In this document: one piece after another, positions 1 through 64,000 of the stretch
Numbering within the stretch: the stretch's first letter is position 1
How the letters are laid out: each line of letters opens with the position of its first letter
NCBI GenBank assembly: GCA_900696465.1
Contig: CAADGE010000029.1
Coordinates: 62,001-126,000, forward strand
Length of the DNA stretch: 64,000 nt
Source of the DNA: an uncultured Planctomycetota bacterium
GTDB taxonomy: Bacteria > Planctomycetota > Phycisphaerae > UBA1845 > UTPLA1
Direction: 5' to 3'
Made by a program: the position numbers and the translations under genes
The notes under the pieces: generated by a model
The model's input: the letters and a program-made list of their open reading frames with translations, nothing else
Database searches by the model: none
What the model was told of the DNA's origin: nothing

Positions 1-487
1 CCATTTCCACGTTGGTGGTCAGTTCCTTGACGCGGTCGGTAAGATCGATATTGCCTCGCTCAAGTTCGCTGTTGCGCCGGGAGAGCTTGGCGCTGAATTC
101 GCGCTCACGGTTGAGATCGGCCTGGACCAGCGCGAGCGCCTGGCCGGCACTGGTGACCTGACCCTGCTCGACAGTCAACTTGCTCTGGCTCTCAACAACG
201 GCACGCTCCAGCTCGGCGATGTGCGACTGTGCGCTGGCGAGCTGGGATCGCAGATCATCGATCCGCTGACCGTCCTGCTTCTGCCGGTCGAGGGCGCGTG
301 CCTTGTCGAGGGCGGCGTTCATGGAGACGGTGCGTGCCTGGCTCTGAGCGGTCATGGCGGCCTGCTGCCAGTCCTCGGCGGACGCTTTCCAGTTCTGCTG
401 TTGAGAGAAGGCCGCGACCACGAGCATGCTCAAGGCCACGGACATGAAGGCCAACAGCGTGACCAAAACTTTCGTCAGGACGCTCAC
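1..487 (-). CDS. Membrane-anchored coiled-coil protein, 3' end cut by window edge
   Basis: Reading leftwards from a GTG at 485-487 the frame stays open to the window edge (162 codons visible). A GGGAGGA ribosome site lies about seven bases ahead of the GTG and decides the start. Residues 4-27 form one hydrophobic membrane segment. The rest is Gln/Glu/Arg-rich with long heptad-like stretches (for example LRSQLASAQSHIAELERAVV), so an N-terminally anchored coiled coil facing the periplasm or cytoplasm is likely. I recognise no enzymatic domain. Proteins of this layout are common orphans in planctomycetes; the function is unknown. The C-terminus lies outside the window. Confidence 0.7.
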   Translation of the reverse strand, partial: MSVLTKVLVTLLAFMSVALSMLVVAAFSQQQNWKASAEDWQQAAMTAQSQARTVSMNAALDKARALDRQKQDGQRIDDLRSQLASAQSHIAELERAVVESQSKLTVEQGQVTSAGQALALVQADLNREREFSAKLSRRNSELERGNIDLTDRVKELTTNVEM

Positions 488-1192
488 GGCGATTCCTCCC
501 TCTTTGATCTCTCGCAAACCTGGCCGGCAGGAAACTCGAAATCAGTGGCTTGCTCTTTCCACCCGCCCCCGGGGATGCCATGGCCAAGCGCGTTAATCTA
601 TTGCATGAGCCGCCCGCGTACGGGCGAGGCCGATGCAGGTGAGACTTCAGTCGTTGCGTGCCATATCCAGCTTACTTTCCGCAGCGGCATGAAGTTATCA
701 AATTATCCCCCGCTGCCTCGTATTTTGCAAGTCACAGAAATCGTGTTCCTTGCCGATCTCGAGCGAGCCCGAAAACGACCGACAGGTCCCGGAAACGACG
801 TTGGAATCGGTTTCAACGCTGCCCTTTATGGGGCGCGTCCGGTGATGTGCCGGACCCCTGCCGAACTTTTTTACAAACGCGGTGGAAGCGGCGCCGCTGC
901 GATGGACGGACCCGCGGCAGTTGCATTTTTTTGCGGACGAGTTTCCGGATAACGGAAGGGCTGTTTGCTTGACCTAACCTGCTTTGCTCCATTAGATTAA
1001 GGGGAGTGTCCGGCGCTGTGGACAGTGAGACCGTCAGCCCAGGGGGCCTGGCTACAGCGTCCGCCGAGAGACACGCCTGCCCGGCCGTCGAGACCGCAGG
1101 TCCTGCGGGCCGCAGCCGCTAGAGTATCCCACCCACGCTTCGCCGTCCGAGTCGCACGATTCGAGTTGGTGCGCGAAGCAGGAGCTCGATCG
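488..1192. other. 700-bp divergent intergenic region
   Basis: This lies between the start of the left-hand coiled-coil gene (minus strand) and the PQQ-repeat gene (plus strand). The open frames here lack ribosome sites and recognisable protein character, and I read them as GC-driven shadows. The last 230 bases contain a promoter-like pair. I see no RNA gene or riboswitch fold. Confidence 0.6.
969..998 (+). promoter_or_regulatory. Sigma70-like promoter candidate for the PQQ-repeat gene
   Basis: TTGACC at 969-974 and TAGATT at 993-998 are separated by 18 bases, in a locally AT-richer stretch 195 bases upstream of the chosen ATG. The match is moderate (5/6 and 4/6 to consensus). Housekeeping promoters in planctomycetes are poorly defined, so this is a weak call. 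Confidence 0.3.
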
Positions 1193-3079
1193 ATGACACG
1201 CATCAGGCCGCTGGCCGTCTGGTTGATTTCGTGTTGCGTTCCGTTGTCGGGGCCGGAACTGGTTCGTGCGGATGGGTTGCTGACGTCCGGCGCCCTGGAT
1301 CGTCTCGCGGCGCAGCGATACTGGGAGCTACAGGTTTCTCAGGAACGCGGCGAGCGAATCACCCGGGTCGCACTGATCGACGACAATCTTTATCTGTTCA
1401 CCAATGAGAATCGCGTCATCGCCATCCACGCCCTGACCGGCATCGTGCGCTGGTCGCGCGTGATCGCCGAGCCCGATCAGACGGTGCGCGGCCCGTCGCA
1501 CAATCAGGACTACGTCTTCTTCACCACGGGCGGATCAGTCACGGTACTCAACCGGCGCACCGGCGAGGCAGCCGGCCGACCGCGCTCGCTGCAGGGCGTC
1601 ATCATCGAGGTGCGGCATGATACAGCCACGATCAGTCTCGGTGCGGCGCATGGCGTCAAGCCGGATGACGTGTTCAACGTCACACGGCTCAACGAGATCG
1701 GCGAACCGGCGGGGGATCCGGTTGCCCGGCTGGTGGTTGAGTCGGTCAATGACCGCAGCGCCCGCGGGCGTCTGACCCGTCCGGATTCCATCGAGAAGGC
1801 CCGGCCCGGCGATCAGGTCACGGCGGATGTGGTGTTGCCGCTGGAGCGCGTGAAGTTGCCTTTCGCGGCGAGTTGCGCGGCCGAGGCGGATGAGAAACGA
1901 ATCTACGTCGGGGCCGCCAATCAGCGGTTTTACTCGCTCGATATTCTCGGCGGCTTTCAGCACTGGCAGCTCATGACGCCCAAGACCGTCTCGGCGACGC
2001 CGGTTCTCGATGGGCAGAATCTGTACTTCGCCGGCCAGGATGGCCGTGTCGTTTCGTGCACCAAGGAAGATCGTGTTGCCAACTGGACCTTCCAGACGGA
2101 AGGGCCGGTCTTCGCGGATCTGCTCGTCGAGGGCCCTCGAGTCTTTGTAGCTTCGAGCGATCGCTCGCTGTACTGTCTGGATCGGGTCACCGGCAAGCGC
2201 CTGTGGCGGCAGCGATTTGAAACGCCACTCACGCAGAAACCGGCCTTCGCGGACGGGCGCGTTTATCAATTGATTCCCGGTCAGGGCCTGTATGTGCTGG
2301 ATGCCCGAACCGGTGAGCCGCTGTGGCAGCATGACGAGGATGCAGAACTTCTCGCTCAGTTCGAGAAAGATGTTTTTCTTCTCTCGACGTCTGGCGCGCC
2401 GCGCGTTCTGCGGGTCGATGCCGCGACGGGCAGTGTGAAGAGTGCCGTGGATTGTGCGCCGGCGCGATTCGGCGCGGCGATGCAGGCGCACCAGGTGATT
2501 GTTCTGGTCTCAGAGGACGGGCAATTGATCTGCATGCGATCGCGGAATGCACCTCGCCTGCGACCGGCCGAACTGGCCGACGTGCTTCGCAGCGATGAGA
2601 AGATGAAGCTCGCGGCGAGTGTCGAGGCCCGCCGGAAGGAAGTGGCAGCGACTCCGCCGGTGGTCGTGCCCGAGCGACCTCCGCTGGACTGGCTTTTTGA
2701 AGACGACTGGCTGGCCAGTCGGAACACGGCTGCTCCCGTTGGCGGTCGCGGGCTGGTGGACATGGGTGAGCCCGTCCGGCCCGCCGATCGCGAGGAGGCC
2801 GCACCTCGACGAACGACTCGTAAGGCGGATGAAGAAGAAGCAGACGACGAGGAAGAATCCGACGACGAAGAAAGCGATGAAGACGACGAGGACGAGGCGG
2901 ATACCGACGAGTCCGAGGCGACCGATGAAGAGTCGTCTGAGGACGAAGCCGACGAGGATGCGGATGGAGAGGCCGATGATTCTGAGGACGAGGCGCCGGA
3001 AGAAGAGGACTCGGACGAAGAAGACGATCCTTTCGGCGGAGAAGAGCCGGACGATGAAGATGAAGATGAGAACGAATGA
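1193..3079 (+). CDS. Secreted PQQ-like beta-propeller protein with acidic tail
   Basis: The start is placed at the ATG at 1193 because AGGAG lies nine bases ahead and a signal peptide follows (basic MTRIRP, then hydrophobic residues up to about 25). An in-frame GTG at 1025 would bury that signal. The 628-residue protein has repeated beta-propeller blades of the PQQ/outer-membrane-assembly type (for example VSATPVLDGQNLYFAGQDG, DRVTGKRLWRQRFETPLTQ, DARTGEPLWQH), so it probably folds outside the cytoplasm. Residues 544-628 are almost wholly Asp, Glu and Ser with a few Ala. The blades could bind ligands or partners; no catalytic residues are recognisable. It is a single gene closed by a strong terminator. 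Confidence 0.8.
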   Translation: MTRIRPLAVWLISCCVPLSGPELVRADGLLTSGALDRLAAQRYWELQVSQERGERITRVALIDDNLYLFTNENRVIAIHALTGIVRWSRVIAEPDQTVRGPSHNQDYVFFTTGGSVTVLNRRTGEAAGRPRSLQGVIIEVRHDTATISLGAAHGVKPDDVFNVTRLNEIGEPAGDPVARLVVESVNDRSARGRLTRPDSIEKARPGDQVTADVVLPLERVKLPFAASCAAEADEKRIYVGAANQRFYSLDILGGFQHWQLMTPKTVSATPVLDGQNLYFAGQDGRVVSCTKEDRVANWTFQTEGPVFADLLVEGPRVFVASSDRSLYCLDRVTGKRLWRQRFETPLTQKPAFADGRVYQLIPGQGLYVLDARTGEPLWQHDEDAELLAQFEKDVFLLSTSGAPRVLRVDAATGSVKSAVDCAPARFGAAMQAHQVIVLVSEDGQLICMRSRNAPRLRPAELADVLRSDEKMKLAASVEARRKEVAATPPVVVPERPPLDWLFEDDWLASRNTAAPVGGRGLVDMGEPVRPADREEAAPRRTTRKADEEEADDEEESDDEESDEDDEDEADTDESEATDEESSEDEADEDADGEADDSEDEAPEEEDSDEEDDPFGGEEPDDEDEDENE

Positions 3080-3173
3080 ATCGTCCTATTGTCTCCCGAC
3101 GTAGCGGTCGATGACTGACTGGCCAAGGAAGCGGTCATCTTCCACCTTGGCAGCAAAGTACAAACGACGATTC

Positions 3174-3205
3174 AGCCGACGGTCCGACAGCCGTCGGCTT
3201 TTTTC
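3174..3205 (+). terminator. Rho-independent terminator after the PQQ-repeat gene
   Basis: AGCCGACGG at 3174-3182 pairs perfectly with CCGTCGGCT at 3191-3199 over an eight-base loop, and a run of T follows directly. It lies 95 bases past the stop and isolates purH from upstream transcription. Confidence 0.85.
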
Positions 3206-3351
3206 TTGATGGTGCCGGCATTTCTAGCGCCTTCCATGTCCCCGCGACGGCGGAATCCATTTTCCGCTGTCTTGCCGGATGCGTGCGATCCGCTACGCTA
3301 ATCGCTTCGATTTGAGATCATCAGGCCGAGACCGGGAAAGGACGCCGCACC

Positions 3352-5883
3352 ATGCCTGATCGCCCAATCCGCCGAGCACTGATTGCTGTCTATGACAAGA
3401 CCGGTGTGGTCGAGTTTGCCCGTGCGCTCGTGCAGGAGTTTGGCATCGAAATCATCTCCACCGGCGGCACGGCGAAGCACCTGAAGGACGCCGGCATTCC
3501 GGTCACGCTCGTCGAAGAGATCACCGGCTTCCCGGAGATGCTCGATGGCCGCGTAAAGACGCTGCATCCGAAGATTCATGCCGCGATTCTCGCAGACCGG
3601 GACAAACCGGAACACATGCGGCAGCTTGCCGAACACGGCATCGAGCCGATCGACATGGTAGTGGTGAACCTTTACCCGTTTGAGAAGATGGTGGCTGATC
3701 CGAACTGCAAATTCGAGGACGCCATCGAGATGATCGACATCGGCGGCCCATGCCTGCTCCGCGCCGCGGCGAAAAATCATCGGCATGTAGCGGCCATCTA
3801 CACGTCGGCGCTCTATGAGACGGTGATCTCCCACATGCGAAGTGTCGGCGGGGCCGTGTCCTCCGGCTACAAGCCGCAGTGGGCATCGAGCGTGTTCGAT
3901 CTTATTTCCGGTTATGACCGTCGCGTTTCGGATTACCTCGAAGGGAGGGCACCCTACAAAGCAGTGCTTCCAAAGCAGCTCCGTCTGCAACTTAAACAAT
4001 CACATGGGATGCGTTACGGCGAGAATCCGCATCAGGTGGCTGGTCGGTATCTCGTGCAGGGCGCTCGCGAGTCGAGCACGCTGATTGCCAGGAGGTATCC
4101 GGACGACACGGAGCGCTCGATGTCGTTCAACAATTACGTTGATGCAGATGCGGCCATGTCGCTGTGTGCGGAGTTATCGCGCGCCGACGAGCCACGGCCT
4201 TCAGGCCGTGCGGCTCATCGTCAACCACCGGTACCCGATCCTCGAAGCGACTTCAACCCTCCCGATCGCAAGAGCCCGTTGTGGCTGCTCACCTGGACGA
4301 CTTACGGCACGTGGCTCCCCGGGGATGACCGAGGATTCGTGAGCCGCGATGCTCGCGCCGACGGCAACCACTCCAAGCGAAATATTCCCATGACGCCTTA
4401 CGACGCAGCGGACGGAAACGCCGCCGGCGAAGCGCGCCGGCGAATGAAGGGATCGCCGGTGCGGTTGAACGCGGACCATGCGCGTATTGTGGATGCCGCC
4501 CTGCTGGAAGCCGCCCAGACGCATCATGTTTCTCTGATCGCGTACAGCATCATGGCGGATCATGTTCACCTGCTTTGTCAGTGCGGCGAAGACGGTAGCC
4601 GGTTGTTGAACCTCTTTAAGGGCGTTGCCTCGCGGCGACTGGGACAACAATTTGAGTTGAAAAGTTCGCCGCGTTGGTGGACCGAGGGTGGCTCCAAGCG
4701 GTACATCAAACGCGGCGACGATCCAACGGGGGCGATCGACTACGTTTGCGCCCAGCGGAATCCGTTGATCGTGCGATGTTTTGACGCGACGCGGAATGTG
4801 AATACCGAAGGTAATTTCGGAGCCGCACGGCCTGAAGGCCGTGGCTCGTCTGAGGGCCGTGGCTCGTCTGAGGGCCGTGGCTCGTCTGAGGGCCGTGGCT
4901 CGTCTGAGGGCCGTGGCTCGTCTGAGGGCCGTGGCTCGTCTGAGGGCCGTGGCTCGTCTGAGGGCCGTGGCTCTTCTGAAGGCCATGGCATGTCTGAAGG
5001 CCTTGGCTCTTCCGTAGCTCGTCGCGCGTGCACGGTGTTCATCAAGCATACGAACGCATGCGGGGTGGGAGTGGCGGATGAGCCGATTGAGGCCTACCGC
5101 CGGGCATACCTAGGCGATCCGAACGCGGCGATGGGCGGCATCCTGGCGGTGAACTTGCCGGTCGATGCGGCGTTTGCCGAAACGGTGATGGAGACACTCC
5201 AGCGATTCGGCAAGGACGCCGCCGACAGCGGCTGCAAGCCGGCGCCACAGGCCTTCTTCGTGGAGGTGTGGCTGGCGCCCTCCTTCCATGAGGACGCCGT
5301 GAAGCTCATCCGCACGAAGAAGAAATGGGGTGAGAAGGTCCGCCTGCTCTCCGTCGGCGAGATGTTCTGCGAGCGCGGCGGTTCATCGCACGAAACGGCT
5401 GCGACGCAGCAGGAGCTTATCTACCGCAGCATCGCAGGCGGGATGCTCGTGCAAACCGCGGACCGCGTCGGGCTCAATGAGGATCAGTGGAAGGTCGTCA
5501 CAAAGCGCCAGCCGACGGAATCTGAAATGTCAGATTTACGATCGGGATGGCTCATCGCCAAGCACACCAAGAGCAACGCCATCAGTATCGTCAAGGATGG
5601 CATGCTTATCGGCAACGGCGCCGGTCAGATGTCCCGCGTCATGAGTTGCCGCATCGCCACGTGGCTGGCGAAGGAGAACGGCCATGCTGACAAGATTGCC
5701 GGCAGCGCCGCCGCATCGGACGCGTTCTTCCCCTTTCGCGACGGCCCCGACATCCTCATCGACGCCGGCGTCACTGCCATCATCCAGCCCGGCGGCTCCA
5801 AGCGTGATGAAGAGACCATCGCCGCCTGCGACGAACGCGGCGTGGCGATGATCTTTACAGGGACTCGCCATTTCAAGCATTAA
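3352..5883 (+). CDS. purH: PurH (AICAR transformylase/IMP cyclohydrolase) with in-frame transposase insertion
   Basis: This is the bifunctional enzyme for the last two steps of IMP synthesis. The N-terminal MGS-like cyclohydrolase domain ([31 protein letters not shown]) occupies about residues 1-200. The transformylase domain holds [16 protein letters not shown] (catalytic Lys565-His566), [33 protein letters not shown] and [11 protein letters not shown]. The frame is 843 residues against about 520 for the family. The excess is mainly residues 279-554, a RAYT transposase plus a Ser-Glu-Gly-Arg-Gly-Ser repeat, inserted between AELSRA and ACTVFIKH with no stop. AAGGA lies ahead of the ATG. All purH motifs I can check are intact, so I infer the gene is still used, but activity is unproven. 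Confidence 0.93.
4186..4216 (+). repeat. Left 31-bp inverted end with REP-like hairpin
   Basis: This stretch is the exact reverse complement of 4820-4850. Inside it CACGGCCT and AGGCCGTG form a perfect stem over a two-base TC loop. Identity with the partner stops at both edges of the 31 bases, so these mark natural ends. It is translated as [10 protein letters not shown] within PurH. Confidence 0.9.
4820..4850 (-). repeat. Right 31-bp inverted end with REP-like hairpin
   Basis: This is the perfect reverse complement of 4186-4216, with the same CACGGCCT/AGGCCGTG stem over a GA loop. Its last 18 bases are the founder of the tandem array that follows. It encodes part of [10 protein letters not shown]. 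Confidence 0.9.
4833..5012 (+). repeat. 18-bp tandem array, ten units, coding for (EGRGSS)n
   Basis: Ten consecutive 18-base units run without spacers. Unit 1 (TGAAGGCCGTGGCTCGTC) is the end of the right inverted repeat. Units 2-8 are TGAGGGCCGTGGCTCGTC, the eighth with one change near its end. Units 9 and 10 are degenerate ([12 protein letters not shown]). Since 18 is a multiple of three, the purH frame survives any change in copy number. The peptide is a flexible, charged Ser/Gly linker between the RAYT domain and the PurH transformylase domain. Confidence 0.95.
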
Positions 5884-5976
5884 GTGGAAAGTGGCGAGAG
5901 AAGAATTCAAATGTCGAAAGGAAGTCCCTGTCGCATTGATTTTCCGGTTCTTTTGTAATTTGTAGTTTGAAACTCC

Positions 5977-6633
5977 CTATTCCGTCAGCAGGGCTGTCGC
6001 CCACGTGCTGGGGTCGATCCACCAGTTCAGGTCGTCGCCGATGGTCAGCGCCTGCTGGCCCAGCTCGGTGTCTTCAAGCATGTAATAAAAACCAATCCGC
6101 GAATTCTCGGCGGGATCGAAACCGGACAGCACGTGCGACGGCAGGTGGGCCGTCAGCATGTAACCGCTTTTTTTCACAGCGGATGCCACGATGATGTCAC
6201 CCGGTGACACGAGCGGGGCGTCCTGCGTCGCGCGGGAGATTTTCGTGCTGCCCGCGCAGGCCTCGCGTCCCTTTGGGCCTCCGCCGGAGGGCAGAATGTA
6301 AAAATGCTGGCAGAAGCGCGTCGCCCGGCGGATGTCGCGGGTATCCCGCATGTCGGTCATCAGCCGCAGGCAATCGGACTGTCGGAAGTTCTGCGGATCG
6401 CAACGCAGGGCCCGCGACTTACCCTCCACCCGGCAGCCGACGTACAGTCCTCCCTCGTTCCACGCGGCATAAACCTGCCCGAATGGTTCCTGCTCGTCGA
6501 TCGTGCAAAGAGGCGGCAGCAGATAGCGCTCGCCCCAGGCGTCCACGTCGCCTGCCACGGGCAAACCCTTCGCCGCACGATGGATCGGCAGCTCGAAGCG
6601 AAAGAGGAATCGATTGGGAATGAGCGTGGTCAT
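5977..6633 (-). CDS. CBM9/DOMON-like carbohydrate-binding domain protein
   Basis: A 218-residue protein resembling CBM9-like ligand-binding domains that occur alone in many planctomycetes. The blocks LPVAGDVDAWGERYLLPPL, QVYAAWNEGGLYVGCRVEGK, RQSDCLRLMTDMRDTRD and the Trp-rich end DDLNWWIDPSTWATALL fit the beta-sandwich pattern. I see no signal peptide, so its location is uncertain. It follows the ABC permease gene on the same strand by about 120 bases, with a GC-rich hairpin between, so co-transcription is possible but not shown. The substrate is unknown. Confidence 0.6.
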   Translation of the reverse strand: MTTLIPNRFLFRFELPIHRAAKGLPVAGDVDAWGERYLLPPLCTIDEQEPFGQVYAAWNEGGLYVGCRVEGKSRALRCDPQNFRQSDCLRLMTDMRDTRDIRRATRFCQHFYILPSGGGPKGREACAGSTKISRATQDAPLVSPGDIIVASAVKKSGYMLTAHLPSHVLSGFDPAENSRIGFYYMLEDTELGQQALTIGDDLNWWIDPSTWATALLTE

Positions 6634-6711
6634 GACCGTACCGATGCGAACGTTATGCGATCATGTAGCGGCTTGCGCGTCGCAGACCGACGAAAAGGAT
6701 TCCGTTATCGT

Positions 6712-6733
6712 CGGCCGGCGCCGACGCCGGCCG
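6712..6733. terminator. GC-rich 9-bp hairpin after the permease gene
   Basis: CGGCCGGCG and CGCCGGCCG pair perfectly over a four-base loop, about 25 bases beyond the permease stop (minus strand). A T-rich stretch follows only after about 15 bases, so it may attenuate transcription or protect an RNA end rather than act as a classic terminator. Confidence 0.4.
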
Positions 6734-6755
6734 CTGCGTCGTCGCGCAAGCACCG

Positions 6756-7979
<1,224 letters not shown>

Positions 7980-7982
7980 GAT

Positions 7983-8768
7983 TCAGACCACCTCGGCAAG
8001 GGTGAGGGCCCGGACATCGGGAACCGGCGGGCCGCCGCGTCGCGGGGTCGGCTGATCGGCGACGATCTCTCCGTCTTTGAGCACGATGACGCGCTCGGCA
8101 AAAGAGGCCACGCCGGGATCATGCGAGACCATGATGATCGTGCGGCCATCGCGCTCATGCAGGTTGGCGAGGATCTTCATGATTTCTCCGCTGGTGTGGG
8201 AGTCGAGGTTTCCGGTCGGCTCGTCAGCCAGCAGGACACGGGGGTTGTTGACCAGGGCACGGGCAATCGCGACACGCTGCTGCTGCCCGCCGGAGAGCTG
8301 CGAGGGCAGGTGATGTGTGCGGTCGGCAAGATTGACCTTGGCCAGCGAGCCGAGGGCGGCTTCGTGTCGCAGCGGCTTGGGAACGCCGGCATAGACCATC
8401 GGCAGTTCGACGTTTTCCAGCGCGGTGCTGCGCATGAGCAGGTTGAAATTCTGAAAGATGAAACCGATGTAGGTGTTTCGCAGCTGGGCCAGTTCGTCGC
8501 GCGACAGGCGGCTGGTGACGTTTCCGGCGAGTCGGTAGACGCCGCGCGAGGGTACGTCCAGTGCTCCGAGGATGTTGAGCATCGTGGACTTGCCGGAACC
8601 GCTGGCGCCCATGATAGCGATGTATTCGCCTTCGCGGATGGTCAGGTTGACGCCGCGCAGGGCATGGACGGCGGTCTCTCCGGCGTCGTAGATCTTGTGC
8701 AGGTCTTCGATGTCGATGACGGAGCCGTTGGCCGGGCTGCCGGATTTTCTCGTTGTGGTGTCCGTCAT
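7983..8768 (-). CDS. MacB/LolD-type ABC transporter ATP-binding protein
   Basis: 261 residues. Walker A GASGSGKST is at 54-62, the Q-loop in IFQNFNL, the ABC signature LSGGQQQRVAIARAL and Walker B VLLADEPTGNLDS with its D-loop, and the switch histidine in IMVSHDP. The sequence is closest in style to the LolD/MacB group that partners FtsX-type permeases. It sits between the adaptor gene (82 bases upstream) and the permease gene (three bases downstream). It should power an export or membrane-extraction step by ATP hydrolysis on the cytoplasmic side. No strong ribosome site is visible ahead of the ATG. Confidence 0.93.
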   Translation of the reverse strand: MTDTTTRKSGSPANGSVIDIEDLHKIYDAGETAVHALRGVNLTIREGEYIAIMGASGSGKSTMLNILGALDVPSRGVYRLAGNVTSRLSRDELAQLRNTYIGFIFQNFNLLMRSTALENVELPMVYAGVPKPLRHEAALGSLAKVNLADRTHHLPSQLSGGQQQRVAIARALVNNPRVLLADEPTGNLDSHTSGEIMKILANLHERDGRTIIMVSHDPGVASFAERVIVLKDGEIVADQPTPRRGGPPVPDVRALTLAEVV

Positions 8769-8850
8769 GAAAACACCGGGCTTGCATTCGGCATGGGCGG
8801 TGGCGAGCTTTCGGGGCGTGTGTTCGGTCGCGACACGGTCAATCCTGTAT

Positions 8851-10254
8851 CTAGAGCGTACGGTTGTCCGGTTGTGCGAGTCGCATGGCTTCCTTCAGAC
8901 TGAAAGACGAGCCGGATTTGTCGACGTACTCACGCACGAACTGGTCGCCTGCGGAGGCGCCGGACAGGATCTCCGTCATTACGTTGTCCGTCACACCGAC
9001 CCAGACCGGCACGGCGCGCCAGGCGCGACTCTTCTCATCAAACTTCCAGAGGTGGGCCTTCTTCGAATACAGCTCCGGTCTGCCGTCCTGCCCGAGCGGT
9101 GCGTCCGGCCAAGCGACGGCATCCATGAGTTCCTGCCGCTCTTCGAGTGTCAGCGGCGGCCGGAAACGCAGTGCCTTGTTGGCGATCCGCAGGGCTTTCG
9201 GACGGTTGACGCATTCGATCTCGACGTTGACGGACATGCCGGGCAGGAGTGTACGTCGTTCGTCGTTCTCGACTTCAAGGATGACGGTGTAGGTCGTAAC
9301 GCCCTGAAGAATCTCGGGCTGGTTTCTTTTGTGGAGGATTCGTCCGGAGAACTCGACGCGCTGCTTACCTTCCACGGTAAAGCGTGCCGGCTGATCGATG
9401 TCGATGTGAACGATGTCGGATTCGCTGACCTTGGCGAGCACGCGCATCCGTTCAAGACTCGGCGCGAGCAGAAAGAGCGGCGGCGTCGTGAAGGTGGGGT
9501 TGACGGTCATGCCGACTTCCATGAAACGTTGAAGCACGATCCCATCGATGGGGGAGCGAATCTCGCAGCGATCCACCTGGGCCTGCGTCTGCTCGAATCG
9601 GGCCTGGGCGAGTTTCTCCGCGGCGCGTGCCTGATCGACCAGTTGGCGCGTCAGTTGCGGCAGGAAAGTTTCATTCAGCTTCGCCTGTTCATATGCCGCT
9701 TCGGCCATCATGACCGTGGCCTGTGCACGCTCGTGGCTGGCTTTGGCCATGGTCCATTCGGCCTCGGTGGCGTTCTCTTCCTGATAGAGGCGGTCCACGC
9801 GCGTCCAGTTGTATTCGTCAGCCAGCAGGGCAGCACGGGCTTCTTTCAGGCGGCCCTCGGCCTGCCGGGTGGCGATGGGAAGGTTCGCATTCTGTTCCCG
9901 TTCGCGGATTTCGGCCTCGACGACCGCGCTCCGAGCGCGGGCCAGCTCGGCGACGCTCTGTGCATGCTGGGCGTCGACCACTTCGGGATCGATCCGGCAG
10001 ATGATCTGGTCCCGCTTGACCGGATCATCAAAGTCGACGCTCATCTCAAGAATCTTTCCGGTCGTTTCACAGCCGACCGTGACCGTGGTCAGGGGTTCGA
10101 CCGATCCGAGGGTCTCAACGCTCATGATCAGCGGTCCCTGGTCCACTTCGGCGTAGGCCAGTTCGTAGTTGCCCCCGCTGCCGCGGACGGCAGAGACAAT
10201 CGCCACGGCGCCGATGAGCACGGCGACGGTCGATCCGATGACCCAGTTTCGCAT
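8851..10254 (-). CDS. HlyD/MacA-type periplasmic adaptor (membrane fusion) protein
   Basis: 467 residues. An N-terminal signal anchor (RNWVIGSTVAVLIGAVAIV) is followed by a lipoyl-like half motif (VETLGSVEPLTTVTVGCETTGKI), a long alpha-hairpin coiled coil at about residues 90-200, the return lipoyl half (IRSPIDGIVLQRFMEVGM) and beta-barrel domains. This is the layout of MacA/HlyD adaptors that link an inner-membrane transporter to an outer channel. GAGGGAAA precedes the ATG. It is the first gene of the adaptor-ATPase-permease operon; no outer membrane TolC-like gene is in the window, so it may use a shared one. Confidence 0.9.
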   Translation of the reverse strand: MRNWVIGSTVAVLIGAVAIVSAVRGSGGNYELAYAEVDQGPLIMSVETLGSVEPLTTVTVGCETTGKILEMSVDFDDPVKRDQIICRIDPEVVDAQHAQSVAELARARSAVVEAEIREREQNANLPIATRQAEGRLKEARAALLADEYNWTRVDRLYQEENATEAEWTMAKASHERAQATVMMAEAAYEQAKLNETFLPQLTRQLVDQARAAEKLAQARFEQTQAQVDRCEIRSPIDGIVLQRFMEVGMTVNPTFTTPPLFLLAPSLERMRVLAKVSESDIVHIDIDQPARFTVEGKQRVEFSGRILHKRNQPEILQGVTTYTVILEVENDERRTLLPGMSVNVEIECVNRPKALRIANKALRFRPPLTLEERQELMDAVAWPDAPLGQDGRPELYSKKAHLWKFDEKSRAWRAVPVWVGVTDNVMTEILSGASAGDQFVREYVDKSGSSFSLKEAMRLAQPDNRTL

Positions 10255-10348
10255 GAATTTCCCTCAGTGGGTGACGGTCAAGTCCAAAGCCCGCTTATAC
10301 TACACGCGACGGCTGCGGTTGCAACCCGCAGGGACGGATGGAGTTGTG

Positions 10349-10765
10349 ATGATGGAAGCGTACGAAATCGTGCTTCGGGCAGAGTTTTCCGCGGCACATC
10401 GATTGAAGCTTCACGACGGATCGTTTGAACCGTTGCACGGTCATAACTGGCGCGTCGAAGTATTCTTGCGCGGTTCGCGGCTGGATTCCGCCGGATTGCT
10501 GGCGGACTTTACCGTGATCGAACCACGATTGCAGGCCATCACCCGGGATTTGCATGATACGTATCTGAATGAGAATCCGGCGTTTGCGGAGTGGAACCCA
10601 TCCACGGAACGAGTCGCACGGTTGATCCATGACCGACTTGCGCCATCCATGCCGGAAGGCGTGGCCATTACCGGGGTACGCGTGTGGGAAACCTCGACCT
10701 GCGCGGCGGGTTATCTGCCGCAGACGGAATCGGCTGCCTCGGATTCGTTGCGGGAACGGCGGTAA
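10349..10765 (+). CDS. 6-pyruvoyl-tetrahydropterin synthase family enzyme with PTPS-III-like site
   Basis: A 138-residue protein of the QueD/PTPS fold. The zinc ligands are visible as His17 (SAAHRL) and His30/His32 (LHGHNW). The usual catalytic Cys four residues before HGH (CxxxHGH in QueD) is absent. Instead Glu27 lies three before it (ExxHGH), the arrangement described for PTPS-III enzymes that replace FolB dihydroneopterin aldolase in folate synthesis. The start could be either ATG of the ATGATG at 10349; GGATGGAG lies ahead. An upstream-extended frame from 10169 would overlap the divergent adaptor gene and adds unlike sequence. Assignment to folate rather than queuosine is inference from one residue. 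Confidence 0.8.
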   Translation: MMEAYEIVLRAEFSAAHRLKLHDGSFEPLHGHNWRVEVFLRGSRLDSAGLLADFTVIEPRLQAITRDLHDTYLNENPAFAEWNPSTERVARLIHDRLAPSMPEGVAITGVRVWETSTCAAGYLPQTESAASDSLRERR

Positions 10766-10884
10766 TCGCCGATGTCGATCGCCTGATGTTCTTGGTTCTG
10801 ATGCGGACCTGTGAATTTGACGATAAAATCAGGGGGTTCTAAAATTTCTCGGACGCTGGGTTCGAGAGAGGGGTACTGAGTCGG

Positions 10885-11385
10885 ATGAATCTCGCCTGTC
10901 AGTCCTGCAAGAAGAATCCGGCGACGGTGCACCTGACCGACATCTCTCCGGATGGTGAAAAAACCGAGCGACACCTGTGCGACAAGTGCGCGGTGGAAGA
11001 GGGTGTGGCTGCCAAGCCGCAGGTGCACATGCCGGTCAACGAAATCCTCAGCGGCTTGGTCATTCAGAAGGCCGCAATCCAGCAGCTCGCCGAACTGACC
11101 TGCCCGAAATGCAAAACGACTTTTGTGGATTTTCGCAACAACGGCCTGCTCGGCTGCGGTTGCGATTATGACGCCTTTGAGAAGGCGCTGCTGCCGCTGA
11201 TCGAGCGGGCACACGAGGGTGCCAGCCATCACATCGGCAAAGTCCCGCGCCGGCTGTCCACCCCGCGAACGGCGGAGGCGGACCTGATCCGGCTTCGCGC
11301 GGAGCTGGGCCGCGCCGTGACGGACGAGCAGTATGAAAAGGCCGCGCGGCTGCGCGACCAGATACGCACACTGGAAGACCAATGA
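10885..11385 (+). CDS. mcsA: McsA-like zinc-finger/UVR activator of the arginine kinase
   Basis: 166 residues with four Cys pairs: CQSC near residue 5, CDKC near 32, CPKC near 73 and CGC near 91. A C-terminal UVR-type helical pair follows (ELGRAVTDEQYEKAARLRDQIRTLE). This matches McsA, the zinc-binding partner that activates the protein-arginine kinase McsB. Its stop overlaps the mcsB start (ATGA at 11382-11385), so the pair is translationally coupled. In Firmicutes mcsA-mcsB sit with clpC and ctsR; here neither is adjacent, though a ClpC-like N-domain gene lies 34 kb away. Confidence 0.88.
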   Translation: MNLACQSCKKNPATVHLTDISPDGEKTERHLCDKCAVEEGVAAKPQVHMPVNEILSGLVIQKAAIQQLAELTCPKCKTTFVDFRNNGLLGCGCDYDAFEKALLPLIERAHEGASHHIGKVPRRLSTPRTAEADLIRLRAELGRAVTDEQYEKAARLRDQIRTLEDQ

Positions 11386-12440
11386 TCATCAACGACATCG
11401 CAGGACATACGGGGGAATGGCTTCGCGGCACGGGGCCGATGTCGGACATCGTCATCAGTTCGCGAATCCGGCTGGCCCGGAATCTCAGCGGTTATCCGTT
11501 TCTCACCAAGGCCACAGATGCCCAGAAGGAGGAGCTTGCCGCACGGCTGCGAGGGCAGATCGACGGCGCCGCCACGGGCGGACAGTGGACTTACGTAGAG
11601 ATGTCTCGCATCGACGAGCTGGATCAGCTCGTGCTCGTCGAGCGCCACCTGATCAGCCGACAGCACGCCGACCCACGCGGCAGCCGCGGCGTGGCCATCG
11701 CGCGGAACGAGGCCGTCTCCGTCATGGTCAACGAGGAGGATCACCTGCGCATCCAAGTGCTTCGCAGCGGTCTTCTGCTCGACGAAATCTGGGAGGAGAT
11801 CAACCGGATCGACGACCGCATTGAGGAGAAGGTCGATTATGCCTTTCATCCCCGATACGGCTACCTGACCGCCTGCCCGACGAACGTGGGTACGGGCATC
11901 CGCGTATCCGTCATGCTGCATCTGCCGGCACTCAAGCTAACTGGCGAAATCGAACGGGTGTTTCGGTCGGCGAAGGACATGCGACTGGCCGTGCGCGGCT
12001 TGTTCGGCGAAGGGACGGAGGCGACCGGAGACTTCTTCCAGATCAGCAATCAGGTCACCCTCGGTCGCACCGAGGAGGAGATCATCAACGATTTCAAGCA
12101 CCAGGTCATTCCGCGGATCATCGACTATGAACACCGGGCACGTAAGACGCTTGTTCAGGAGCGGGCCATCGCCCTTGATGATCGTGTGTGGCGGTCCTAC
12201 GGCGCGCTGAAATTCGCTCGCACCATCAGCAGCGAAGAGACCATGCTTCACCTGTCGCATCTGCGAATGGGCATTCACCTCGGTCGCATCCGGCAGGTGG
12301 ACATGAAGACCATCAACGAGCTTTTCCTGCTCACCCAGCCGGGCCACTTACAGAAACTCCACGGGGGCAAACTGACCGGCGAGCAGCGCAGCTCGGCCCG
12401 GGCCGATCTGATTCGCAAGCGGCTGGAGCAGCAGGCCTGA
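11382..12440 (+). CDS. mcsB: McsB protein-arginine kinase
   Basis: 352 residues of the ATP:guanido phosphotransferase fold. Visible family blocks are IVISSRIRLARNLSGYPF (nucleotide-binding arginines), LVERHLIS, VSVMVNEEDHLRIQ, GYLTACPTNVGTGIRVSVMLHLP and a later phosphate-binding region. McsB lacks the N-terminal domain of creatine kinases, and the length agrees. It phosphorylates arginines on proteins, marking them for Clp proteolysis. The ATG lies inside the mcsA end, giving coupled translation with its activator. The gene ends near a convergent lipoprotein gene, so the operon is just these two genes. Confidence 0.93.
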   Translation: MIINDIAGHTGEWLRGTGPMSDIVISSRIRLARNLSGYPFLTKATDAQKEELAARLRGQIDGAATGGQWTYVEMSRIDELDQLVLVERHLISRQHADPRGSRGVAIARNEAVSVMVNEEDHLRIQVLRSGLLLDEIWEEINRIDDRIEEKVDYAFHPRYGYLTACPTNVGTGIRVSVMLHLPALKLTGEIERVFRSAKDMRLAVRGLFGEGTEATGDFFQISNQVTLGRTEEEIINDFKHQVIPRIIDYEHRARKTLVQERAIALDDRVWRSYGALKFARTISSEETMLHLSHLRMGIHLGRIRQVDMKTINELFLLTQPGHLQKLHGGKLTGEQRSSARADLIRKRLEQQA

Positions 12441-12458
12441 ATCTGTTGGTCAGAAGAC

Positions 12459-13277
12459 TTAATTGACGATCGTGGTTGCGGAGGGAGCGGATGAACGATC
12501 AGGTTCGTCCGGTGGTGTGTCCTGCGCAACTTGTTCGGGCCTTTCCTTTGGGCGGATCCCGCTGGATCCAAGTGAGGGATCGATTCGACGGGAGATCTCG
12601 GCTTTCACGAAGCGGCGATTGGTGCAGTCGGCGTGGCCGCCGGTCCAGCCGAGGGACGTAAAGCGGGAGTTCCAGCCGATGTTCACCACGCGGCCGCTGT
12701 TTGCGCCAGGGCCGCGCAGGCCGACGAGACCGGCGGAATCATCAAAGGTACCGTCGATCGTGCCGAGAATACGAACAGGGCCCTGGAGCACGGGGTCGGT
12801 CGAGGCGTAGTAGCAGTAGATTTTTCCATTCATGTTGGCCAGCGCGGGGCGCAGGTCATACCGGCTGGACAGACTGGAGCCCACGAGGACGAGGTTGTCC
12901 ACTTTGTATGGCGGCTTGAGGTTCTCGACCGCCCAGACGGCGACGCCGGTTCCCGCGGACAGAGCGATGATATTGGCCTTCGCCTCGGGATTGCGTTTGA
13001 GGAAGTCGGTGATCTCCGCAGCGAGTACGCCGCTGGAGCCCTTGGCGATGAACCGCAAGGTCTGATCCAGCGCCGGATTCAGCGTGAGCGACCATCGGTA
13101 ATTGCTTACATGCCCCTTGTAGCCGGCATCTTTGAGACCCACGGGAACATCCACTACGCCGAAGCCCCAGTTGCCCGCACCGTCGATGTACCAGGTTCGA
13201 CCGTACTGCTCATTGGGGTTCGCGCAACCGGAGAGAATACCGCAGGCCGCAAGGGTCATCGCAATGATGCGTTCCAT
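12459..13277 (-). CDS. Lipoprotein with alpha/beta-hydrolase-like nucleophile motif
   Basis: 272 residues. The N-terminus is a lipoprotein signal ending ILSGC (Cys18). An ALSAGTGV block puts a candidate nucleophile at Ser107, in the place of the GxSxG elbow of esterases. Following blocks VDNLVLVGSSLSSRYDL, KIYCYYASTDPVL (candidate acid) and TSLGWTGGHADC (candidate His) make a possible Ser-Asp-His triad. The cluster fits a surface or periplasmic hydrolase attached to a membrane by lipid. I do not recognise a named family, and the substrate is unknown. It converges on mcsB with an 18-base gap. Confidence 0.65.
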   Translation of the reverse strand: MERIIAMTLAACGILSGCANPNEQYGRTWYIDGAGNWGFGVVDVPVGLKDAGYKGHVSNYRWSLTLNPALDQTLRFIAKGSSGVLAAEITDFLKRNPEAKANIIALSAGTGVAVWAVENLKPPYKVDNLVLVGSSLSSRYDLRPALANMNGKIYCYYASTDPVLQGPVRILGTIDGTFDDSAGLVGLRGPGANSGRVVNIGWNSRFTSLGWTGGHADCTNRRFVKAEISRRIDPSLGSSGIRPKERPEQVAQDTPPDEPDRSSAPSATTIVN

Positions 13278-13352
13278 GATGACTTGTATCTACCCTCCCC
13301 GCCCGTCTCCGAATGCCCCGAGTCCGTCTTGTATGAAATATCAGATGAATAA

Positions 13353-16310
13353 TCAAGCGGTTTCGTCACGGAGCATGGTCTGGAGGCGATCGAGCAGCGC
13401 GAGGGCCTCGACCGGGGTCGTGCGATTCACCTGGACGGCCTTCAGGAGTTCGAGGATGTCTTTCCATACCTTCGGGGGGTGCTTCACTTCGGCCATATCA
13501 AACAGAAGCGGCTGCACCGGCCGCTCGTCGTGCACTTGCAGCCCCCTGGCGCGCCGTTTGCGGTCGAACCCTCTCTCAAGGGCTTCGAGGACCGCTTCAC
13601 TCCGGCGAACGACGCCCGTCGGCAGGCCAGCCATGGCGGCAACGTGAACACCATAGCTGCGATCCGTCGAGCCGGGGACGATCTTGTGGAGAAACACGAC
13701 GCCTCGACCGGTCTCGCCGGGGCGCAGTTGCTCGCGGACAGCCACGTTGAGATTGCCCGCGCCGCTGAGCCGCTCGGCCAGTTCCGTCAGCTCGTGATAA
13801 TGCGTGGCGAAGAGCGTCCTGCAACCGAGTTGCTCGACGAGGTATTCGGTCACGGCCCAGGCGATTGCCAGTCCGTCATACGTGCTTGTGCCGCGGCCGA
13901 TCTCATCGAGGATGACAAGCGACTGCGAGGTCGCATTGTTCAGAATGCGGGCGGTCTCAATCATCTCAACCATGAAGGTGGACTGACCGCGGGCCAGCTC
14001 ATCGTTGGCGCCGACTCGGGCGAAGATGCGATCGACCGGCGACCAGCGCATGGACCTGGCGGGGACGAAGCTGCCTGTCTGTGCCAGCAGTGTGAGCAGG
14101 GCGACCTGTCGGATGTAGGTTGACTTGCCGGCCATGTTCGGGCCGGTGATCAGCCAGAGCCGCGTGCCCTCGGCCGAAAGGTGACAGTCATTCGGCACGA
14201 AGCGTTCCTGAAGCGTGATGTCCAGCACGGGGTGCCGGCCTTCGACGATCTCCAGGATGCAGGCGCCGCCCTTCAGAGCGTCGTGAGTGGCGTCCGGGTC
14301 AACCAGTTCCGGTTTGCAGTAATCTCTTCGACGGGACAGTTCCGCGAGGCCGGCGAGGACATCCAGCGTGGCGATGGCCTCGGCAAGCTGGAGCAGTCTG
14401 GCTGTTTCACCGGCTACGCGCCGTCGGATGTCCTCGAAAAGTTCGACTTCAAGTTGCCGGGAGCGGTCGGCCGCGCTGAGCACCTCACTCTCATGGCGCT
14501 TGAGTTCGTCGGTGATGTAACGCTCGGCGTTACGGATGGTCTGCTTGCGGACGAAGTCGGGGGGAACCTTATCGCGGTGCTGATGCGTGACTTCGATGTA
14601 ATAACCGAAGACGGAGTTGTAGCCGACTTTGAGCGAGGGGATGCCGGTGCGTTCGATTTCGCGGGCCTGGTATTCCGCGAGATAGCGGTGGCCTTGCTGG
14701 CCGAGCTGTCGGAGGCGATCCAGCTCGGCATGAAAGCCGTCGGCGATGAAGCCGCCATCGCGGAGCACGGCCGGGGCGTCGGACTTCAGGGCCGACGCGA
14801 GGTAGCAGGCAAGGTCATCCTGCCCACCGACGGATCCAGCGATGTCGCTAAGCAGATCGCCGCGATCTCGATCTGTTGACGTAGACTGGTCGGCCGCGAG
14901 CGCAGAGGGGCTCCCGGTTCTTACCGACGGACCAATTGCATCCGGCAGCGTGCAGCAGTTCCGCAGCGTTCGCCCCAGGCCGGCCAGGTCTCGGGGCGAC
15001 GCGCGGCCGACGCCGACGCGGGCCATGATCCGTTCCACGTCGCCCATGTCACGCAGCAGTTCGCGGATATTCTGCAGGCGCGTCGGCTGGCTGCGCAGGT
15101 CGGTGATGGCTTGCTGGCGGCGACGAATCTCGGCCGCGTCGCTCAACGGGAAGCAGAGCCACTGCCGAAGGCGGCGAGCGCCCATCGGACTGACGGTCAT
15201 ATCGATCGCATCCAGCAGGGAACCCTCCCGGCTGCCCTCGCGGAGGGTGCGCTCCACTTCGAGCGAGCGCAGCGTGAATTGGTCGATCATCACCGTGCCA
15301 TCTGTGCGGCGCGGGCGCAGACCGACGATGTGAGAAAGTGCCGTCTTCTGCGTTTCGCGGAGATAGTCCAGCACGGCAGCAGCGGCGCAGAGCGAGGCAT
15401 CGAAGCCATCAAAACCGAAGCCGGCCAAGCTCGATACGCCGAACTGTTCGCAGAGCGTCGTCTTTGCCAGGTGAGGATCGAAGGCATGCGGTGGTCGTGT
15501 CGTCACTGCCGCGGTGAGAGACTGGCGGAGTTCATCAACAAGAGGTGCGGCCGAGTCGATGCCGGATTCGGGAATCAATATCTCAGCCGGCGACAGCCGC
15601 GCGAGTTCATCCAGAAGGATGCCTGGATCGGTCATCTGAGCGAAAAATCGGCCGGAAGACAAGCAGACACAGGCGAGTCCAATCGCGCCCTGCGACCATG
15701 CCGGCTGCGTCGGTAGCAGCGCGACGAGCAGGTTCTCCTCACGCTCTTCGAGCAGGTTCTCATCGGTCAGGGTGCCCGGCGTGATGATACGGACGACATC
15801 GCGCTTGACGACGCCCTTGGCGGTCTTCGGGTCTTCGAGCTGTTCGCTGATGGCGACCTTGTAGCCGGCGCGGACCAGCCGGGCGATGTACCGATCGGCT
15901 GCGTGATAGGGCACACCGGCCAGCGGAATTGGCGACGCGCTGTTCTTGTCGCGCGCCGTCAGCGTCAGGCCCAGTACGCGCGCGATGGTCCGCGCATCAT
16001 CGTAAAAAGTCTCGTAGAAGTCCCCCATGCGAAAGAGGAGGATGGCGTCGCCGACGCGATTCTTTTGTTCCAGGTACTGGCGCATCGCCGGCGGGACGGT
16101 TGCGGTGGAAGGCGATTTCGTCTTTCGGTAAGCGGCTGTTGATTTGGAGGAGGAATCAGAATCCGCTGGCGGGCACGCCGGGAGTTCAGTGATCTGGAAA
16201 GATTCCACCGACGCTACCTCTCCCGCTGCGGGCTGCGATCCATCCAGCCAGTTGCCGTCTGCATGAAATTGAGCGGCAGCTTTGAAATCTATGAGCTTCC
16301 GGCTCGCCAC
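13353..16310 (-). CDS. mutS: DNA mismatch repair protein MutS
   Basis: It recognises mismatches and starts repair. The mismatch-reading Phe-x-Glu is in MGDFYETFYDD. The connector and lever regions follow, then the ATPase with Walker A GPNMAGKSTYIRQ, Walker B LVILDEIGRGTSTYDG and LFATHYHEL. The frame opens with a GTG at 16310 and gives 985 residues, about 75 more at the N-terminus than expected. These carry low-complexity Ser/Thr/Pro sequence. An ATG at 16085 (MRQYLEQKN) would match the usual start. Neither candidate has a clear ribosome site, so the true start is open. No mutL is visible nearby. Confidence 0.95.
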   Translation of the reverse strand: MASRKLIDFKAAAQFHADGNWLDGSQPAAGEVASVESFQITELPACPPADSDSSSKSTAAYRKTKSPSTATVPPAMRQYLEQKNRVGDAILLFRMGDFYETFYDDARTIARVLGLTLTARDKNSASPIPLAGVPYHAADRYIARLVRAGYKVAISEQLEDPKTAKGVVKRDVVRIITPGTLTDENLLEEREENLLVALLPTQPAWSQGAIGLACVCLSSGRFFAQMTDPGILLDELARLSPAEILIPESGIDSAAPLVDELRQSLTAAVTTRPPHAFDPHLAKTTLCEQFGVSSLAGFGFDGFDASLCAAAAVLDYLRETQKTALSHIVGLRPRRTDGTVMIDQFTLRSLEVERTLREGSREGSLLDAIDMTVSPMGARRLRQWLCFPLSDAAEIRRRQQAITDLRSQPTRLQNIRELLRDMGDVERIMARVGVGRASPRDLAGLGRTLRNCCTLPDAIGPSVRTGSPSALAADQSTSTDRDRGDLLSDIAGSVGGQDDLACYLASALKSDAPAVLRDGGFIADGFHAELDRLRQLGQQGHRYLAEYQAREIERTGIPSLKVGYNSVFGYYIEVTHQHRDKVPPDFVRKQTIRNAERYITDELKRHESEVLSAADRSRQLEVELFEDIRRRVAGETARLLQLAEAIATLDVLAGLAELSRRRDYCKPELVDPDATHDALKGGACILEIVEGRHPVLDITLQERFVPNDCHLSAEGTRLWLITGPNMAGKSTYIRQVALLTLLAQTGSFVPARSMRWSPVDRIFARVGANDELARGQSTFMVEMIETARILNNATSQSLVILDEIGRGTSTYDGLAIAWAVTEYLVEQLGCRTLFATHYHELTELAERLSGAGNLNVAVREQLRPGETGRGVVFLHKIVPGSTDRSYGVHVAAMAGLPTGVVRRSEAVLEALERGFDRKRRARGLQVHDERPVQPLLFDMAEVKHPPKVWKDILELLKAVQVNRTTPVEALALLDRLQTMLRDETA

Positions 16311-16419
16311 GCAAGTAAGACGAGCGTGCCGGACAGACTGCTTAAGCAGTTGTGAGATCCCGCAACGCGCTGGTACGCACGGATCGTCTGACAGGACTCC
16401 GGCGACAGTGGTGCAGGGA

Positions 16420-17097
16420 TCACTTCAGGTTGCCCAGTTCGGGGCGGGTCAGCAGCTTCTGGACGAGCAGATAATTCACACCGTGGTACTCGGTCAATTC
16501 GCCGCTGATCTGGAATACGACGGGCTTGGTTCCTCCGGCGGAGACGATTTCCATGTCTTCCAGCAGGCGGTTCGGCAGGAGACGGATCGGCAGCTCCGGC
16601 TCGCCGCGACCTCGGCTTTCAAATGCGAAGACGTAGTAATCTCCTTCCCGCGTGAGGCGGCCTGGGCGATCGACGATGCGATAGCCGTCCGGGAAGAGGC
16701 GTGGCGCGACGGGTGCGACGGCGTTCTGCGGCAGGGCGCTCTGGTCCACTTCCTTGCGGCGCACGGTCTGGCCCTGCTGAGAGGGCAGGATGACGGGCTT
16801 GGGCGGCGCGTCGTCCGGGCGTGTCAGGGCCTTGAGGATGTCTGCGGCGGTGGGTTCGCGCGGCGGCTCAATCTCTGCCGGTGTGTCATCGTGCTTCCCG
16901 GCGGACTGACCTGTTTCCTGGTCGGCTGGTCCGGTTGCCGTCGGCGTTTCTTCCGGTGCTTCATTCTGTTTTGGCCGTCTTTCCTGAGACGATTGTGCCT
17001 GTGCGATCGACACGGCGGCAATCATTGCGGCCGGAGCGAGTAGGAGCAGGATGGGCACAATCCAACGGGCATGGCATGGAGCATTTGCAGATTTCAT
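16420..17097 (-). CDS. Secreted Pro/Glu-rich protein of unknown function
   Basis: 225 residues from the ATG at 17097, chosen because GAGG lies about eight bases ahead; an upstream ATG at 17151 is possible. Residues 10-35 are a signal peptide or anchor (WIVPILLLLAPAAMIAAVSIAQAQS). A disordered stretch rich in Glu, Pro, Thr and Gln follows, then a compact C-terminal domain (RLFPDGYRIVDRPGRLTREG, AFESRGRGEPELPIRLLPNR, QISGELTEYHGVNYLLVQKL). The C-terminal block resembles small planctomycete orphan domains. Function is not recognisable. It sits just upstream of mutS on the same strand and could share transcription with it. Confidence 0.65.
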   Translation of the reverse strand: MKSANAPCHARWIVPILLLLAPAAMIAAVSIAQAQSSQERRPKQNEAPEETPTATGPADQETGQSAGKHDDTPAEIEPPREPTAADILKALTRPDDAPPKPVILPSQQGQTVRRKEVDQSALPQNAVAPVAPRLFPDGYRIVDRPGRLTREGDYYVFAFESRGRGEPELPIRLLPNRLLEDMEIVSAGGTKPVVFQISGELTEYHGVNYLLVQKLLTRPELGNLK

Positions 17098-17220
17098 GGC
17101 AGAACCTCGATCTTCCCTGACCGCCGCGGACACGTGTGAGACCATTGTCATAACACCCGCGCAGTCTGCGGCACATGCTGGGATTCTATCGCGTTGACCG
17201 ACGCTGCTCCATCGGCGGGT

Positions 17221-19467
17221 TTATTTTGCAAGTTCTTCGCGGAGCTTTGCCGGCTCACTCGTAGGCGCCCGGCAGACATAGTCTCGACAGACATAAGCGG
17301 CGGATTTGCCTTCCACCGGCTTTTTCTGCGCCAGAAGCGGGAGCTTCTTTTCGATCGCGGCTGATTCCGGTGCGCCGTCGACCATCGCTGCAATGACGAA
17401 ATTCGGCGCATACGTCCGCCAGGCAGTGTTGATGAGTTCTTCTCCGCGGGATTCGTCGCCTTTGGCGATCACGACGGCCACCTCGCGCGGGCGGCGATGA
17501 TGGAAGTCAACACCCGCGAGGAATCGCTCCGAGCGGAACGGCGAATCGACAAGCTGGCGACTGAACGTCTTGAGCATGGCCTGGGCTTCCTCCGCCAGTT
17601 TCCGATCATCGAGAAGCACCGTCAGTCGCAGAAGGTTCATGAACTGCACCGAGTTGCCCGACGGGATGGCGCCGTCGTTGGCATCCTTGGCGCGGACGAT
17701 CATCTTCTCGGCATCGTCGGCGGTGAAGAAGAACCCGCCGGCAGGGTCACGGAAACGCTGCAGCACTTCATTATTCAGGACGACGGCTTTGTCGAGCCAT
17801 TTGATGTCGAAGGTCGTTTCATAGAGATTCAGCAGGGCGTCGATCATGAACGCATGGTCATCGAGATAGGCCGGGGTGTGCGTTTTTCCGGCACGGTAGG
17901 TGCGTTGCAGGCGGCTGTCCTTCATGAGCTTCGTCAGCACGAAATCTGCGGCACGGACGGCGGAGTGACGGTATCGTTCTTCGCCGAGGATGCGATATGC
18001 CTTCGCCATGCTGGCGATCATTAAGCCGTTCCACGATGCCAGCACTTTGTCGTCGAGATGCGGTTTGATACGTTCTTCGCGGGCACTGAATAGCTTCTGT
18101 CGTGCGGCCGCAAGGCGAGAATCCAGTTCATCGACATTTAGCTTGTGCAACCTGGCGACCGTCTCGGCAGGGCGGGGAACGTTGAGAATGTTCGTTCCCT
18201 CCCAGTTACCGGCGTCGGAAACGTCGTAGTAGTCGCAGAAGATCGCCGCCTCGGCCTCGCCGAGCCGTTCGATGATCTCTCGCTTCGTCCAGACATAGAA
18301 CCTGCCTTCGTGGCCCTCGCTGTCGGCGTCGCGTGTCGAGTAATAACCGCCCTTGGGGCTTTGAAGATCGGCGATGACATAGTCGAGCGTCTCGCGGACG
18401 ACGCGGGCATAGAGCGGCTTACCGGTGAGCTGGTACGCTTTGAGATAGATATCCGTGATCAATGCCTGATCGTAGAGCATCTTCTCGAAGTGCGGCACGA
18501 GCCAGTCCACGTCCGTCGAATAGCGCGCGAAACCGCCGCCGAGCTGATCGTAGATTCCACCGTGGGCCATCTTCTCAAGCGTCAGTTCGACGAGTACGAG
18601 AAGCTTCTTCTCGTCCTCCGTCGGGCCGTCCGGCTTGTTCGTCGCGTGGTGATACGCGCGGAGCATCAGGTCCATCGCCATCGACGGCGGAAATTTGTTG
18701 GTCCCGCCGCCGCTCATGCCGCCTTTGACGGGGTCGAATGCCCGGGCGAGGAAATTCGCGACGCGGAGCACTACGTCATGTGGCACGATCTCGTCGCCGC
18801 CTTCCACAGTCGTAAGCTGTCGCACGGCATCGGTGAGCACATCGGCCTGCTGGGTGATGTCTTCCCGCCGCTGCTTCCACGCATCCGAAAGAAAGCGGAG
18901 CACATCGATAAAGCCAGGCCGGCCATAGCGGCTTACCGGCGGGAAGTAGGTGCCGGCATAAAATGGTTTTTGGTCCGGCGTGAGCCAGACGGACATGGGC
19001 CAGCCACCGCTCTTGGTGAAGACCTGTGTGGCCATCATGTAGATGTCGTCGAGGTCGGGCCGTTCTTCACGATCGACCTTGATGTTGACGAAGTGTTCGT
19101 TCATGACCGCGGCGATTTCCTCGTTTTCGAAGCTTTCGCGCTCCATGACATGGCACCAATGGCAGGCGGAGTATCCGATGGAGAGGAAGATCGGCTTGTC
19201 TTCGCGCTTCGCCTTCTCCAGCGCTTCGGATCCCCATTCGTACCAGTCCACGGGATTGTGGGCGTGCTGCAGGAGATAGGGACTGGTGGCGTGGATCAGC
19301 CGGTTGGTGTGCTTGCTCGTGGCCTGCGTCGTCATGGATGGCACTCCTCTGGCGCTTGTGTTCTCGTGAGCGATTTCAGTATTTCGCGCAGGGTCACACG
19401 CACCGGAAACCGCAAGGAGCGCGGCGCAAGCGAATGCGGCGTGTCTTCTTTCTTGCGTACGAATCAT
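17221..19467 (-). CDS. DUF255/YyaL-type thioredoxin-domain protein, lipid-anchored
   Basis: 748 residues from the ATG at 19467, which has GGAG ahead and starts a lipoprotein signal ending VSGAC. The start at 19515 would only prepend basic residues. The DUF255 thioredoxin-like domain follows ([51 protein letters not shown]). The CHWC pair is in the redox position. An (alpha/alpha)6-type barrel like that of SPATA20/YyaL makes up the rest ([37 protein letters not shown]). The family's reaction is not settled; the barrel resembles sugar epimerases. Export as a lipoprotein is unusual, since most homologues are cytoplasmic. Confidence 0.85.
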
Positions 19468-19568
19468 GCTGCTCCGCGCCGCACCCAGCGGCTTCGGGCA
19501 GTATAGGCGCATCAATTCTCCATCGCCATGATCTTCGGCTCGTGGCGTGAATGCACGCGAGGCAGCAA

Positions 19569-20489
19569 TCAGGGATCGGCGTTATCGATGGCAGTGGATG
19601 ACTTCGTATCGATCGAATGGATTTGCAACGAATGCAGGAGTTGAGCAATCTGAACATGATTTTCCGCCGATTGACGGATTATCAGATTCCCATCGAACGC
19701 TTCGATACTGGCCTCGCCGCCGTATTCCTGCCAGCTTGCCGGATCAACGGTCTGCCGGAGCGTGCGAATCAGCTTCGAGGCTCGCCGTGCGGTTGCCAGC
19801 TCCTGAATCTGTTCAAGAATGTCTCGCGTCTCGCGCTCGCGCGGTGATCGAGATCGATCATTCAAGGCACGGCTGCGGCCCTCATGTGCCCAGCGGCGCG
19901 GAAATCGTTGCCACGGCGGGGAAAAAACGTGGTCGTTCTGCTTCCAGAGTGCAGCTACGGCTTCCTGGACTACGCGCTGCTCGGCTTCTGACAGCGGCGC
20001 CGCAAGGATCGAGCGAATGTCATAGACGCGGACCTCAAGCTCCCTCGCCAGGTCCTGGGTGGTCGTGACGACGATCATGCCATCGCGGATGGCGAAGGTG
20101 GCACCGCGGGCACCGCGGTCGGCCAGTCGAAGTCCCTCGCGGAGGGCCTGGCCGATGGTGGTCTCCTGCAACATGAGGGTTACGCGGCTGTCGCTGTAAA
20201 CGCCGATGCGATTGAGCTCCGGCCAGCGGATGACGAGATCCACAGCGGCCGCCTGTTGCAGGTGCGCGAGAAACTTCGCAAGCGGCATCCGACGGAATTC
20301 AATCGCCTGGAGTTTTTCTTCGAGCGATCTTTCTGCGCCGCTTTTCTCCTCCGATGCAGATGCTGAACGATCCGCTGCGACCCCGTCGGCCGCAGACGGG
20401 ATCACCGCCTGAAGCGTGATGAAGACAGAAATGATCACAATACATGCATGCTGATTCTGTGCTCGGAACTTAATGCGCAACCATGGCAT
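19569..20489 (-). CDS. Secreted STN-domain-like protein
   Basis: 306 residues. The ATG at 20489 is chosen because AGGGGGAAG precedes it and a signal sequence follows ([22 protein letters not shown]). Residues 70-190 resemble the secretin/TonB N-terminal fold: [40 protein letters not shown], then [18 protein letters not shown] and [14 protein letters not shown]. The end ([29 protein letters not shown]) is the same fold again, typical of GspD-type N1 domains. No beta-barrel pore region is present, so this is a freestanding domain protein. It has a 28-base gap to the upstream zinc-ribbon gene, a likely operon. Role unknown. Confidence 0.7.
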
Positions 20490-20517
20490 GATGTCTTCCC
20501 CCTGGCGGCGCGTCGGT

Positions 20518-21021
20518 TCACGTCGCCGATTCGTACGGGTCCGGTGCGTCGGCCCCACATTGCCAACAGACTTCGAAATTACCCGGACAGGATTCTCCGC
20601 ACGCTCGGCATATCCAGGCCGGCGCGTCGGCACGATCGATCGGCGGCGGCGGCAACAGCAGGCCGAGTCGCCGGCGCCGCAGCAGGTCGATCACCTCAAA
20701 ATAACTCTCACGCGAGACAGCCAATTCGACGCGGCCGGCGAGCGACAGGTTGCCGGTGTAGATCGCTTCCATGGGGCCTTTTCGCTGCATGTACACGATC
20801 TGATATGTATGCAGCAGCTTCATGATCTCCGGTGTGAGCAGCACCGGGCTGCCATCGAAAATCACCGTCGGAAAATCGCCCGGCGGAATGTGATCGTCGA
20901 GATTGAACTCGATCCCGCACTCCGGGCAGCGATGTTGCGGCAGGCCGGCAAGCAGATAGCCACAGGTGCGACATCGCAGTCCCAGATCGGGAACGGGCAG
21001 CGCGTGAGGGTCAAGGGTCAT
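20518..21021 (-). CDS. Double zinc-ribbon, DUF2007-like protein
   Basis: 167 residues from the ATG at 21021. An N-terminal ribbon CRTCGYLLAGLPQHRCPECG and a C-terminal ribbon CRACGESCPGNFEVCWQCG give two Cys4 sites. Between them is a DUF2007-like block (LHTYQIVYMQRKGPMEAIYTGN...ESYFEVIDLLRRRRL). The first ribbon is frequent at the start of planctomycete orphans. The protein has no signal and should be cytoplasmic. A longer frame from 21102 exists but adds nothing recognisable. It may form a two-gene unit with the STN-domain gene just downstream. Confidence 0.65.
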   Translation of the reverse strand: MTLDPHALPVPDLGLRCRTCGYLLAGLPQHRCPECGIEFNLDDHIPPGDFPTVIFDGSPVLLTPEIMKLLHTYQIVYMQRKGPMEAIYTGNLSLAGRVELAVSRESYFEVIDLLRRRRLGLLLPPPPIDRADAPAWICRACGESCPGNFEVCWQCGADAPDPYESAT

Positions 21022-21113
21022 CACGCCATTATACCACGGGCCATCGCGTAACCGGTGGCCCGCAGGCATTCGCTCGAATCGGCGTGTCGACTGCGACGGC
21101 ATGATCCGCCGTT

Positions 21114-21162
21114 AAAAACGGTTGGCCCGGTCGCCAAGGTTGTGTCTTGAGCGACCGGGCCA
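21114..21162 (-). terminator. Strong rho-independent terminator after sppA
   Basis: TGGCCCGGTCGC at 21123-21134 pairs perfectly with GCGACCGGGCCA at 21151-21162 (12 bp, 16-base loop). On the minus strand the stem is followed by a run of five T (AAAAA at 21114-21118). It ends the sppA transcript and lies before the double zinc-ribbon gene. Confidence 0.85.
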
Positions 21163-21231
21163 GAGGGTGGAGTGGGAGTCGTTGTCGCGTCTTGCAGGTC
21201 TTACCCGCAGACTCAAGCATGGTTGCGGAGG

Positions 21232-23094
21232 TCAGTTCAGTCCGGCTGCCCCGGAGATCATCACCGGCGGCCCGACCATCAGAACGGATTCGCGGGTCAG
21301 CATTTCAATCTGAATCAGAAAATTCTCGACGGCCCGTGCCCTTACCGGATCGACCGCGGAGATCGCCTCCAATGCACCCGCCAATTGCGGCAGGGCTGCC
21401 CATCGTGCGGCAATCGTGCGCGTCAGCGTCGTCGAGACGAAGTCCTCTGAGCCGTCCTTGTCGCTCATGCCTTCCATGATCTTGTCAAGCAGCGACTTCG
21501 GCTCCGGGAATATCCTTACATCGTAATTCGCGCCGAGTTCGGCCTCGCTGGCGGCGAACTTGATGGCATCAGCCATGCCGCCGAGTCGGTCCACAAGACC
21601 GATCTCCAGGGCCTGCTTTCCGGTATATACGCGGCCGCCGGCCAGAGGTTCGAGATCACCTTTGATTCGGTCGGAGCGACCTTCGAGGACGCGGTTCTTG
21701 AATTCGACGTAGACCCGGTCGAGCCAGGCCTGCATGCGGGCCCGCTCCTCATCGCTGAATCGACGATTGGAGTTCATCAGGTCGCTGTGCTTGCCGCGCT
21801 TGTACTCATGACCGGTGATGCCGATCCAGTCCCAGAGCCCTTTGGTCACGATCTTGCCGCCGACCACGCCGATTGAGCCGGTAATGGTGGCCGGTTCCGC
21901 AAAGATGACGTCGGCCATGGTCGCGACGTAATAGCCGCCGCTGCCGGCGACATTGCCCATCGAGACGATCAGCGGCCTGCCGGAATCCCTGAAGCGCTTC
22001 GTGGCCTCACAGATGATGTCGCTTGCGACGGCCGAGCCGCCGGGAGAATCCACGCGGAGGACAAGCGCCTTGACGTTGCTGTCGGCAGCGGCCTTGGCGA
22101 TGGCGTGTCGAATCGTCGTCGAACCGGCGTTCGACGCACCGCCGAACATGCTCTCCTCGGTCTTGCCCTGGGTGATCATGCTCTCAACATGCACGACCGC
22201 GACGGCCGGCTTGGTCGAGGTCTTTCGTCCCTTCATCATGTCGCCAAAGATCGAGAAGAATGCGAACGGATTGGAGAAGTCGATCTTCGGCCCCTTCTCC
22301 TTGCCGTACTTGCGATTGATGGTGACATCGTCACCATAGCGCTTCTTGAGCTGAGCGATGAAATCCTCTCGATAGGCGAGCTTGTCGACGAGTTTGGCCT
22401 CCAGGGCGTCCTTGGCCGAGAGGGTGCCGATGTCGATCAACTCGCGGACCCGTTCGGGCGTGAGTTTGCGGCTCGTGGCGACGGATTCGACCAGCTGCTC
22501 GAACAGCGAATCGAGGATGCTGTTGGTCTGCTCTTCGGCTTCCTTGCTGGGCCCGGTGCGGTAGAAGGGTTCGCCGGCGGACTTGTAGTCGCCGCAGTGG
22601 AGGATGTCGGCCTCGACCTTGATGTTGTCCATCATGTTCTTGTAGTAGGAGGCCTCTCCGTAGAGCCCGAGGAAGAACACATCTCCGGCCGGCATGAGCC
22701 AGAGCTGGCTGGCCGCTGAGCCAAGCATCAGCGTAGAGTTCGTCAGTGATTCGGTGAAAACCCAGACATCCTTGTCGGTGGCCTTGAGGGCTTCGAATTG
22801 TGCCCTCAGTTCCTGAATCTGGGCAAAGCCGAGGGCCGCTTCCTGAATCTCGAAGACGACCGCCTGCACGTTGTTGTCCGTTCGGGCCTGTCGCAGTCGT
22901 TCGAGCAGGTCGAACATGTTCAGGGGCGCGGCCTCTCCGAAAAGCTCGCCGAATGGCGTCTGCTGTGGCGCCTCCGGCAACGGGCCTTTCAATTGGAAGA
23001 CAGCAATGACGCCCGGCGTCTGCGCCGGCAGGGGGGCGGCCGTCCCGAACAGGGCAATGACAGCGACGAGACTTGAACATCTGGCTCGGTTCAT
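21232..23094 (-). CDS. sppA: Signal peptide peptidase SppA (long, 67K type)
   Basis: 620 residues, the length of the two-domain SppA group. An N-terminal export signal (CSSLVAVIALFGTAAPLPAQ) is visible. The catalytic Lys of the first domain is Lys171 in GDYKSAGEPF, and the nucleophile is Ser385 in GNVAGSGGYYVA. The preceding block LRVDSPGGSAVASD and the following FAEPATITGSIGVVGGK agree with the Clp/crotonase-like fold. It degrades cleaved signal peptides in the membrane or periplasm. It is a single gene with its own terminator, 270 bases downstream of the hypothetical gene at 23401. Confidence 0.93.
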   Translation of the reverse strand: MNRARCSSLVAVIALFGTAAPLPAQTPGVIAVFQLKGPLPEAPQQTPFGELFGEAAPLNMFDLLERLRQARTDNNVQAVVFEIQEAALGFAQIQELRAQFEALKATDKDVWVFTESLTNSTLMLGSAASQLWLMPAGDVFFLGLYGEASYYKNMMDNIKVEADILHCGDYKSAGEPFYRTGPSKEAEEQTNSILDSLFEQLVESVATSRKLTPERVRELIDIGTLSAKDALEAKLVDKLAYREDFIAQLKKRYGDDVTINRKYGKEKGPKIDFSNPFAFFSIFGDMMKGRKTSTKPAVAVVHVESMITQGKTEESMFGGASNAGSTTIRHAIAKAAADSNVKALVLRVDSPGGSAVASDIICEATKRFRDSGRPLIVSMGNVAGSGGYYVATMADVIFAEPATITGSIGVVGGKIVTKGLWDWIGITGHEYKRGKHSDLMNSNRRFSDEERARMQAWLDRVYVEFKNRVLEGRSDRIKGDLEPLAGGRVYTGKQALEIGLVDRLGGMADAIKFAASEAELGANYDVRIFPEPKSLLDKIMEGMSDKDGSEDFVSTTLTRTIAARWAALPQLAGALEAISAVDPVRARAVENFLIQIEMLTRESVLMVGPPVMISGAAGLN

Positions 23095-23400
23095 CGTTGG
23101 ATTCTCCCAGTCCTTCGGGACGACTTTCCTTCTGGTGTGTTGTCCCGGTTACGGACTTTATTTCGGCGGCTGCACGTTACCGCCGGGTCTGGTTAAATCT
23201 GGCAAATTCAGATGCGGCTGCAAGTAACCTGGAGCAGGTGCGGGTTTTTGCAGCCCGGGACAGTTAAACGCAGTTGAGGCCGGTTCTTCACGCGCAATCA
23301 GCCTCCGGCAACATTGCAGGAACTGCGATTGATCCGTGATGGCGAGGATTGTTGGGTCGTAAGGCGGCGCAAGGACTCATCGAATCTGGAGACGAGTTCG
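23095..23400. other. 306-bp gap upstream of sppA
   Basis: The space between the sppA start and the next minus-strand stop. I see no ribosome-linked frame, hairpin with T-run or RNA-gene fold. Presumably it carries the sppA promoter. Confidence 0.5.
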
Positions 23401-23859
23401 CTATTCCTGTGCCTCTCGGCGGACCGGCCGATCCTCTGCACGTTTGGAAGGGGGTTGCGGCGGCTGGACCTGAGCCGCACCAAATCCGCGGATGGCAGGC
23501 ATGTCTTCGGGCTTTTCCTTCGGATGACAGGCGAAGACTTCGACGCGGATAATGTCCTCGAAGGGGACGGTGACCACGAACGCCCCGACCTTGTAGGAAT
23601 CGTCCGCCGGGGCACATTCGAAGGTTAGTGCAGAGGTGCTGCGGGTCGGAATGATTTCCTTGATTTCGTAGGAGAAGCCGTCGCGCAGATAAATGATCGT
23701 GCGTGCCTCGAGCTGATCGTAAAAGCTCTTGTAGGCTGGATCATCGAGGGCGGTTTCCGGCGGCACTTCGGGGAAATGCGTCGAGGCGCAGCGTCCCTTC
23801 GCTTCGTCCAGCCGCTCTCGATAGGCCGTATCAAACCACCATTCAAAATTAAAGATCAT
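23401..23859 (-). CDS. Small protein of unknown function
   Basis: 152 residues. The ATG at 23859 is preferred over that at 23892 because GAGGA precedes it by seven bases and the product then begins MIFNFEWWFDTAYRER. Mid-protein blocks RTIIYLRDGFSYEIKEIIPT and YKVGAFVVTVPFEDIIRVEVFACHPKEKPE look like a compact beta-rich domain. The last 35 residues are Pro/Gln/Arg-rich. No signal, membrane segment or known motif. The flanking genes (sppA, DUF47) do not suggest a role. Confidence 0.55.
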   Translation of the reverse strand: MIFNFEWWFDTAYRERLDEAKGRCASTHFPEVPPETALDDPAYKSFYDQLEARTIIYLRDGFSYEIKEIIPTRSTSALTFECAPADDSYKVGAFVVTVPFEDIIRVEVFACHPKEKPEDMPAIRGFGAAQVQPPQPPSKRAEDRPVRREAQE

Positions 23860-24239
23860 GCATATCCTCATCTGTTGCCGCGAACAGGGCAAACCCCGTA
23901 GCTTAATTCGGGATCACTCGCAAAGTCAATAGCGTCGAATATGCACGCGGGGCGGACTTTTATTCCTGTTCCTCAGGGTCTTCACAGTCCTGGGCGGCGA
24001 CGTGCAGAACGAATCGGTCCACTCATGGACCGGGAAACATCCTTGCGCGCCACCGTTTCAGGGCACGATGGAGCAGCGGCAACCTTCATGATATCTTAGC
24101 GCCGCGCAGGGTTGCGATTCGAACCGTGGGCCAGTATGTCTAGCCCGACATATTCGGTCGCAGCCCGATGCACGGCCGCGGCCGCAGGAGGTATGCCCCG
24201 CGGCGCTGAGATTGTCCGACAGCGACACGGAGGTGCACA
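23860..24239. other. 380-bp intergenic region upstream of the phosphate genes
   Basis: This is a divergent region between the small unknown gene (minus) and the DUF47 gene (plus). It should hold both promoters. A GGAGGTG ribosome site at its right end decides the GTG start at 24240. I found no convincing Pho-box direct repeats by eye and no RNA gene. Confidence 0.55.
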
Positions 24240-24911
24240 GTGGGGCTGATCGCAGAATTGTTCCAGCAGTCACCGTTTGAACCGCTTCTACACCACCTGA
24301 AGAAGGTGCGAGAGTGCGTGACTCTGGTCCGCCCAATGCTCGAAGCGGTGCGCGATGAAGAGTATGACCTGCTGGATGAGCTGATCAAACGCGTGTTCAA
24401 GACGGAACACGAAGCGGACATGATCAAGGATGAGATCCGGCAGGTGATTCCCCGAAGTTTCTTCCTGCCGGTCTATCGCGGTGACCTGCTCGGCTATCTG
24501 AAGCTGCAGGACGATATGGCGGACTCGGTGGAGGACCTGGCCATTCTCCTGACGATCAAGCAGCTTCGCATGCCTCGCCCCCTGGTCACGCAGGTGTTCG
24601 AGTACGTCGAGACCGTTCTGCGGGTCTGCGACAAACACCACGAGATGAATGAGCGATTGCAGGACCTGGTGGCCCGCGGGTTCCTGGCCGATCAGGCGAC
24701 GGGCCTGATGGATCTGATCCGCGTCGTCGAAAAGGCGGAGTGGGAAGCCGACAAGACGCAATATACGCTCTCCAAGGCGCTGTTCGCCATGGAGGATGAA
24801 TTAAAGGCCTCTGACCTGATGCTCTGGTGGAGGGTTTTCCTCGAACTGGGACAACTGGCCAATCACGCCGAGAAGATGGCGGACCGATTGCGTCGCATGC
24901 TGTCTCAATAA
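24240..24911 (+). CDS. DUF47/PhoU-like phosphate transport accessory protein
   Basis: 223 residues, all helical in character, starting with GTG behind a very good GGAGGTG site. The blocks SPFEPLLHHLKKVRECV, LDELIKRVFKTEHEADMIKDEIRQVIPRSFFLPVYRGDLLGYL and VVEKAEWEADKTQYTLSKAL contain the E/D-xxAD patterns of PhoU-type metal-binding helical bundles. DUF47 proteins are usually encoded next to a PiT transporter and thought to regulate it. Here the PiT gene follows after about 100 bases on the same strand. It probably binds the transporter's cytoplasmic face. Confidence 0.9.
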   Translation: MGLIAELFQQSPFEPLLHHLKKVRECVTLVRPMLEAVRDEEYDLLDELIKRVFKTEHEADMIKDEIRQVIPRSFFLPVYRGDLLGYLKLQDDMADSVEDLAILLTIKQLRMPRPLVTQVFEYVETVLRVCDKHHEMNERLQDLVARGFLADQATGLMDLIRVVEKAEWEADKTQYTLSKALFAMEDELKASDLMLWWRVFLELGQLANHAEKMADRLRRMLSQ

Positions 24912-25014
24912 CTGCGGACGAAACGGCAAGTGGGTCTTTATCTATAACCGGAGTCTGCCTGCGATCGCGCTGGTTTCCGCGCGTCCACCCGTCGGGTCAG
25001 GGCGTTCGGCGTAA

Positions 25015-26679
25015 GTGGGTGCGAGCGACAGCTTCGGCTCGAGGACGGGTTCCATTATCTGCACAGCCCTGACGATTCTCGCTGAGAACGGCGATCCGGG
25101 CGTGCTCACGCCGTTCATGTACATGGCCGTCGTTCTGGCGGTCGTGATGCTCATTTGGGACACCGTCGAAGTCGGTCGCAACGACGCGGCGAACATCGTC
25201 AACTCGGTCTTCGGAGCACGCATCTTCACCCGGCGTGCTGCCGTGCGTCTTGCAGCGATCGGCGTCGTGCTGGGCGCCACGTTTTCCTCAGACGTCATAG
25301 AAACCGCCCGAAGCGGGATTTTCGATCCGCAGTCCTTTGAGAATGACATCGAAGCGGTGCTGGCGGTTTATCTTTCTGTCTACATCGTCGATACCGTTCT
25401 GCTCTATACCTACTCGGCATTCGGCATGCCCGTCAGCACGACGATGACGCTCGTGTTCTCGCTTCTGGGCGGCTCGCTCTTTCTCGGAGCGGTCACCTCG
25501 CAGAATTCCCTGGAAGCCGTCGAGTGGTACGGCGTTTCGAAGGTGCTGCTGGCCATCGTCTGTTCAATCGTGCTCTCAGGTTTCATGGGGTTCGTCCTGC
25601 AACGTGCCGCGCGTGGCGCGATCGGCGACAAGTGGTCGAGTTTGCCGACGCTGCTGCTTCACGGCGGCTGGATCGGCGGCGGACTGATGGCTGGTCTGGC
25701 GTATTTCATGCTGATCAAGGGCATGAAGAATCTCGGCTTCGTCAAAGTCTTCACCAAATTCATCCAGAGCTTCCCGTATTATGGACCGATCCTGACCATC
25801 GTCGTTCTATGGATCTTCTTCGCCATCCTGATTCACCTGTCCCTGGTGATCTTCCGCAAGCGCGCGGCGGAACTGCTCTTTCCCACGCTCACCGTGCTGG
25901 GCATGCTGGGCATGGCCTTCGCTTTCGGGCAGAACGACCTGGCGAACTGCGCCGCGCCGGGGCTGGCCTCGCTCAAGCTGGTTCACGGCCACTACACGAA
26001 TACGAGTGTGGCCGAAATCACCCGGGCGATGATTCCGCGGTGGGCGCTTTTCGGCTGCGGGGTGCTGCTGGTGATGGGCATGATGACCGAGCATGCCCAG
26101 CGCGTGACGCGGGCTGAGGTTCGCACCGGCAGCGCGGGTCATCATGTCAAACTCTGGGCGCCGCGATGGTGCATCGGCTTGGCGTCAGCGATTCTTTCTC
26201 GCCGACCGCAGCCGGTCATGCCGTCGCTGGCGCCGGTGGTGACGAAGAATGTCCGCGGCAAGACCATGCACTACGATCCACTCCGCGCCTGCGTGATCGT
26301 CTGCGTTTCGGCCTGCGTCATCGCCACGGCCTCGGCGCTGGCGTTTCCCGTTTCCACGACATACGTGGCCTTTGCGGCGGTCGTCGCCACGGGCATGGCC
26401 GATCGCATCTTCGTTCGTGGCGATGCGGCATTGAAACTGGGTCGCTCGATCTGGGTGGTATTCAGTTGGTTCGCAGCGGCGGTTCTGGCGACCGTATGTG
26501 CAGGTTTCGTGGCCATCACCGTGTATTACATTGGAGTCGCCGGCATGGCCATCTGCATCGCGCTCAACCTGCTCGTGCGCGGTTACGTCAAGCGACGATC
26601 GGACGCACAGGAAGAACGTGTGCGTCAGGAGGCGCGCGAGCGCATGCATCCCGAGGAATACTCGCTCGAGGAAGAATAA
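25015..26679 (+). CDS. Inorganic phosphate transporter, PiT family
   Basis: 554 residues and around eleven hydrophobic segments. Both PiT signature copies are recognisable: VGRNDAANIVNSVFGARI near the N-terminus and FAFGQNDLANCAAPGLAS in the second half. Each is paired with an MPVSTTMTLVFSLLGGSL or FPVSTTYVAFAAVVATGMADR block. A central cytoplasmic loop and a charged C-terminal tail (RRSDAQEERVRQEARERM) are present. It imports phosphate, probably with H+ or Na+. The GTG at 25015 gives an extra N-terminal 34 residues; an ATG at 25117 is a reasonable alternative. It follows the DUF47 gene, its likely regulator. Confidence 0.92.
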   Translation: MGASDSFGSRTGSIICTALTILAENGDPGVLTPFMYMAVVLAVVMLIWDTVEVGRNDAANIVNSVFGARIFTRRAAVRLAAIGVVLGATFSSDVIETARSGIFDPQSFENDIEAVLAVYLSVYIVDTVLLYTYSAFGMPVSTTMTLVFSLLGGSLFLGAVTSQNSLEAVEWYGVSKVLLAIVCSIVLSGFMGFVLQRAARGAIGDKWSSLPTLLLHGGWIGGGLMAGLAYFMLIKGMKNLGFVKVFTKFIQSFPYYGPILTIVVLWIFFAILIHLSLVIFRKRAAELLFPTLTVLGMLGMAFAFGQNDLANCAAPGLASLKLVHGHYTNTSVAEITRAMIPRWALFGCGVLLVMGMMTEHAQRVTRAEVRTGSAGHHVKLWAPRWCIGLASAILSRRPQPVMPSLAPVVTKNVRGKTMHYDPLRACVIVCVSACVIATASALAFPVSTTYVAFAAVVATGMADRIFVRGDAALKLGRSIWVVFSWFAAAVLATVCAGFVAITVYYIGVAGMAICIALNLLVRGYVKRRSDAQEERVRQEARERMHPEEYSLEEE

Positions 26680-26834
26680 GCTCGGATGTGGGAAGCGCTA
26701 AGATTCTGTTAATCACACGCGATGATCCGTCATCCCGTGCAAACATCGACTATTTGCAGAGTTACGGGACGCAGGTTTTGCTGCAAGCGGAGTGAATGTT
26801 CAGGAATGCCGGTGAAGTTGAGCGCGACCGGATT

Positions 26835-26860
26835 TATAATGAAGTTGTTCGGTTAACTTC
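26835..26860 (+). promoter_or_regulatory. -10 box with adjoining operator-like inverted repeat upstream of phoB-like gene
   Basis: A perfect TATAAT at 26835-26840 is followed at once by GAAGTT (26841-26846) and its complement AACTTC (26855-26860) over eight bases, right where a transcription start would fall. No good -35 element lies 16-18 bases upstream, which would suit an activator-dependent promoter. It sits 30 bases ahead of the response-regulator start. Evidence is pattern only. Confidence 0.35.
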
Positions 26861-26890
26861 TTCAGCGTCGTACGGAGTTGGCGCAGGATT

Positions 26891-27601
26891 ATGGCGAATG
26901 CGAATATTCTGGTCGTGGATGACGAGCAGGATCTCGTCGAGTCCATTCGCTTTCATCTCGAGCGCAACCGGTACAAAGTGCTGGCGGCGGCGGATGGTGA
27001 AACGGCGATTGATCTGGCCGGCCGCGAGCGGCCCGACCTGATCCTGCTGGACATCATGCTGCCGCGGGTCAATGGTCGCGACGTGATCCTGGCACTCAAA
27101 AACAACGCTGCTACCAAGTCGATCCCCATCATCATGCTCACGGCGCTGACGAGCGAAAGCGACGTCGTGCTGAGTCTTCAGCTTGGCGCCGATGACTACG
27201 TGACCAAGCCCTTCTCAATGGACGTGCTGCTGGCCCGAGTGGCCGCGGTGCTTCGCCGGCGCAGCGCGACGTCCGACAAGGAGATCGTCCTCAAAGCCGG
27301 ACCGATCGTGGTCGATCGCTCGCGTCACGTGGTGGAGCTGGAAGGTCAGCCGGTCCCGGTTACGCTCACGGAGTTTCGTCTGCTCGAAGCGCTGGTCGCC
27401 GCACGGTCGCGCGTGCTCTCTCGCGATCAGCTCATGGCCAAGGCGATGGGGCCGGACATCGCTGTGACCGACCGCACGATCGACGTACACGTCACCTCGC
27501 TGCGGCGAAAGCTGGGCCGCCACCGCGACCTCGTCGAGACGGTTCGCGGCGTAGGTTATCGCTTCGCCGACATCTGGCAGGGAGAGCCGATCGGCTGCTA
27601 A
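26891..27601 (+). CDS. phoB: PhoB-type response regulator (OmpR/winged helix)
   Basis: 236 residues. The receiver domain has the acidic pair in VVDDEQD, phospho-acceptor Asp54 (LLDIMLP), Thr in MLTALTSE and Lys106 (VTKPFSMD). The winged-helix DNA-binding domain has TLTEFRLLEAL, VLSRDQLM and VTDRTIDVHVTSLRRKLG...VRGVGYRF. It is followed after 136 bases by a PhoR-like kinase and preceded by DUF47-PiT genes, so the phosphate-regulon assignment comes from both sequence type and neighbours. The domain type alone would fit other OmpR-family members. Confidence 0.85.
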   Translation: MANANILVVDDEQDLVESIRFHLERNRYKVLAAADGETAIDLAGRERPDLILLDIMLPRVNGRDVILALKNNAATKSIPIIMLTALTSESDVVLSLQLGADDYVTKPFSMDVLLARVAAVLRRRSATSDKEIVLKAGPIVVDRSRHVVELEGQPVPVTLTEFRLLEALVAARSRVLSRDQLMAKAMGPDIAVTDRTIDVHVTSLRRKLGRHRDLVETVRGVGYRFADIWQGEPIGC

Positions 27602-27737
27602 GCGACTCCACCTGTCTCGCTGCTTGTGCCTTTGTTTTCCCGTTATGATGATTTGATCGGACGGCACATGCGCGGTGGCATTTGCTTTCATCGGGTCGAG
27701 CCGGGTCGATTGCAGCTGGAACGCACGGACAGACTCC

Positions 27738-29552
27738 ATGATTCAACCGGCACCGGTAAAGTGGCAGGGACGATTCTTCACTCGGGTCTTTACCCGGCTG
27801 GGGTTACTGATCGCCTTGGGAATGCTGGTGGTGGGTGGGTTCACCTGGCAGATCATGCAGCACTGGCTGCGCGAGTACGTCGTCGAGCAACTGCGAAACC
27901 AGGCGCACCTGGCGCTGCTCAGCGTGGAAAAGAATTGGACGACCTATCAGCCCGGGCAGTTGCAGGAGCAATGCCGCCAGGTGCGTGAGCAGACCGGGCT
28001 GCGCATGACGATCATCGCTCCGGACGGTCGTGTGCTGGCAGATTCGAATGCAGATCCGTCGGAGATGGAGAACCACGCGGGCCGTCCCGAAGTCGTCTCG
28101 GCATTGCACGGCGAAGTCGGCCTCCATGAGCGCGTCAGCGCCTCGGTGCGGCAGCCGTTCTTCTACGTGGCGATGCCGCTGCTCCAAGCAGGGGAACTGG
28201 TTGCCGTGGTGCGCGTGGCCACCCCTGCGGAGGACATCCAGCGGCGCGAGCGGGCCATTCGGCAGCTGATCGGCACCGGGCTTGCTGTGGCGCTGCCGTT
28301 GGCACTCCTGCTCGCCTGGCTGCTATCCCGGGCACTGGCGGCGCCGATCCAGCGCGTCAGCACATGGGCCCAGCAGCTTGCGACGGGCGACCTGGTGACA
28401 CGACTGGAAATCCGCGGGGACGATGAAATCAAGCAGATGGCCGATTCGCTGGATCGCATGCGCAGCAACCTCGCCGCGCGGATTCGCGAGGCCCAGCAGC
28501 AGCGCCAGGACCTGGAGATCACCGTCAGCAATCTGGAAGAGGGCGTCATCGCCGTCAACCGCGACGGCATTGTGCTGCTGGCCAATGCGGCCGCGCGACG
28601 GCTGCTGGGGCTGAGGTATTCGCCGGCGGGTGGCCCGCTCGCGGAGCAGCTCACGCATCGAGGGCTGCGCCGCTTCTGGGAGGATGCCCTCGGGGCGGGC
28701 GCAAGCGAATCCCGCCGGGAACTGACGATCGAGACCGACGGGGGGACGCGCACGCTCGACGTGTCGATCCTGCATGTCACGCAGATCGAGACGCCGATCG
28801 CCTGGCTTGTCTGCCTGCGGGACATCACCGCCATTGCCCGCTCGGTGGCCATGAAGACGGACTTCGTAGCGAATGCGTCGCATGAGCTACGCACGCCGGT
28901 GGCTTCGATCCGCGCGGCCGTGGAGACGCTTCGGGAGACCGGGCTGGATGAGCCGACCCGCCGACGGTTTCTCTCGATCATCGATCGCAATGTCGACCGG
29001 CTGCAGAACCTGACCGAGGACCTGATGCACCTGAACAAGGTCGAGTCGGTCGCGGTTGAACTGGTCGAATCCACCTTCGATCCGGCGGAAGTCTTCGCCA
29101 CGCTGCGCACGATGTTTGAAGACGCCCTGCGGCAGAAGCAGGCGGAGCTGACGTACGTGTCCGACGTCGATCTTGTACACACCGACCAGAGGTGGCTGGA
29201 GCTGGTGCTCAAGAATCTGCTGGACAATGCGGTGAAGTTCATCGGCCCCGGCGGACGGATCCATCTTCGCTGCGCCGCCGCCGGCGAGAAGGTGGCCTTC
29301 GAAGTTCAGGACAACGGCTGCGGCATCCCGCCGGAAGACATGGATCGCGTCTTCGAGCGGTTTTATCAGGTCGACAAGTCGCGCGCGATGAACGTCGGGG
29401 GTACGGGACTGGGCCTGGCCATCGTGAAGCACGCGGTCAGCGCGATGCGCGGCGAGGTTTCCATCTCCAGTACCGTCGGCGTCGGTACGGTCGTGCGCTT
29501 CATGATACCGGCGCTGGCGCCCGCGACGCGCCCCAGCACGGCCGGTGCGTGA
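27738..29552 (+). CDS. phoR: PhoR-like sensor histidine kinase
   Basis: 604 residues from the ATG at 27738; the frame opens 63 bases earlier but the preferred start begins just before the first membrane helix. Order seen: helix 1 at about 20-40, an extracytoplasmic sensor of about 130 residues (MTIIAPDGRVLADSNAD), helix 2 at about 180-205, a HAMP-type linker (RALAAPIQRVSTWAQQLATGDL), a PAS-like domain (SNLEEGVIAVNRDGIVLLANAAA), HisKA with His382 (ANASHELRTPVAS) and the ATPase (LKNLLDNAVKF, VQDNGCGIPPEDM, FERFYQVDKS, GGTGLGLAIVKHAV). It is the likely partner of the PhoB-like regulator just upstream and should signal phosphate status. Confidence 0.92.
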   Translation: MIQPAPVKWQGRFFTRVFTRLGLLIALGMLVVGGFTWQIMQHWLREYVVEQLRNQAHLALLSVEKNWTTYQPGQLQEQCRQVREQTGLRMTIIAPDGRVLADSNADPSEMENHAGRPEVVSALHGEVGLHERVSASVRQPFFYVAMPLLQAGELVAVVRVATPAEDIQRRERAIRQLIGTGLAVALPLALLLAWLLSRALAAPIQRVSTWAQQLATGDLVTRLEIRGDDEIKQMADSLDRMRSNLAARIREAQQQRQDLEITVSNLEEGVIAVNRDGIVLLANAAARRLLGLRYSPAGGPLAEQLTHRGLRRFWEDALGAGASESRRELTIETDGGTRTLDVSILHVTQIETPIAWLVCLRDITAIARSVAMKTDFVANASHELRTPVASIRAAVETLRETGLDEPTRRRFLSIIDRNVDRLQNLTEDLMHLNKVESVAVELVESTFDPAEVFATLRTMFEDALRQKQAELTYVSDVDLVHTDQRWLELVLKNLLDNAVKFIGPGGRIHLRCAAAGEKVAFEVQDNGCGIPPEDMDRVFERFYQVDKSRAMNVGGTGLGLAIVKHAVSAMRGEVSISSTVGVGTVVRFMIPALAPATRPSTAGA

Positions 29553-29569
29553 AGCGCGCTGCAGGCATC

Positions 29570-29587
29570 GCAGGACTTCATTCCTGC
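29570..29587. terminator. Short hairpin between convergent phoR and mdh
   Basis: GCAGGA (29570-29575) and TCCTGC (29582-29587) pair over six bases in the 48-base space between two convergent stops. There is no T-run, so this is at most a weak bidirectional end signal. Confidence 0.3.
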
Positions 29588-29600
29588 CGATCGACCTGCT

Positions 29601-30791
<1,191 letters not shown>

Positions 30792-30908
30792 ATGGAGCGA
30801 ATGATGAGCTTCAAGCGGCATGTTCTACGCTACGCGGCATTCCTGGTCATCGCATTGCATCTGCATTTAAGCGCGAGCGCTGAAAGCCGGCTGCAGTGCG
30901 AACGATGA
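30792..30908 (+). CDS. Possible 38-residue exported micro-ORF
   Basis: An ATG at 30792 (also 30801 and 30804 in frame) opens MERMMSFKRHVLRYAAFL followed by VIALHLHLSASA and a short charged end, closed by TGA. The shape is that of a signal peptide with almost no mature part. It could be a real small membrane peptide, the remnant of a secreted gene or chance. No clear ribosome site; GATGGAG lies close but inside the start. I have not recognised it. Confidence 0.25.
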   Translation: MERMMSFKRHVLRYAAFLVIALHLHLSASAESRLQCER

Positions 30909-30973
30909 CCGACCCGGCAGGTCGGAGGGTGCATTCAAGGATACTCTCCGTCACATTGCCGGCAGGCGATCAA

Positions 30974-31972
30974 TTATTTAAAGCGAGATGGTTGCCGTGA
31001 CGTGGTTTCATTATTCCTGCAGAGTGAGCAGGCCGTATCGGCGCAGGGCTCGACGTGGGCGGTGGCGTTGCCGGGACCGAGGACTTTCTCGATCTCGTGT
31101 TCGATCGCGCTGGCGATGGTGTGGCCCTGCTCAACACTCGCTGCGGCCGGGACCATAATGTGAAAATCGACCCAGTGGTAGCGGCCTGCATGGCGGTGGC
31201 GGAGTTTGTGGTAGGAGCAGATGCGCGGCTCACGGCCCGCAGCGCCGATGTGAGCTTCGAGAAGGTTCTTGAGCAGCCGCGCGTCTTCAAGGTCCTGCTC
31301 GTCCATCAGGCCGGCTACGGAGCGGCGAATGAGGCCGATGCCCATGTGACTGATGTACGCAGCGATCAACAAAGCGGCGATCGGGTCGGCATAGACCCAA
31401 CCGGTGAGTTTGATCAGCACGAGGGCGGCAATGGCGGCGACGGAAGTCAAGGCGTCGGACAGGAGATGTCGCCCGTCGGCTTCGAGCGCGAGGGAGCCGT
31501 GGCTTCGTCCGACTCGGATAAGGTAGAGCCCGGTCGCGCCGTTGGCCACCATCGCCCCGGCCATCAGCCAGATGCCGATTCCCAGCTGCTCAAGCTCCAG
31601 CCGACCGAAGAGCAGGGCATCGGCGGCCTTGGCCACGATGACGATGGCCGCGATGAGGACGAGGCCGCCCTCGAAACCGGCGGACATAAACTCGATCTTT
31701 CCGTGTCCGTAGGGGTGTTCCGTATCCGCCGGCTGATGGGCGAGTCGAACGGCATAGAGTGCGAAGCCGGATGCCATGACGTTGACGACGGACTCGAGCG
31801 CATCGCTGAAGATGGCCGTGGAGCCGGTCAACGCATAGGCGGTGAACTTAACGATGAGCAGAAGGATGCCGACGGTGATGGACAGGGTCGCGGCCCGAAG
31901 TTCGAGGCGCGTCGTCGATTCCGAGGGCTTCGTCACGGGGAGGATCGTATCGCGACGGGCGCAGCCGTCCAA
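30974..31972 (-). CDS. Cation diffusion facilitator (CDF) metal exporter
   Basis: 332 residues with the CDF order: helix 1-2 with SDALESVVNVMASGFALYAV, the HPYGHGKIEFMSA block, and helix 5 with HLLSDALTSVAAIAAL (metal-site His and Asp). A cytoplasmic C-terminal domain has conserved His residues (HRHAGRYHWVDFHIMVP). The SDALE/LLSDA acidic and His pair is typical of Zn2+ or Fe2+/Mn2+ exporters; which metal is unclear. The last 25 residues hold a CADTACSLC Cys cluster that could bind metal. It lies six bases downstream of the HAD lipoprotein gene, so the two may be one operon. Confidence 0.88.
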   Translation of the reverse strand: MDGCARRDTILPVTKPSESTTRLELRAATLSITVGILLLIVKFTAYALTGSTAIFSDALESVVNVMASGFALYAVRLAHQPADTEHPYGHGKIEFMSAGFEGGLVLIAAIVIVAKAADALLFGRLELEQLGIGIWLMAGAMVANGATGLYLIRVGRSHGSLALEADGRHLLSDALTSVAAIAALVLIKLTGWVYADPIAALLIAAYISHMGIGLIRRSVAGLMDEQDLEDARLLKNLLEAHIGAAGREPRICSYHKLRHRHAGRYHWVDFHIMVPAAASVEQGHTIASAIEHEIEKVLGPGNATAHVEPCADTACSLCRNNETTSRQPSRFK

Positions 31973-31978
31973 GTCGGA

Positions 31979-33007
31979 TCACGACCGAGGCGATGCCTCG
32001 GCGGGGTCATCGGCCATGTGCGTATGGTGTCGCGTCGGCTGATAGTGCCGGGTCGGCCGTTTGAGCAGGTCTTCCTGTTCAATGACGCGATGGAGTCGGT
32101 CCGGGTCTTGAAGAACTTCCGCGTTGACATCGAAGAACTCGCGGATCATTTTCCAGTCTCGCAGGACGATGGCATGGGCACGGAAGCGACCGTTGTCATT
32201 GTCGTCGACGATGATCGGCAGCAGGTCGGTCATTCCGTAGGCCTCGGAATCGGTTCGAGCGTCGCCGATGCCGATGCGAATGGTGCTGTTCGAGGTCTGG
32301 AGCCGGGCGATCGTCTCGGCCTTGAATCTGTCGGGCCGGATGCTCTGGGCCAGCCCCGGCGTGCCGATCAGCGGGGCCTCCGGGAAGCCGTGGTTCCTGA
32401 GCCAGCGCTGTGTCTTGGCGCGGAGAAAACCGGGACGCGCCGTCACGTAGATCAGTCCGTAGTGTTTCCGGAGTTCGTTGAGCGTTTCGACGGCGCCGGG
32501 CAACGGCTGCGATGCCCGGTCCTCTTCGTCGAAGACGAGTTCGCGGTAGTGCGTATCGGAGATGGTTCCGTCGATGTCGCAGATGATGACGGTCCGGTTG
32601 GGAGAGCCGTTGAAGACGGCTCCTTCCGCGGACAGCGATTGGCCGTCGAAAAGTGCCTCCGCGCGATAGTTTGTTGCGGAAGCGAGGAGAGCTGATTCCA
32701 GGCGCGCCGTGCCGCAATCGCCGGTCGTCGCTTCACCGAGCAGCTGATCGCCGTGGTAGAAGCGCACGGTCACGCCCGGTATGCCGCGGCAGGTGTCAGG
32801 CGACTGACCTCGAACAATGCTTGCGGAGAGCATGCCACCGTCGCCGGGGATGACAAAGGCATCGCTGGCGAACAAGTCCGGGCGCTGACATCCGGTGAGC
32901 AGAGCGGTCGTAACGAGAATCGTTGTCAGCAACAGGGTGAGTGAATGGCGCCGGACGTCCGCCGCTTGGAGTACATGATCAGATTCGAATCGAACGGCAT
33001 TGAACAT
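31979..33007 (-). CDS. Lipoprotein with lipin/LNS2-like HAD phosphatase domain
   Basis: 342 residues. AAGGAG lies nine bases ahead of the ATG. A hydrophobic signal ends LLTGC with lipid-attachment Cys40. After a beta-rich linker, the HAD motif I is at Asp144/Asp146 in ICDIDGTISDTHY, with motif II-like IYVTARPGFLRAKTQRWL and motif IV-like IIVDDNDN. The TARP and IGIGDARTDSEAY blocks resemble the LNS2 domain of lipin-type phosphatidate phosphatases. The enzyme may dephosphorylate a lipid or small molecule outside the cytoplasm. Assignment to the superfamily is firm; the substrate is inference. Confidence 0.75.
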   Translation of the reverse strand: MFNAVRFESDHVLQAADVRRHSLTLLLTTILVTTALLTGCQRPDLFASDAFVIPGDGGMLSASIVRGQSPDTCRGIPGVTVRFYHGDQLLGEATTGDCGTARLESALLASATNYRAEALFDGQSLSAEGAVFNGSPNRTVIICDIDGTISDTHYRELVFDEEDRASQPLPGAVETLNELRKHYGLIYVTARPGFLRAKTQRWLRNHGFPEAPLIGTPGLAQSIRPDRFKAETIARLQTSNSTIRIGIGDARTDSEAYGMTDLLPIIVDDNDNGRFRAHAIVLRDWKMIREFFDVNAEVLQDPDRLHRVIEQEDLLKRPTRHYQPTRHHTHMADDPAEASPRS

Positions 33008-33163
33008 GATGTCTCTCCTTCACGGGTAATTGCAATCGTACTTGGACTTGGATGCACATGCAGCCCGGCAGGTCACAGGCGGCTGGTGTGCAGGCACGGT
33101 GCGGAGTCCGTTCCAGACTCTGCACGGGCTGCAAAGTCGAACGCCTGCGGCTAGACTGTTCGG

Positions 33164-34186
33164 ATGACGAAGACTCCTCCCGCTTCCAGCGCGACCGGCG
33201 CGGTCTTTATTGTCCTTACCCTTCTCGGCTGGTCGAGCGTCCTGCTCTTTCTCAAGTATCTGACGCCGTATGTTGACGCTTGGACGGCGAATGGATGGCG
33301 ATATGGGCTGTCCGCGCTGCTCTGGCTGCCGCTGCTTGTCGTTGGGCTGCGGCGGGGAACATTGCCGGACGGACTCTGGCGGAGAGCGATTGTTCCGGCG
33401 GCGTTCAACTGTGTCGGGCAGGTCTGCTTCGCGTGGACGCCGTACTACATCGGGCCCGGGCTCGCGGGTTTTCTCTTACGCGTGAACATCATCTTCGCAA
33501 CCATCGGGGCCTTTGTCCTGTTCGTCGATGAGCGGCCGCTGATGCGGAGCCCGTTGTTCTGGGGAGGACTCCTGCTCGTTGTCGGCGGCTCGGTGGGGAC
33601 CGTGCTGCTCGGTGCGGCGCCGATTGCGGGCGGCACGGCCATCGGTGTCGCGCTGGGGCTGGCGGCGGGGGCGTTTTACGGGATGTACGGCGTCTCGGTG
33701 CGCTACTGGATGCGCGGCGTTCCGGCGATGACTTCTTTTGCCGCGATCTCGCTTTATACCGCGGCGGGGATGATCGCGCTGATGATTCCGCTGGGCAGTC
33801 GCGGCGGGCTCGGCGCACTGGAATTATCGGCATACAACTGGTTCATCCTCGTGCTGTCGGCGCTGATCGGCATTGCGCTGGGACACGTCTTCTACTACGC
33901 TGCGATCGCGCGACTGGGTGTGGCGGTGTCGGCGGCCGTGGTACAACTCGCGCCTTTCATCTGCGGCGCGGCGTCGGTCATGATCTTCGGCGAAGTTCTT
34001 ACGCGCAAGCAATGGCTCTGCGGCGTCGTGATGCTGATCGGCGCGGGGATTCTCCTCTGGGCGGAGCAGGTGCGGCATCGGCCGCGGATGCAGACGGCAT
34101 TGACCACGGGACCAGAGGCGGCGGGCGACCCTGCTGCGACGATTGATGTCGGTGAGACGTTGGCGGAAAGTCGCACCGCTCGATAA
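33164..34186 (+). CDS. EamA/DMT-family membrane transporter
   Basis: 340 residues, about ten hydrophobic segments in two repeated halves. This is the drug/metabolite transporter topology. Conserved spots include the opening LGWSSVLLFLKY, TPYYIGPGLAGFLLRVNIIFATIGAFVLFVDERP and the second-half equivalent AAIARLGVAVSAAVVQLAPFICGAASVMIFGEVLTRKQW. Such proteins export amino acids, nucleosides or similar small molecules; the substrate cannot be predicted. It is divergent from the HAD lipoprotein gene and followed by arsC. Confidence 0.85.
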   Translation: MTKTPPASSATGAVFIVLTLLGWSSVLLFLKYLTPYVDAWTANGWRYGLSALLWLPLLVVGLRRGTLPDGLWRRAIVPAAFNCVGQVCFAWTPYYIGPGLAGFLLRVNIIFATIGAFVLFVDERPLMRSPLFWGGLLLVVGGSVGTVLLGAAPIAGGTAIGVALGLAAGAFYGMYGVSVRYWMRGVPAMTSFAAISLYTAAGMIALMIPLGSRGGLGALELSAYNWFILVLSALIGIALGHVFYYAAIARLGVAVSAAVVQLAPFICGAASVMIFGEVLTRKQWLCGVVMLIGAGILLWAEQVRHRPRMQTALTTGPEAAGDPAATIDVGETLAESRTAR

Positions 34187-34273
34187 GATTGAATCGCTCA
34201 TGCGTGCATTTGCCGGTCTTCCATCGGCGCCACACGGGGCTGATTTCGCAATAATTAAGATTGGATCCGTATC

Positions 34274-34702
34274 ATGGCCAAACCAAGCATCATCTTCGTC
34301 TGTACCGGAAACTCCTGCCGATCGCAGATCGCCGAGGCGATGATGCGGCACCTGGGCGGGCATGTTTTTGATGCGTACTCCGCCGGCACGAAACCGAGCG
34401 GGGCCGTGCATCCGCTGGCAGAGGCGGCGCTCGCCGAGGCCGGCGTCGGTATCGAGGGACTACGCTCCAAGAGTCTCGACGAGTTCGCAGGCAAGTCTTT
34501 CGATTATGTCGTGACGGTCTGTGGTTCGGCGGAGAAGGAATGCCCCGCACTCAGAGGGACCAAAGAGACGCTTCGCTGGCCGGTGGAAGATCCGGTCGCC
34601 TTTGCGGATCAGGGTCAGGCGGGCCGCGTCAAGGCCCGTCACGTCCGGGAGATTCTGACGGATCGCATCCTTGCATTGATTGATGAGCAGACTACAAAGT
34701 AG
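34274..34702 (+). CDS. arsC: Thioredoxin-coupled arsenate reductase / LMW phosphatase family
   Basis: 142 residues. The P-loop is FVCTGNSCRSQIAEAMMRH with Cys10 and Arg16. The redox pair Cys83/Cys90 in VTVCGSAEKECP and the DPVAF block match the Cys10-Cys82-Cys89 set of Bacillus and staphylococcal ArsC. It reduces arsenate with electrons from thioredoxin. No ArsR or arsenite exporter gene lies next to it, so its induction cannot be read here; the flanking EamA transporter and sirtuin genes have no known arsenic role. A tyrosine phosphatase role is less likely because of the extra Cys pair. Confidence 0.88.
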   Translation: MAKPSIIFVCTGNSCRSQIAEAMMRHLGGHVFDAYSAGTKPSGAVHPLAEAALAEAGVGIEGLRSKSLDEFAGKSFDYVVTVCGSAEKECPALRGTKETLRWPVEDPVAFADQGQAGRVKARHVREILTDRILALIDEQTTK

Positions 34703-34773
34703 GGTCGGCGGCTGTCGAAGCGGTCATGCCGGGATGCGTACAGTGAACGGTCTTCGTTTGAGCGGCGCGGTCG

Positions 34774-35538
34774 ATGGCGGAAGTACCTGATCTTATCTCA
34801 ACTCTGGCCGGCTGGCTGGCCGAGGCGCAGCGTGCCGTCGCATTTACCGGCGCCGGCATCAGCACCGAAAGCGGCATTGAAGATTTCCGCAGCCCCGGCG
34901 GGTTCTGGACGCGGCATCAGCCCGTGTGGTTTGAGGATTTTCTGAACGATCCGGAAGCCCGGCGGAGCTTCTGGCGACAGCGGCGGGAGATGATCCCGGG
35001 CATGCTCGCAGCAAAGCCGAACGCGGGGCATCGGGTACTTGCATCGCTGGAGCGCCGCGGCCGACTACGCGGCGTGATCACGCAGAACATCGACGAACTC
35101 CATCAGCGCGCCGGCAGCAGAAACGTGCTGGAAATCCACGGCACGGCGCTGAAGGTCCACTGCCTCGAATGTGACAAGCGCTGGCCCTCCGAGGAAATTC
35201 AAATCCGCCTCGAAGCCGGCGAGGAGGAGTTCACCTGCGATGTCTGCGGCGGGCTTCTGAAGTCCATGACGGTTTCCTTCGGTCAGCAGCTCACGCCGTC
35301 GGTCCTGATGGAGGCCTCCAAGTGGGCGCGGGAATGCGACCTGTTCATCGCTCTCGGTTCGAGTCTCGTCGTTTACCCTGCGGCGGAGATTCCGGCCATC
35401 GCCAAGCGACATCGTGCCCGTCTGGTCATCATCAATCGGGATGAAACGCCGCTGGATTCCGTGGCTGATCTGGTCATCCACGCACCGATCGGTCAGACGC
35501 TTGAGGTGGTGTCCCGGGTTAACAGCTTGTCGGAATAG
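34774..35538 (+). CDS. NAD-dependent protein deacylase (sirtuin)
   Basis: 254 residues. The NAD pocket is AFTGAGISTESGIEDFRS; the ribose-side block is TQNIDELHQRAG and the catalytic base His122 (EIHGTALKV). Zinc is held by Cys130/Cys133 (CLEC) and Cys155/Cys158 (CDVC). The GSSLVVYPAAEIP block completes the family pattern. It removes acyl groups from lysines, forming O-acyl-ADP-ribose. I see neither Tyr nor Arg in the position of the class III desuccinylases, so plain deacetylation is expected. The ribosome site is weak. It follows arsC by 71 bases. Confidence 0.92.
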   Translation: MAEVPDLISTLAGWLAEAQRAVAFTGAGISTESGIEDFRSPGGFWTRHQPVWFEDFLNDPEARRSFWRQRREMIPGMLAAKPNAGHRVLASLERRGRLRGVITQNIDELHQRAGSRNVLEIHGTALKVHCLECDKRWPSEEIQIRLEAGEEEFTCDVCGGLLKSMTVSFGQQLTPSVLMEASKWARECDLFIALGSSLVVYPAAEIPAIAKRHRARLVIINRDETPLDSVADLVIHAPIGQTLEVVSRVNSLSE

Positions 35539-35574
35539 CACGGGCGTGCGGATCGAAAGAAGGCGCCTTGTTGC

Positions 35575-37170
35575 TTATGGCGTGTCGTGCTCCGGTGGCG
35601 AAGCTCGCTTCTCACGAAGAAGATAGATTTTTCCGACCGGCTCGAAGTCATAATTCTCGCCAACCCACTTTGACATGAATCTGGCTTCCGTAAGAGCGAA
35701 GGCCTTTCCGCGCTCAACGAAGGGCCGCCAGTCCTCCGGTGTCGCGAGCACGACCGGCGGCAGGGGGGCGACGTTCGCCGGCACGCCAATCGCCACGCCG
35801 GTGTGCACGCCTTCGACATCGCGAACGTAGATAAGCGGATTAAGGATCGTGGAATCCGCCATCACGGCACCGTCCGGCGCGGCCAGTTCCAGCGCCTCGC
35901 GAAGGAATCGCCCGGCACCGTCGTCGCCGTTCTTGCGCGGCCGGAGGAAATAGGCGTAGGTGTCACGGTAGTGCAGTTCGCGCGAGACACCGAAGGTAAT
36001 GTTACGAGCGCGCAGTAGAGGCGGAGCGATTTCATAGATCAGTGCGGGCATCGCCGCGAGGGCGATGCAGGTCCAGCGCCGGCTGGCGCCGGAGGTCAGG
36101 CCTCTGAATCGGGCGATGCCGATGGCGACGAAGCAGGCGGTCAGGATGTAGCAGGGGAAGTAAAAGACGTACTGATCGGGAACGAGATAGCGATAGGCAA
36201 AGACGAAACCGACGGCGAACATCGCGCCGCCCACGAGGGCGAACCATCGCTGCGTCGTGCAGCGCCATGCCGCCCAGAGTCCGACCGGGGCGAGGAGCAG
36301 CAGAGGGGTTGGAAAGTTGAGCAGGAAGTACTGAGCGGCCCGGATCGTCTGCCGGGCGAAGGGGAAGCTGTGCGTCAGTACGATGTCCGCGCGGTGGGGC
36401 GGGCCGACGAGTGCCTCGCGGAGCGTCTCGACGAGTGCTGCACCTGCGTACAGACGACGGCAGATCAACCAGAGATAAGGTGTGCTGCCGAGCAGCACCG
36501 CGGCGGGAAGCATGAAGAACTGCGCAAGGTTTAACCGCTTCGTACGGACGGCCCAGATCATGAGCCCGAGATATGCGGGCCAGTGGAGAATGGCCATCAG
36601 ATGGTTGGAGAGGTCCAGACCGTTTACGATGGCCGCCGCCAGGAGCCATCCGAATCGCCGCTTTGTCAGAAATCGCTCGACCAGACAAAGCTCGGCCACG
36701 AGGCAGAGGGCATAGAGGGTGTAGACTTCCGCGACGACGCTGTGTGTCCAGAACGTGTGGCTGACGCCGAGCAGGATGACACCGCAGGCCGCCGCCGTGT
36801 ACTGGCCTGTCAGCGAGCGCAACAGATGTGCCGCAAGTGCCAGGGTCATCGCACCGCATACGGCGGAGAAGAGATTGACCCGATAGGCAAACTCACCCAG
36901 CGGCAGAAAGGCAAAGAGCCGCGCGAGCAGGATGTACCAGGGATGGGCCAGCGGCAGGCCGATGACTCCTTCGAGGTCTCCGCGCCAGACACGATACTGA
37001 AAGATGCCGCTGTCCTGCCAGACCACGCCGGGGGCGCAAGTCAGCCCGTAGAGAACCAGGCCGCCGAGGCAGACCGCGATGATGAAGATTCGATGCGCGG
37101 TGTTGCCGATGGTCTCCGTCGTGCCGGCGGCGGACACATCGACCGGTTGCCGCGAAGGGAAATCCTTCAA
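35575..37170 (-). CDS. DUF2723 GT-C type membrane glycosyltransferase
   Basis: 531 residues with about ten hydrophobic helices. DUF2723 features are visible: the opening GLVLYGLTCAPGVVWQDSGIFQYRVWRGDLEG (acidic residue in the first loop), GLPLAHPWYILLARL, GVSHTFWTHSVVAEVYTLYAL and LVPDQYVFYFPCYI. The family resembles protein O-mannosyltransferases and other GT-C enzymes that use lipid-linked sugars on the outer face. It ends a five-gene overlapping operon; its start overlaps the acyl carrier protein stop by four bases. In this surface-polysaccharide locus it probably transfers a sugar from a polyprenyl phosphate carrier. Confidence 0.82.
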   Translation of the reverse strand: MKDFPSRQPVDVSAAGTTETIGNTAHRIFIIAVCLGGLVLYGLTCAPGVVWQDSGIFQYRVWRGDLEGVIGLPLAHPWYILLARLFAFLPLGEFAYRVNLFSAVCGAMTLALAAHLLRSLTGQYTAAACGVILLGVSHTFWTHSVVAEVYTLYALCLVAELCLVERFLTKRRFGWLLAAAIVNGLDLSNHLMAILHWPAYLGLMIWAVRTKRLNLAQFFMLPAAVLLGSTPYLWLICRRLYAGAALVETLREALVGPPHRADIVLTHSFPFARQTIRAAQYFLLNFPTPLLLLAPVGLWAAWRCTTQRWFALVGGAMFAVGFVFAYRYLVPDQYVFYFPCYILTACFVAIGIARFRGLTSGASRRWTCIALAAMPALIYEIAPPLLRARNITFGVSRELHYRDTYAYFLRPRKNGDDGAGRFLREALELAAPDGAVMADSTILNPLIYVRDVEGVHTGVAIGVPANVAPLPPVVLATPEDWRPFVERGKAFALTEARFMSKWVGENYDFEPVGKIYLLREKRASPPEHDTP

Positions 37171-37415
37171 ATCGTGACTCCGTGCTCACCAAGCAGGGAT
37201 TTGAGCCGGGCGATCGACTGGTGCTCCGACGGATTCTGCACGACGAGGGCGACGCCGAATTCCTGTTCGAGCGCGCCGAGCAGGTTGATCTGGTTGAGCG
37301 AATCCCACGTGTCGACTGTATCCGGTGACATCTGATCGGTGACGTCCTCCGGACGGATACCGAGGATGGCCGCTACGGTCGTCCTGAATCGTTCGGCGTG
37401 GCTCTGCGACATCAA
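37167..37415 (-). CDS. Acyl carrier protein
   Basis: 82 residues, all helical. The phosphopantetheine attachment Ser39 lies in DTWDSLNQINLLGALE, the normal DSL context. It overlaps both neighbours by four bases (start in the FkbH-like stop, stop in the DUF2723 start), so it is coexpressed with them. It is not placed with fatty acid genes, so it is likely a dedicated carrier loaded by the FkbH-like protein. No acyl-ACP ligase or phosphopantetheinyl transferase gene lies in the operon. Confidence 0.9.
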   Translation of the reverse strand: MMSQSHAERFRTTVAAILGIRPEDVTDQMSPDTVDTWDSLNQINLLGALEQEFGVALVVQNPSEHQSIARLKSLLGEHGVTI

Positions 37416-39271
37416 GCGCCCTCGGTCGGGAATGGGTGAATGACTTCGATCCAGTCAGGTATTTTTGTATCGGCGGCTGCCAATGCAAGTGTGAATTGCT
37501 CGACGCCGTCCCGGGATCCCGCCGCGGCAAAACCGCAGGATACATAGAAACCAGCAAAAGGTTTGTTTTTGGCCGTCGGTACGAAGAGGCCCACGAGACC
37601 GTGTGCGCCGGCCTCGAATGCCCGACGTGCGATCCAGGCGATGAAGGCCTGCTCAACGGTCCGCCCTAGGACACGGCAGCTCATGAGAAACTGGCTCAGC
37701 ACCCAGTCCGGCGCTGACTTTTCAAGAATGGCCAAACCGACCACGCCGTTGTCACCGAAGCGATCGGCCAGGGCCAGGGTGACGACCTCATGGCTCGGGG
37801 AATTCATGCAGGCACGAATCTCATCCTCGGTGCAGCGGCGGGTGTTCATGTTGAACTGATTCGTGCGCTGGGTCATCTGTGCGGCCCGTGCGATTTGTCG
37901 GGCATCGTTGACCGTCAGCGTGATTTTCATTTCGAGGCGACGGTAGAAGGTCGGCATGTCCACGACGGCCTGCTGCAACTGCCGACGGCCGGCTTCAGCG
38001 CGATAGAGTTCGCCGCGCTGTCGATCTTCCGCTGAGATGGCGAACTGATCGAAGCAATCCAGGGCGTCGATGACGGCGGTGTAATCGGCGGGCTCTCTGG
38101 GGAGCGGAACGGTTCGGACGCGCGGCAGCGTGCGGAGGACCAATTCGCATTCGACCTCGCTGTCATCGACGAAGACGAAGCTGTCAATGCCCAGGTTGAG
38201 CTCCTCGGCCATGGATTGGAGATTTCGCGGTTTGGGCTCCCAGTTGACTCGCATCGCGGCGAAGTGTCGCGGGCGCAGCACCATGGCTGGATGCTGCTCG
38301 AGCGCCGCTTCCACCGACCCGGGCTGATTCTTGCTGGCAAGGCACAGCACGACGCCGCGGTGGTAGAGTTCCAGCACGCGACGCTGGAAAGCGACATACG
38401 CATTGCCCGGGTAATCCGGTCCGAGGGCGATGCCCTCCTGACCGACATCGCCCAGCACACCTCCCCAGAGGGTGTGGTCCGCGTCGAGCACCAGCACTTT
38501 GCGCGTCAGGCCTCGAAGCGGCCGGATGTAACGCTGGACGAATCCGGCAAAGTGCCAGTAGTAGTTCGGCGCGATGGGAATGCGGGCGTAGAGGGCGTTG
38601 CGCCGGTCGGACCAGGACTCGCGGCCGTGACGAGCGACGAGGGCGTCGTAATCCATGACGCGGGCACTGCCGAGCGAGGCAACCATTTCGTTGAGCCGCT
38701 TGTTTGCATCGTGCAGGATGGCCGACTGTGAGCATGCGGTCGTACGATCCGCGAGACCGAGGGACGGAGACACCGGTTGCTCGTAGTTCATGACCAGGAG
38801 GTAGGCGCCGCATCGTTCACGGAAGGTTCTTAACGCAGATTCGAGTCGGGTGAACCATTCGTCGAGCAACTTGCGTACGGCGTCGGCCGTGAGCGAATTA
38901 AATGCGTCGTAGATGTTGGGGCAGACGTCGGCGAGTCGGATCGCAACGAGAACGACATCGGGGTTGAACCTTGAGAGGCCCGACGACGGATCGATAAGAT
39001 CACGGTCAAATTGCCCGAAGGGTGCGAGATACGTTTCGAGGGCGAGGCCGTCGCGCAGCGCCTGTAGTTCGACGGCCGGGCGCAGCGGGTCGATTGTGAA
39101 TGAAGCAACGCACCCGAGCCGGAGCGTCTGCGTCGAGAGCGGTTCGGCATGCGGCAGCAGCAGGCGGGCGGCCTGGGCGATGCCGGCGAGCGTCGGCCGG
39201 CGATGCACCTGATCGAGCATCGACATGGCGTCCGCCAAATCGGGCGGCTGCATGGCTTGCGACGTGCTCAC
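37412..39271 (-). CDS. FkbH-like HAD-IIIC protein (glyceryl/acyl-ACP loading type)
   Basis: 619 residues. The HAD-IIIC core starts VLVLDADHTLWGGVLGD, with Asp263 and Asp265 as motif I, and continues VEAALEQHPAMVLRPRHFAAMRVNWEPKPRN and FVFVDDSEVECELV. A GNAT-like C-terminal region (RTNQFNMNTRRCTEDEIRA, LGRTVEQAFIAWIARRA) matches FkbH proteins. Known members load D-glyceryl units from 1,3-bisphosphoglycerate onto an acyl carrier protein. The adjacent ACP gene, overlapping by four bases, supports that reaction. An N-terminal region of about 250 residues precedes the HAD core, as in longer family members. The exact acyl group is inference. Confidence 0.88.
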   Translation of the reverse strand: MSTSQAMQPPDLADAMSMLDQVHRRPTLAGIAQAARLLLPHAEPLSTQTLRLGCVASFTIDPLRPAVELQALRDGLALETYLAPFGQFDRDLIDPSSGLSRFNPDVVLVAIRLADVCPNIYDAFNSLTADAVRKLLDEWFTRLESALRTFRERCGAYLLVMNYEQPVSPSLGLADRTTACSQSAILHDANKRLNEMVASLGSARVMDYDALVARHGRESWSDRRNALYARIPIAPNYYWHFAGFVQRYIRPLRGLTRKVLVLDADHTLWGGVLGDVGQEGIALGPDYPGNAYVAFQRRVLELYHRGVVLCLASKNQPGSVEAALEQHPAMVLRPRHFAAMRVNWEPKPRNLQSMAEELNLGIDSFVFVDDSEVECELVLRTLPRVRTVPLPREPADYTAVIDALDCFDQFAISAEDRQRGELYRAEAGRRQLQQAVVDMPTFYRRLEMKITLTVNDARQIARAAQMTQRTNQFNMNTRRCTEDEIRACMNSPSHEVVTLALADRFGDNGVVGLAILEKSAPDWVLSQFLMSCRVLGRTVEQAFIAWIARRAFEAGAHGLVGLFVPTAKNKPFAGFYVSCGFAAAGSRDGVEQFTLALAAADTKIPDWIEVIHPFPTEGA

Positions 39272-39717
39272 ATCCGGCCTCCATCGATTCGGGTCGAACT
39301 GCTGTCTGATTCGACCAGTTCGATGAGCAGTCCCCGACAGGTGAAGAAGGCGACGCGCCTTCCGCCGAAGGCGGCGGCGGGCTTGGGCGGTGAGACGATC
39401 GGGTGCCCGTGCTCGCGAACCCGCGACAGTGCGTCGTCCAGATCATTCACCTCATAACAGACATGATAGATCGCCACGCCGCGCTTGAGCACGCCATCAA
39501 CCGGTGACGGAACCGCGGCGGGCTCCAGGAGCTCGATCCGCAGATCGCCGAGCTTGATGAAGCAAATGCGTACGCCCTGTTCGGCGTCGTGAATGGTCTC
39601 GGATTCCACACCGGCGCCGAGTGTCTGGCTGTAGCTCGCCACGGCATCGCGGATGCTGCGCACGGCCACACCGACGTGGTGAAAGCTTCCGAGATTGATG
39701 GGCGGCGGCACGTTCAC
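39268..39717 (-). CDS. VOC/glyoxalase-fold epimerase-like protein
   Basis: 149 residues with two beta-alpha-beta-beta-beta halves. FHHVGVAVRSIRDAVASY, KLGDLRIELLEPA, GVAIYHVCYEVNDLDDALSRV and GLLIELVES give the expected metal-ligand pattern (His near 13, Glu near 59, His near 86, Glu near 140) of methylmalonyl-CoA epimerase relatives. It sits inside the operon with FkbH and ACP genes, overlapping both neighbours. This type of VOC protein often accompanies FkbH-like genes in surface-polymer loci. It may epimerise or otherwise modify the carrier-bound acyl unit; that is inference. Confidence 0.82.
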   Translation of the reverse strand: MNVPPPINLGSFHHVGVAVRSIRDAVASYSQTLGAGVESETIHDAEQGVRICFIKLGDLRIELLEPAAVPSPVDGVLKRGVAIYHVCYEVNDLDDALSRVREHGHPIVSPPKPAAAFGGRRVAFFTCRGLLIELVESDSSSTRIDGGRM

Positions 39718-41849
39718 GAGTCGAGTTGCCCCTTCGTTTCAGGAGTGTGCGATACGCCCGGTGCACGCGCCGTGGGTTCTCCGGACGCGGTCTGCGGTTC
39801 GGCGGTTTCGCGTGCGGTCTTCGCGCCGCTCTCCGATGGCTGCACGGGCCTTTGTGATTCCAGTTCGGCGGCGGCTTTCGGCAGCTTCGGACTCGGCCTG
39901 CGCGGTCGTCGCCAGCCAATCTGCCGACCGCGCGGCAGCCCCGCAAAGTTCGCGAACGGCGGTACGTCGCGCGTTAGCTCCGTAGCAGCGTGGACCACGG
40001 CACCGAAACCAACCCGAACGCCCGGCATGATGCGCGACATCATGCCAACGAAAGCGTAGGGCTCGATCATGACCGGGCCTTCGACGATGTGCTGCTGGTT
40101 CGTCGGCGCCATGTGGGACATGCTGATCAACTGTCCGGGGTCGGCGGGCAGTTCGATGGTATTGGTGGCGCTGTAGATGTGCGTCAGCGCGGAGATGCCG
40201 ACGCAATCACGGATCAGCACCGTCCCCCGACCGGCGATGTGAACGCTGGGCCCGAGGTGGACGTAGTCGCCGATGGTGATTGATCCTTTCTGCCCATGCC
40301 GACGTTCTCCGGCAGCCAGGCGGACGTTGGTATCAATGTGGCAGTTGCTGCCGATGGAGATGTTGGCCGCGCCCCAGATCTCGACGCCCTGATCGATCAG
40401 CGTATCCTGACCGAGGTGCCTGAGCCGCGACTTCCAGTAGCAGCTTCGCAGGAAGAAACCTGCTCCGTTGCGGGTAAAAGTGCGGGCGACAGATTCGTAG
40501 AACCAGGAGATGACGGGAATCCGTGCGAGGATGACGAGGACGGCCTGCACGATGGCCATGACTCCGCGAACGATCGTGCCGACGGTGATCCAGAAAGGCG
40601 TTCGCCGTACGTTTTGCGGTTCGGTGATCGTGCCTTGCAGGGTTGCGAGGACGAAATCCAGCGAATAGACCAACCAGCCGCTGCGGCTCGGAGGCAGCGG
40701 GGGGACATACCACTTTCCGGCGAGTTCCCGCACTTCCGGCTGCGACCACTGCTTGAGGTCCGGGCTGTGAGTTCGTGGTGCGGTCTCGGTGGCCGTGCGC
40801 CCGCGAAGCAGCGGGATGGAGATGTGCCGGTGCAGCGATTCGCCTTCCATCCAGACCGGATCACCCTGGAGGCGCATGTAGATATCCGGCCGGGCGCGAC
40901 GGAGGATCGGACTGATCGGCCATCGCAGACGCAGGCGCGACGGAAACGGGTGTGCATCAAAGCCGAGCGACTGTTTGAATGCTTCGAGACTTTCGAGCTT
41001 GCTCTTGAGCGAGTAATGCGCGTGACGGACGCCCATCTGCTCGGCGAGCACGAGGCACTGGAAGATGATCGTGTCGTTGGGGCGATGTTCGAGGCGGTCG
41101 GTGTGGCTGGCGATCGTGTCCACGAAGACCGTGTCGTCGATGACCCGGGCGATGAGCCAGGCGCAGAGCTGGTTGCCGTGTCCTGGGTCGCGCGCCGTCA
41201 TCACGGTGGTGCCTGGCCAGCGTGCAAGCTCGCGCCAGGTCTCGATGAAGCGGCCCGGCTCCATTCGATGGTTCCAGCCCGTGCGGTCGACGTGGCTGTT
41301 CCAGACGACGCATGCTTCCCGGGCGAGATCGGGATTCGAGGGGTCGACGACCTGAACGTTCAGGTTTCTCACTCCCTTGCGAATCGCACGGCGCTTGTTG
41401 CTGGCCACGCGGCCCAGGCCGTAACCGCCCAGCTCGTGAATTACGTTCAGCCAGACGCGTGAATCGGACTCCTCTGAAGCGACCGGGTGCTGCCATCCCA
41501 GCAGCAGCTTGCGATCCAGCCCATGCGAGTTCTCGGCGACAGGTCGAAAGTAGTCCACAGGCCATGCAAAGCCGGGTTTTACGTGATACCACCAGCGACC
41601 GGTGGCATCTCGAAAGGGCCTCCAGGTGATGAGCGAGGGAACGAGGCCGTTGTAATACCACCAGAACTGATTATGCCGCATTCGGCGCGCAGCGAGGCAG
41701 TATTCCTCCTGTCTCGTGCGAGCCAGTGATACGCCCGCCAGACCCGGCGCTATGAGTTTCTCTTCCACAGGTGGATGCTCGATTGAAGGGTCCAGTTCGT
41801 CTACGTCGGCCCGTCGCGCGGGGTTTCCGATGATCAGATATCGGCTCAT
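39714..41849 (-). CDS. Fusion of FemAB-like GNAT and left-handed beta-helix acyltransferase
   Basis: 711 residues with two enzyme parts. Residues 90-330 resemble FemAB/PEP-CTERM-associated GNAT proteins (GRVASNKRRAIRKGVRNLNVQ, ACVVWNSHVDRTGW, IASHTDRLEHRPNDTIIFQCL, SLKSKLESLEAFKQSLGF). Residues about 485-645 are a hexapeptide-repeat helix (GVEIWGAANISIGSNCHIDTNV, GSITIGDYVHLGPSVHIAGRG, VGMMSRIMPGVRVGFGAVVHA) of the O-acetyltransferase class. Between them is a hydrophobic hinge (TPFWITVGTIVRGVMAIVQAVLVILARIPV). The tail is disordered. Two acyl-transfer folds in one chain suit modification of a surface polymer. It overlaps the VOC gene start. Confidence 0.85.
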   Translation of the reverse strand: MSRYLIIGNPARRADVDELDPSIEHPPVEEKLIAPGLAGVSLARTRQEEYCLAARRMRHNQFWWYYNGLVPSLITWRPFRDATGRWWYHVKPGFAWPVDYFRPVAENSHGLDRKLLLGWQHPVASEESDSRVWLNVIHELGGYGLGRVASNKRRAIRKGVRNLNVQVVDPSNPDLAREACVVWNSHVDRTGWNHRMEPGRFIETWRELARWPGTTVMTARDPGHGNQLCAWLIARVIDDTVFVDTIASHTDRLEHRPNDTIIFQCLVLAEQMGVRHAHYSLKSKLESLEAFKQSLGFDAHPFPSRLRLRWPISPILRRARPDIYMRLQGDPVWMEGESLHRHISIPLLRGRTATETAPRTHSPDLKQWSQPEVRELAGKWYVPPLPPSRSGWLVYSLDFVLATLQGTITEPQNVRRTPFWITVGTIVRGVMAIVQAVLVILARIPVISWFYESVARTFTRNGAGFFLRSCYWKSRLRHLGQDTLIDQGVEIWGAANISIGSNCHIDTNVRLAAGERRHGQKGSITIGDYVHLGPSVHIAGRGTVLIRDCVGISALTHIYSATNTIELPADPGQLISMSHMAPTNQQHIVEGPVMIEPYAFVGMMSRIMPGVRVGFGAVVHAATELTRDVPPFANFAGLPRGRQIGWRRPRRPSPKLPKAAAELESQRPVQPSESGAKTARETAEPQTASGEPTARAPGVSHTPETKGQLDS

Positions 41850-41976
41850 CGGACGGCCGCCGGGACTTAACTCACTTCGTGCCGAATGCTTCGATGCGTC
41901 ATTCTAGGTCCGCCTGGCAGGTAGTTGAAGGGTCCCAGAAGTCGAAGGATTCACGAGCTTCGGCTTTACAGCTTGA

Positions 41977-42594
41977 CTAGGCGGACGAACCGAATGCTGA
42001 AATCGTCGGACGTTCAGATGCCTCGCTGACGACGTAATGCCGGCGGATAAGGCCGAGCAGGTACGTATGGACGCGGTGTGTGCCAAGCGACTTGAAGCCG
42101 GCCTTTTCGATGCCGCGGATCGACGGTGTATTTGAGCTTTCTGCCCAGATTGAGAGCGGTTTCCAGCCGCGCTGGCGCGCTTCTTCCGCGGCTTTGGCCA
42201 GAAGTCGCCCGTAGATGCCTTGTCCGCGAAGCGCCGGACTGGTCCAGAACGGACCCAGGGCCACGCCGTTGTCTTCCAGCCACCAGAACTCATGCCGAAG
42301 CGGACGCCAATGCTGGATCCAGCCGATGCCTGCGAGGCGGTCATTCTTCTGTAGGACGAGCAGGACGGCCTGACCTCTGCGCAGTCTTCGAAACATCAGC
42401 CAGCGGCTGCGGCGACCCATGTGAGCGCGATACGCATCGCTTACCTGTGCGGAGGGCGGCTGTGCCCTGTCGTACACAGCAATCTGCTCGCCACCTTCAT
42501 CGAAGGAGGAAACCGTTTCAGAGCGATAGACGCAATACTCCCGTTTGCGTGCGATGACTCTTTCGAAGATGACCCGGGCAAGTCGTCTGGTCAT
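41977..42594 (-). CDS. GNAT-family N-acetyltransferase
   Basis: 205 residues. The acetyl-CoA loop is visible in ALRGQGIYGRLLAKAAEEARQRGWKPLSIWAESSNTPSIRGIEKAGFKSLG, with the QGIYG pattern in place of the usual R/Q-x-x-G-x-G/A. Preceding strands read LVLQKNDRLAGIGWI and NGVALGPFWTS. It follows the deacetylase gene by nine bases and precedes the FemAB-LbH gene, so it belongs to the same surface-polysaccharide group. The acceptor is unknown; a sugar amine is plausible given the neighbouring deacetylase. Confidence 0.75.
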   Translation of the reverse strand: MTRRLARVIFERVIARKREYCVYRSETVSSFDEGGEQIAVYDRAQPPSAQVSDAYRAHMGRRSRWLMFRRLRRGQAVLLVLQKNDRLAGIGWIQHWRPLRHEFWWLEDNGVALGPFWTSPALRGQGIYGRLLAKAAEEARQRGWKPLSIWAESSNTPSIRGIEKAGFKSLGTHRVHTYLLGLIRRHYVVSEASERPTISAFGSSA

Positions 42595-42603
42595 GGAAAG
42601 TTG

Positions 42604-43566
42604 TTAACTCAAGGGGGTTGGAGAGGTGCTGCCCGCCGCAGTTTGAGACGCATTCCGGCGAGCAGCCATTGGTCGCCCGATGGCTGATTCGATCACTTCG
42701 CCAAGCGGGGCAAACGGGTAGCGATCCAACAGGGAAAGCACTTTGGGCTCGACCGTACGGCGATTTCTCCTCTGAAGCGCGTACATCCGGCGGATTCGGG
42801 AAGCATCACGCCGATCAAGACCCTGCGTATCTCGCCATGGCTCGGTTATCGCGATCTCGTACGGATGCAGATAGACGATGACCGGTCGGTATTGGGAGAT
42901 GCGCCGCAGCGCCCAATGGGTCAGCGCGCCGGGGAAATGACGCAGATATCCGCCGCCGCATGCGGGCCAACGTCGGCCGAATAGCGTCAAGGTGGAAAGC
43001 GGTGCTTCGATGATTGACCGACCACTTTTCAAGCGAACTTCGTGTATGTCCAGGGGGAAGTCGGGCCAGCCGTAGCGTCGTCCCCGGATCGGGAAAATAC
43101 TCGAATCGTAGGCAAAACCGACCTCGGCCAGAACCTCCAGCGCCCAGTCGGTTTCCGGCATGATCGAGAACGCCGGGGCGCGATGACCGAAGACCTCGCG
43201 GCCGGTGAGGTCCTCGATCAGCCGTTTTGCGGGCTCGACTTCGTTGCGAAAGGTCTGCGGGGTGAGCTTGAAGACCTGGCGATGACGGAAACCGTGTACG
43301 CCCAGTTCGTGGCCGTCGCTGTCGATACGACGGATCAAGTCCGGAAACGTCTCCGCCACCTCACCGAGCACGAAACACGTGGCGCGGATGTTTCGCTCGG
43401 ACAGCCAGCCGAGAATGCGCTCCATGTTATCCACGACGGCGCGCGTGGGGGGGCCTTCCCTTCCGAGCCAGTCTCGTGCGATGACGTTAAATTCGTCCTC
43501 GACATCGATTGTCAGCGCGTGGATCATGCGTTTGTACGTATCGTCCGAGGCAGCCGGTCGGTCCAT
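42604..43566 (-). CDS. DUF3473 polysaccharide deacetylase (exosortase-locus type)
   Basis: 320 residues from the ATG at 43566; an ATG at 43527 is a near equal alternative, and the frame upstream to 43755 has no support. NodB-type motifs are ALTIDVEDEFNV (catalytic Asp pair), HELGVHGFRHRQVFKL (metal His) and GHRAPAFSIM. The DUF3473 C-terminus carries VIVYLHPYEIA and the basic end. This subfamily usually sits in PEP-CTERM/exosortase loci and deacetylates exopolysaccharide amino sugars. No signal peptide is visible, as is common in the family. It leads the minus-strand polysaccharide gene set. Confidence 0.88.
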   Translation of the reverse strand: MDRPAASDDTYKRMIHALTIDVEDEFNVIARDWLGREGPPTRAVVDNMERILGWLSERNIRATCFVLGEVAETFPDLIRRIDSDGHELGVHGFRHRQVFKLTPQTFRNEVEPAKRLIEDLTGREVFGHRAPAFSIMPETDWALEVLAEVGFAYDSSIFPIRGRRYGWPDFPLDIHEVRLKSGRSIIEAPLSTLTLFGRRWPACGGGYLRHFPGALTHWALRRISQYRPVIVYLHPYEIAITEPWRDTQGLDRRDASRIRRMYALQRRNRRTVEPKVLSLLDRYPFAPLGEVIESAIGRPMAARRNASQTAAGSTSPTPLS

Positions 43567-43689
43567 CCACAAAAAGAGGACCCATCCGGCAGTGGTGATT
43601 ATATGGGAACCGGCGTGGCATGCCTTGCATCTGTCGATCGCCTCTTCTCTCGTGAGCGGTGATGACGATCGTCCGTTGGTGATCAGGAA

Positions 43690-44364
43690 ATGACGAATCC
43701 TCCCGGAAAACCTGCTTCCATCCGGCCCGGTACAGAGGCCGTGGCAGAACACCACCGGCCTGCCAAACTAGGCCGTGTCCGAAGAATCCTTCGATGGGTG
43801 GAGCATTTGCTTGCCGCGGCGGCCTTCGTGGCGATCCTCCTGATCGCTACGCCGCTGACGAACTGGCTGTTCGACGCGCTGGGCAGGACGGACCGACTTG
43901 GGAAGGCGGACTACATCGTCTGCCTCGGCGGCGACTCGGCCCGGGTGATCGAATCGGCGCGGTTGCTCGCCGAAGGGTATGCGCCGCGTCTGATCGTCAG
44001 CAATTACGACCACTTTTCCGATTGGATGCGCGACCTGGCGATCGAGTGGGGCGCTGATCCGGCTCGCATCCTTGTGGACCGTGCTTCTCGAAAGACTCGA
44101 GATCATCCGGGATCGATCGCAAGGAATCTTGGCGTGAATCCGGAGAGTGATCGGATCATTCTCGTTACCAGCTACACGCACCTTGGGCGAGCGCGGGCCT
44201 GCTTTGAGAAGGCGGGGTATCGGCACATTCTCTCGCGGGAGCCGCGGTGGGAGCGGGCGGCTCGCAACCGGGAGCGTGACTGGAAATGGCGATTTCGGAA
44301 GCTGCCGGACGTTCTCTATGAATATGCCGCCTGGGCGGAGTATCTCCTGCGCGGGGCCGTCTGA
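43690..44364 (+). CDS. DUF218/YdcF-like membrane protein
   Basis: 224 residues. A membrane helix at about 35-55 (VEHLLAAAAFVAILLIATPLTNWLF) is followed by a DUF218 domain. DYIVCLGGDSARVIESARLLAEGYAPRLIVSN, ILVDRASRKTRDHP and IILVTSYTHLGRARACFEKAGY are the expected nucleotide-like fold blocks. The family includes ElyC and YdcF, and homologues are linked to envelope polysaccharides; the reaction is not known. It is divergent from the deacetylase gene and 45 bases upstream of the ligase-like gene, so these belong to the same locus. Confidence 0.8.
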   Translation: MTNPPGKPASIRPGTEAVAEHHRPAKLGRVRRILRWVEHLLAAAAFVAILLIATPLTNWLFDALGRTDRLGKADYIVCLGGDSARVIESARLLAEGYAPRLIVSNYDHFSDWMRDLAIEWGADPARILVDRASRKTRDHPGSIARNLGVNPESDRIILVTSYTHLGRARACFEKAGYRHILSREPRWERAARNRERDWKWRFRKLPDVLYEYAAWAEYLLRGAV

Positions 44365-44409
44365 GCGGCCGCGCTCGCCTTGCGACCGTCGAACCGCCGA
44401 TTTACATAA

Positions 44410-45924
44410 ATGACCCGCGCGCTGACATGGAGACTGCCTCGCGCCGATCTCGCGAAAGGCGAAGCAACGAGCGCAATGCGGCAGGGTCATTCACTTCCTC
44501 CCTTGACCGGCCGTCGTATCGCAGTCCGGGCATTGATCGGCCTCCACGAGGCGCTCCTGGGTCGGCGAACGCTCTCTCTCGCGCGGCAACTGGAGCAAAC
44601 ACAATGGTTGCCTGAGCGAGCGCTGCGCGCGATGCAGCTCGAGAAGCTGCGCGCATTGATCTCCCATGCCTCGACACATTGTCCCTATTATCGAGCATTG
44701 TCACTGCCGATGGTGGATTGCTTCCGGACAGTGAACGATCTTCTCCATGTGCCGTTGCTGACGAGAGCCGAACTGCGACGAAATGCGGCCGAGATGCGCT
44801 GGGCACGAATGCCCGGTCGGTTCCTGACGGACCATACCCACGGAACGAGCGATGAGTCGTTCGCCTTTTACTGCGATCGTTCGCGACAGGCCTGGGACAA
44901 GGCCCTGCGTCTTCGCGGGCATCGATGGCACGGCTTTGAACCGGGCGACCGCGAACTGCACTTGTGGCCGATCGACCCGCCGCGAAACCGGTCGGCACGT
45001 CTGCGACAATGGCTGCGCCACCGGCGCGATGCGCTCGTCGCGGAGATGCAGATCGACAGTCTGCAGGTCACGAAAGAAGACGTTCGTGAGTTCTGGCGTC
45101 GCTGGGCTGAGTTTGCACCGACTCGGGTGACGGCGTATCCGTCCGCGCTGGCGGAGATGATTCTGGAAGGTCATCGCCTCGGATGCCAGATGGCTTCGAC
45201 ATCGGTTAGGCGTATTTTTCTGACCGGAGAAGTGACTTTCGACTGGCAGCGGCGACTGATCGAAGACCTACTCCAGGCAGAGGTCACTGAGTCGTACGGC
45301 TTGCAGGAGGCCGGCGCGATCGCATTCTGCTGCGAGGCAGGTTCGTGGCACACCAGTGACGAAGCGTTCGTGGTCGAGATTCTGAGAGATGGTCATCCTG
45401 CCGCGTCAGGCGAATGGGGTGAACTGGTGGTGACCTGCCTCGAAAGCAGGGCCATGCCGCTCGTACGATATTGCACAGGCGACATCGTTCGGGCACAACA
45501 TCTCGGCGGCTGCGATTGCGGGCGCGGCCTGGCGAGGATTCCGCCGATCGTCGGCCGATCTTCGGATTTCCTGGAATCCGCCGACGGCCGCTGGATTCCT
45601 CCGGCCGAAGTCGTTGCAACTCTGGGCGCCGTGCTGGATGATGGTGCATGGCAGTTGCGTCAGACCGACGAGGGTGATGTGACCCTCGACGTCATTGCTG
45701 ATGGTCGGCATCATCGGGTTGCCCGGGAGCAGGCCCGGCTGCTTCTTCAGCGGCTGCTCGGCCGTGGCATGGCTTGTACGGTCCGGCCCGTGTCGGCGTT
45801 GCGGCGGACGAGTTTCGGCAAGCGCCGATACATTGAATCCTTACGCACCCGCCGGGGTCTGGCGCTGCCACGGGAAATCGACGACGGCTCAGAACGATGT
45901 CCGACCGCCCGCAACCCAACCTGA
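44410..45924 (+). CDS. PaaK/CapK-like adenylate-forming ligase
   Basis: 504 residues. Landmarks of phenylacetate-CoA ligase/CapK proteins are LISHASTHCPYYRAL, HTHGTSDESFAFYCDR (substrate/nucleotide loop), RRIFLTGEVT, VTESYGLQEAGAIAF (adenine site), GELVVTCLESRAMPLVRYCTGDI and RRTSFGKRRYIE (C-terminal Lys). CapK-type members in exosortase and capsule loci activate an acyl group for polymer modification. It sits with DUF218, opposite the FkbH/ACP operon, so one role could be supplying acyl groups to the ACP. Its stop lies past the start of the next gene (28-base overlap). Confidence 0.85.
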   Translation: MTRALTWRLPRADLAKGEATSAMRQGHSLPPLTGRRIAVRALIGLHEALLGRRTLSLARQLEQTQWLPERALRAMQLEKLRALISHASTHCPYYRALSLPMVDCFRTVNDLLHVPLLTRAELRRNAAEMRWARMPGRFLTDHTHGTSDESFAFYCDRSRQAWDKALRLRGHRWHGFEPGDRELHLWPIDPPRNRSARLRQWLRHRRDALVAEMQIDSLQVTKEDVREFWRRWAEFAPTRVTAYPSALAEMILEGHRLGCQMASTSVRRIFLTGEVTFDWQRRLIEDLLQAEVTESYGLQEAGAIAFCCEAGSWHTSDEAFVVEILRDGHPAASGEWGELVVTCLESRAMPLVRYCTGDIVRAQHLGGCDCGRGLARIPPIVGRSSDFLESADGRWIPPAEVVATLGAVLDDGAWQLRQTDEGDVTLDVIADGRHHRVAREQARLLLQRLLGRGMACTVRPVSALRRTSFGKRRYIESLRTRRGLALPREIDDGSERCPTARNPT

Positions 45925-46784
45925 CACATCCGCCCGCCGCCACCCTGGGCGATCTTCCACCCGACGAACTGTGGAAGTACGGCAGCGAACTGGGTCTCGA
46001 CCTGGATCGCGGCACACCGCGTGATGAACTGGTTCGCGTCATTCGCCAGCGGCAGGAGCTGCTGGTAGAGCTTGATCGTGACGCGCTCCTGGACATCGTC
46101 ATCTGGGGGCGTAAGCCCGTACGCAAGTCGATCGGCAAGGAGCAGCTCGTCAAGGAGATTGCCCGAATCGAGCAGACGAATTACCGCAGTCTGACTGCGC
46201 GGGGCCTGCTGGCACTGGCCCGATTACGCGGACTCTTGGTATCGGAATCCACGAACTCGGAAGAGCTGATCGACCGGCTTCGCAGGCAGGACGGTCTGTG
46301 GAAGCGGTTTGCCAGCCGCCGTCGTGCCGTTGTCGGTTCGCTGCTGAGCAAGCTGATCGAAGGGAAGCCGGATGCCGAGGACGATCGTGAGTATCGCTTT
46401 CTGCCGGATGATGCCTCGGGCGAGCCGCTTCGCCGATCGATCCGGGAGGAGGTCACGGAGCGCGGTCTGGTCGGCGGGATCGCCCAGCGCATCCGCGGCG
46501 CGGCGGACGATTACATCCGCGTGAAACTTGACGAGATCGAATTTCGCATCGACGAGAAGCTTGATCAGATCGATCGACGGCTTGCAGAGTGGCGAGATCG
46601 TGAAATCGCCAATCGGCTGAAGATTCTGCGCATCACGCTGATCTTCACGGTCCTTGTAGCCGTGCTCAGTTTAGGGTATAACTACGTGAAGCACCGGACG
46701 GTCAAGGACGAAACACCGGCGGCGGGGGAGGTGACGCCGTCGGGTGCGTCCTCGGCCGGTGACACGATTTCACAGACTCCGTAA
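45897..46784 (+). CDS. Membrane-anchored SAP-like/coiled-coil protein, unknown
   Basis: 295 residues beginning 28 bases inside the ligase gene. Three 40-residue helical blocks (DLPPDELWKYGSELGLDLDRGTPRDELVRVIRQRQEL, RDALLDIVIWGRKPVRKS, LTARGLLALARLRGLLVSESTNSEELIDRLRRQ) look like SAP/Rho-N style helix-extended motifs, followed by a charged coiled coil and one membrane helix at about residues 246-264 (LIFTVLVAVLSLGYNYV). The family is common as an orphan in planctomycetes. SAP-like folds often bind nucleic acid, which with a membrane helix is odd. Function unknown. The ClpC-N-like gene follows. Confidence 0.65.
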   Translation: MSDRPQPNLTHPPAATLGDLPPDELWKYGSELGLDLDRGTPRDELVRVIRQRQELLVELDRDALLDIVIWGRKPVRKSIGKEQLVKEIARIEQTNYRSLTARGLLALARLRGLLVSESTNSEELIDRLRRQDGLWKRFASRRRAVVGSLLSKLIEGKPDAEDDREYRFLPDDASGEPLRRSIREEVTERGLVGGIAQRIRGAADDYIRVKLDEIEFRIDEKLDQIDRRLAEWRDREIANRLKILRITLIFTVLVAVLSLGYNYVKHRTVKDETPAAGEVTPSGASSAGDTISQTP

Positions 46785-46821
46785 CGCAGAGCGGCAAAAG
46801 AAGAAGGTCCCGAGACCCGAC

Positions 46822-47301
46822 ATGTATGAGAAGCTGACGCAACGCATGGAGCAGATCATCAAACTTTCGCAGCAGATCGCGCGGGAGTTTGAGCAGGATT
46901 ATGTCGGCACGGAGCACCTGCTGCTGGCCATTCTGCGCGAGGGCTCGGGCGTGGGGGCGGCCGTGCTGAACGAGGCGGGCGTCACCCTGGCCCGTACGAA
47001 AGAAATCATCGACCGTCACATCAAGAGCAGCATGGAAGATACGTGGGTCTTCGGTCGCCTGCCGGGCACGCCGCATTTTCGCAATGTGATGGCCACGGCG
47101 ATCGAAGAGGCCCGCCAGTTTGAGAGCAAGGAAGTCTGCAGCGAGCATCTGCTGATGGCCCTGGCCCGGGAGACCGGCAGCGTCGCCCAGGTGACGCTGG
47201 AGGAGATGGGCATCCGCGCCGGGACGCTTCGTGCCCGCATCCAGAAGTATCTTGAAAGCGCCGCGGGCTCACCGAGCATCTCCGAGACGGGCGGGGCGTG
47301 A
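46822..47301 (+). CDS. Freestanding ClpC-type N-domain protein
   Basis: 159 residues that are just the double Clp_N repeat: RMEQIIKLSQQIAREFEQDYVGTEHLLLAILREG and FRNVMATAIEEARQFESKEVCSEHLLMALARETG. No AAA+ module follows. Glu31 and Glu108 stand where ClpC of Bacillus has Glu32 and Glu106, the residues that bind phosphoarginine. This makes it a possible adaptor or decoy for McsB-marked proteins; mcsA-mcsB are in the window. The ATG at 46822 is chosen over the frame start at 46744 because the repeat starts there; the ribosome site is weak. Confidence 0.82.
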   Translation: MYEKLTQRMEQIIKLSQQIAREFEQDYVGTEHLLLAILREGSGVGAAVLNEAGVTLARTKEIIDRHIKSSMEDTWVFGRLPGTPHFRNVMATAIEEARQFESKEVCSEHLLMALARETGSVAQVTLEEMGIRAGTLRARIQKYLESAAGSPSISETGGA

Positions 47302-47304
47302 AGA

Positions 47305-47342
47305 GGAATCGGCGCGAACCGAGATTGATCCGCGCCGATTCC
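47305..47342 (+). terminator. 12-bp hairpin after the ClpC-N-like gene
   Basis: GGAATCGGCGCG (47305-47316) and CGCGCCGATTCC (47331-47342) pair perfectly over 14 bases, three bases past the stop. No T-run follows, so it may be a rho-dependent end or RNA-stability stem. Confidence 0.5.
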
Positions 47343-47448
47343 GAGTTCACTCAATGCCACGTGTTCGAGCCTTGCTGCGTAGTCAATTCACAGTCTGCTT
47401 CGTTACCAGCATTCTCCACAGTCGCACATCACATAATGAAACGAGTCC

Positions 47449-48297
47449 TTATGAAGCAAGCGTAGTGCGTCTCCCTCGAACTGCGAGTATTGCACCTGTG
47501 ACCAGCAGTAAGAGCAGGACAAAAATACCAAAATTCGAGGCGGCTGAGATCGGAGGTGGTAGGTTAAGTACTCCGATCGGATGAAGCTCATAGGATCCGC
47601 CATTCCCAACGATTCCCGGTGCGAGGCTAACTGCGATGCCGCCGGGAAACAGATCGTTTACCACGATAGCAGGGATACCCTGATCGAACTTAACTCTGTC
47701 GTTAACGGAGTCATAGTATCCTACAACGTTCGCACCGCTTGGTCCCAGTTGAATGGTGTTGACACCAGTAGGGTCGCCACGGAAATTAACCGAGCCCGCT
47801 GTCAAATTAATCGAAGTAACGCGAACCGGTATCGCAGATGCGGGTCCGCTTTCTATAGTGAGATCGAATGTACCAACAAAATCACCAGCACCATCCAATA
47901 CCTGGCTCTGTAGGACCATGCCATTGGAATCGATGTCACTGAAGTCAGCGATTTCAACATGATTTCCACTTTCATGGGCCAAAGTAAAAGTAATCACTGT
48001 GTTTTGCGCTAATGGAGCATTTGGCTGGCATCCCCAAGCTCCAATGCTCAAGCATCCTCCTCCACTATTCACTGCCGGGCAAGCGTCACAAGCACCATTG
48101 CCGTTGGCGCCTCTGACGGATGTGCAGGTTCCTACCTTACCTGCTGGGCAAAGTGGAGGCGGGTCAGAACATTTCCAGAATCCACCTGGATCCCAGACGC
48201 TTGGGCAATAATTGGATGCGATAGCGCCCATGGGGGAGAGCAAGGGTAACATGATGACCAATAGTACGGTGAATGATCGGGTCACATTGTTCGACAT
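47449..48297 (-). CDS. Secreted protein with C-terminal sorting-type tail
   Basis: 282 residues. AAGGAG lies about ten bases ahead of the ATG. A signal peptide (SFTVLLVIMLPLLSPMGAIAS) is followed by a Cys-rich block with ten Cys in residues 31-92 (CPSVW, CSDPPPLCPAGKVGTC, CDACPAV). A beta-rich middle comes next, and a C-terminal LPPPISAASNFG + hydrophobic helix + RGRRTTLAS. That end has the three-part shape of PEP/IPTL-CTERM-type sorting signals, though the motif is not a clean match. It is 70 bases downstream of an Lnt-like membrane protein on the same strand, and both are AT-richer than the rest. No enzyme domain is visible. Confidence 0.7.
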   Translation of the reverse strand: MSNNVTRSFTVLLVIMLPLLSPMGAIASNYCPSVWDPGGFWKCSDPPPLCPAGKVGTCTSVRGANGNGACDACPAVNSGGGCLSIGAWGCQPNAPLAQNTVITFTLAHESGNHVEIADFSDIDSNGMVLQSQVLDGAGDFVGTFDLTIESGPASAIPVRVTSINLTAGSVNFRGDPTGVNTIQLGPSGANVVGYYDSVNDRVKFDQGIPAIVVNDLFPGGIAVSLAPGIVGNGGSYELHPIGVLNLPPPISAASNFGIFVLLLLLVTGAILAVRGRRTTLAS

Positions 48298-48367
48298 AAT
48301 GTAGCTTCTCCTTGAACGAAGTTTGTTTTGTTAGATTTCTTCGGCTCTAATCACATTGCATACATTT

Positions 48368-49060
48368 CTACGAATATACTGGCGGTGGTCGGGCAAAGAG
48401 GAGATTCTGTGGAAATAAGCCGAAGGTGGACTCTTGATTGTGAAGAGCAAGAATTAGACCGCTCGCAATCGGTCTTCGTGAGATATTCTCGAAGGATACA
48501 CACAAGTGGCTGGCCAGAGAAACGAGGATCGCATTGGAGTATGCTACCGCAAATGCAATCAGAAGGAAGCCGAACAAGCCGCTACACGTAGCGACGAAAC
48601 TGCTGCCTTGCAGGGCGGCGGCGAGTAAGCCGAGACCCAAGTTCAGCGGTAGCAAGGAGATTTCGAAGAACAGGTACGCAAGGGCTAAATAGAAGGGGCC
48701 GATACGATGTCGGTGATGCAGGAACGATGCAATAGCGGTAAGGCCGCTGGATGTGACAGTAATCCAGCATAGTGCCGGTATTGTGGCAGCAGTGCCAGTA
48801 TCGATTGTATGTCGTAAGCAGTACCAGATGCACATTCCCCATAATGCGCCTGCAAATGCAGCAAGGTTCGGTTTGTAGCATCTAACGGCGGCAAAGAGCG
48901 GAATTAATCCAAGGAATCCAAGCCAACTGCTTAATTGGCGCGATTGTGTTAAACCGAGGAGCATGGCGCTGGCAAAGAGTCCGAGCAGCACAAACGTGTG
49001 TGTCAGTGCGCGCCTCTTGCATCTTGCACGGCCAGGTTTTGCACGGTGACTTCTTCCCAC
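48368..49060 (-). CDS. Apolipoprotein N-acyltransferase-like membrane protein without nitrilase domain
   Basis: 230 residues from a GTG at 49060 behind AGAGGA. About six to seven hydrophobic segments begin after a very basic N-terminus. LSSWLGFLGLIPLFAAVRC, FAGALWGMCIWYCLRH, FFEISLLPLNLGLGLLAAAL and CSGLFGFLLIAFAVAYSNAIL follow the order of the Lnt membrane domain (compare the family's LTGVYGVSFLxVLxNALL region). The carbon-nitrogen hydrolase part that performs acyl transfer is absent. The protein could be a truncated copy, a scramblase-like relic or a partner for the secreted protein encoded next to it. Composition is AT-rich, suggesting transfer. Confidence 0.65.
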   Translation of the reverse strand: MGRSHRAKPGRARCKRRALTHTFVLLGLFASAMLLGLTQSRQLSSWLGFLGLIPLFAAVRCYKPNLAAFAGALWGMCIWYCLRHTIDTGTAATIPALCWITVTSSGLTAIASFLHHRHRIGPFYLALAYLFFEISLLPLNLGLGLLAAALQGSSFVATCSGLFGFLLIAFAVAYSNAILVSLASHLCVSFENISRRPIASGLILALHNQESTFGLFPQNLLFARPPPVYS

Positions 49061-49503
49061 TCGGTCGATTTCCTCTCATTCGGGTCTTCGATGGATTGAG
49101 CGCGCGCATAAACGCCGTTTCTGCGATTTCGCTCGGGTCGCGTCCAACCCAAGATTAGCATTTCGATACACCTTGTTCTGCCGCGCTAGAGTAGTGTGCT
49201 GCGCGGAGAAGTTATTGACAGTACGCTGAACTCCAATCGAGAAATTCAGCGGTAGAACTGGATCAACTCAGAGGTCATTTCGTGGCGAACACTCGACTGG
49301 AATAAGTTGATCCTTTGTAAACGGAATCTTAACAATCCGTTGGCTCTGATTCAAGATATGAACGAGTGGAATTCAGAGTAATCGAAGGGATGTGTCGGCG
49401 TCACGAGGGCAACATGCGTTTGATGCAGCACTTGAGAAAACAGAACCTGCGCGTCCGTTGATGCAGTGTCAATACTGGGCGCGAATTAATCGCGCGAAGT
49501 GCC
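49061..49503. other. AT-richer non-coding stretch
   Basis: About 440 bases with no supported frame. Composition is clearly lower in G+C than most of the window. A GCGCGA-5-TCGCGC inverted repeat at 49479-49495 lies just past the small ORF's stop and could be its end signal. No RNA gene recognised. Confidence 0.5.
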
Positions 49504-49662
49504 TCAGAGATTGCAGCCGAAGATGGACCCTAAGCTGAGCTGTTCGCGGAAGTAATAGTTTTCCAGGCCGAATGCTGCGAGGAATGAAGTAAATGCCGTG
49601 ATCAGGTTTTCCATGATGTCGAAGACCGTGACAATCAGATCGCAGAAGATTCCCTGTGACAT
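49504..49662 (-). CDS. 52-residue hydrophobic small protein
   Basis: Starts at an ATG at 49662 with GGGAGAG seven bases ahead, a good ribosome site. The product MSQGIFCDLIVTVFDIMENL, ITAFTSFLAAFGLENYYFRE, QLSLGSIFGCNL is mostly amphipathic or hydrophobic helix with one Cys near each end. The same frame runs further upstream (to 49788) but only as basic shadow-like sequence. It could be a membrane peptide, toxin-like peptide or bacteriocin-like precursor. I do not recognise the family. It sits alone in an AT-richer, gene-poor zone. Confidence 0.45.
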   Translation of the reverse strand: MSQGIFCDLIVTVFDIMENLITAFTSFLAAFGLENYYFREQLSLGSIFGCNL

Positions 49663-50071
49663 TTCATCTCTCCCGGCGGCCGCGCTCGCAGCCCGTGCAT
49701 TTTCCACTGTTCGTCGCGCAAGTCGCATCCCACGGTGAAGTTGTGGTCGGCACCGTACAGCGCGCCTGATCGACGCCATTATCTGCATCGGCGAATTCAG
49801 GGCTTTCGGCCAGTGGGCGACTCCATCGCCATTACGTCCCGTGATTCTTATTGCTTTAGTGGGCGATAGTTAAGGGCGTTCGTCCGCATTTTCGATGAAT
49901 TGCAAGCGTTCAGTTCGATTCTGCGTATAAGCTATTATTCAGCGGGCCCGGAACACGAAAGGGCTTGGTTAACAGCCGATGTTTTATGGAGCAGGAGGGC
50001 GGAGGCGGACTAACCGAAGAAGCGAAATTGCCGGGCCGGCGGCCCGGTAGATGTCGGCATTGGAGACTGCC
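49663..50071. other. 409-bp divergent intergenic region
   Basis: Separates the small hydrophobic ORF (minus) from the Gly/Ser-tailed gene (plus). The frame extending upstream of the small ORF has no ribosome site. Probable promoters for both genes lie here; none is clear by eye. Confidence 0.45.
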
Positions 50072-51415
50072 ATGCAAACGGGAATCACAGCCAAGTTGAA
50101 TCTGGTCGTCGTGCTCGTGTTGGCCAGCGTCCCATTGTTGAGCGCACAGGAAGCGGAATACCTCCGCCAGCAGATGGATTCGCAAGTCGGCGAGGTCAGC
50201 CAGTCGGCATCGGAACTGCTCGCGGAGCTGCTGAATCTTCCGAAGGATGTTCGCGATGCGGCGCTGGTGGCCGCGCAGTATCCAGACCTGGTCGTCCGCC
50301 TGCGCTATGCTGATCGTCAGGCGCCCGGCGTAGTCGGTGCCCTCACATTGAATCTTTCACCAGAAGTATCCGTCGCGGCCGCAGCGCTCGTGCAGCGGCC
50401 GGATGTGCTCGAACTGCTCTCCGGGCAGTTGATGGCCACGGCCATGATTGGAAAGATGTACGCACAGGATAAGGCGATGATCGAGGTTGCGGTGGATCGG
50501 CTGAGCGAGCGGGTGACCGAGATGCAGGCCGCAACGCGCGAGGCCTGGCAGGGGCGACTCGCCGCGCATCCGTTGGCTGCGGAGCAGCTGGTGCGTCTTG
50601 AAGGCCCTGCCCCTGTGACTCCTCCCGCGACGGAGGCGTCCGCTCAACCAAAGGTGGCTCGCCTACCGTCGGTTGTCGTCGTGGCGCATGCTCTGGCACG
50701 TGCTGACGAATTCCCCGAACTGGCTTCGGCCATCGTCGAGCAATGGGAGCTTGAACGAAATCCGGATGACTTTCGGCGAGCCGTTGATCTTTGGTATGCA
50801 AAAGGCCGGGATGTGCTGCCGGGAAACTTCGTCGGCGATTTCGACGCGCGGGCGCTGCTGCTGAGTGAGTATGCCCGCTTCGAGCGGGAGTTCAGCCAAC
50901 ACGACGCGGCGGAGGGCGGCGCCAACGAATCGTTCACGCGTATCGCTTACATGTTCGAGCATTCGCAGTCGTATCCACTGCTTACGGATGTTTACTATCA
51001 GAAGCAGGCCGCCATCGCAGCCGCTGCGCGACCGCGCGTTGCTGGCGCGCCGTACACTTCGGGAAGTGGCGGAAGCGGTGGTAGCACGCGATCCAGCGGT
51101 TCATCGAGATCGAGTTCGTCGTCGAGCTCCCGGACCACGTCGTCGCGCACGACCGGCAGAGGTCAGGATTCCACTGAAAGCGGCGTTGGCGGATTCGGCG
51201 GACGAGGCGGCCGCGGTGAGGGGGGCTTTGGCGGTCAGCAGGGCGGTTTTGGCGGCAGCCGAGGTTCAGGCGGAGGCAGCGGCTTCGGCGCGAGCAGCGG
51301 GTTTGGCGGAGGTGGTTCCAGCGGTTTCGGTTCCGGTGGCAGTTCCAGTCGATCGGGTTCGTCGACAAACCGCATCTCAGGTTCGAGTACACGCAATCGC
51401 AATTCTAATAACTGA
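50072..51415 (+). CDS. Secreted protein, DUF3300-like core with Gly/Ser low-complexity tail
   Basis: 447 residues from the ATG at 50072 (GGAGA eight bases ahead); an in-frame ATG at 50051 is a worse choice. A signal peptide (LNLVVVLVLASVPLLSAQ) is followed by a helical core at about 25-320 with two similar helix-pair blocks (SASELLAELLNLPKDVRDAALVAAQYPDLV, LVQRPDVLELLSGQLMATAMIG). From residue 330 it turns to Ser/Gly/Arg, with FGGRGG, GGFGG and GSGFG repeats to the end. The core vaguely matches DUF3300-like helical repeats. The tail could be a disordered or adhesive extension. Function unknown. Confidence 0.65.
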   Translation: MQTGITAKLNLVVVLVLASVPLLSAQEAEYLRQQMDSQVGEVSQSASELLAELLNLPKDVRDAALVAAQYPDLVVRLRYADRQAPGVVGALTLNLSPEVSVAAAALVQRPDVLELLSGQLMATAMIGKMYAQDKAMIEVAVDRLSERVTEMQAATREAWQGRLAAHPLAAEQLVRLEGPAPVTPPATEASAQPKVARLPSVVVVAHALARADEFPELASAIVEQWELERNPDDFRRAVDLWYAKGRDVLPGNFVGDFDARALLLSEYARFEREFSQHDAAEGGANESFTRIAYMFEHSQSYPLLTDVYYQKQAAIAAAARPRVAGAPYTSGSGGSGGSTRSSGSSRSSSSSSSRTTSSRTTGRGQDSTESGVGGFGGRGGRGEGGFGGQQGGFGGSRGSGGGSGFGASSGFGGGGSSGFGSGGSSSRSGSSTNRISGSSTRNRNSNN

Positions 51416-51493
51416 AGGATTGTCTTCCTGCCTTGTCACACACCGGAATGCACGTGAGGACGATGTAAGTTTCGCAGAGTGGTCTCGTCTCGT

Positions 51494-51531
51494 AAAAAAA
51501 GAAGACAGCCCCGAACGAAATCGCCGGGGCT
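51494..51531 (-). terminator. Rho-independent terminator after gap
   Basis: AGCCCCG (51507-51513) pairs with CGGGGCT (51525-51531). Reading the minus strand, the stem is followed by TTCTTTTTTT (A-run at 51494-51500). It lies 40 bases beyond the GAPDH stop. Confidence 0.85.
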
Positions 51532-51572
51532 GCCGCAATCGTCAGCGAGAGTGTATCGAAGTAATCGGCGGA

Positions 51573-52631
51573 TTACATCCTGGCCAGCCGTAGGGCCAGA
51601 TCGCAGACGCGATTTGAGAAGCCCCATTCGTTGTCGTACCAGCTCACCAGCTTGAGAACTTTGCCCTTGCCCTTGGGCACAGTCATCGTGCGCGTGGCGT
51701 CGAAGATCGAACTGTAGGGGTTGTTGATGATGTCGCTGGAGACCAGCGGCTCCTCGTTGTAGTAGAGGATACCCTTGAATCGCGGTTCGGCGGCGGCCTT
51801 CTTGAACAGGGCATTGACCTGTTCGACCTCGACCTCCTTCTCCAGCGAGACCGTCAGATCGACCACGCTGCCGTCCATCACCGGCACGCGGAAGGCAAAA
51901 CCGTCGAGTTGGATCGACTTCTTGGGAACGACCAGGCCGATCGCCTTGGCCGCACCAGTGGTCGAAGGAATGATGTTCATCGCTGCGGCGCGAGCCCGAA
52001 GCAGGTCTTCGCCGTGGACCTGATCGAGGATGCGCTGGTCGTTCGTATATGCATGCACCGTGGTCATCATTCCGGTGATATTGTCGCCGAAGACCTGCGG
52101 GTTGTCGGCCATCACCTTGACCAGCGGGGCGAGGCAATTCGTCGTGCAGCTTCCGTTGCTGACGAAGGCGTGTTCGGGCTTGAGCATTTCATCGTTGACG
52201 CCGAGCACGACGGTGACGTCAATCGCGTCTTTGGCCGGAGCGCAGAGCAGCACCTTCTTCGCGCCGGCGGTGATGTGATCGTCGTAGCCGGCCTTTCCTT
52301 TGGCGGCGTCGCGTCGACCGGTAAAAACTCCGGTCGCCTCGATGATGACGGTGGCGCCGAGCTCCTTCCACGGCAGGCGGGTCGGATCTTTTTCCGTGAC
52401 CACACGAATGCGGTCGCCGTTGATGTGGATGCTGTTCTCGTCGTGGCCGACCTCGCCGTGAAAAGTGCCATGTACCGTGTCATACTTGAAGAGGTGTGCG
52501 TGGACGCGCGGCGATGAACCGACGTCGTTGATGGCGACGATGTCGAACTCGCCTTTGCGCATGGCCATGGCCCGCGCGACCATTCTGCCGATTCGACCGA
52601 AGCCGTTGATTCCAATCTTAATTGCCGCCAT
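51573..52631 (-). CDS. gap: Glyceraldehyde-3-phosphate dehydrogenase
   Basis: 352 residues from the ATG at 52631, preceded by GAGAGGAG at nine bases; an upstream frame start at 52694 is rejected for that reason. The NAD fold begins IGINGFGRIGR. The catalytic Cys162 is in SNGSCTTNCLAPL, with the paired His in MMTTVHAYTNDQR. MAAA-region and phosphate blocks NIIPSTTGAAKAIG and VSWYDNEWGFSNRV complete the pattern. It oxidises glyceraldehyde-3-phosphate in glycolysis. It has its own terminator. The hydroxyacid dehydrogenase gene is 137 bases upstream on the same strand. Confidence 0.95.
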   Translation of the reverse strand: MAAIKIGINGFGRIGRMVARAMAMRKGEFDIVAINDVGSSPRVHAHLFKYDTVHGTFHGEVGHDENSIHINGDRIRVVTEKDPTRLPWKELGATVIIEATGVFTGRRDAAKGKAGYDDHITAGAKKVLLCAPAKDAIDVTVVLGVNDEMLKPEHAFVSNGSCTTNCLAPLVKVMADNPQVFGDNITGMMTTVHAYTNDQRILDQVHGEDLLRARAAAMNIIPSTTGAAKAIGLVVPKKSIQLDGFAFRVPVMDGSVVDLTVSLEKEVEVEQVNALFKKAAAEPRFKGILYYNEEPLVSSDIINNPYSSIFDATRTMTVPKGKGKVLKLVSWYDNEWGFSNRVCDLALRLARM

Positions 52632-52768
52632 TTCTGTTGACTCCTCTCGTGCACATGGGACGTACAAGGTGACGTTTCGGGATGTCCCAAACAAAGCAAT
52701 CTAGCCGATCGCGCGCCGCGATGGAAGCACGCGCGGACCTCGGCCGGCAATCAGGCAAGAGTACGACA

Positions 52769-53731
52769 TCAGCCGGCGGGAAGTTCTGCCGGGTGCAGCG
52801 GCGACTCGCCGGTGAGAATGCGTATCACGTCTTCGGCAACGCTGTAGCGGTCGTCGGCGGCGTCCAGGGTGCTGCCGGCGACATGTGGGGTGAGAAGGCA
52901 GTTCGGGGCACGTCGGATCGGGTGCTGCGGGGGGAGCGGCTCGGCCTCGAAGACATCCAACCCGGCACCCGCGAGCTGGCCTTTCTTCAGCGCGCCGGCC
53001 AGTGCAGTCAGATCGAGGACTGATCCGCGGGAGACATTAACCAGGACGGCGGCGGGCTGGAGCTTGGCCAGTCGCTCCGCGTTTAGGAAGCTCTTCGTTT
53101 CCGGCTGGGCGGGCAGGTGGACAGAAAGCAGATCGGCGTTGCCGAGGAGTTCGTCCAGACCAACCGTCGCCCCCAGAAGTTCCGATGGCTTGCGGCCGAG
53201 CGGGTCATACCACAGGACCGGCGAGGCGAAAGCGGATCGAAACATGCGGCCGAGGTGCTCGGCCACGGGATCCATGCCAAGCAGGCCAAGCCGGGCACGG
53301 CCCAGTTCCCGGCCTGCATTACCGCGGAGTGACTCGAAATGTCCCTCTCGGACCGCGCGGTCATAGTTAGGGATGCGCCGATGGAGCGCGAGCAGGAGCG
53401 ACATGGCGAATTGGGCGGTGGAAGTCACAGCCACGTGGGGGGCGTAGACAACGTGGATGTTCCGCCGGGCTGCGGCGCGCAAGTCGATGTGGTCGATGTT
53501 GCTGCTGGCGCGAGCGATGACCTTGAGTCGGGGAGCGCCTTCAATGATCCGGGCTGTGACATGCGCCTTGCTGCGAACAAGCAGGGCGTCACAATCCGGG
53601 ACGGCCGAGAGAATCGTCTGCGGGGCGGAATCCTCGAGAACCGTTACCTCACCGATTGTGCGAAGACGATCGATGGCTTCGGGCGCATAGGGCTCGGCAA
53701 CGACGATGCGATATGGTTTTTTCCCCCTCAT
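52769..53731 (-). CDS. D-2-hydroxyacid dehydrogenase (PGDH-like) with eroded NAD motif
   Basis: 320 residues from the ATG at 53731, behind AGGAGG; the frame start at 53791 lacks one. The catalytic set of the D-2-hydroxyacid dehydrogenases is present: Arg in VNVSRGSVLD, Glu in DVFEAEPLPPQHP and His in LLTPHVAGST. The dinucleotide loop, normally GxGxxG, reads GMDPVA at 152-157, so two of three glycines are lost. Homologues in this subgroup include D-3-phosphoglycerate dehydrogenase in serine synthesis. Whether it still binds NAD(H) is doubtful. No C-terminal ACT domain is present. Confidence 0.82.
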   Translation of the reverse strand: MRGKKPYRIVVAEPYAPEAIDRLRTIGEVTVLEDSAPQTILSAVPDCDALLVRSKAHVTARIIEGAPRLKVIARASSNIDHIDLRAAARRNIHVVYAPHVAVTSTAQFAMSLLLALHRRIPNYDRAVREGHFESLRGNAGRELGRARLGLLGMDPVAEHLGRMFRSAFASPVLWYDPLGRKPSELLGATVGLDELLGNADLLSVHLPAQPETKSFLNAERLAKLQPAAVLVNVSRGSVLDLTALAGALKKGQLAGAGLDVFEAEPLPPQHPIRRAPNCLLTPHVAGSTLDAADDRYSVAEDVIRILTGESPLHPAELPAG

Positions 53732-53915
53732 GTCCAGGCCTCCTCGTCTTGAGACATGCGGGCACGATGTTTGCCGCGGGAACGCTTGCATGGCTCCACA
53801 GCGGTACCTTGTTTATAATACCTCTCCATCCGGCGCGCCGCAAAGGAATTTTCGCGCACCGGTGTGAATCATCCCGTAGGATGCTTCTCGCAGAGAGCGG
53901 AAAAAGGAGTTCGCA

Positions 53916-55850
53916 ATGTTAAGATTTTGTGATCGCGTGCGTGCGTGCGTCGGCCTGCTTTTGGCATTTACGATGGCAATGCCGCTTGCCGCGCAGCAGG
54001 TTCCGCCTGCGAGAGAGGCCGACGCGACGAAACCCGCAACGGATCGGTCAGGTCCGAGCGCGTCCAGGGACGCGGGCGCAGCGCCGACTCAGCCGGGCGC
54101 CACACGAATTTCGACCAGCAAGACGGCTCCCGACGCATTCGACGCCGCCGTGGTCTGCGAACCCTCCCAGGGTCGTCCGATCTTTCGCACACCGGGCGAT
54201 ACCTTCATCTTTGTCATGCGGGTCAGTGATCGCGTGACCGGCGATGTGGGTTTCTTCCTGCGTCATGCACGCGAACCGCAGATTCGCATGGCGCTCAAGC
54301 CGACGACGCCGCCCTCGTTCCATGAAGAGTATTGCACGCTCATCCTGGCCATACCGCCCAACCTCTCGCCCGGACTCTATGACATTGAGGTCCGGGCGTC
54401 GGGCGGATCGTTCTTCGCCCGAAACAGCGTCCGCGTCGTGGATCGCTTCAAGGAGACTTTCCGCTTCGTTCACCTGTCGAACATGAACATCGGCGATCTG
54501 TCCGCGCCGGAGTTCGATGACCAGTTGCCGCGGGAGATCAATCTGTTGGCGCCGGAGTTCATCGTCGCCACGGGCAACTTCACCGAGTGGGCCCGCGCCC
54601 GGGACGATGCCGCGAGCTGGCACCGCGTGTTGCGGTACTTTGAGCAATTTGACGCGCCGGTTTTCATGCTCTGCGGCGCGAACGATCACGAGACCGGTTT
54701 CACGCGTCTGGTTGCCAAGGAGCCGATCGGGACGATCGACTACGGCAATTATCACGGCCTCCTGCTGCTGGATCATCCCGGCAATCCGATCGAGCAGGAC
54801 TACACGCAGATTCAATGGATCGAGACCGATCTGCGCCGCAACCGCCAGAAACGATTCAACTTTCTCTGTACGAACAGTGACGAACTCGGCCTGCTCGATG
54901 TCTGGCGGGAGTCCGGCGACCTGGAGCGGATCATCGAGGATTATCGCATCAAACTGATTCTCGCCGGCGGATCGACCGACTGGGATTTTCGCGAGTTCGC
55001 CGGCAAGCTCGACGGCCTCAAGGACCTGCACTTCGTTCGTACGCACCAGTCCAGCACGTCGCTGCGGGATCGCGCCAGCGGAATCAGCCACTACCGCGTG
55101 GTCGATGTTGATGGCGACCGGCTGTCCTACATCTATCCCGACGACAACGCGACCGAGAAGCTTCAGCATTCCATTGCTGCCGGTCGGCTGCGGGCATTCT
55201 TCGCCGGGCCGAACGACGGCTCCATCCCGAGCATCATGGTGACCGTGCAGAATGCCCTGAATCAGCCCTTTGCGAATGCCCGGCTGTGGCTGCGGGTGGC
55301 CAAACAGGGATCGGAGAAGCCGGTCATCTCGACGGGTCGGCTCCTTCAGGTACTCGATGGCGGGTCGTATTGGGCCTGTGAGGTGGAGGTCGATCTGCCG
55401 GACAAGGGCGCTGTTCGCGTGATGGCGGCTTCCAATCCGAAGGAGATTCCCCCGGCACCGAAGCTGGAGATAACATTGGACGGTCCGCGCGACTGGGCTT
55501 TCACGCCGGCGCAGACAGACTTCGGCCTGAGCTACTTCCAGAGCACGACCAAGCCGGTGCTCAAGCTGACGAACCCGACGGACCATCGCCAGACCGTCTG
55601 GCCGGTGATCAGCGTCAACGGCCAGCAGCTTTTTGCCGATTCCGGAGTGCATCCGCGGCTTCCACTGTCGATCGAACCCGGCCGCACGCTCGACGTACCG
55701 CTCAACCTGCAGATTCGCCGCCTGAGCCCCGGTCCGCACCTCGTGCAGGTTTATCTGCTTGAAGACCCGCTCTGCCGATTGACAACCTTCCCGGTAAACC
55801 TTGTCGCAGGGCAGGAGATGGCCAAGGCGATCGTCGAGGAATCTCCCTGA
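53916..55850 (+). CDS. Secreted metallophosphoesterase-fold protein with altered metal ligands
   Basis: 644 residues with a strong AAGGAG ahead of the ATG and a signal peptide (CVGLLLAFTMAMPLAAQ). Residues about 180-400 follow calcineurin-like phosphoesterases in order: FRFVHLSNMNIGDL for motif I (normally xSDxHxG), EFIVATGNFTEW for motif II (normally GDxxD) and VFMLCGANDHET for motif III (normally GNH[DE]). Asp and His of motif I are Asn189 and Asn191, and motif II Asp is Asn221. The C-terminal half is beta-sandwich-like (VKLTNPTDHRQTVWPVISVNGQ). Known family chemistry requires those ligands, so I infer loss of phosphoesterase activity. Confidence 0.72.
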   Translation: MLRFCDRVRACVGLLLAFTMAMPLAAQQVPPAREADATKPATDRSGPSASRDAGAAPTQPGATRISTSKTAPDAFDAAVVCEPSQGRPIFRTPGDTFIFVMRVSDRVTGDVGFFLRHAREPQIRMALKPTTPPSFHEEYCTLILAIPPNLSPGLYDIEVRASGGSFFARNSVRVVDRFKETFRFVHLSNMNIGDLSAPEFDDQLPREINLLAPEFIVATGNFTEWARARDDAASWHRVLRYFEQFDAPVFMLCGANDHETGFTRLVAKEPIGTIDYGNYHGLLLLDHPGNPIEQDYTQIQWIETDLRRNRQKRFNFLCTNSDELGLLDVWRESGDLERIIEDYRIKLILAGGSTDWDFREFAGKLDGLKDLHFVRTHQSSTSLRDRASGISHYRVVDVDGDRLSYIYPDDNATEKLQHSIAAGRLRAFFAGPNDGSIPSIMVTVQNALNQPFANARLWLRVAKQGSEKPVISTGRLLQVLDGGSYWACEVEVDLPDKGAVRVMAASNPKEIPPAPKLEITLDGPRDWAFTPAQTDFGLSYFQSTTKPVLKLTNPTDHRQTVWPVISVNGQQLFADSGVHPRLPLSIEPGRTLDVPLNLQIRRLSPGPHLVQVYLLEDPLCRLTTFPVNLVAGQEMAKAIVEESP

Positions 55851-55907
55851 TTTGCGACTTGGTTTGAACCCTAACGACATGTCCGAGTTCAGAGTCAGTG
55901 AATCCAG

Positions 55908-56897
55908 ATGACGGACTCGCGATGGAACATGGCGGCATGGGCAGGGCGGTCTGAAACACGGGCCCGCCGCATCTACCTGTTGGCCGGTTGTCTGGTGATA
56001 GCGGGCTTCTTCCTCGCGGTGCTTGTACGGCACGACTCGTCGAACGGTACCGACAAGAATGCCGGTCTCCGTGCAATCCCCTCGCCGGCGCTGCTCGATG
56101 CCACTCGGCGCGTACCGCGCACTTTTCCCGAGGCGATGGTCGACTCCATCTCCCACAATGGGCATCTGACCGTCACGGTGCACGTGGCGCTGGCGGATCG
56201 ATCTTCGGGTGCTGCATCTCGTTTTGCCGATGGCCGACACCCCAGAACGAATCTGACGTGGGGCGCGCTCTACGGCGTTGAGACGCACTTTGCGAATGTC
56301 GCCGGCTGGCGTCGTGCCTATACCGACAACGGGGACGGACCCGTGCTACGACGTGTGGTGTTTCACCGGCGGGCCGAGGTGACTGCTGCGTGGCGGGAAC
56401 TCGGCGTGGCTGCGCCGTTTGACATCTATGTGTTAGCGCTGGCCTGGCCGTCGACCCTGGCCCGCGAGGCGATGAACCGGCCGATTCGAGAAGCGATGCT
56501 TCAAGAGCCGATTCCGTTGACGGTCGAGGGTGAGGAACTCGTCTTCGGCTCCGGGAGTGTGCTCATCGGTTATCTCGGGCCCAATGCAATGGCCGACGGT
56601 TACTGGGATCCGTTTGAGCAGTTGCCGAACACCTATCCCCGCCAACCGACCGGCATCTTCTACCTTTGCTCCATGAGCGCCGTTTACCTCCACGACACCG
56701 TCGTACGTCATGGGTTGTATCCGGTCCTCTTTGCGCGCGAGCCCATCGTTCCTGAAGCTTACCTTCTCGACGGCATGCTCCAGGCACTCGCAGTGGGAGA
56801 ACTCGACGACGGTTTTCTGTTCAGGGCTGCCGCGCAGTACACGAAATATCAGAAAGGCATATCTCCGGATCGTGCACGTCGCATGCTGTTTCGTTAG
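55908..56897 (+). CDS. Membrane-anchored protein of unknown function
   Basis: 329 residues. A membrane helix at about 21-41 (RRIYLLAGCLVIAGFFLAVLV) is followed by a periplasmic-type domain of about 280 residues with no recognised motif. Blocks such as TRRVPRTFPEAMVDSISHNGHLTVTVHVAL, GVAAPFDIYVLALAWPSTLAREAM, GSGSVLIGYLGPNAMADGYWDPFEQLPNTY and HGLYPVLFAREPIVPEAYLLDGMLQALAVGE suggest a compact alpha/beta fold. No clear ribosome site precedes the ATG. It is 58 bases downstream of the phosphoesterase-like gene and may share its transcript. Confidence 0.55.
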   Translation: MTDSRWNMAAWAGRSETRARRIYLLAGCLVIAGFFLAVLVRHDSSNGTDKNAGLRAIPSPALLDATRRVPRTFPEAMVDSISHNGHLTVTVHVALADRSSGAASRFADGRHPRTNLTWGALYGVETHFANVAGWRRAYTDNGDGPVLRRVVFHRRAEVTAAWRELGVAAPFDIYVLALAWPSTLAREAMNRPIREAMLQEPIPLTVEGEELVFGSGSVLIGYLGPNAMADGYWDPFEQLPNTYPRQPTGIFYLCSMSAVYLHDTVVRHGLYPVLFAREPIVPEAYLLDGMLQALAVGELDDGFLFRAAAQYTKYQKGISPDRARRMLFR

Positions 56898-56940
56898 GAA
56901 ACGCGACTTCCAGAGAACGGCCCCCGGTCCTGATGAACGA

Positions 56941-57564
56941 TCAGTGATTGCCTCCCGCGGCGCCGCGGAGATTGAGTATCAGTTCTACCTCGCCGACGCG
57001 CTGGTCGAGCTTCTGCGCGATCTGTAACGGCGATAGACCCTGATCGGCGAGATCGTAGATCTGCTTGCTACGCTGCGAAGCGGACAATCGTACGCTGCCG
57101 GTGCTCGTATCCTCCATCGACGCATTCGACAGCGTCGTGTTCTGCGGATGCGCCGTATCAGGTGAATCCGCTGGTCCGGGTGTATCGGCAGCAGGAGGTT
57201 GTCCCATCGACGCGCCGGCGGCACGCGCCGCTTCGAGCAGAATGCGCAAGGCGCTGATGCGCTTGTCGGCATCGGCGATGGACTGTTCAAGTTTGACGAA
57301 GCGCGTTTCGATTTGTGCACTGACATCGCGCGAGAAGCGGTCGAGTTCGATCAGCAGCTGTTCCATGTCCCGACGGATGGCGGCGTTCTGCTCGACGGCG
57401 GAATCCATCTCGCGGCGATAGGTCTTCGGTGAGCCGTCGGTCGGAGATGACTTGCGAATCATCCGCATGAAGAAGAACGCTGCCAGAACAACCGCCGCCA
57501 GCAGGATCAACTGCTGCGACGACGCGCTCGCGCCTTCCGCGATGAACAGGACTTCGTCGGTCAT
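56941..57564 (-). CDS. Membrane-anchored coiled-coil protein with C-terminal helix-turn-helix-like end
   Basis: 207 residues from the ATG at 57564 just downstream of the larC stop; frame to 57813 is larC shadow. A membrane helix at about 19-35 (LILLAAVVLAAFFFMRMI) is followed by a heptad-rich coiled coil (AVEQNAAIRRDMEQLLIELDRFSRDVSAQIETRFVKLEQSIADADKRISALRILLEAA), a Pro/Asp-rich linker and a helical block ASQRSKQIYDLADQGLSPLQIAQKLDQRVGEVELIL that resembles a DUF6115-type helix-turn-helix. It may be a small envelope or DNA-tethering protein. It follows larC by 22 bases, so cotranscription is likely. Confidence 0.7.
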   Translation of the reverse strand: MTDEVLFIAEGASASSQQLILLAAVVLAAFFFMRMIRKSSPTDGSPKTYRREMDSAVEQNAAIRRDMEQLLIELDRFSRDVSAQIETRFVKLEQSIADADKRISALRILLEAARAAGASMGQPPAADTPGPADSPDTAHPQNTTLSNASMEDTSTGSVRLSASQRSKQIYDLADQGLSPLQIAQKLDQRVGEVELILNLRGAAGGNH

Positions 57565-57586
57565 CGTCGTGTCCGTCGATGCATGA

Positions 57587-58768
57587 TTACGACTGGTTCG
57601 CCGCCCGCCATGCGGATTCCGCCGCGAAGGCCACCTCGTGCAGGCCGGCGCCGTGCGTCTTCGCCGCGGCCGCACAGTCTTCATACTCCGGCGCCACCAT
57701 GCACACCACGCCGGCGCGCAGTCCGATCTTGACGCGAACAGTTCCGTAGCGCGTCGCAACCGTATCGGTGCGGCGGTCCAGCTTGCGGCGAGCGCACGAA
57801 AACCTGCGAACACCGAAAGTCGGCGTCTGGGCGAAGATCACTGCTTCGCAGGCCGCCGCCTTCTCGGGCGCGGCCAGCACGCAGAGCATCACGCCTGGCC
57901 GGTTCTTCTTCATCTGAATCGGCACGACAAAGACATCCAGCGCACCGGCGGCGAAGAGGGCCTCAAAGGCGTGGCCGATCTGCTGACCTGAGGCGTCGTC
58001 CAGATTGGCTTCCAGGACGGTGATATCGTCTTCCAGGAGCCCGGACGGGGTGTCTGACTCGCCCAGGAATACGCGAATGAGGTTCGGTCGTGTTTTGCCG
58101 TCGCGCGTGCCGGCGCCATAGCCGATCTGCGTCGTGCGCATAGGCGGCAGGGGGCCGAAAGAGTCTGCAAGTGTCGTCAGAATGGCCGCGCCGGTCGGCG
58201 TACACAGTTCCGCCAGTTCGTCGCTCGGGGCGATTGGCACACCGACAAGCAACTCCGCCGTCGCAGGAGCGGGTACCGGCATCAGCCCGTGTTCACATTT
58301 CACGGTGCCGCTGCCGGTGGGAATGGGCGAGCAGACGATCCGATCGATGGCCAGCAGCTCCACGGCAATCGAGGCGCCGACGATATCGACAATGGCATCA
58401 ATTGCGCCGACCTCGTGAAAGTGGACTTTCTCGATGGTCGAGCCGTGCACCTTTGCCTCCGCCTCGGCCAGGCGGGTGAAGATCCGTCGCGCCCGGTTTT
58501 TCACGGCGTCACCCAGATCGGAACCGTCGATGATTTTCGTGATATGGTGGAGGTGGCGGTGGCCCTGCTGCTCCGTGGCGTGGACATCCACCTTGGTCGC
58601 GGCGAAGCCCTGCTTCTTGAGTTGCTGTACTTCAAGCCGGAAGCCGTCGAGCTTTAATTTCGCCAGCTCGGCGCGCAGCGCATCGACCGATAGTCCGGCC
58701 GAGATCAGCGCCGCCAGGATCATGTCGCCGGCTGCGCCGCTGAAGCAATCGAAATACGCGATTCTCAT
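57587..58768 (-). CDS. larC: LarC-type nickel-pincer cofactor biosynthesis protein
   Basis: 393 residues from the ATG at 58768 (AGGA close by). The opening RIAYFDCFSGAAGDMILAALISAGL and blocks GHRHLHHITKIIDGS, VHFHEVGAIDAIVDIVGA, GSGTVKCEHGLMPVPAPATAELL and LCTPTGAAIL are LarC signatures; His-rich stretches match the nickel-handling part. LarC installs nickel in the pincer cofactor of lactate racemase and related racemases. LarC of some lactobacilli is split by a programmed frameshift; here it is one frame. larA, larB and larE are not in the window. Confidence 0.9.
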   Translation of the reverse strand: MRIAYFDCFSGAAGDMILAALISAGLSVDALRAELAKLKLDGFRLEVQQLKKQGFAATKVDVHATEQQGHRHLHHITKIIDGSDLGDAVKNRARRIFTRLAEAEAKVHGSTIEKVHFHEVGAIDAIVDIVGASIAVELLAIDRIVCSPIPTGSGTVKCEHGLMPVPAPATAELLVGVPIAPSDELAELCTPTGAAILTTLADSFGPLPPMRTTQIGYGAGTRDGKTRPNLIRVFLGESDTPSGLLEDDITVLEANLDDASGQQIGHAFEALFAAGALDVFVVPIQMKKNRPGVMLCVLAAPEKAAACEAVIFAQTPTFGVRRFSCARRKLDRRTDTVATRYGTVRVKIGLRAGVVCMVAPEYEDCAAAAKTHGAGLHEVAFAAESAWRAANQS

Positions 58769-58850
58769 TTCCTGTCGCCGGCTCCTGTGCAAGTTGCCTG
58801 AAGACTACTACCGCCTGCGTCGCACTGCAATAGCGTGCCACGATCACGAT

Positions 58851-59450
58851 TCAGTGCTTCAGCTTCTCCTTCAGCCGTTCCTTGGCGGCCGGCCATTCAC
58901 GATCCAGGATGCTGTAATAAACGGAGTCGCGCACATAGCCGTTCCACATGATCATGTGTTGTCGAAACACGCCCTCACGGAGCGCACCGATGCGCTCCAG
59001 GGCGCGCTGCGAACGTTCATTTCGTGCGTCGGTTTTGAATTCCACGCGGACGGCCCCGAGCGTCTCGAAGGCGTGTTCAAGCAGGAGCAGCTTGCACTCG
59101 GTGTTAATCGCGGAGCGTTGCGCCGGTATGGCCAGCCAGGTGTAGCCGATCTCCAGGCAACGGTGCGGCCTGCGGATGTTTAGAAATCTTGTCGAACCAA
59201 CGGCGGCGCTTGTGGAAGTGTCGATGATGGCGAACGGAACTTGTTGTCCTGAGTTCGCTTCCGATAGCGCCGCGGCGATCCAGTGTTTCACATCTTCGAC
59301 ATTCCGAAAAACCGGGTTCGGCATGTAGGACCAGATCGAATCGTCGCGCCCGGCGCGCAGCAGGTCGTCCGGATGATCGACCGAAAGCGGTTCGATGCGA
59401 ACATGTCTCCCCGCCAGCGTCACGGGCTGGGGATCGAATGCCGTGGTCAT
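58851..59450 (-). CDS. GNAT N-acetyltransferase (RimJ/RimL-like)
   Basis: 199 residues. RHVRIEPLSVDHPDDLLRAG, QQVPFAIIDTSTSAAVGSTRFLNIRRPHRCLEIGYTWL, INTECKLLLLEHAFETLGAVRVEFKTDARNERSQRALERIGALREGVFRQH and a conserved end are characteristic of the RimJ/RimL subgroup, in which the acetyl-CoA grip is in the QRSAINTECKLLLL segment. Such enzymes acetylate protein N-termini, small amines or antibiotics. It stands alone on the minus strand, upstream of a divergent carboxypeptidase gene. Confidence 0.82.
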   Translation of the reverse strand: MTTAFDPQPVTLAGRHVRIEPLSVDHPDDLLRAGRDDSIWSYMPNPVFRNVEDVKHWIAAALSEANSGQQVPFAIIDTSTSAAVGSTRFLNIRRPHRCLEIGYTWLAIPAQRSAINTECKLLLLEHAFETLGAVRVEFKTDARNERSQRALERIGALREGVFRQHMIMWNGYVRDSVYYSILDREWPAAKERLKEKLKH

Positions 59451-59581
59451 GAGCGAAGTATAGCGAGAGACATTTACGGGTGTGTAATAACTCGCGGGTT
59501 CGCTTGCCCTTCAGCTCTGCACTGATGCAGCTACAATCGCGGCCTTCCGGTCGCCACACGGACCGGAATCGGAGGCCCGCA

Positions 59582-61078
59582 ATGTCAGCTACCTACGAGT
59601 CGTTCATCGCTGCTGTTCGCGAGATAGGCGTACTTGGCTCCGTCGAAGCCCTGCTCGATTGGGACAGCGAGACATACATGCCCGAGGGCGGTCTCATGGC
59701 GCGTGCGGAGCAGATTTCGCTCATCGCCTCCTTAACGCACGAACGGCGGACAAGCCCGAAGATCGGCGAGTGGCTTTCGCAGCTCGAAGGTCGCGTCGAC
59801 GATCCCGCAGCGCAGACGAACGTCCGGGAGGTGCGCCGCGCCTACGATCGGGCGACGAAGCTCCCGGCAGAGTTGGTCCGCCGGCTGTCGAAAGTCACGG
59901 TGGTGTCCAAGGAGGCATGGGGCAAGGCCCGGGCGGATTCAGATTTCGCCGCGTTCGCGCCGCACCTGTCGGAGCTGGTCGATCTCAAGCGCCAGGTTGC
60001 CGATCTCGTCGGCTACCGTGGCGAGCGCTACGACGCCCTGCTCGATGAATATGAACCGGGAATGACTGCCGCGGAGGTCGAAGCCGTCTTTACTGCATTG
60101 CGCGGCCCGCTGTCGGACTTCGTCAAGCAGATTGCCGCAGCCCCCCGAAAGCCGGATGCTTCCATTTTGCATCGTCACTTTCCACGCGCGGCGCAGGAAA
60201 AGTTCTCTCGACGGATCGCAGAGGCCATCGGCTTTGATTTTCAGTGTGGCCGGCTCGATGTCTCAAAACACCCGTTCTGCAGCGGTGTCGGACCGGTCGA
60301 TGTCCGGCTAACGACGCGCTACTATGAAGATTTCTTCTCGCCGTCCGTCTTCGGCGTCATGCACGAGGCAGGACACGGTATGTATGAGCAGGGACTGCCG
60401 ACAGAACATCTCTTCACGCCTGCGGGCCAGGCCGTGAGTCTGGGTATCCACGAATCGCAGTCGCGGTTATGGGAAAATTTTGTCGGCCGCAGCCGGGAGT
60501 TCTGGGAAGGGCTTTATCCGGAGTGCAGATCGAACTTCAGCGAAGCGCTGGGCAGCGTTGCGCTCGACGACTTCCACGCGGCGATCAACATCGTCGAGCC
60601 GTCCTTTATCCGCGTCGAGGCCGACGAGGTCACGTACAACCTGCACATCATCCTGCGTTTCGAGATTGAGCGAGCGCTCATCGGCGGCAAGCTGGAAGCC
60701 CGCGACGTACCCGAGGCGTGGAATGCGAAAATGAAGGAAGTGCTCGGCATCACGCCACCGGATGCCGCGCGGGGCTGCCTGCAGGATATCCACTGGTCGG
60801 CCGGGTTGTTTGGCTACTTCCCGACGTATGCACTGGGCAATCTTTACGCCGCGCAGTTTTTTGAGGCCGCTGAAAAGGTGATGCCCCGCCTGCGAGGCGA
60901 CATCCGTGCCGGCAACTTTGCCGACCTGCTTGCCTGGCTGCGGGGCAACATCCACCAGCACGGCATGCGCTATTTGCCCGGCGAACTCGTCCAGCGCGTG
61001 ACCGGGCGACCACTCTCAATCGAGCCGTTCCTGAACTACGTCCGCACAAAATTCTCGCCGTTGTATGGACTTCGTTGA
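59582..61078 (+). CDS. M32-family carboxypeptidase (Taq-type)
   Basis: 498 residues; GGAGG seven bases ahead of the ATG at 59582 decides the start over the frame opening at 59480. The zinc site is HEAGH (His261, Glu262, His265) in FGVMHEAGHGMYEQGL, with the third ligand in GIHESQSRLWENFVGR. The opening SVEALLDWDSETYMPEGG and GHPFC-like SKHPFCSGVGPVDVRLTTRY complete the M32 pattern. It trims C-terminal amino acids from peptides in the cytoplasm. It converges on queG with an 18-base gap. No regulatory site visible. Confidence 0.92.
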   Translation: MSATYESFIAAVREIGVLGSVEALLDWDSETYMPEGGLMARAEQISLIASLTHERRTSPKIGEWLSQLEGRVDDPAAQTNVREVRRAYDRATKLPAELVRRLSKVTVVSKEAWGKARADSDFAAFAPHLSELVDLKRQVADLVGYRGERYDALLDEYEPGMTAAEVEAVFTALRGPLSDFVKQIAAAPRKPDASILHRHFPRAAQEKFSRRIAEAIGFDFQCGRLDVSKHPFCSGVGPVDVRLTTRYYEDFFSPSVFGVMHEAGHGMYEQGLPTEHLFTPAGQAVSLGIHESQSRLWENFVGRSREFWEGLYPECRSNFSEALGSVALDDFHAAINIVEPSFIRVEADEVTYNLHIILRFEIERALIGGKLEARDVPEAWNAKMKEVLGITPPDAARGCLQDIHWSAGLFGYFPTYALGNLYAAQFFEAAEKVMPRLRGDIRAGNFADLLAWLRGNIHQHGMRYLPGELVQRVTGRPLSIEPFLNYVRTKFSPLYGLR

Positions 61079-61095
61079 ACCGTGCGAGCAGCAGA

Positions 61096-62028
61096 TCACG
61101 GACTCGCGAGCCGCGCATTTCTCTTCCACATGTCGAGTCTCGCCCGATCCGTGGCCCTGCCCTTTGTGAAGTCCTGATAGGCCGCGTCATCCCACATGAG
61201 GATGTCGGACAGGAGCGGCCGCGCGGCATCGTCACGGGCAGGTGCGAACCGTGCTTCGCGCGTCAACGGCGCATCCTTGTTGTAGGGGCAGACCTGTTGA
61301 CAGACATCGCAACCGAAGACCCATTCGCCGAGCTTATCCGCCAATGCCGGATCGATTTCACCGCGATGCTCAATCGTCAGGTAGGAGATGCACTGTCGGG
61401 CGTCCATTTCGTAGGGACGTGGAAAGGCCTGCGTGGGACACGCATCGAGGCAGCGTGTGCAGGTGCCGCAGTGATCAGTCTGCGGCGTGTCAGGGGTCAG
61501 CTCCAGGTCGGTCATGATCTCGCCGAGAAAGAAGTAGGATCCGAGCGATGCGTCGAGCACCATCGTGTTCTTGCCAATCCATCCGATGCCGGCCATCGCC
61601 GCAAGCTCGCGCTCGATGATTGCTGAAGTATCGACGCAGACTTTCGCATCGAAGGGTTCGGCGATCTGCTCACGCAGTCGAGAGACGAGCTGCTCCAGTT
61701 TTTCGCGGACGACGACGTGGTAGTCCTCGCCCCAAGCGTACATGGCTACTCGGCCGCGTTGTGTGTCACCGGAAGAGTCCGGTTCGGGCTGATGGTAATT
61801 GAGTGCCGCAACGATGACGCTTCTTGCCGACGGCAACCAGGCGCGAACGTCGATGCGGGATTCAACATGGCGATGCAGATAGCCCATTGTGCCGGCGCGG
61901 CCTTCAGCGAGCCAGCGGCGCAGGTAGTCGCCATGAGGGATCGGCGCGGCCAGCGCAATGCCACAACGATCGAAACCGATCTCAGCGGCGATCTTCTTGA
62001 CGATGGCAGCACGCTCGCCGCTGTTCAC
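61096..62028 (-). CDS. queG: Epoxyqueuosine reductase QueG
   Basis: 310 residues. Two ferredoxin-like clusters are seen: CGTCTRCLDACPTQAF and CDVCQQVCPYN. Before them IGKNTMVLDASLGSYFFLGEIMTDLEL and the N-terminal GFDRCGIALAAPIPHGDYLRRWL are QueG blocks. The enzyme uses cobalamin and 4Fe-4S clusters to reduce epoxyqueuosine in tRNA to queuosine. The family often has a C-terminal extension; here it ends about 70 residues shorter than E. coli QueG. The only other pterin-type gene in the window is the PTPS-family gene at 10349, which has a different active site. Confidence 0.92.
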   Translation of the reverse strand: MNSGERAAIVKKIAAEIGFDRCGIALAAPIPHGDYLRRWLAEGRAGTMGYLHRHVESRIDVRAWLPSARSVIVAALNYHQPEPDSSGDTQRGRVAMYAWGEDYHVVVREKLEQLVSRLREQIAEPFDAKVCVDTSAIIERELAAMAGIGWIGKNTMVLDASLGSYFFLGEIMTDLELTPDTPQTDHCGTCTRCLDACPTQAFPRPYEMDARQCISYLTIEHRGEIDPALADKLGEWVFGCDVCQQVCPYNKDAPLTREARFAPARDDAARPLLSDILMWDDAAYQDFTKGRATDRARLDMWKRNARLASP

Positions 62029-62041
62029 GCGATGAACTCCC

Positions 62042-63673
62042 CTACGTGACTGCCTTCCTGATCAGCGCCTCTGCGGCGCTGCGGTCTGCCAGCCACTGGG
62101 CCGCACGCGTGCGTACGGCCTTGACCTCGGGATTTGAGCCGGGATCGACGCCGATCAGTCGCGAATACACGAGCGTCGTATCGGCCCAGAGCTGACCGAG
62201 CCACGCCGAGGCAGACAGATCGACGCGATCGACGGTGATGAGGACCGTCGGCATTTTCTCGCTGCAGCGTTTGACGTTCGCCAGGGCGAGCACCAGGTCG
62301 ACATCGGCGGCCGTGAGGCCGGCGTGCTCGGGCTGCAACGCATCAGCGGAAGGCAGCAGCAGGGGATGCGACAGGGCGTCTGCCGGACACGGGCAACCGG
62401 TTGGTGCCGTGTCTCGGCGTGTCGCCAGCAGAAAGATAGCCATCTTGTGCTCGGCCGTGCCGAGGATGGCTTCGAGGTTCATGTGCGAATCGCGCGGCAG
62501 GCCGAGATAGCGCGACATGGTGATGTCGTTGCCGTCGCGATTGACACCTTCGTTCCAGTATTGGCAAAACTCATCGGCGCTGAATCGCAACAGTTCATGG
62601 TTCGTGCCGAGGTAAATGTGGTTGATGCGGTAGCGAAGCTGCTGAATGCGCAGATACTGGGCCAGCACGACCGGAAGCGAGGCCGGCTCGGCGAGGTTCA
62701 TCGCTTCGCACGCTGATTGGATGATCGACCAGTAGGCGGTCACGTCCAGCCCGGCGACGTGCATCGGGGCCATGAGGATCGGTGTCTTGTTGCGACCGTA
62801 GCGGCCGGATACTTCGCTCGGTAGTTCGAGAAGCAGATTGCCGTCGCGCCGGGCCAGCGCTGCCAGTGGGCCGCTGTTGGCGAAGACGATACGCTTCGCT
62901 GTGCGCGGCGTCAGCTCATGCAGCTTGACGGTCTCCTCCGTGATCCCGCTGCGGGAAAACTCCATGAACAGCGTATTGTCCGCCGTGGCGTCCGCCGGCA
63001 GGGCGGCGATTTCCTTCGGTGAATTGGCCAGCAACCACGTCGTACGACAGTCCGGCCGGGCATTGGCCAGCGCGGAGACGAAGTAGTTGAATTGCTCGTT
63101 GGCGCCGATACCGCTGTTGACGAGATACTTCGGACCGGTTGCGCCGAAGTGCTGCCGGAGGTAGGCATCAATTCGCGGTGCGTCGGCTGCCAGCCACTTC
63201 TTTGCATATGCCGCAGGGCGATCACGATACAGCACCCCCAGGGGATCGGCCGACGCAGTCGGCGCGAACGTTGAGATCGACTTGCGGACCGTATCAAGCA
63301 CGGCGGCAGGTGCCCGCGTCGGTTCGTTGAAGGCGGGTCCCAATGAGCGGACCTGGATCGCGCCCGCCGCCAGCTTGTACACAGCGTTGAACGTCAACGG
63401 TGGCCCTGTGGTTTCATCGCTGTCATGTTTCGCGGTCGGCGCCGCGAGGCGGGCCAGTACCCCGCCGAAACCGTGGGCCTCCAGGAGCTGGCGTGCATCG
63501 GTATCCGAAATCCGCCATGCCTCCGCGACGTTGTCGATAAGCTTCTGCGGGTTGATGGCTCCGGCGAGCGCGTCCTCCATGCGGGCTTTGGAGGCCGGGG
63601 CGAGCTTGAATTGCCTGCTCGCCGCCTGAGACGCCTGTGCCAATCGCTGCGAGATGGTGGTCACTTCCTCCAT
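62042..63673 (-). CDS. Glucose-6-phosphate isomerase-like SIS protein
   Basis: 543 residues from the ATG at 63673, preceded by GGAGGAGAG; the start at 63706 is rejected. A PGI-type SIS fold is suggested by KYLVNSGIGANEQFNYFVSALANA, TWLLANSPKEIAALPADATADNTLFMEFSRSGITEETVKLHE and SAEHKMAIFLLAT-like blocks. The canonical PGI signature stretches are only partly recognisable, so it may be a diverged isomerase or a different sugar-phosphate binder. It lies just upstream of queG and downstream of the membrane protein at the window edge, all on the minus strand. Confidence 0.7.
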   Translation of the reverse strand: MEEVTTISQRLAQASQAASRQFKLAPASKARMEDALAGAINPQKLIDNVAEAWRISDTDARQLLEAHGFGGVLARLAAPTAKHDSDETTGPPLTFNAVYKLAAGAIQVRSLGPAFNEPTRAPAAVLDTVRKSISTFAPTASADPLGVLYRDRPAAYAKKWLAADAPRIDAYLRQHFGATGPKYLVNSGIGANEQFNYFVSALANARPDCRTTWLLANSPKEIAALPADATADNTLFMEFSRSGITEETVKLHELTPRTAKRIVFANSGPLAALARRDGNLLLELPSEVSGRYGRNKTPILMAPMHVAGLDVTAYWSIIQSACEAMNLAEPASLPVVLAQYLRIQQLRYRINHIYLGTNHELLRFSADEFCQYWNEGVNRDGNDITMSRYLGLPRDSHMNLEAILGTAEHKMAIFLLATRRDTAPTGCPCPADALSHPLLLPSADALQPEHAGLTAADVDLVLALANVKRCSEKMPTVLITVDRVDLSASAWLGQLWADTTLVYSRLIGVDPGSNPEVKAVRTRAAQWLADRSAAEALIRKAVT

Positions 63674-63709
63674 CGCTCTCCTCCGCCGGCCGACGCGCAG
63701 TCGCACCGT

Positions 63710-64000
63710 CTAGGCATTGTTTCGCACGCCGCCTTCTGCAGTGTGTACTTCTTCGCCCAAGTCGCGCCCGCGCCGTCGCCGTCGCAACAGCGAGCCGAGT
63801 TCGAGAAAGCGGAAGTTGATCAACTGAACGATCACGCCGATGCTGGCGGCAATGAGACTCATCGCCGTCAGGGTTGCCGCGAGGATGGTCAGACTCAGCC
63901 GGTAGCCCGAATCCGGTTGCCACTTTCCAACGTACACGGTCACGCCCAGCACGACGGCCACCAGAAAGAGCGCGATCGCCAGCCCGCCGAAGAACGTCAG
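63710..64000 (-). CDS. Membrane protein, 5' end cut by window edge
   Basis: The frame is open to the right edge and ends at 63710 (97 codons visible). Two hydrophobic segments (LTFFGGLAIALFLVAVVLGVTVYV and LSLTILAATLTAMSLIAASIGVIVQLINF) are followed by an Arg-rich LLRRRRRGRD and a short acidic tail. The real start is beyond the window; the GTG at 63961 lies within the first helix and is not a start. The function is not recognisable. It is 36 bases upstream of the PGI-like gene and may be cotranscribed. Confidence 0.65.
   Translation of the reverse strand: MTFFGGLAIALFLVAVVLGVTVYVGKWQPDSGYRLSLTILAATLTAMSLIAASIGVIVQLINFRFLELGSLLRRRRRGRDLGEEVHTAEGGVRNNA

Follow-up and report, generated by a model that had tools for sequence, protein, structure and literature searches.

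A putative RAPP-class arrest peptide in an LNT_N-only membrane protein encoded ahead of exosortase substrates in Phycisphaerae

The gene pair and its composition

The window analysed here, a 64,000-nucleotide stretch of DNA from the 4.14 Mb draft genome of an uncultured planctomycete, carries on its minus strand a gene for a small membrane protein that lies 70 nt upstream of a gene for a secreted protein with a C-terminal sorting tail (Table 1). The first ORF begins with GTG and is preceded by AGAGGAA, a plausible ribosome binding site, and the second begins with ATG, its SD sequence AAGGAG being located at 48308-48313. A preliminary description of this DNA, made from its letters alone, had seen in the pair an AT-rich two-gene unit, and this is borne out: both ORFs are found where it placed them, and GC content is 52% in the 230-aa gene, 34% in the gap and 51% in the 282-aa gene versus 62% elsewhere, with GC3 values of 0.53 and 0.46 for the two genes versus a mean of 0.74 for the 13 other genes of the window. 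As for transfer, which was also suggested from this composition, the AT-richness is specific to this copy. It is not a trait of the family, whose mean GC content (61%) is close to that of its flanks (60%). Because of this copy-specific AT-richness and of the absence of the gene from both same-genus genomes, horizontal transfer of the pair is possible, yet unproven. The AT-rich island continues upstream of the membrane-protein gene for ~1 kb at 52% GC (49061-50050), and one short ORF of note is found there (94 aa, 49504-49788, minus strand).

Table 1. Features of the gene pair (positions within the window)
Feature	Position	Strand	Remarks
LNT_N-only membrane protein, 230 aa, six predicted TM helices	48368-49060	minus	Proposed arrest-peptide leader
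R-P-P-P motif codons (R224-P227)	48380-48391	minus	Corresponds to PRAPP/PRGPP in the relatives
Linker of 37 residues from last TM helix to motif	48392-48502	minus	In the family, length fixed and sequence variable
Intergenic leader of tailed gene, 70 nt	48298-48367	minus	AT-rich, holds the SD
Secreted protein, 282 aa	47449-48297	minus	Signal peptide, Cys-rich N-terminal block, IPTL-CTERM-like tail
C-terminal sorting tail	47452-47559	minus	PPPISAASNFG-IFVLLLLLVTGAILAV-RGRRTTLAS

All the parts that had been ascribed to the 282-aa protein are present, i.e. a signal peptide, a Cys-rich block (at residues about 31-90) and a C-terminus resembling IPTL-CTERM, in which a P..SNFG motif is followed by a helix and by RGRR. 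The tail is recognized (E=4.4e-6) by a profile of the tails of the linked family from which the window sequence had been left out, and no other tailed protein of the window's genome is clearly found by the tail profile. The tails encoded downstream of other members of the family are of the IPTL type (TIGR04174), whereas that of the window is divergent (SNFG for SxWG) and falls below the NCBIfam threshold, the 282-aa protein having no NCBIfam (TIGR04174 included) or Pfam match. For the body of the protein, no homologues were found beyond weak matches.

A membrane protein family restricted to the LNT_N domain

A single-sequence search with the 230-aa protein retrieved relatives from the same family and order with ~24-37% identity. 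These proteins, mostly of 215-300 aa and with six predicted TM helices, belong to a family in which 13 of 18 members match Pfam LNT_N (PF20154, best 7e-10), the match in the relatives spanning nearly the whole profile. The window's protein taken alone has no LNT_N match, being below the Pfam and NCBIfam thresholds. The best PDB fold match of its AlphaFold model (mean pLDDT 74) is E. coli Lnt (5n6l), with a Foldseek probability of 1.0 but a weak E-value (0.08) and a TM-score of 0.45 over the query. The nitrilase (CN-hydrolase) catalytic domain is absent in all LNT_N-only members, so the likeness to an Lnt membrane domain without its nitrilase part, which had been proposed from the sequence, is upheld.

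Besides lacking the nitrilase domain, the family differs from Lnt in ending with an RxPP motif and in its position in the tree, where a branch (support 82/81) separates the LNT_N-only proteins from the full-length Lnts of the same order, in a reconstruction that has modest support and long branches and in which some full-length rows were probably poorly extracted. The window's genome has two further LNT_N matches, in long Lnt-like frames located away from the pair, as expected for full-length Lnt, and the outcome that would have told against the preliminary description, a full-length Lnt as closest relative with a nitrilase fragment nearby, was not seen. A fragment or decayed form of Lnt can be rejected, since there are ~70 intact copies under constraint and the Lnt-like long frames are elsewhere. 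Within the LNT_N part, P54, W74, R116, W129 and E133 are invariant or nearly so, and this conservation may mean that the fold also serves some purpose besides insertion. The WxxxE motif of the family is apparently shared with Lnt.

Pairing with tailed proteins and the exosortase H context

The family is present in 42 of the 114 genomes of the order (Phycisphaerae, Planctomycetota), with one to nine matches in each. As to spread beyond the order, the matches obtained in 392 genomes from the phylum were, the window's genome apart, all weaker and lay in long Lnt-like frames, and two peptide patterns scanned against one genome for each of 84,980 species returned only Planctomycetota. Named relatives are likewise Planctomycetota, many of them labelled Phycisphaerae or Phycisphaerales.

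Flanking sequences were fetched for 74 copies, of which 65 are testable, the remaining nine being cut short by a contig end before the tailed gene is complete. In every one of the 65 testable copies, the next gene on the same strand encodes a protein with an IPTL-type tail, at a median distance of ~130 nt from the leader. This answers the check that the preliminary description had called for, namely whether homologues always adjoin tailed secreted proteins, and unrelated neighbours were seen in none of the 65. Named loci from another collection show the same pairing, several being repeat sightings of the same places. The downstream tails score with the NCBIfam IPTL_CTERM and midcut-by-XrtH models, and since the proteins that bear them vary widely in length (128-1513 aa), what goes with the leader is the tail. 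A single genome can have as many as about nine leader matches (G477, loci L202-L208 and L239; G467, loci L189-L192), with a tailed gene after every testable one, suggesting that leader and tailed gene duplicate as a unit.

Of the 114 genomes, 57 encode exosortase H (XrtH, TIGR04177), and among the 42 with the LNT_N-only gene 41 do so (Fisher p ~1e-16, uncorrected for genome relatedness), which, together with the invariable pairing, supports the view that the membrane protein and the tailed protein belong to a sorting setting. The xrtH gene usually lies away from the gene pair, and in 18 loci it is found downstream on the same strand. In the loci examined, it is followed by a gene for an XrtH-associated-like membrane protein. 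In the window's genome, a different contig (G000:C19) encodes an XrtH-like exosortase, which scores 70 bits versus a cut-off of 86 and passes the cut-off of the general exosortase signature.

Several features of these exosortase regions deserve mention in their own right. The window's genome encodes a second exosortase-family protein (G000:C30:142072-142356). On contig G000:C19, the divergent XrtH-like exosortase is followed by a membrane-anchored, TPR-looking protein that replaces the usual XrtH-associated membrane protein (L090:7725-9178), an arrangement also seen in genome G022 (L136:5605-7011). In L032, L033, L034, L038, L043 and L049, XrtH is followed by a family of membrane proteins of ~200-250 aa (...APWPGL...YLPT...FIVPVFIWI...) that is below the NCBIfam XrtH-associated model and itself gives weak XrtH matches. 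Finally, a small membrane protein of ~70 aa (...GSLISAPIFAYLVHLWIIYA...) lies between the tailed IPTL gene and xrtH or the contig end in L043 and L104, and a similar C-terminal sequence is found in L128.

A C-terminal motif at a fixed distance from the last helix

The motif found at the C-terminus of the LNT_N-only proteins is, over 71 copies, PRAPP in 51, PRGPP in eight, ARAPP in four, SRAPP in two, TRAPP in one and RPPP in two, one of the latter being the window's. In this count, L037, scored at first as RSPP, carries an RAPP beyond that site, and two raw-table entries fit a looser pattern by chance. Arg and Pro-Pro are invariant and the residue between them is Ala, Gly or Pro. At the nucleotide level, the motif codons vary synonymously at every position, which places the constraint on the peptide and leads us to reject a codon- or DNA-level cause. 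R[AG]PP is found in the last 60 residues of none of the 699 other ORFs in these loci and in none of the six full-length Lnts checked. The motif stands close to the end of the protein (median 3.5 residues ahead of the stop codon), the length after it being free.

The distance that separates the motif from the membrane domain is nearly fixed. Counted from a conserved Gly in TM6 to the Arg, 57 of 70 copies have 61 residues and 11 have 62, with a single copy each at 60 and 64 (sd 0.5), the window's linker being one residue shorter than the norm in an ungapped alignment. The linker itself is barely conserved, with a pairwise identity of 12% versus a composition expectation of 7%, compared with 39% for TM6 and 93% for the motif. 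A linker of fixed length and free sequence ahead of a fixed tetrapeptide is the pattern to be expected of an arrest peptide that spans the tunnel of the ribosome. TM6 ends ~40-45 residues from the PTC and, since there are six helices, an even number, and a basic N-terminus, this helix should be N-out/C-in. The family thus combines a C-terminal RxPP, its nearness to the stop codon, a small membrane protein as carrier, a location upstream of a co-directional gene and a narrow TM spacing, the traits by which RAPP-class leaders are recognized.

Comparison with known arrest peptides

Several arrest peptides, ApdA and ApdP among them, have RAPP or RGPP as their core. In mutagenesis of ApdA and ApdP, Arg is irreplaceable, Gly is at least as good as Ala, and there is partial tolerance of Pro, Ser and Asp (PMC12992588). 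The residues between which the present family varies, Ala, Gly and Pro, are among the most permissive reported there. Changing Ala to Pro in ApdP, which creates the RPPP of the window, kept arrest strong in B. subtilis (2.4 units left versus 1.9 for the wild type) and gave an intermediate or partial arrest in E. coli (PMC12992588). RAPP-like motifs are also described there as avoided in proteomes and clustered near the C-termini of small secreted or membrane proteins, and RAPP leaders as sitting upstream of diverse genes (PMC12992588, PMC9426467). However, RAPP alone is insufficient for stable arrest in ApdA and ApdP (PMC7897499), and the majority of the RAPP-like sequences found in E. coli and B. 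subtilis did not stall (PMC10987492). Arrest peptides that monitor insertion by an N-out/C-in TM have short, narrowly distributed spacers (PMC10987492), and force profiles indicate that a helix completes its insertion and stops pulling when its C-terminal end is ~45 residues from the PTC (PMC7886326).

The family shares with ApdA, ApdP and the set known from Streptomyces (PMC7897499, PMC10951233, PMC12992588) the invariant Arg and Pro-Pro, an intervening residue that is mostly Ala or Gly, and a core placed near the C-terminus of a small localized protein with a co-directional gene downstream. In those leaders, the carrier has a signal sequence, a single TM or two TMs, and the targets are sec, yidC, TonB and copper genes, whereas here the carrier is a polytopic six-TM LNT_N protein, the arrest is predicted and the target would be an exosortase substrate. 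CruR, a RAPP leader of Bordetella (DUF2946), similarly heads an operon and has a C-terminal RAPP, its N-terminal part being the sensor, but it senses copper by a CXXC and acts via Rho (PMC9426467), while the family has neither a conserved CXXC nor a C-rich rut. MifM, the YidC monitor, is likewise a membrane-inserted leader with the short and narrow spacing between TM and arrest site that is expected of insertion sensing; it differs in its arrest sequence, in having yidC2 downstream and in a median spacer of 54 (PMC10987492) versus ~39 in the family.

No common device by which arrest could act on the tailed gene was found in the intergenic region. In 65 loci, a SecM-type hairpin is unsupported, as the region under a stalled ribosome does not hide the downstream SD (p=0.51 versus shuffles). 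If this SD differs from shuffled sequences at all, it is in being more open, and on average its openness would be left as it is by a stalled ribosome. Intrinsic terminators are rare (terminator-like hairpins in 6/65 loci versus 2.5 expected by chance), and no sign of a Rho rut site was found, the intergenic RNA being G-rich and not C-rich. Stable intergenic hairpins are enriched (p ~1e-10 versus shuffles) and have no shared design; the window's own short gap has none. Short GC-rich hairpins (such as GGTGGG-CGATC-CCCACC and CGGGC-TTT-GCCCG-T6) were noted in L033, L036, L218, L235 and others, beginning at most ~6 nt from the leader stop codon in several loci.

Proposed mechanism and alternative readings

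The conserved motif, spacing and gene order and the co-occurrence with XrtH point to a model in which the 230-aa protein would regulate through its own nascent chain, as a membrane leader of six helices that stems from the membrane half of Lnt and ends in a putative RxPP ribosome-arrest core (RPPP in the window, RAPP or RGPP in its relatives). The stalled ribosome would hold the third residue of the motif in its P-site, with the fourth occupying the A-site, just as helix 6 finishes its insertion in the membrane at a distance of ~40-45 residues from the peptidyl-transferase centre. By inserting or folding, this helix would pull on the chain and cancel the arrest, whereas after failed insertion or assembly the ribosome would remain stalled. 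Stall or release would in turn set the expression of the next gene, which encodes the secreted exosortase H substrate, and perhaps also that of XrtH itself in the 18 loci in which xrtH is downstream on the same strand.

The different parts of this model are not equally firm. Judged from motif and spacing in the sequences, which support arrest well, the family is quite probably an arrest peptide of the RAPP class, and for the RPPP copy of the window, which is likely weaker than the family norm, the same assignment is reasonably likely. Taken together, that a polytopic membrane arrest peptide leads an exosortase-substrate operon and has its arrest cancelled by insertion of the last helix appears probable on sequence grounds. 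Control of the tailed gene by the leader, for which conserved gene order is the support, is a proposal towards which we lean slightly. The wider notion that an Lnt-derived polytopic sensor uses RxPP arrest to tune exosortase H substrates (and XrtH in some operons) to insertion or sorting capacity is tentative, and we would put it somewhat short of even.

The tight association with the sorting machinery could also be read in favour of a protein that acts in sorting itself. The LNT_N-only protein might be a functional accessory of the XrtH/IPTL-CTERM system, e.g. a partner presenting lipid or substrate, with PRAPP as a cytosolic docking motif, which would accord with the pairing with tailed proteins in 65/65 loci, the co-occurrence with XrtH in 41/42 genomes, the 18 loci with xrtH downstream on the same strand and the near invariance of W129, E133 and P54 in the membrane domain. 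A docking motif, however, needs no 37-residue linker that is free in sequence and devoid of indels, and the tolerated substitutions fit ribosome arrest. Moreover, numerous IPTL substrates do without an LNT_N-only gene, as do certain genomes that have both XrtH and IPTL tails (some 45 other IPTL genes have neither this gene nor a RAPP leader of another kind upstream), and the sole catalytic candidate is one membrane Glu apparently common to Lnt, all of which makes an accessory role rather unlikely. Much less credible still is a dedicated sorting enzyme, transpeptidase or protease, for the tail of the neighbour, the role that the preliminary description had favoured on the strength of the arrangement. 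The one-to-one pairing would suit it, as would the fact that the neighbour is the only clear tail-profile protein in the window's genome, but no NCBIfam exosortase model matches any of 18 LNT_N-only members, these models matching other proteins of the same genomes, among them a separate XrtH. The fold is that of the Lnt membrane domain without its catalytic part, the C-terminus is an RxPP motif, and the search for conserved catalytic residues, which had been put forward as a check, gave no conserved Cys or His in the family alignment and only the above Glu. We therefore reject the sorting-enzyme role. Since XrtH is separate and both IPTL genes and XrtH genomes exist without it, the LNT_N-only protein is neither a sortase nor generally needed for sorting.

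A further reading accepts the stall and confines it to the biogenesis of the membrane protein, as a pause for helix 6, the tailed gene being merely co-transcribed. It would be in keeping with an intergenic region that has no SD-sequestering, terminator or rut signature, but it leaves unexplained why the next gene, otherwise so diverse, always encodes a tailed exosortase substrate, and we regard it as quite improbable. A regulatory leader that senses insertion of its last helix is the reading that we prefer.

Significance

Exosortase systems are widespread. To our knowledge, the regulation of their substrates has not been described, and none of the papers searched joins exosortases with translation arrest. 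If the proposed mechanism is true, it would be the first case known to us of a bacterial C-terminal sorting pathway under translational feedback, and RAPP arrest peptides would gain both a new carrier fold and a new class of target. It would also link protein sorting to nascent-chain sensing and supply ~70 natural sequences in which the TM-to-arrest geometry is fixed and which are directly suited to standard PURE and lacZ reporter assays.
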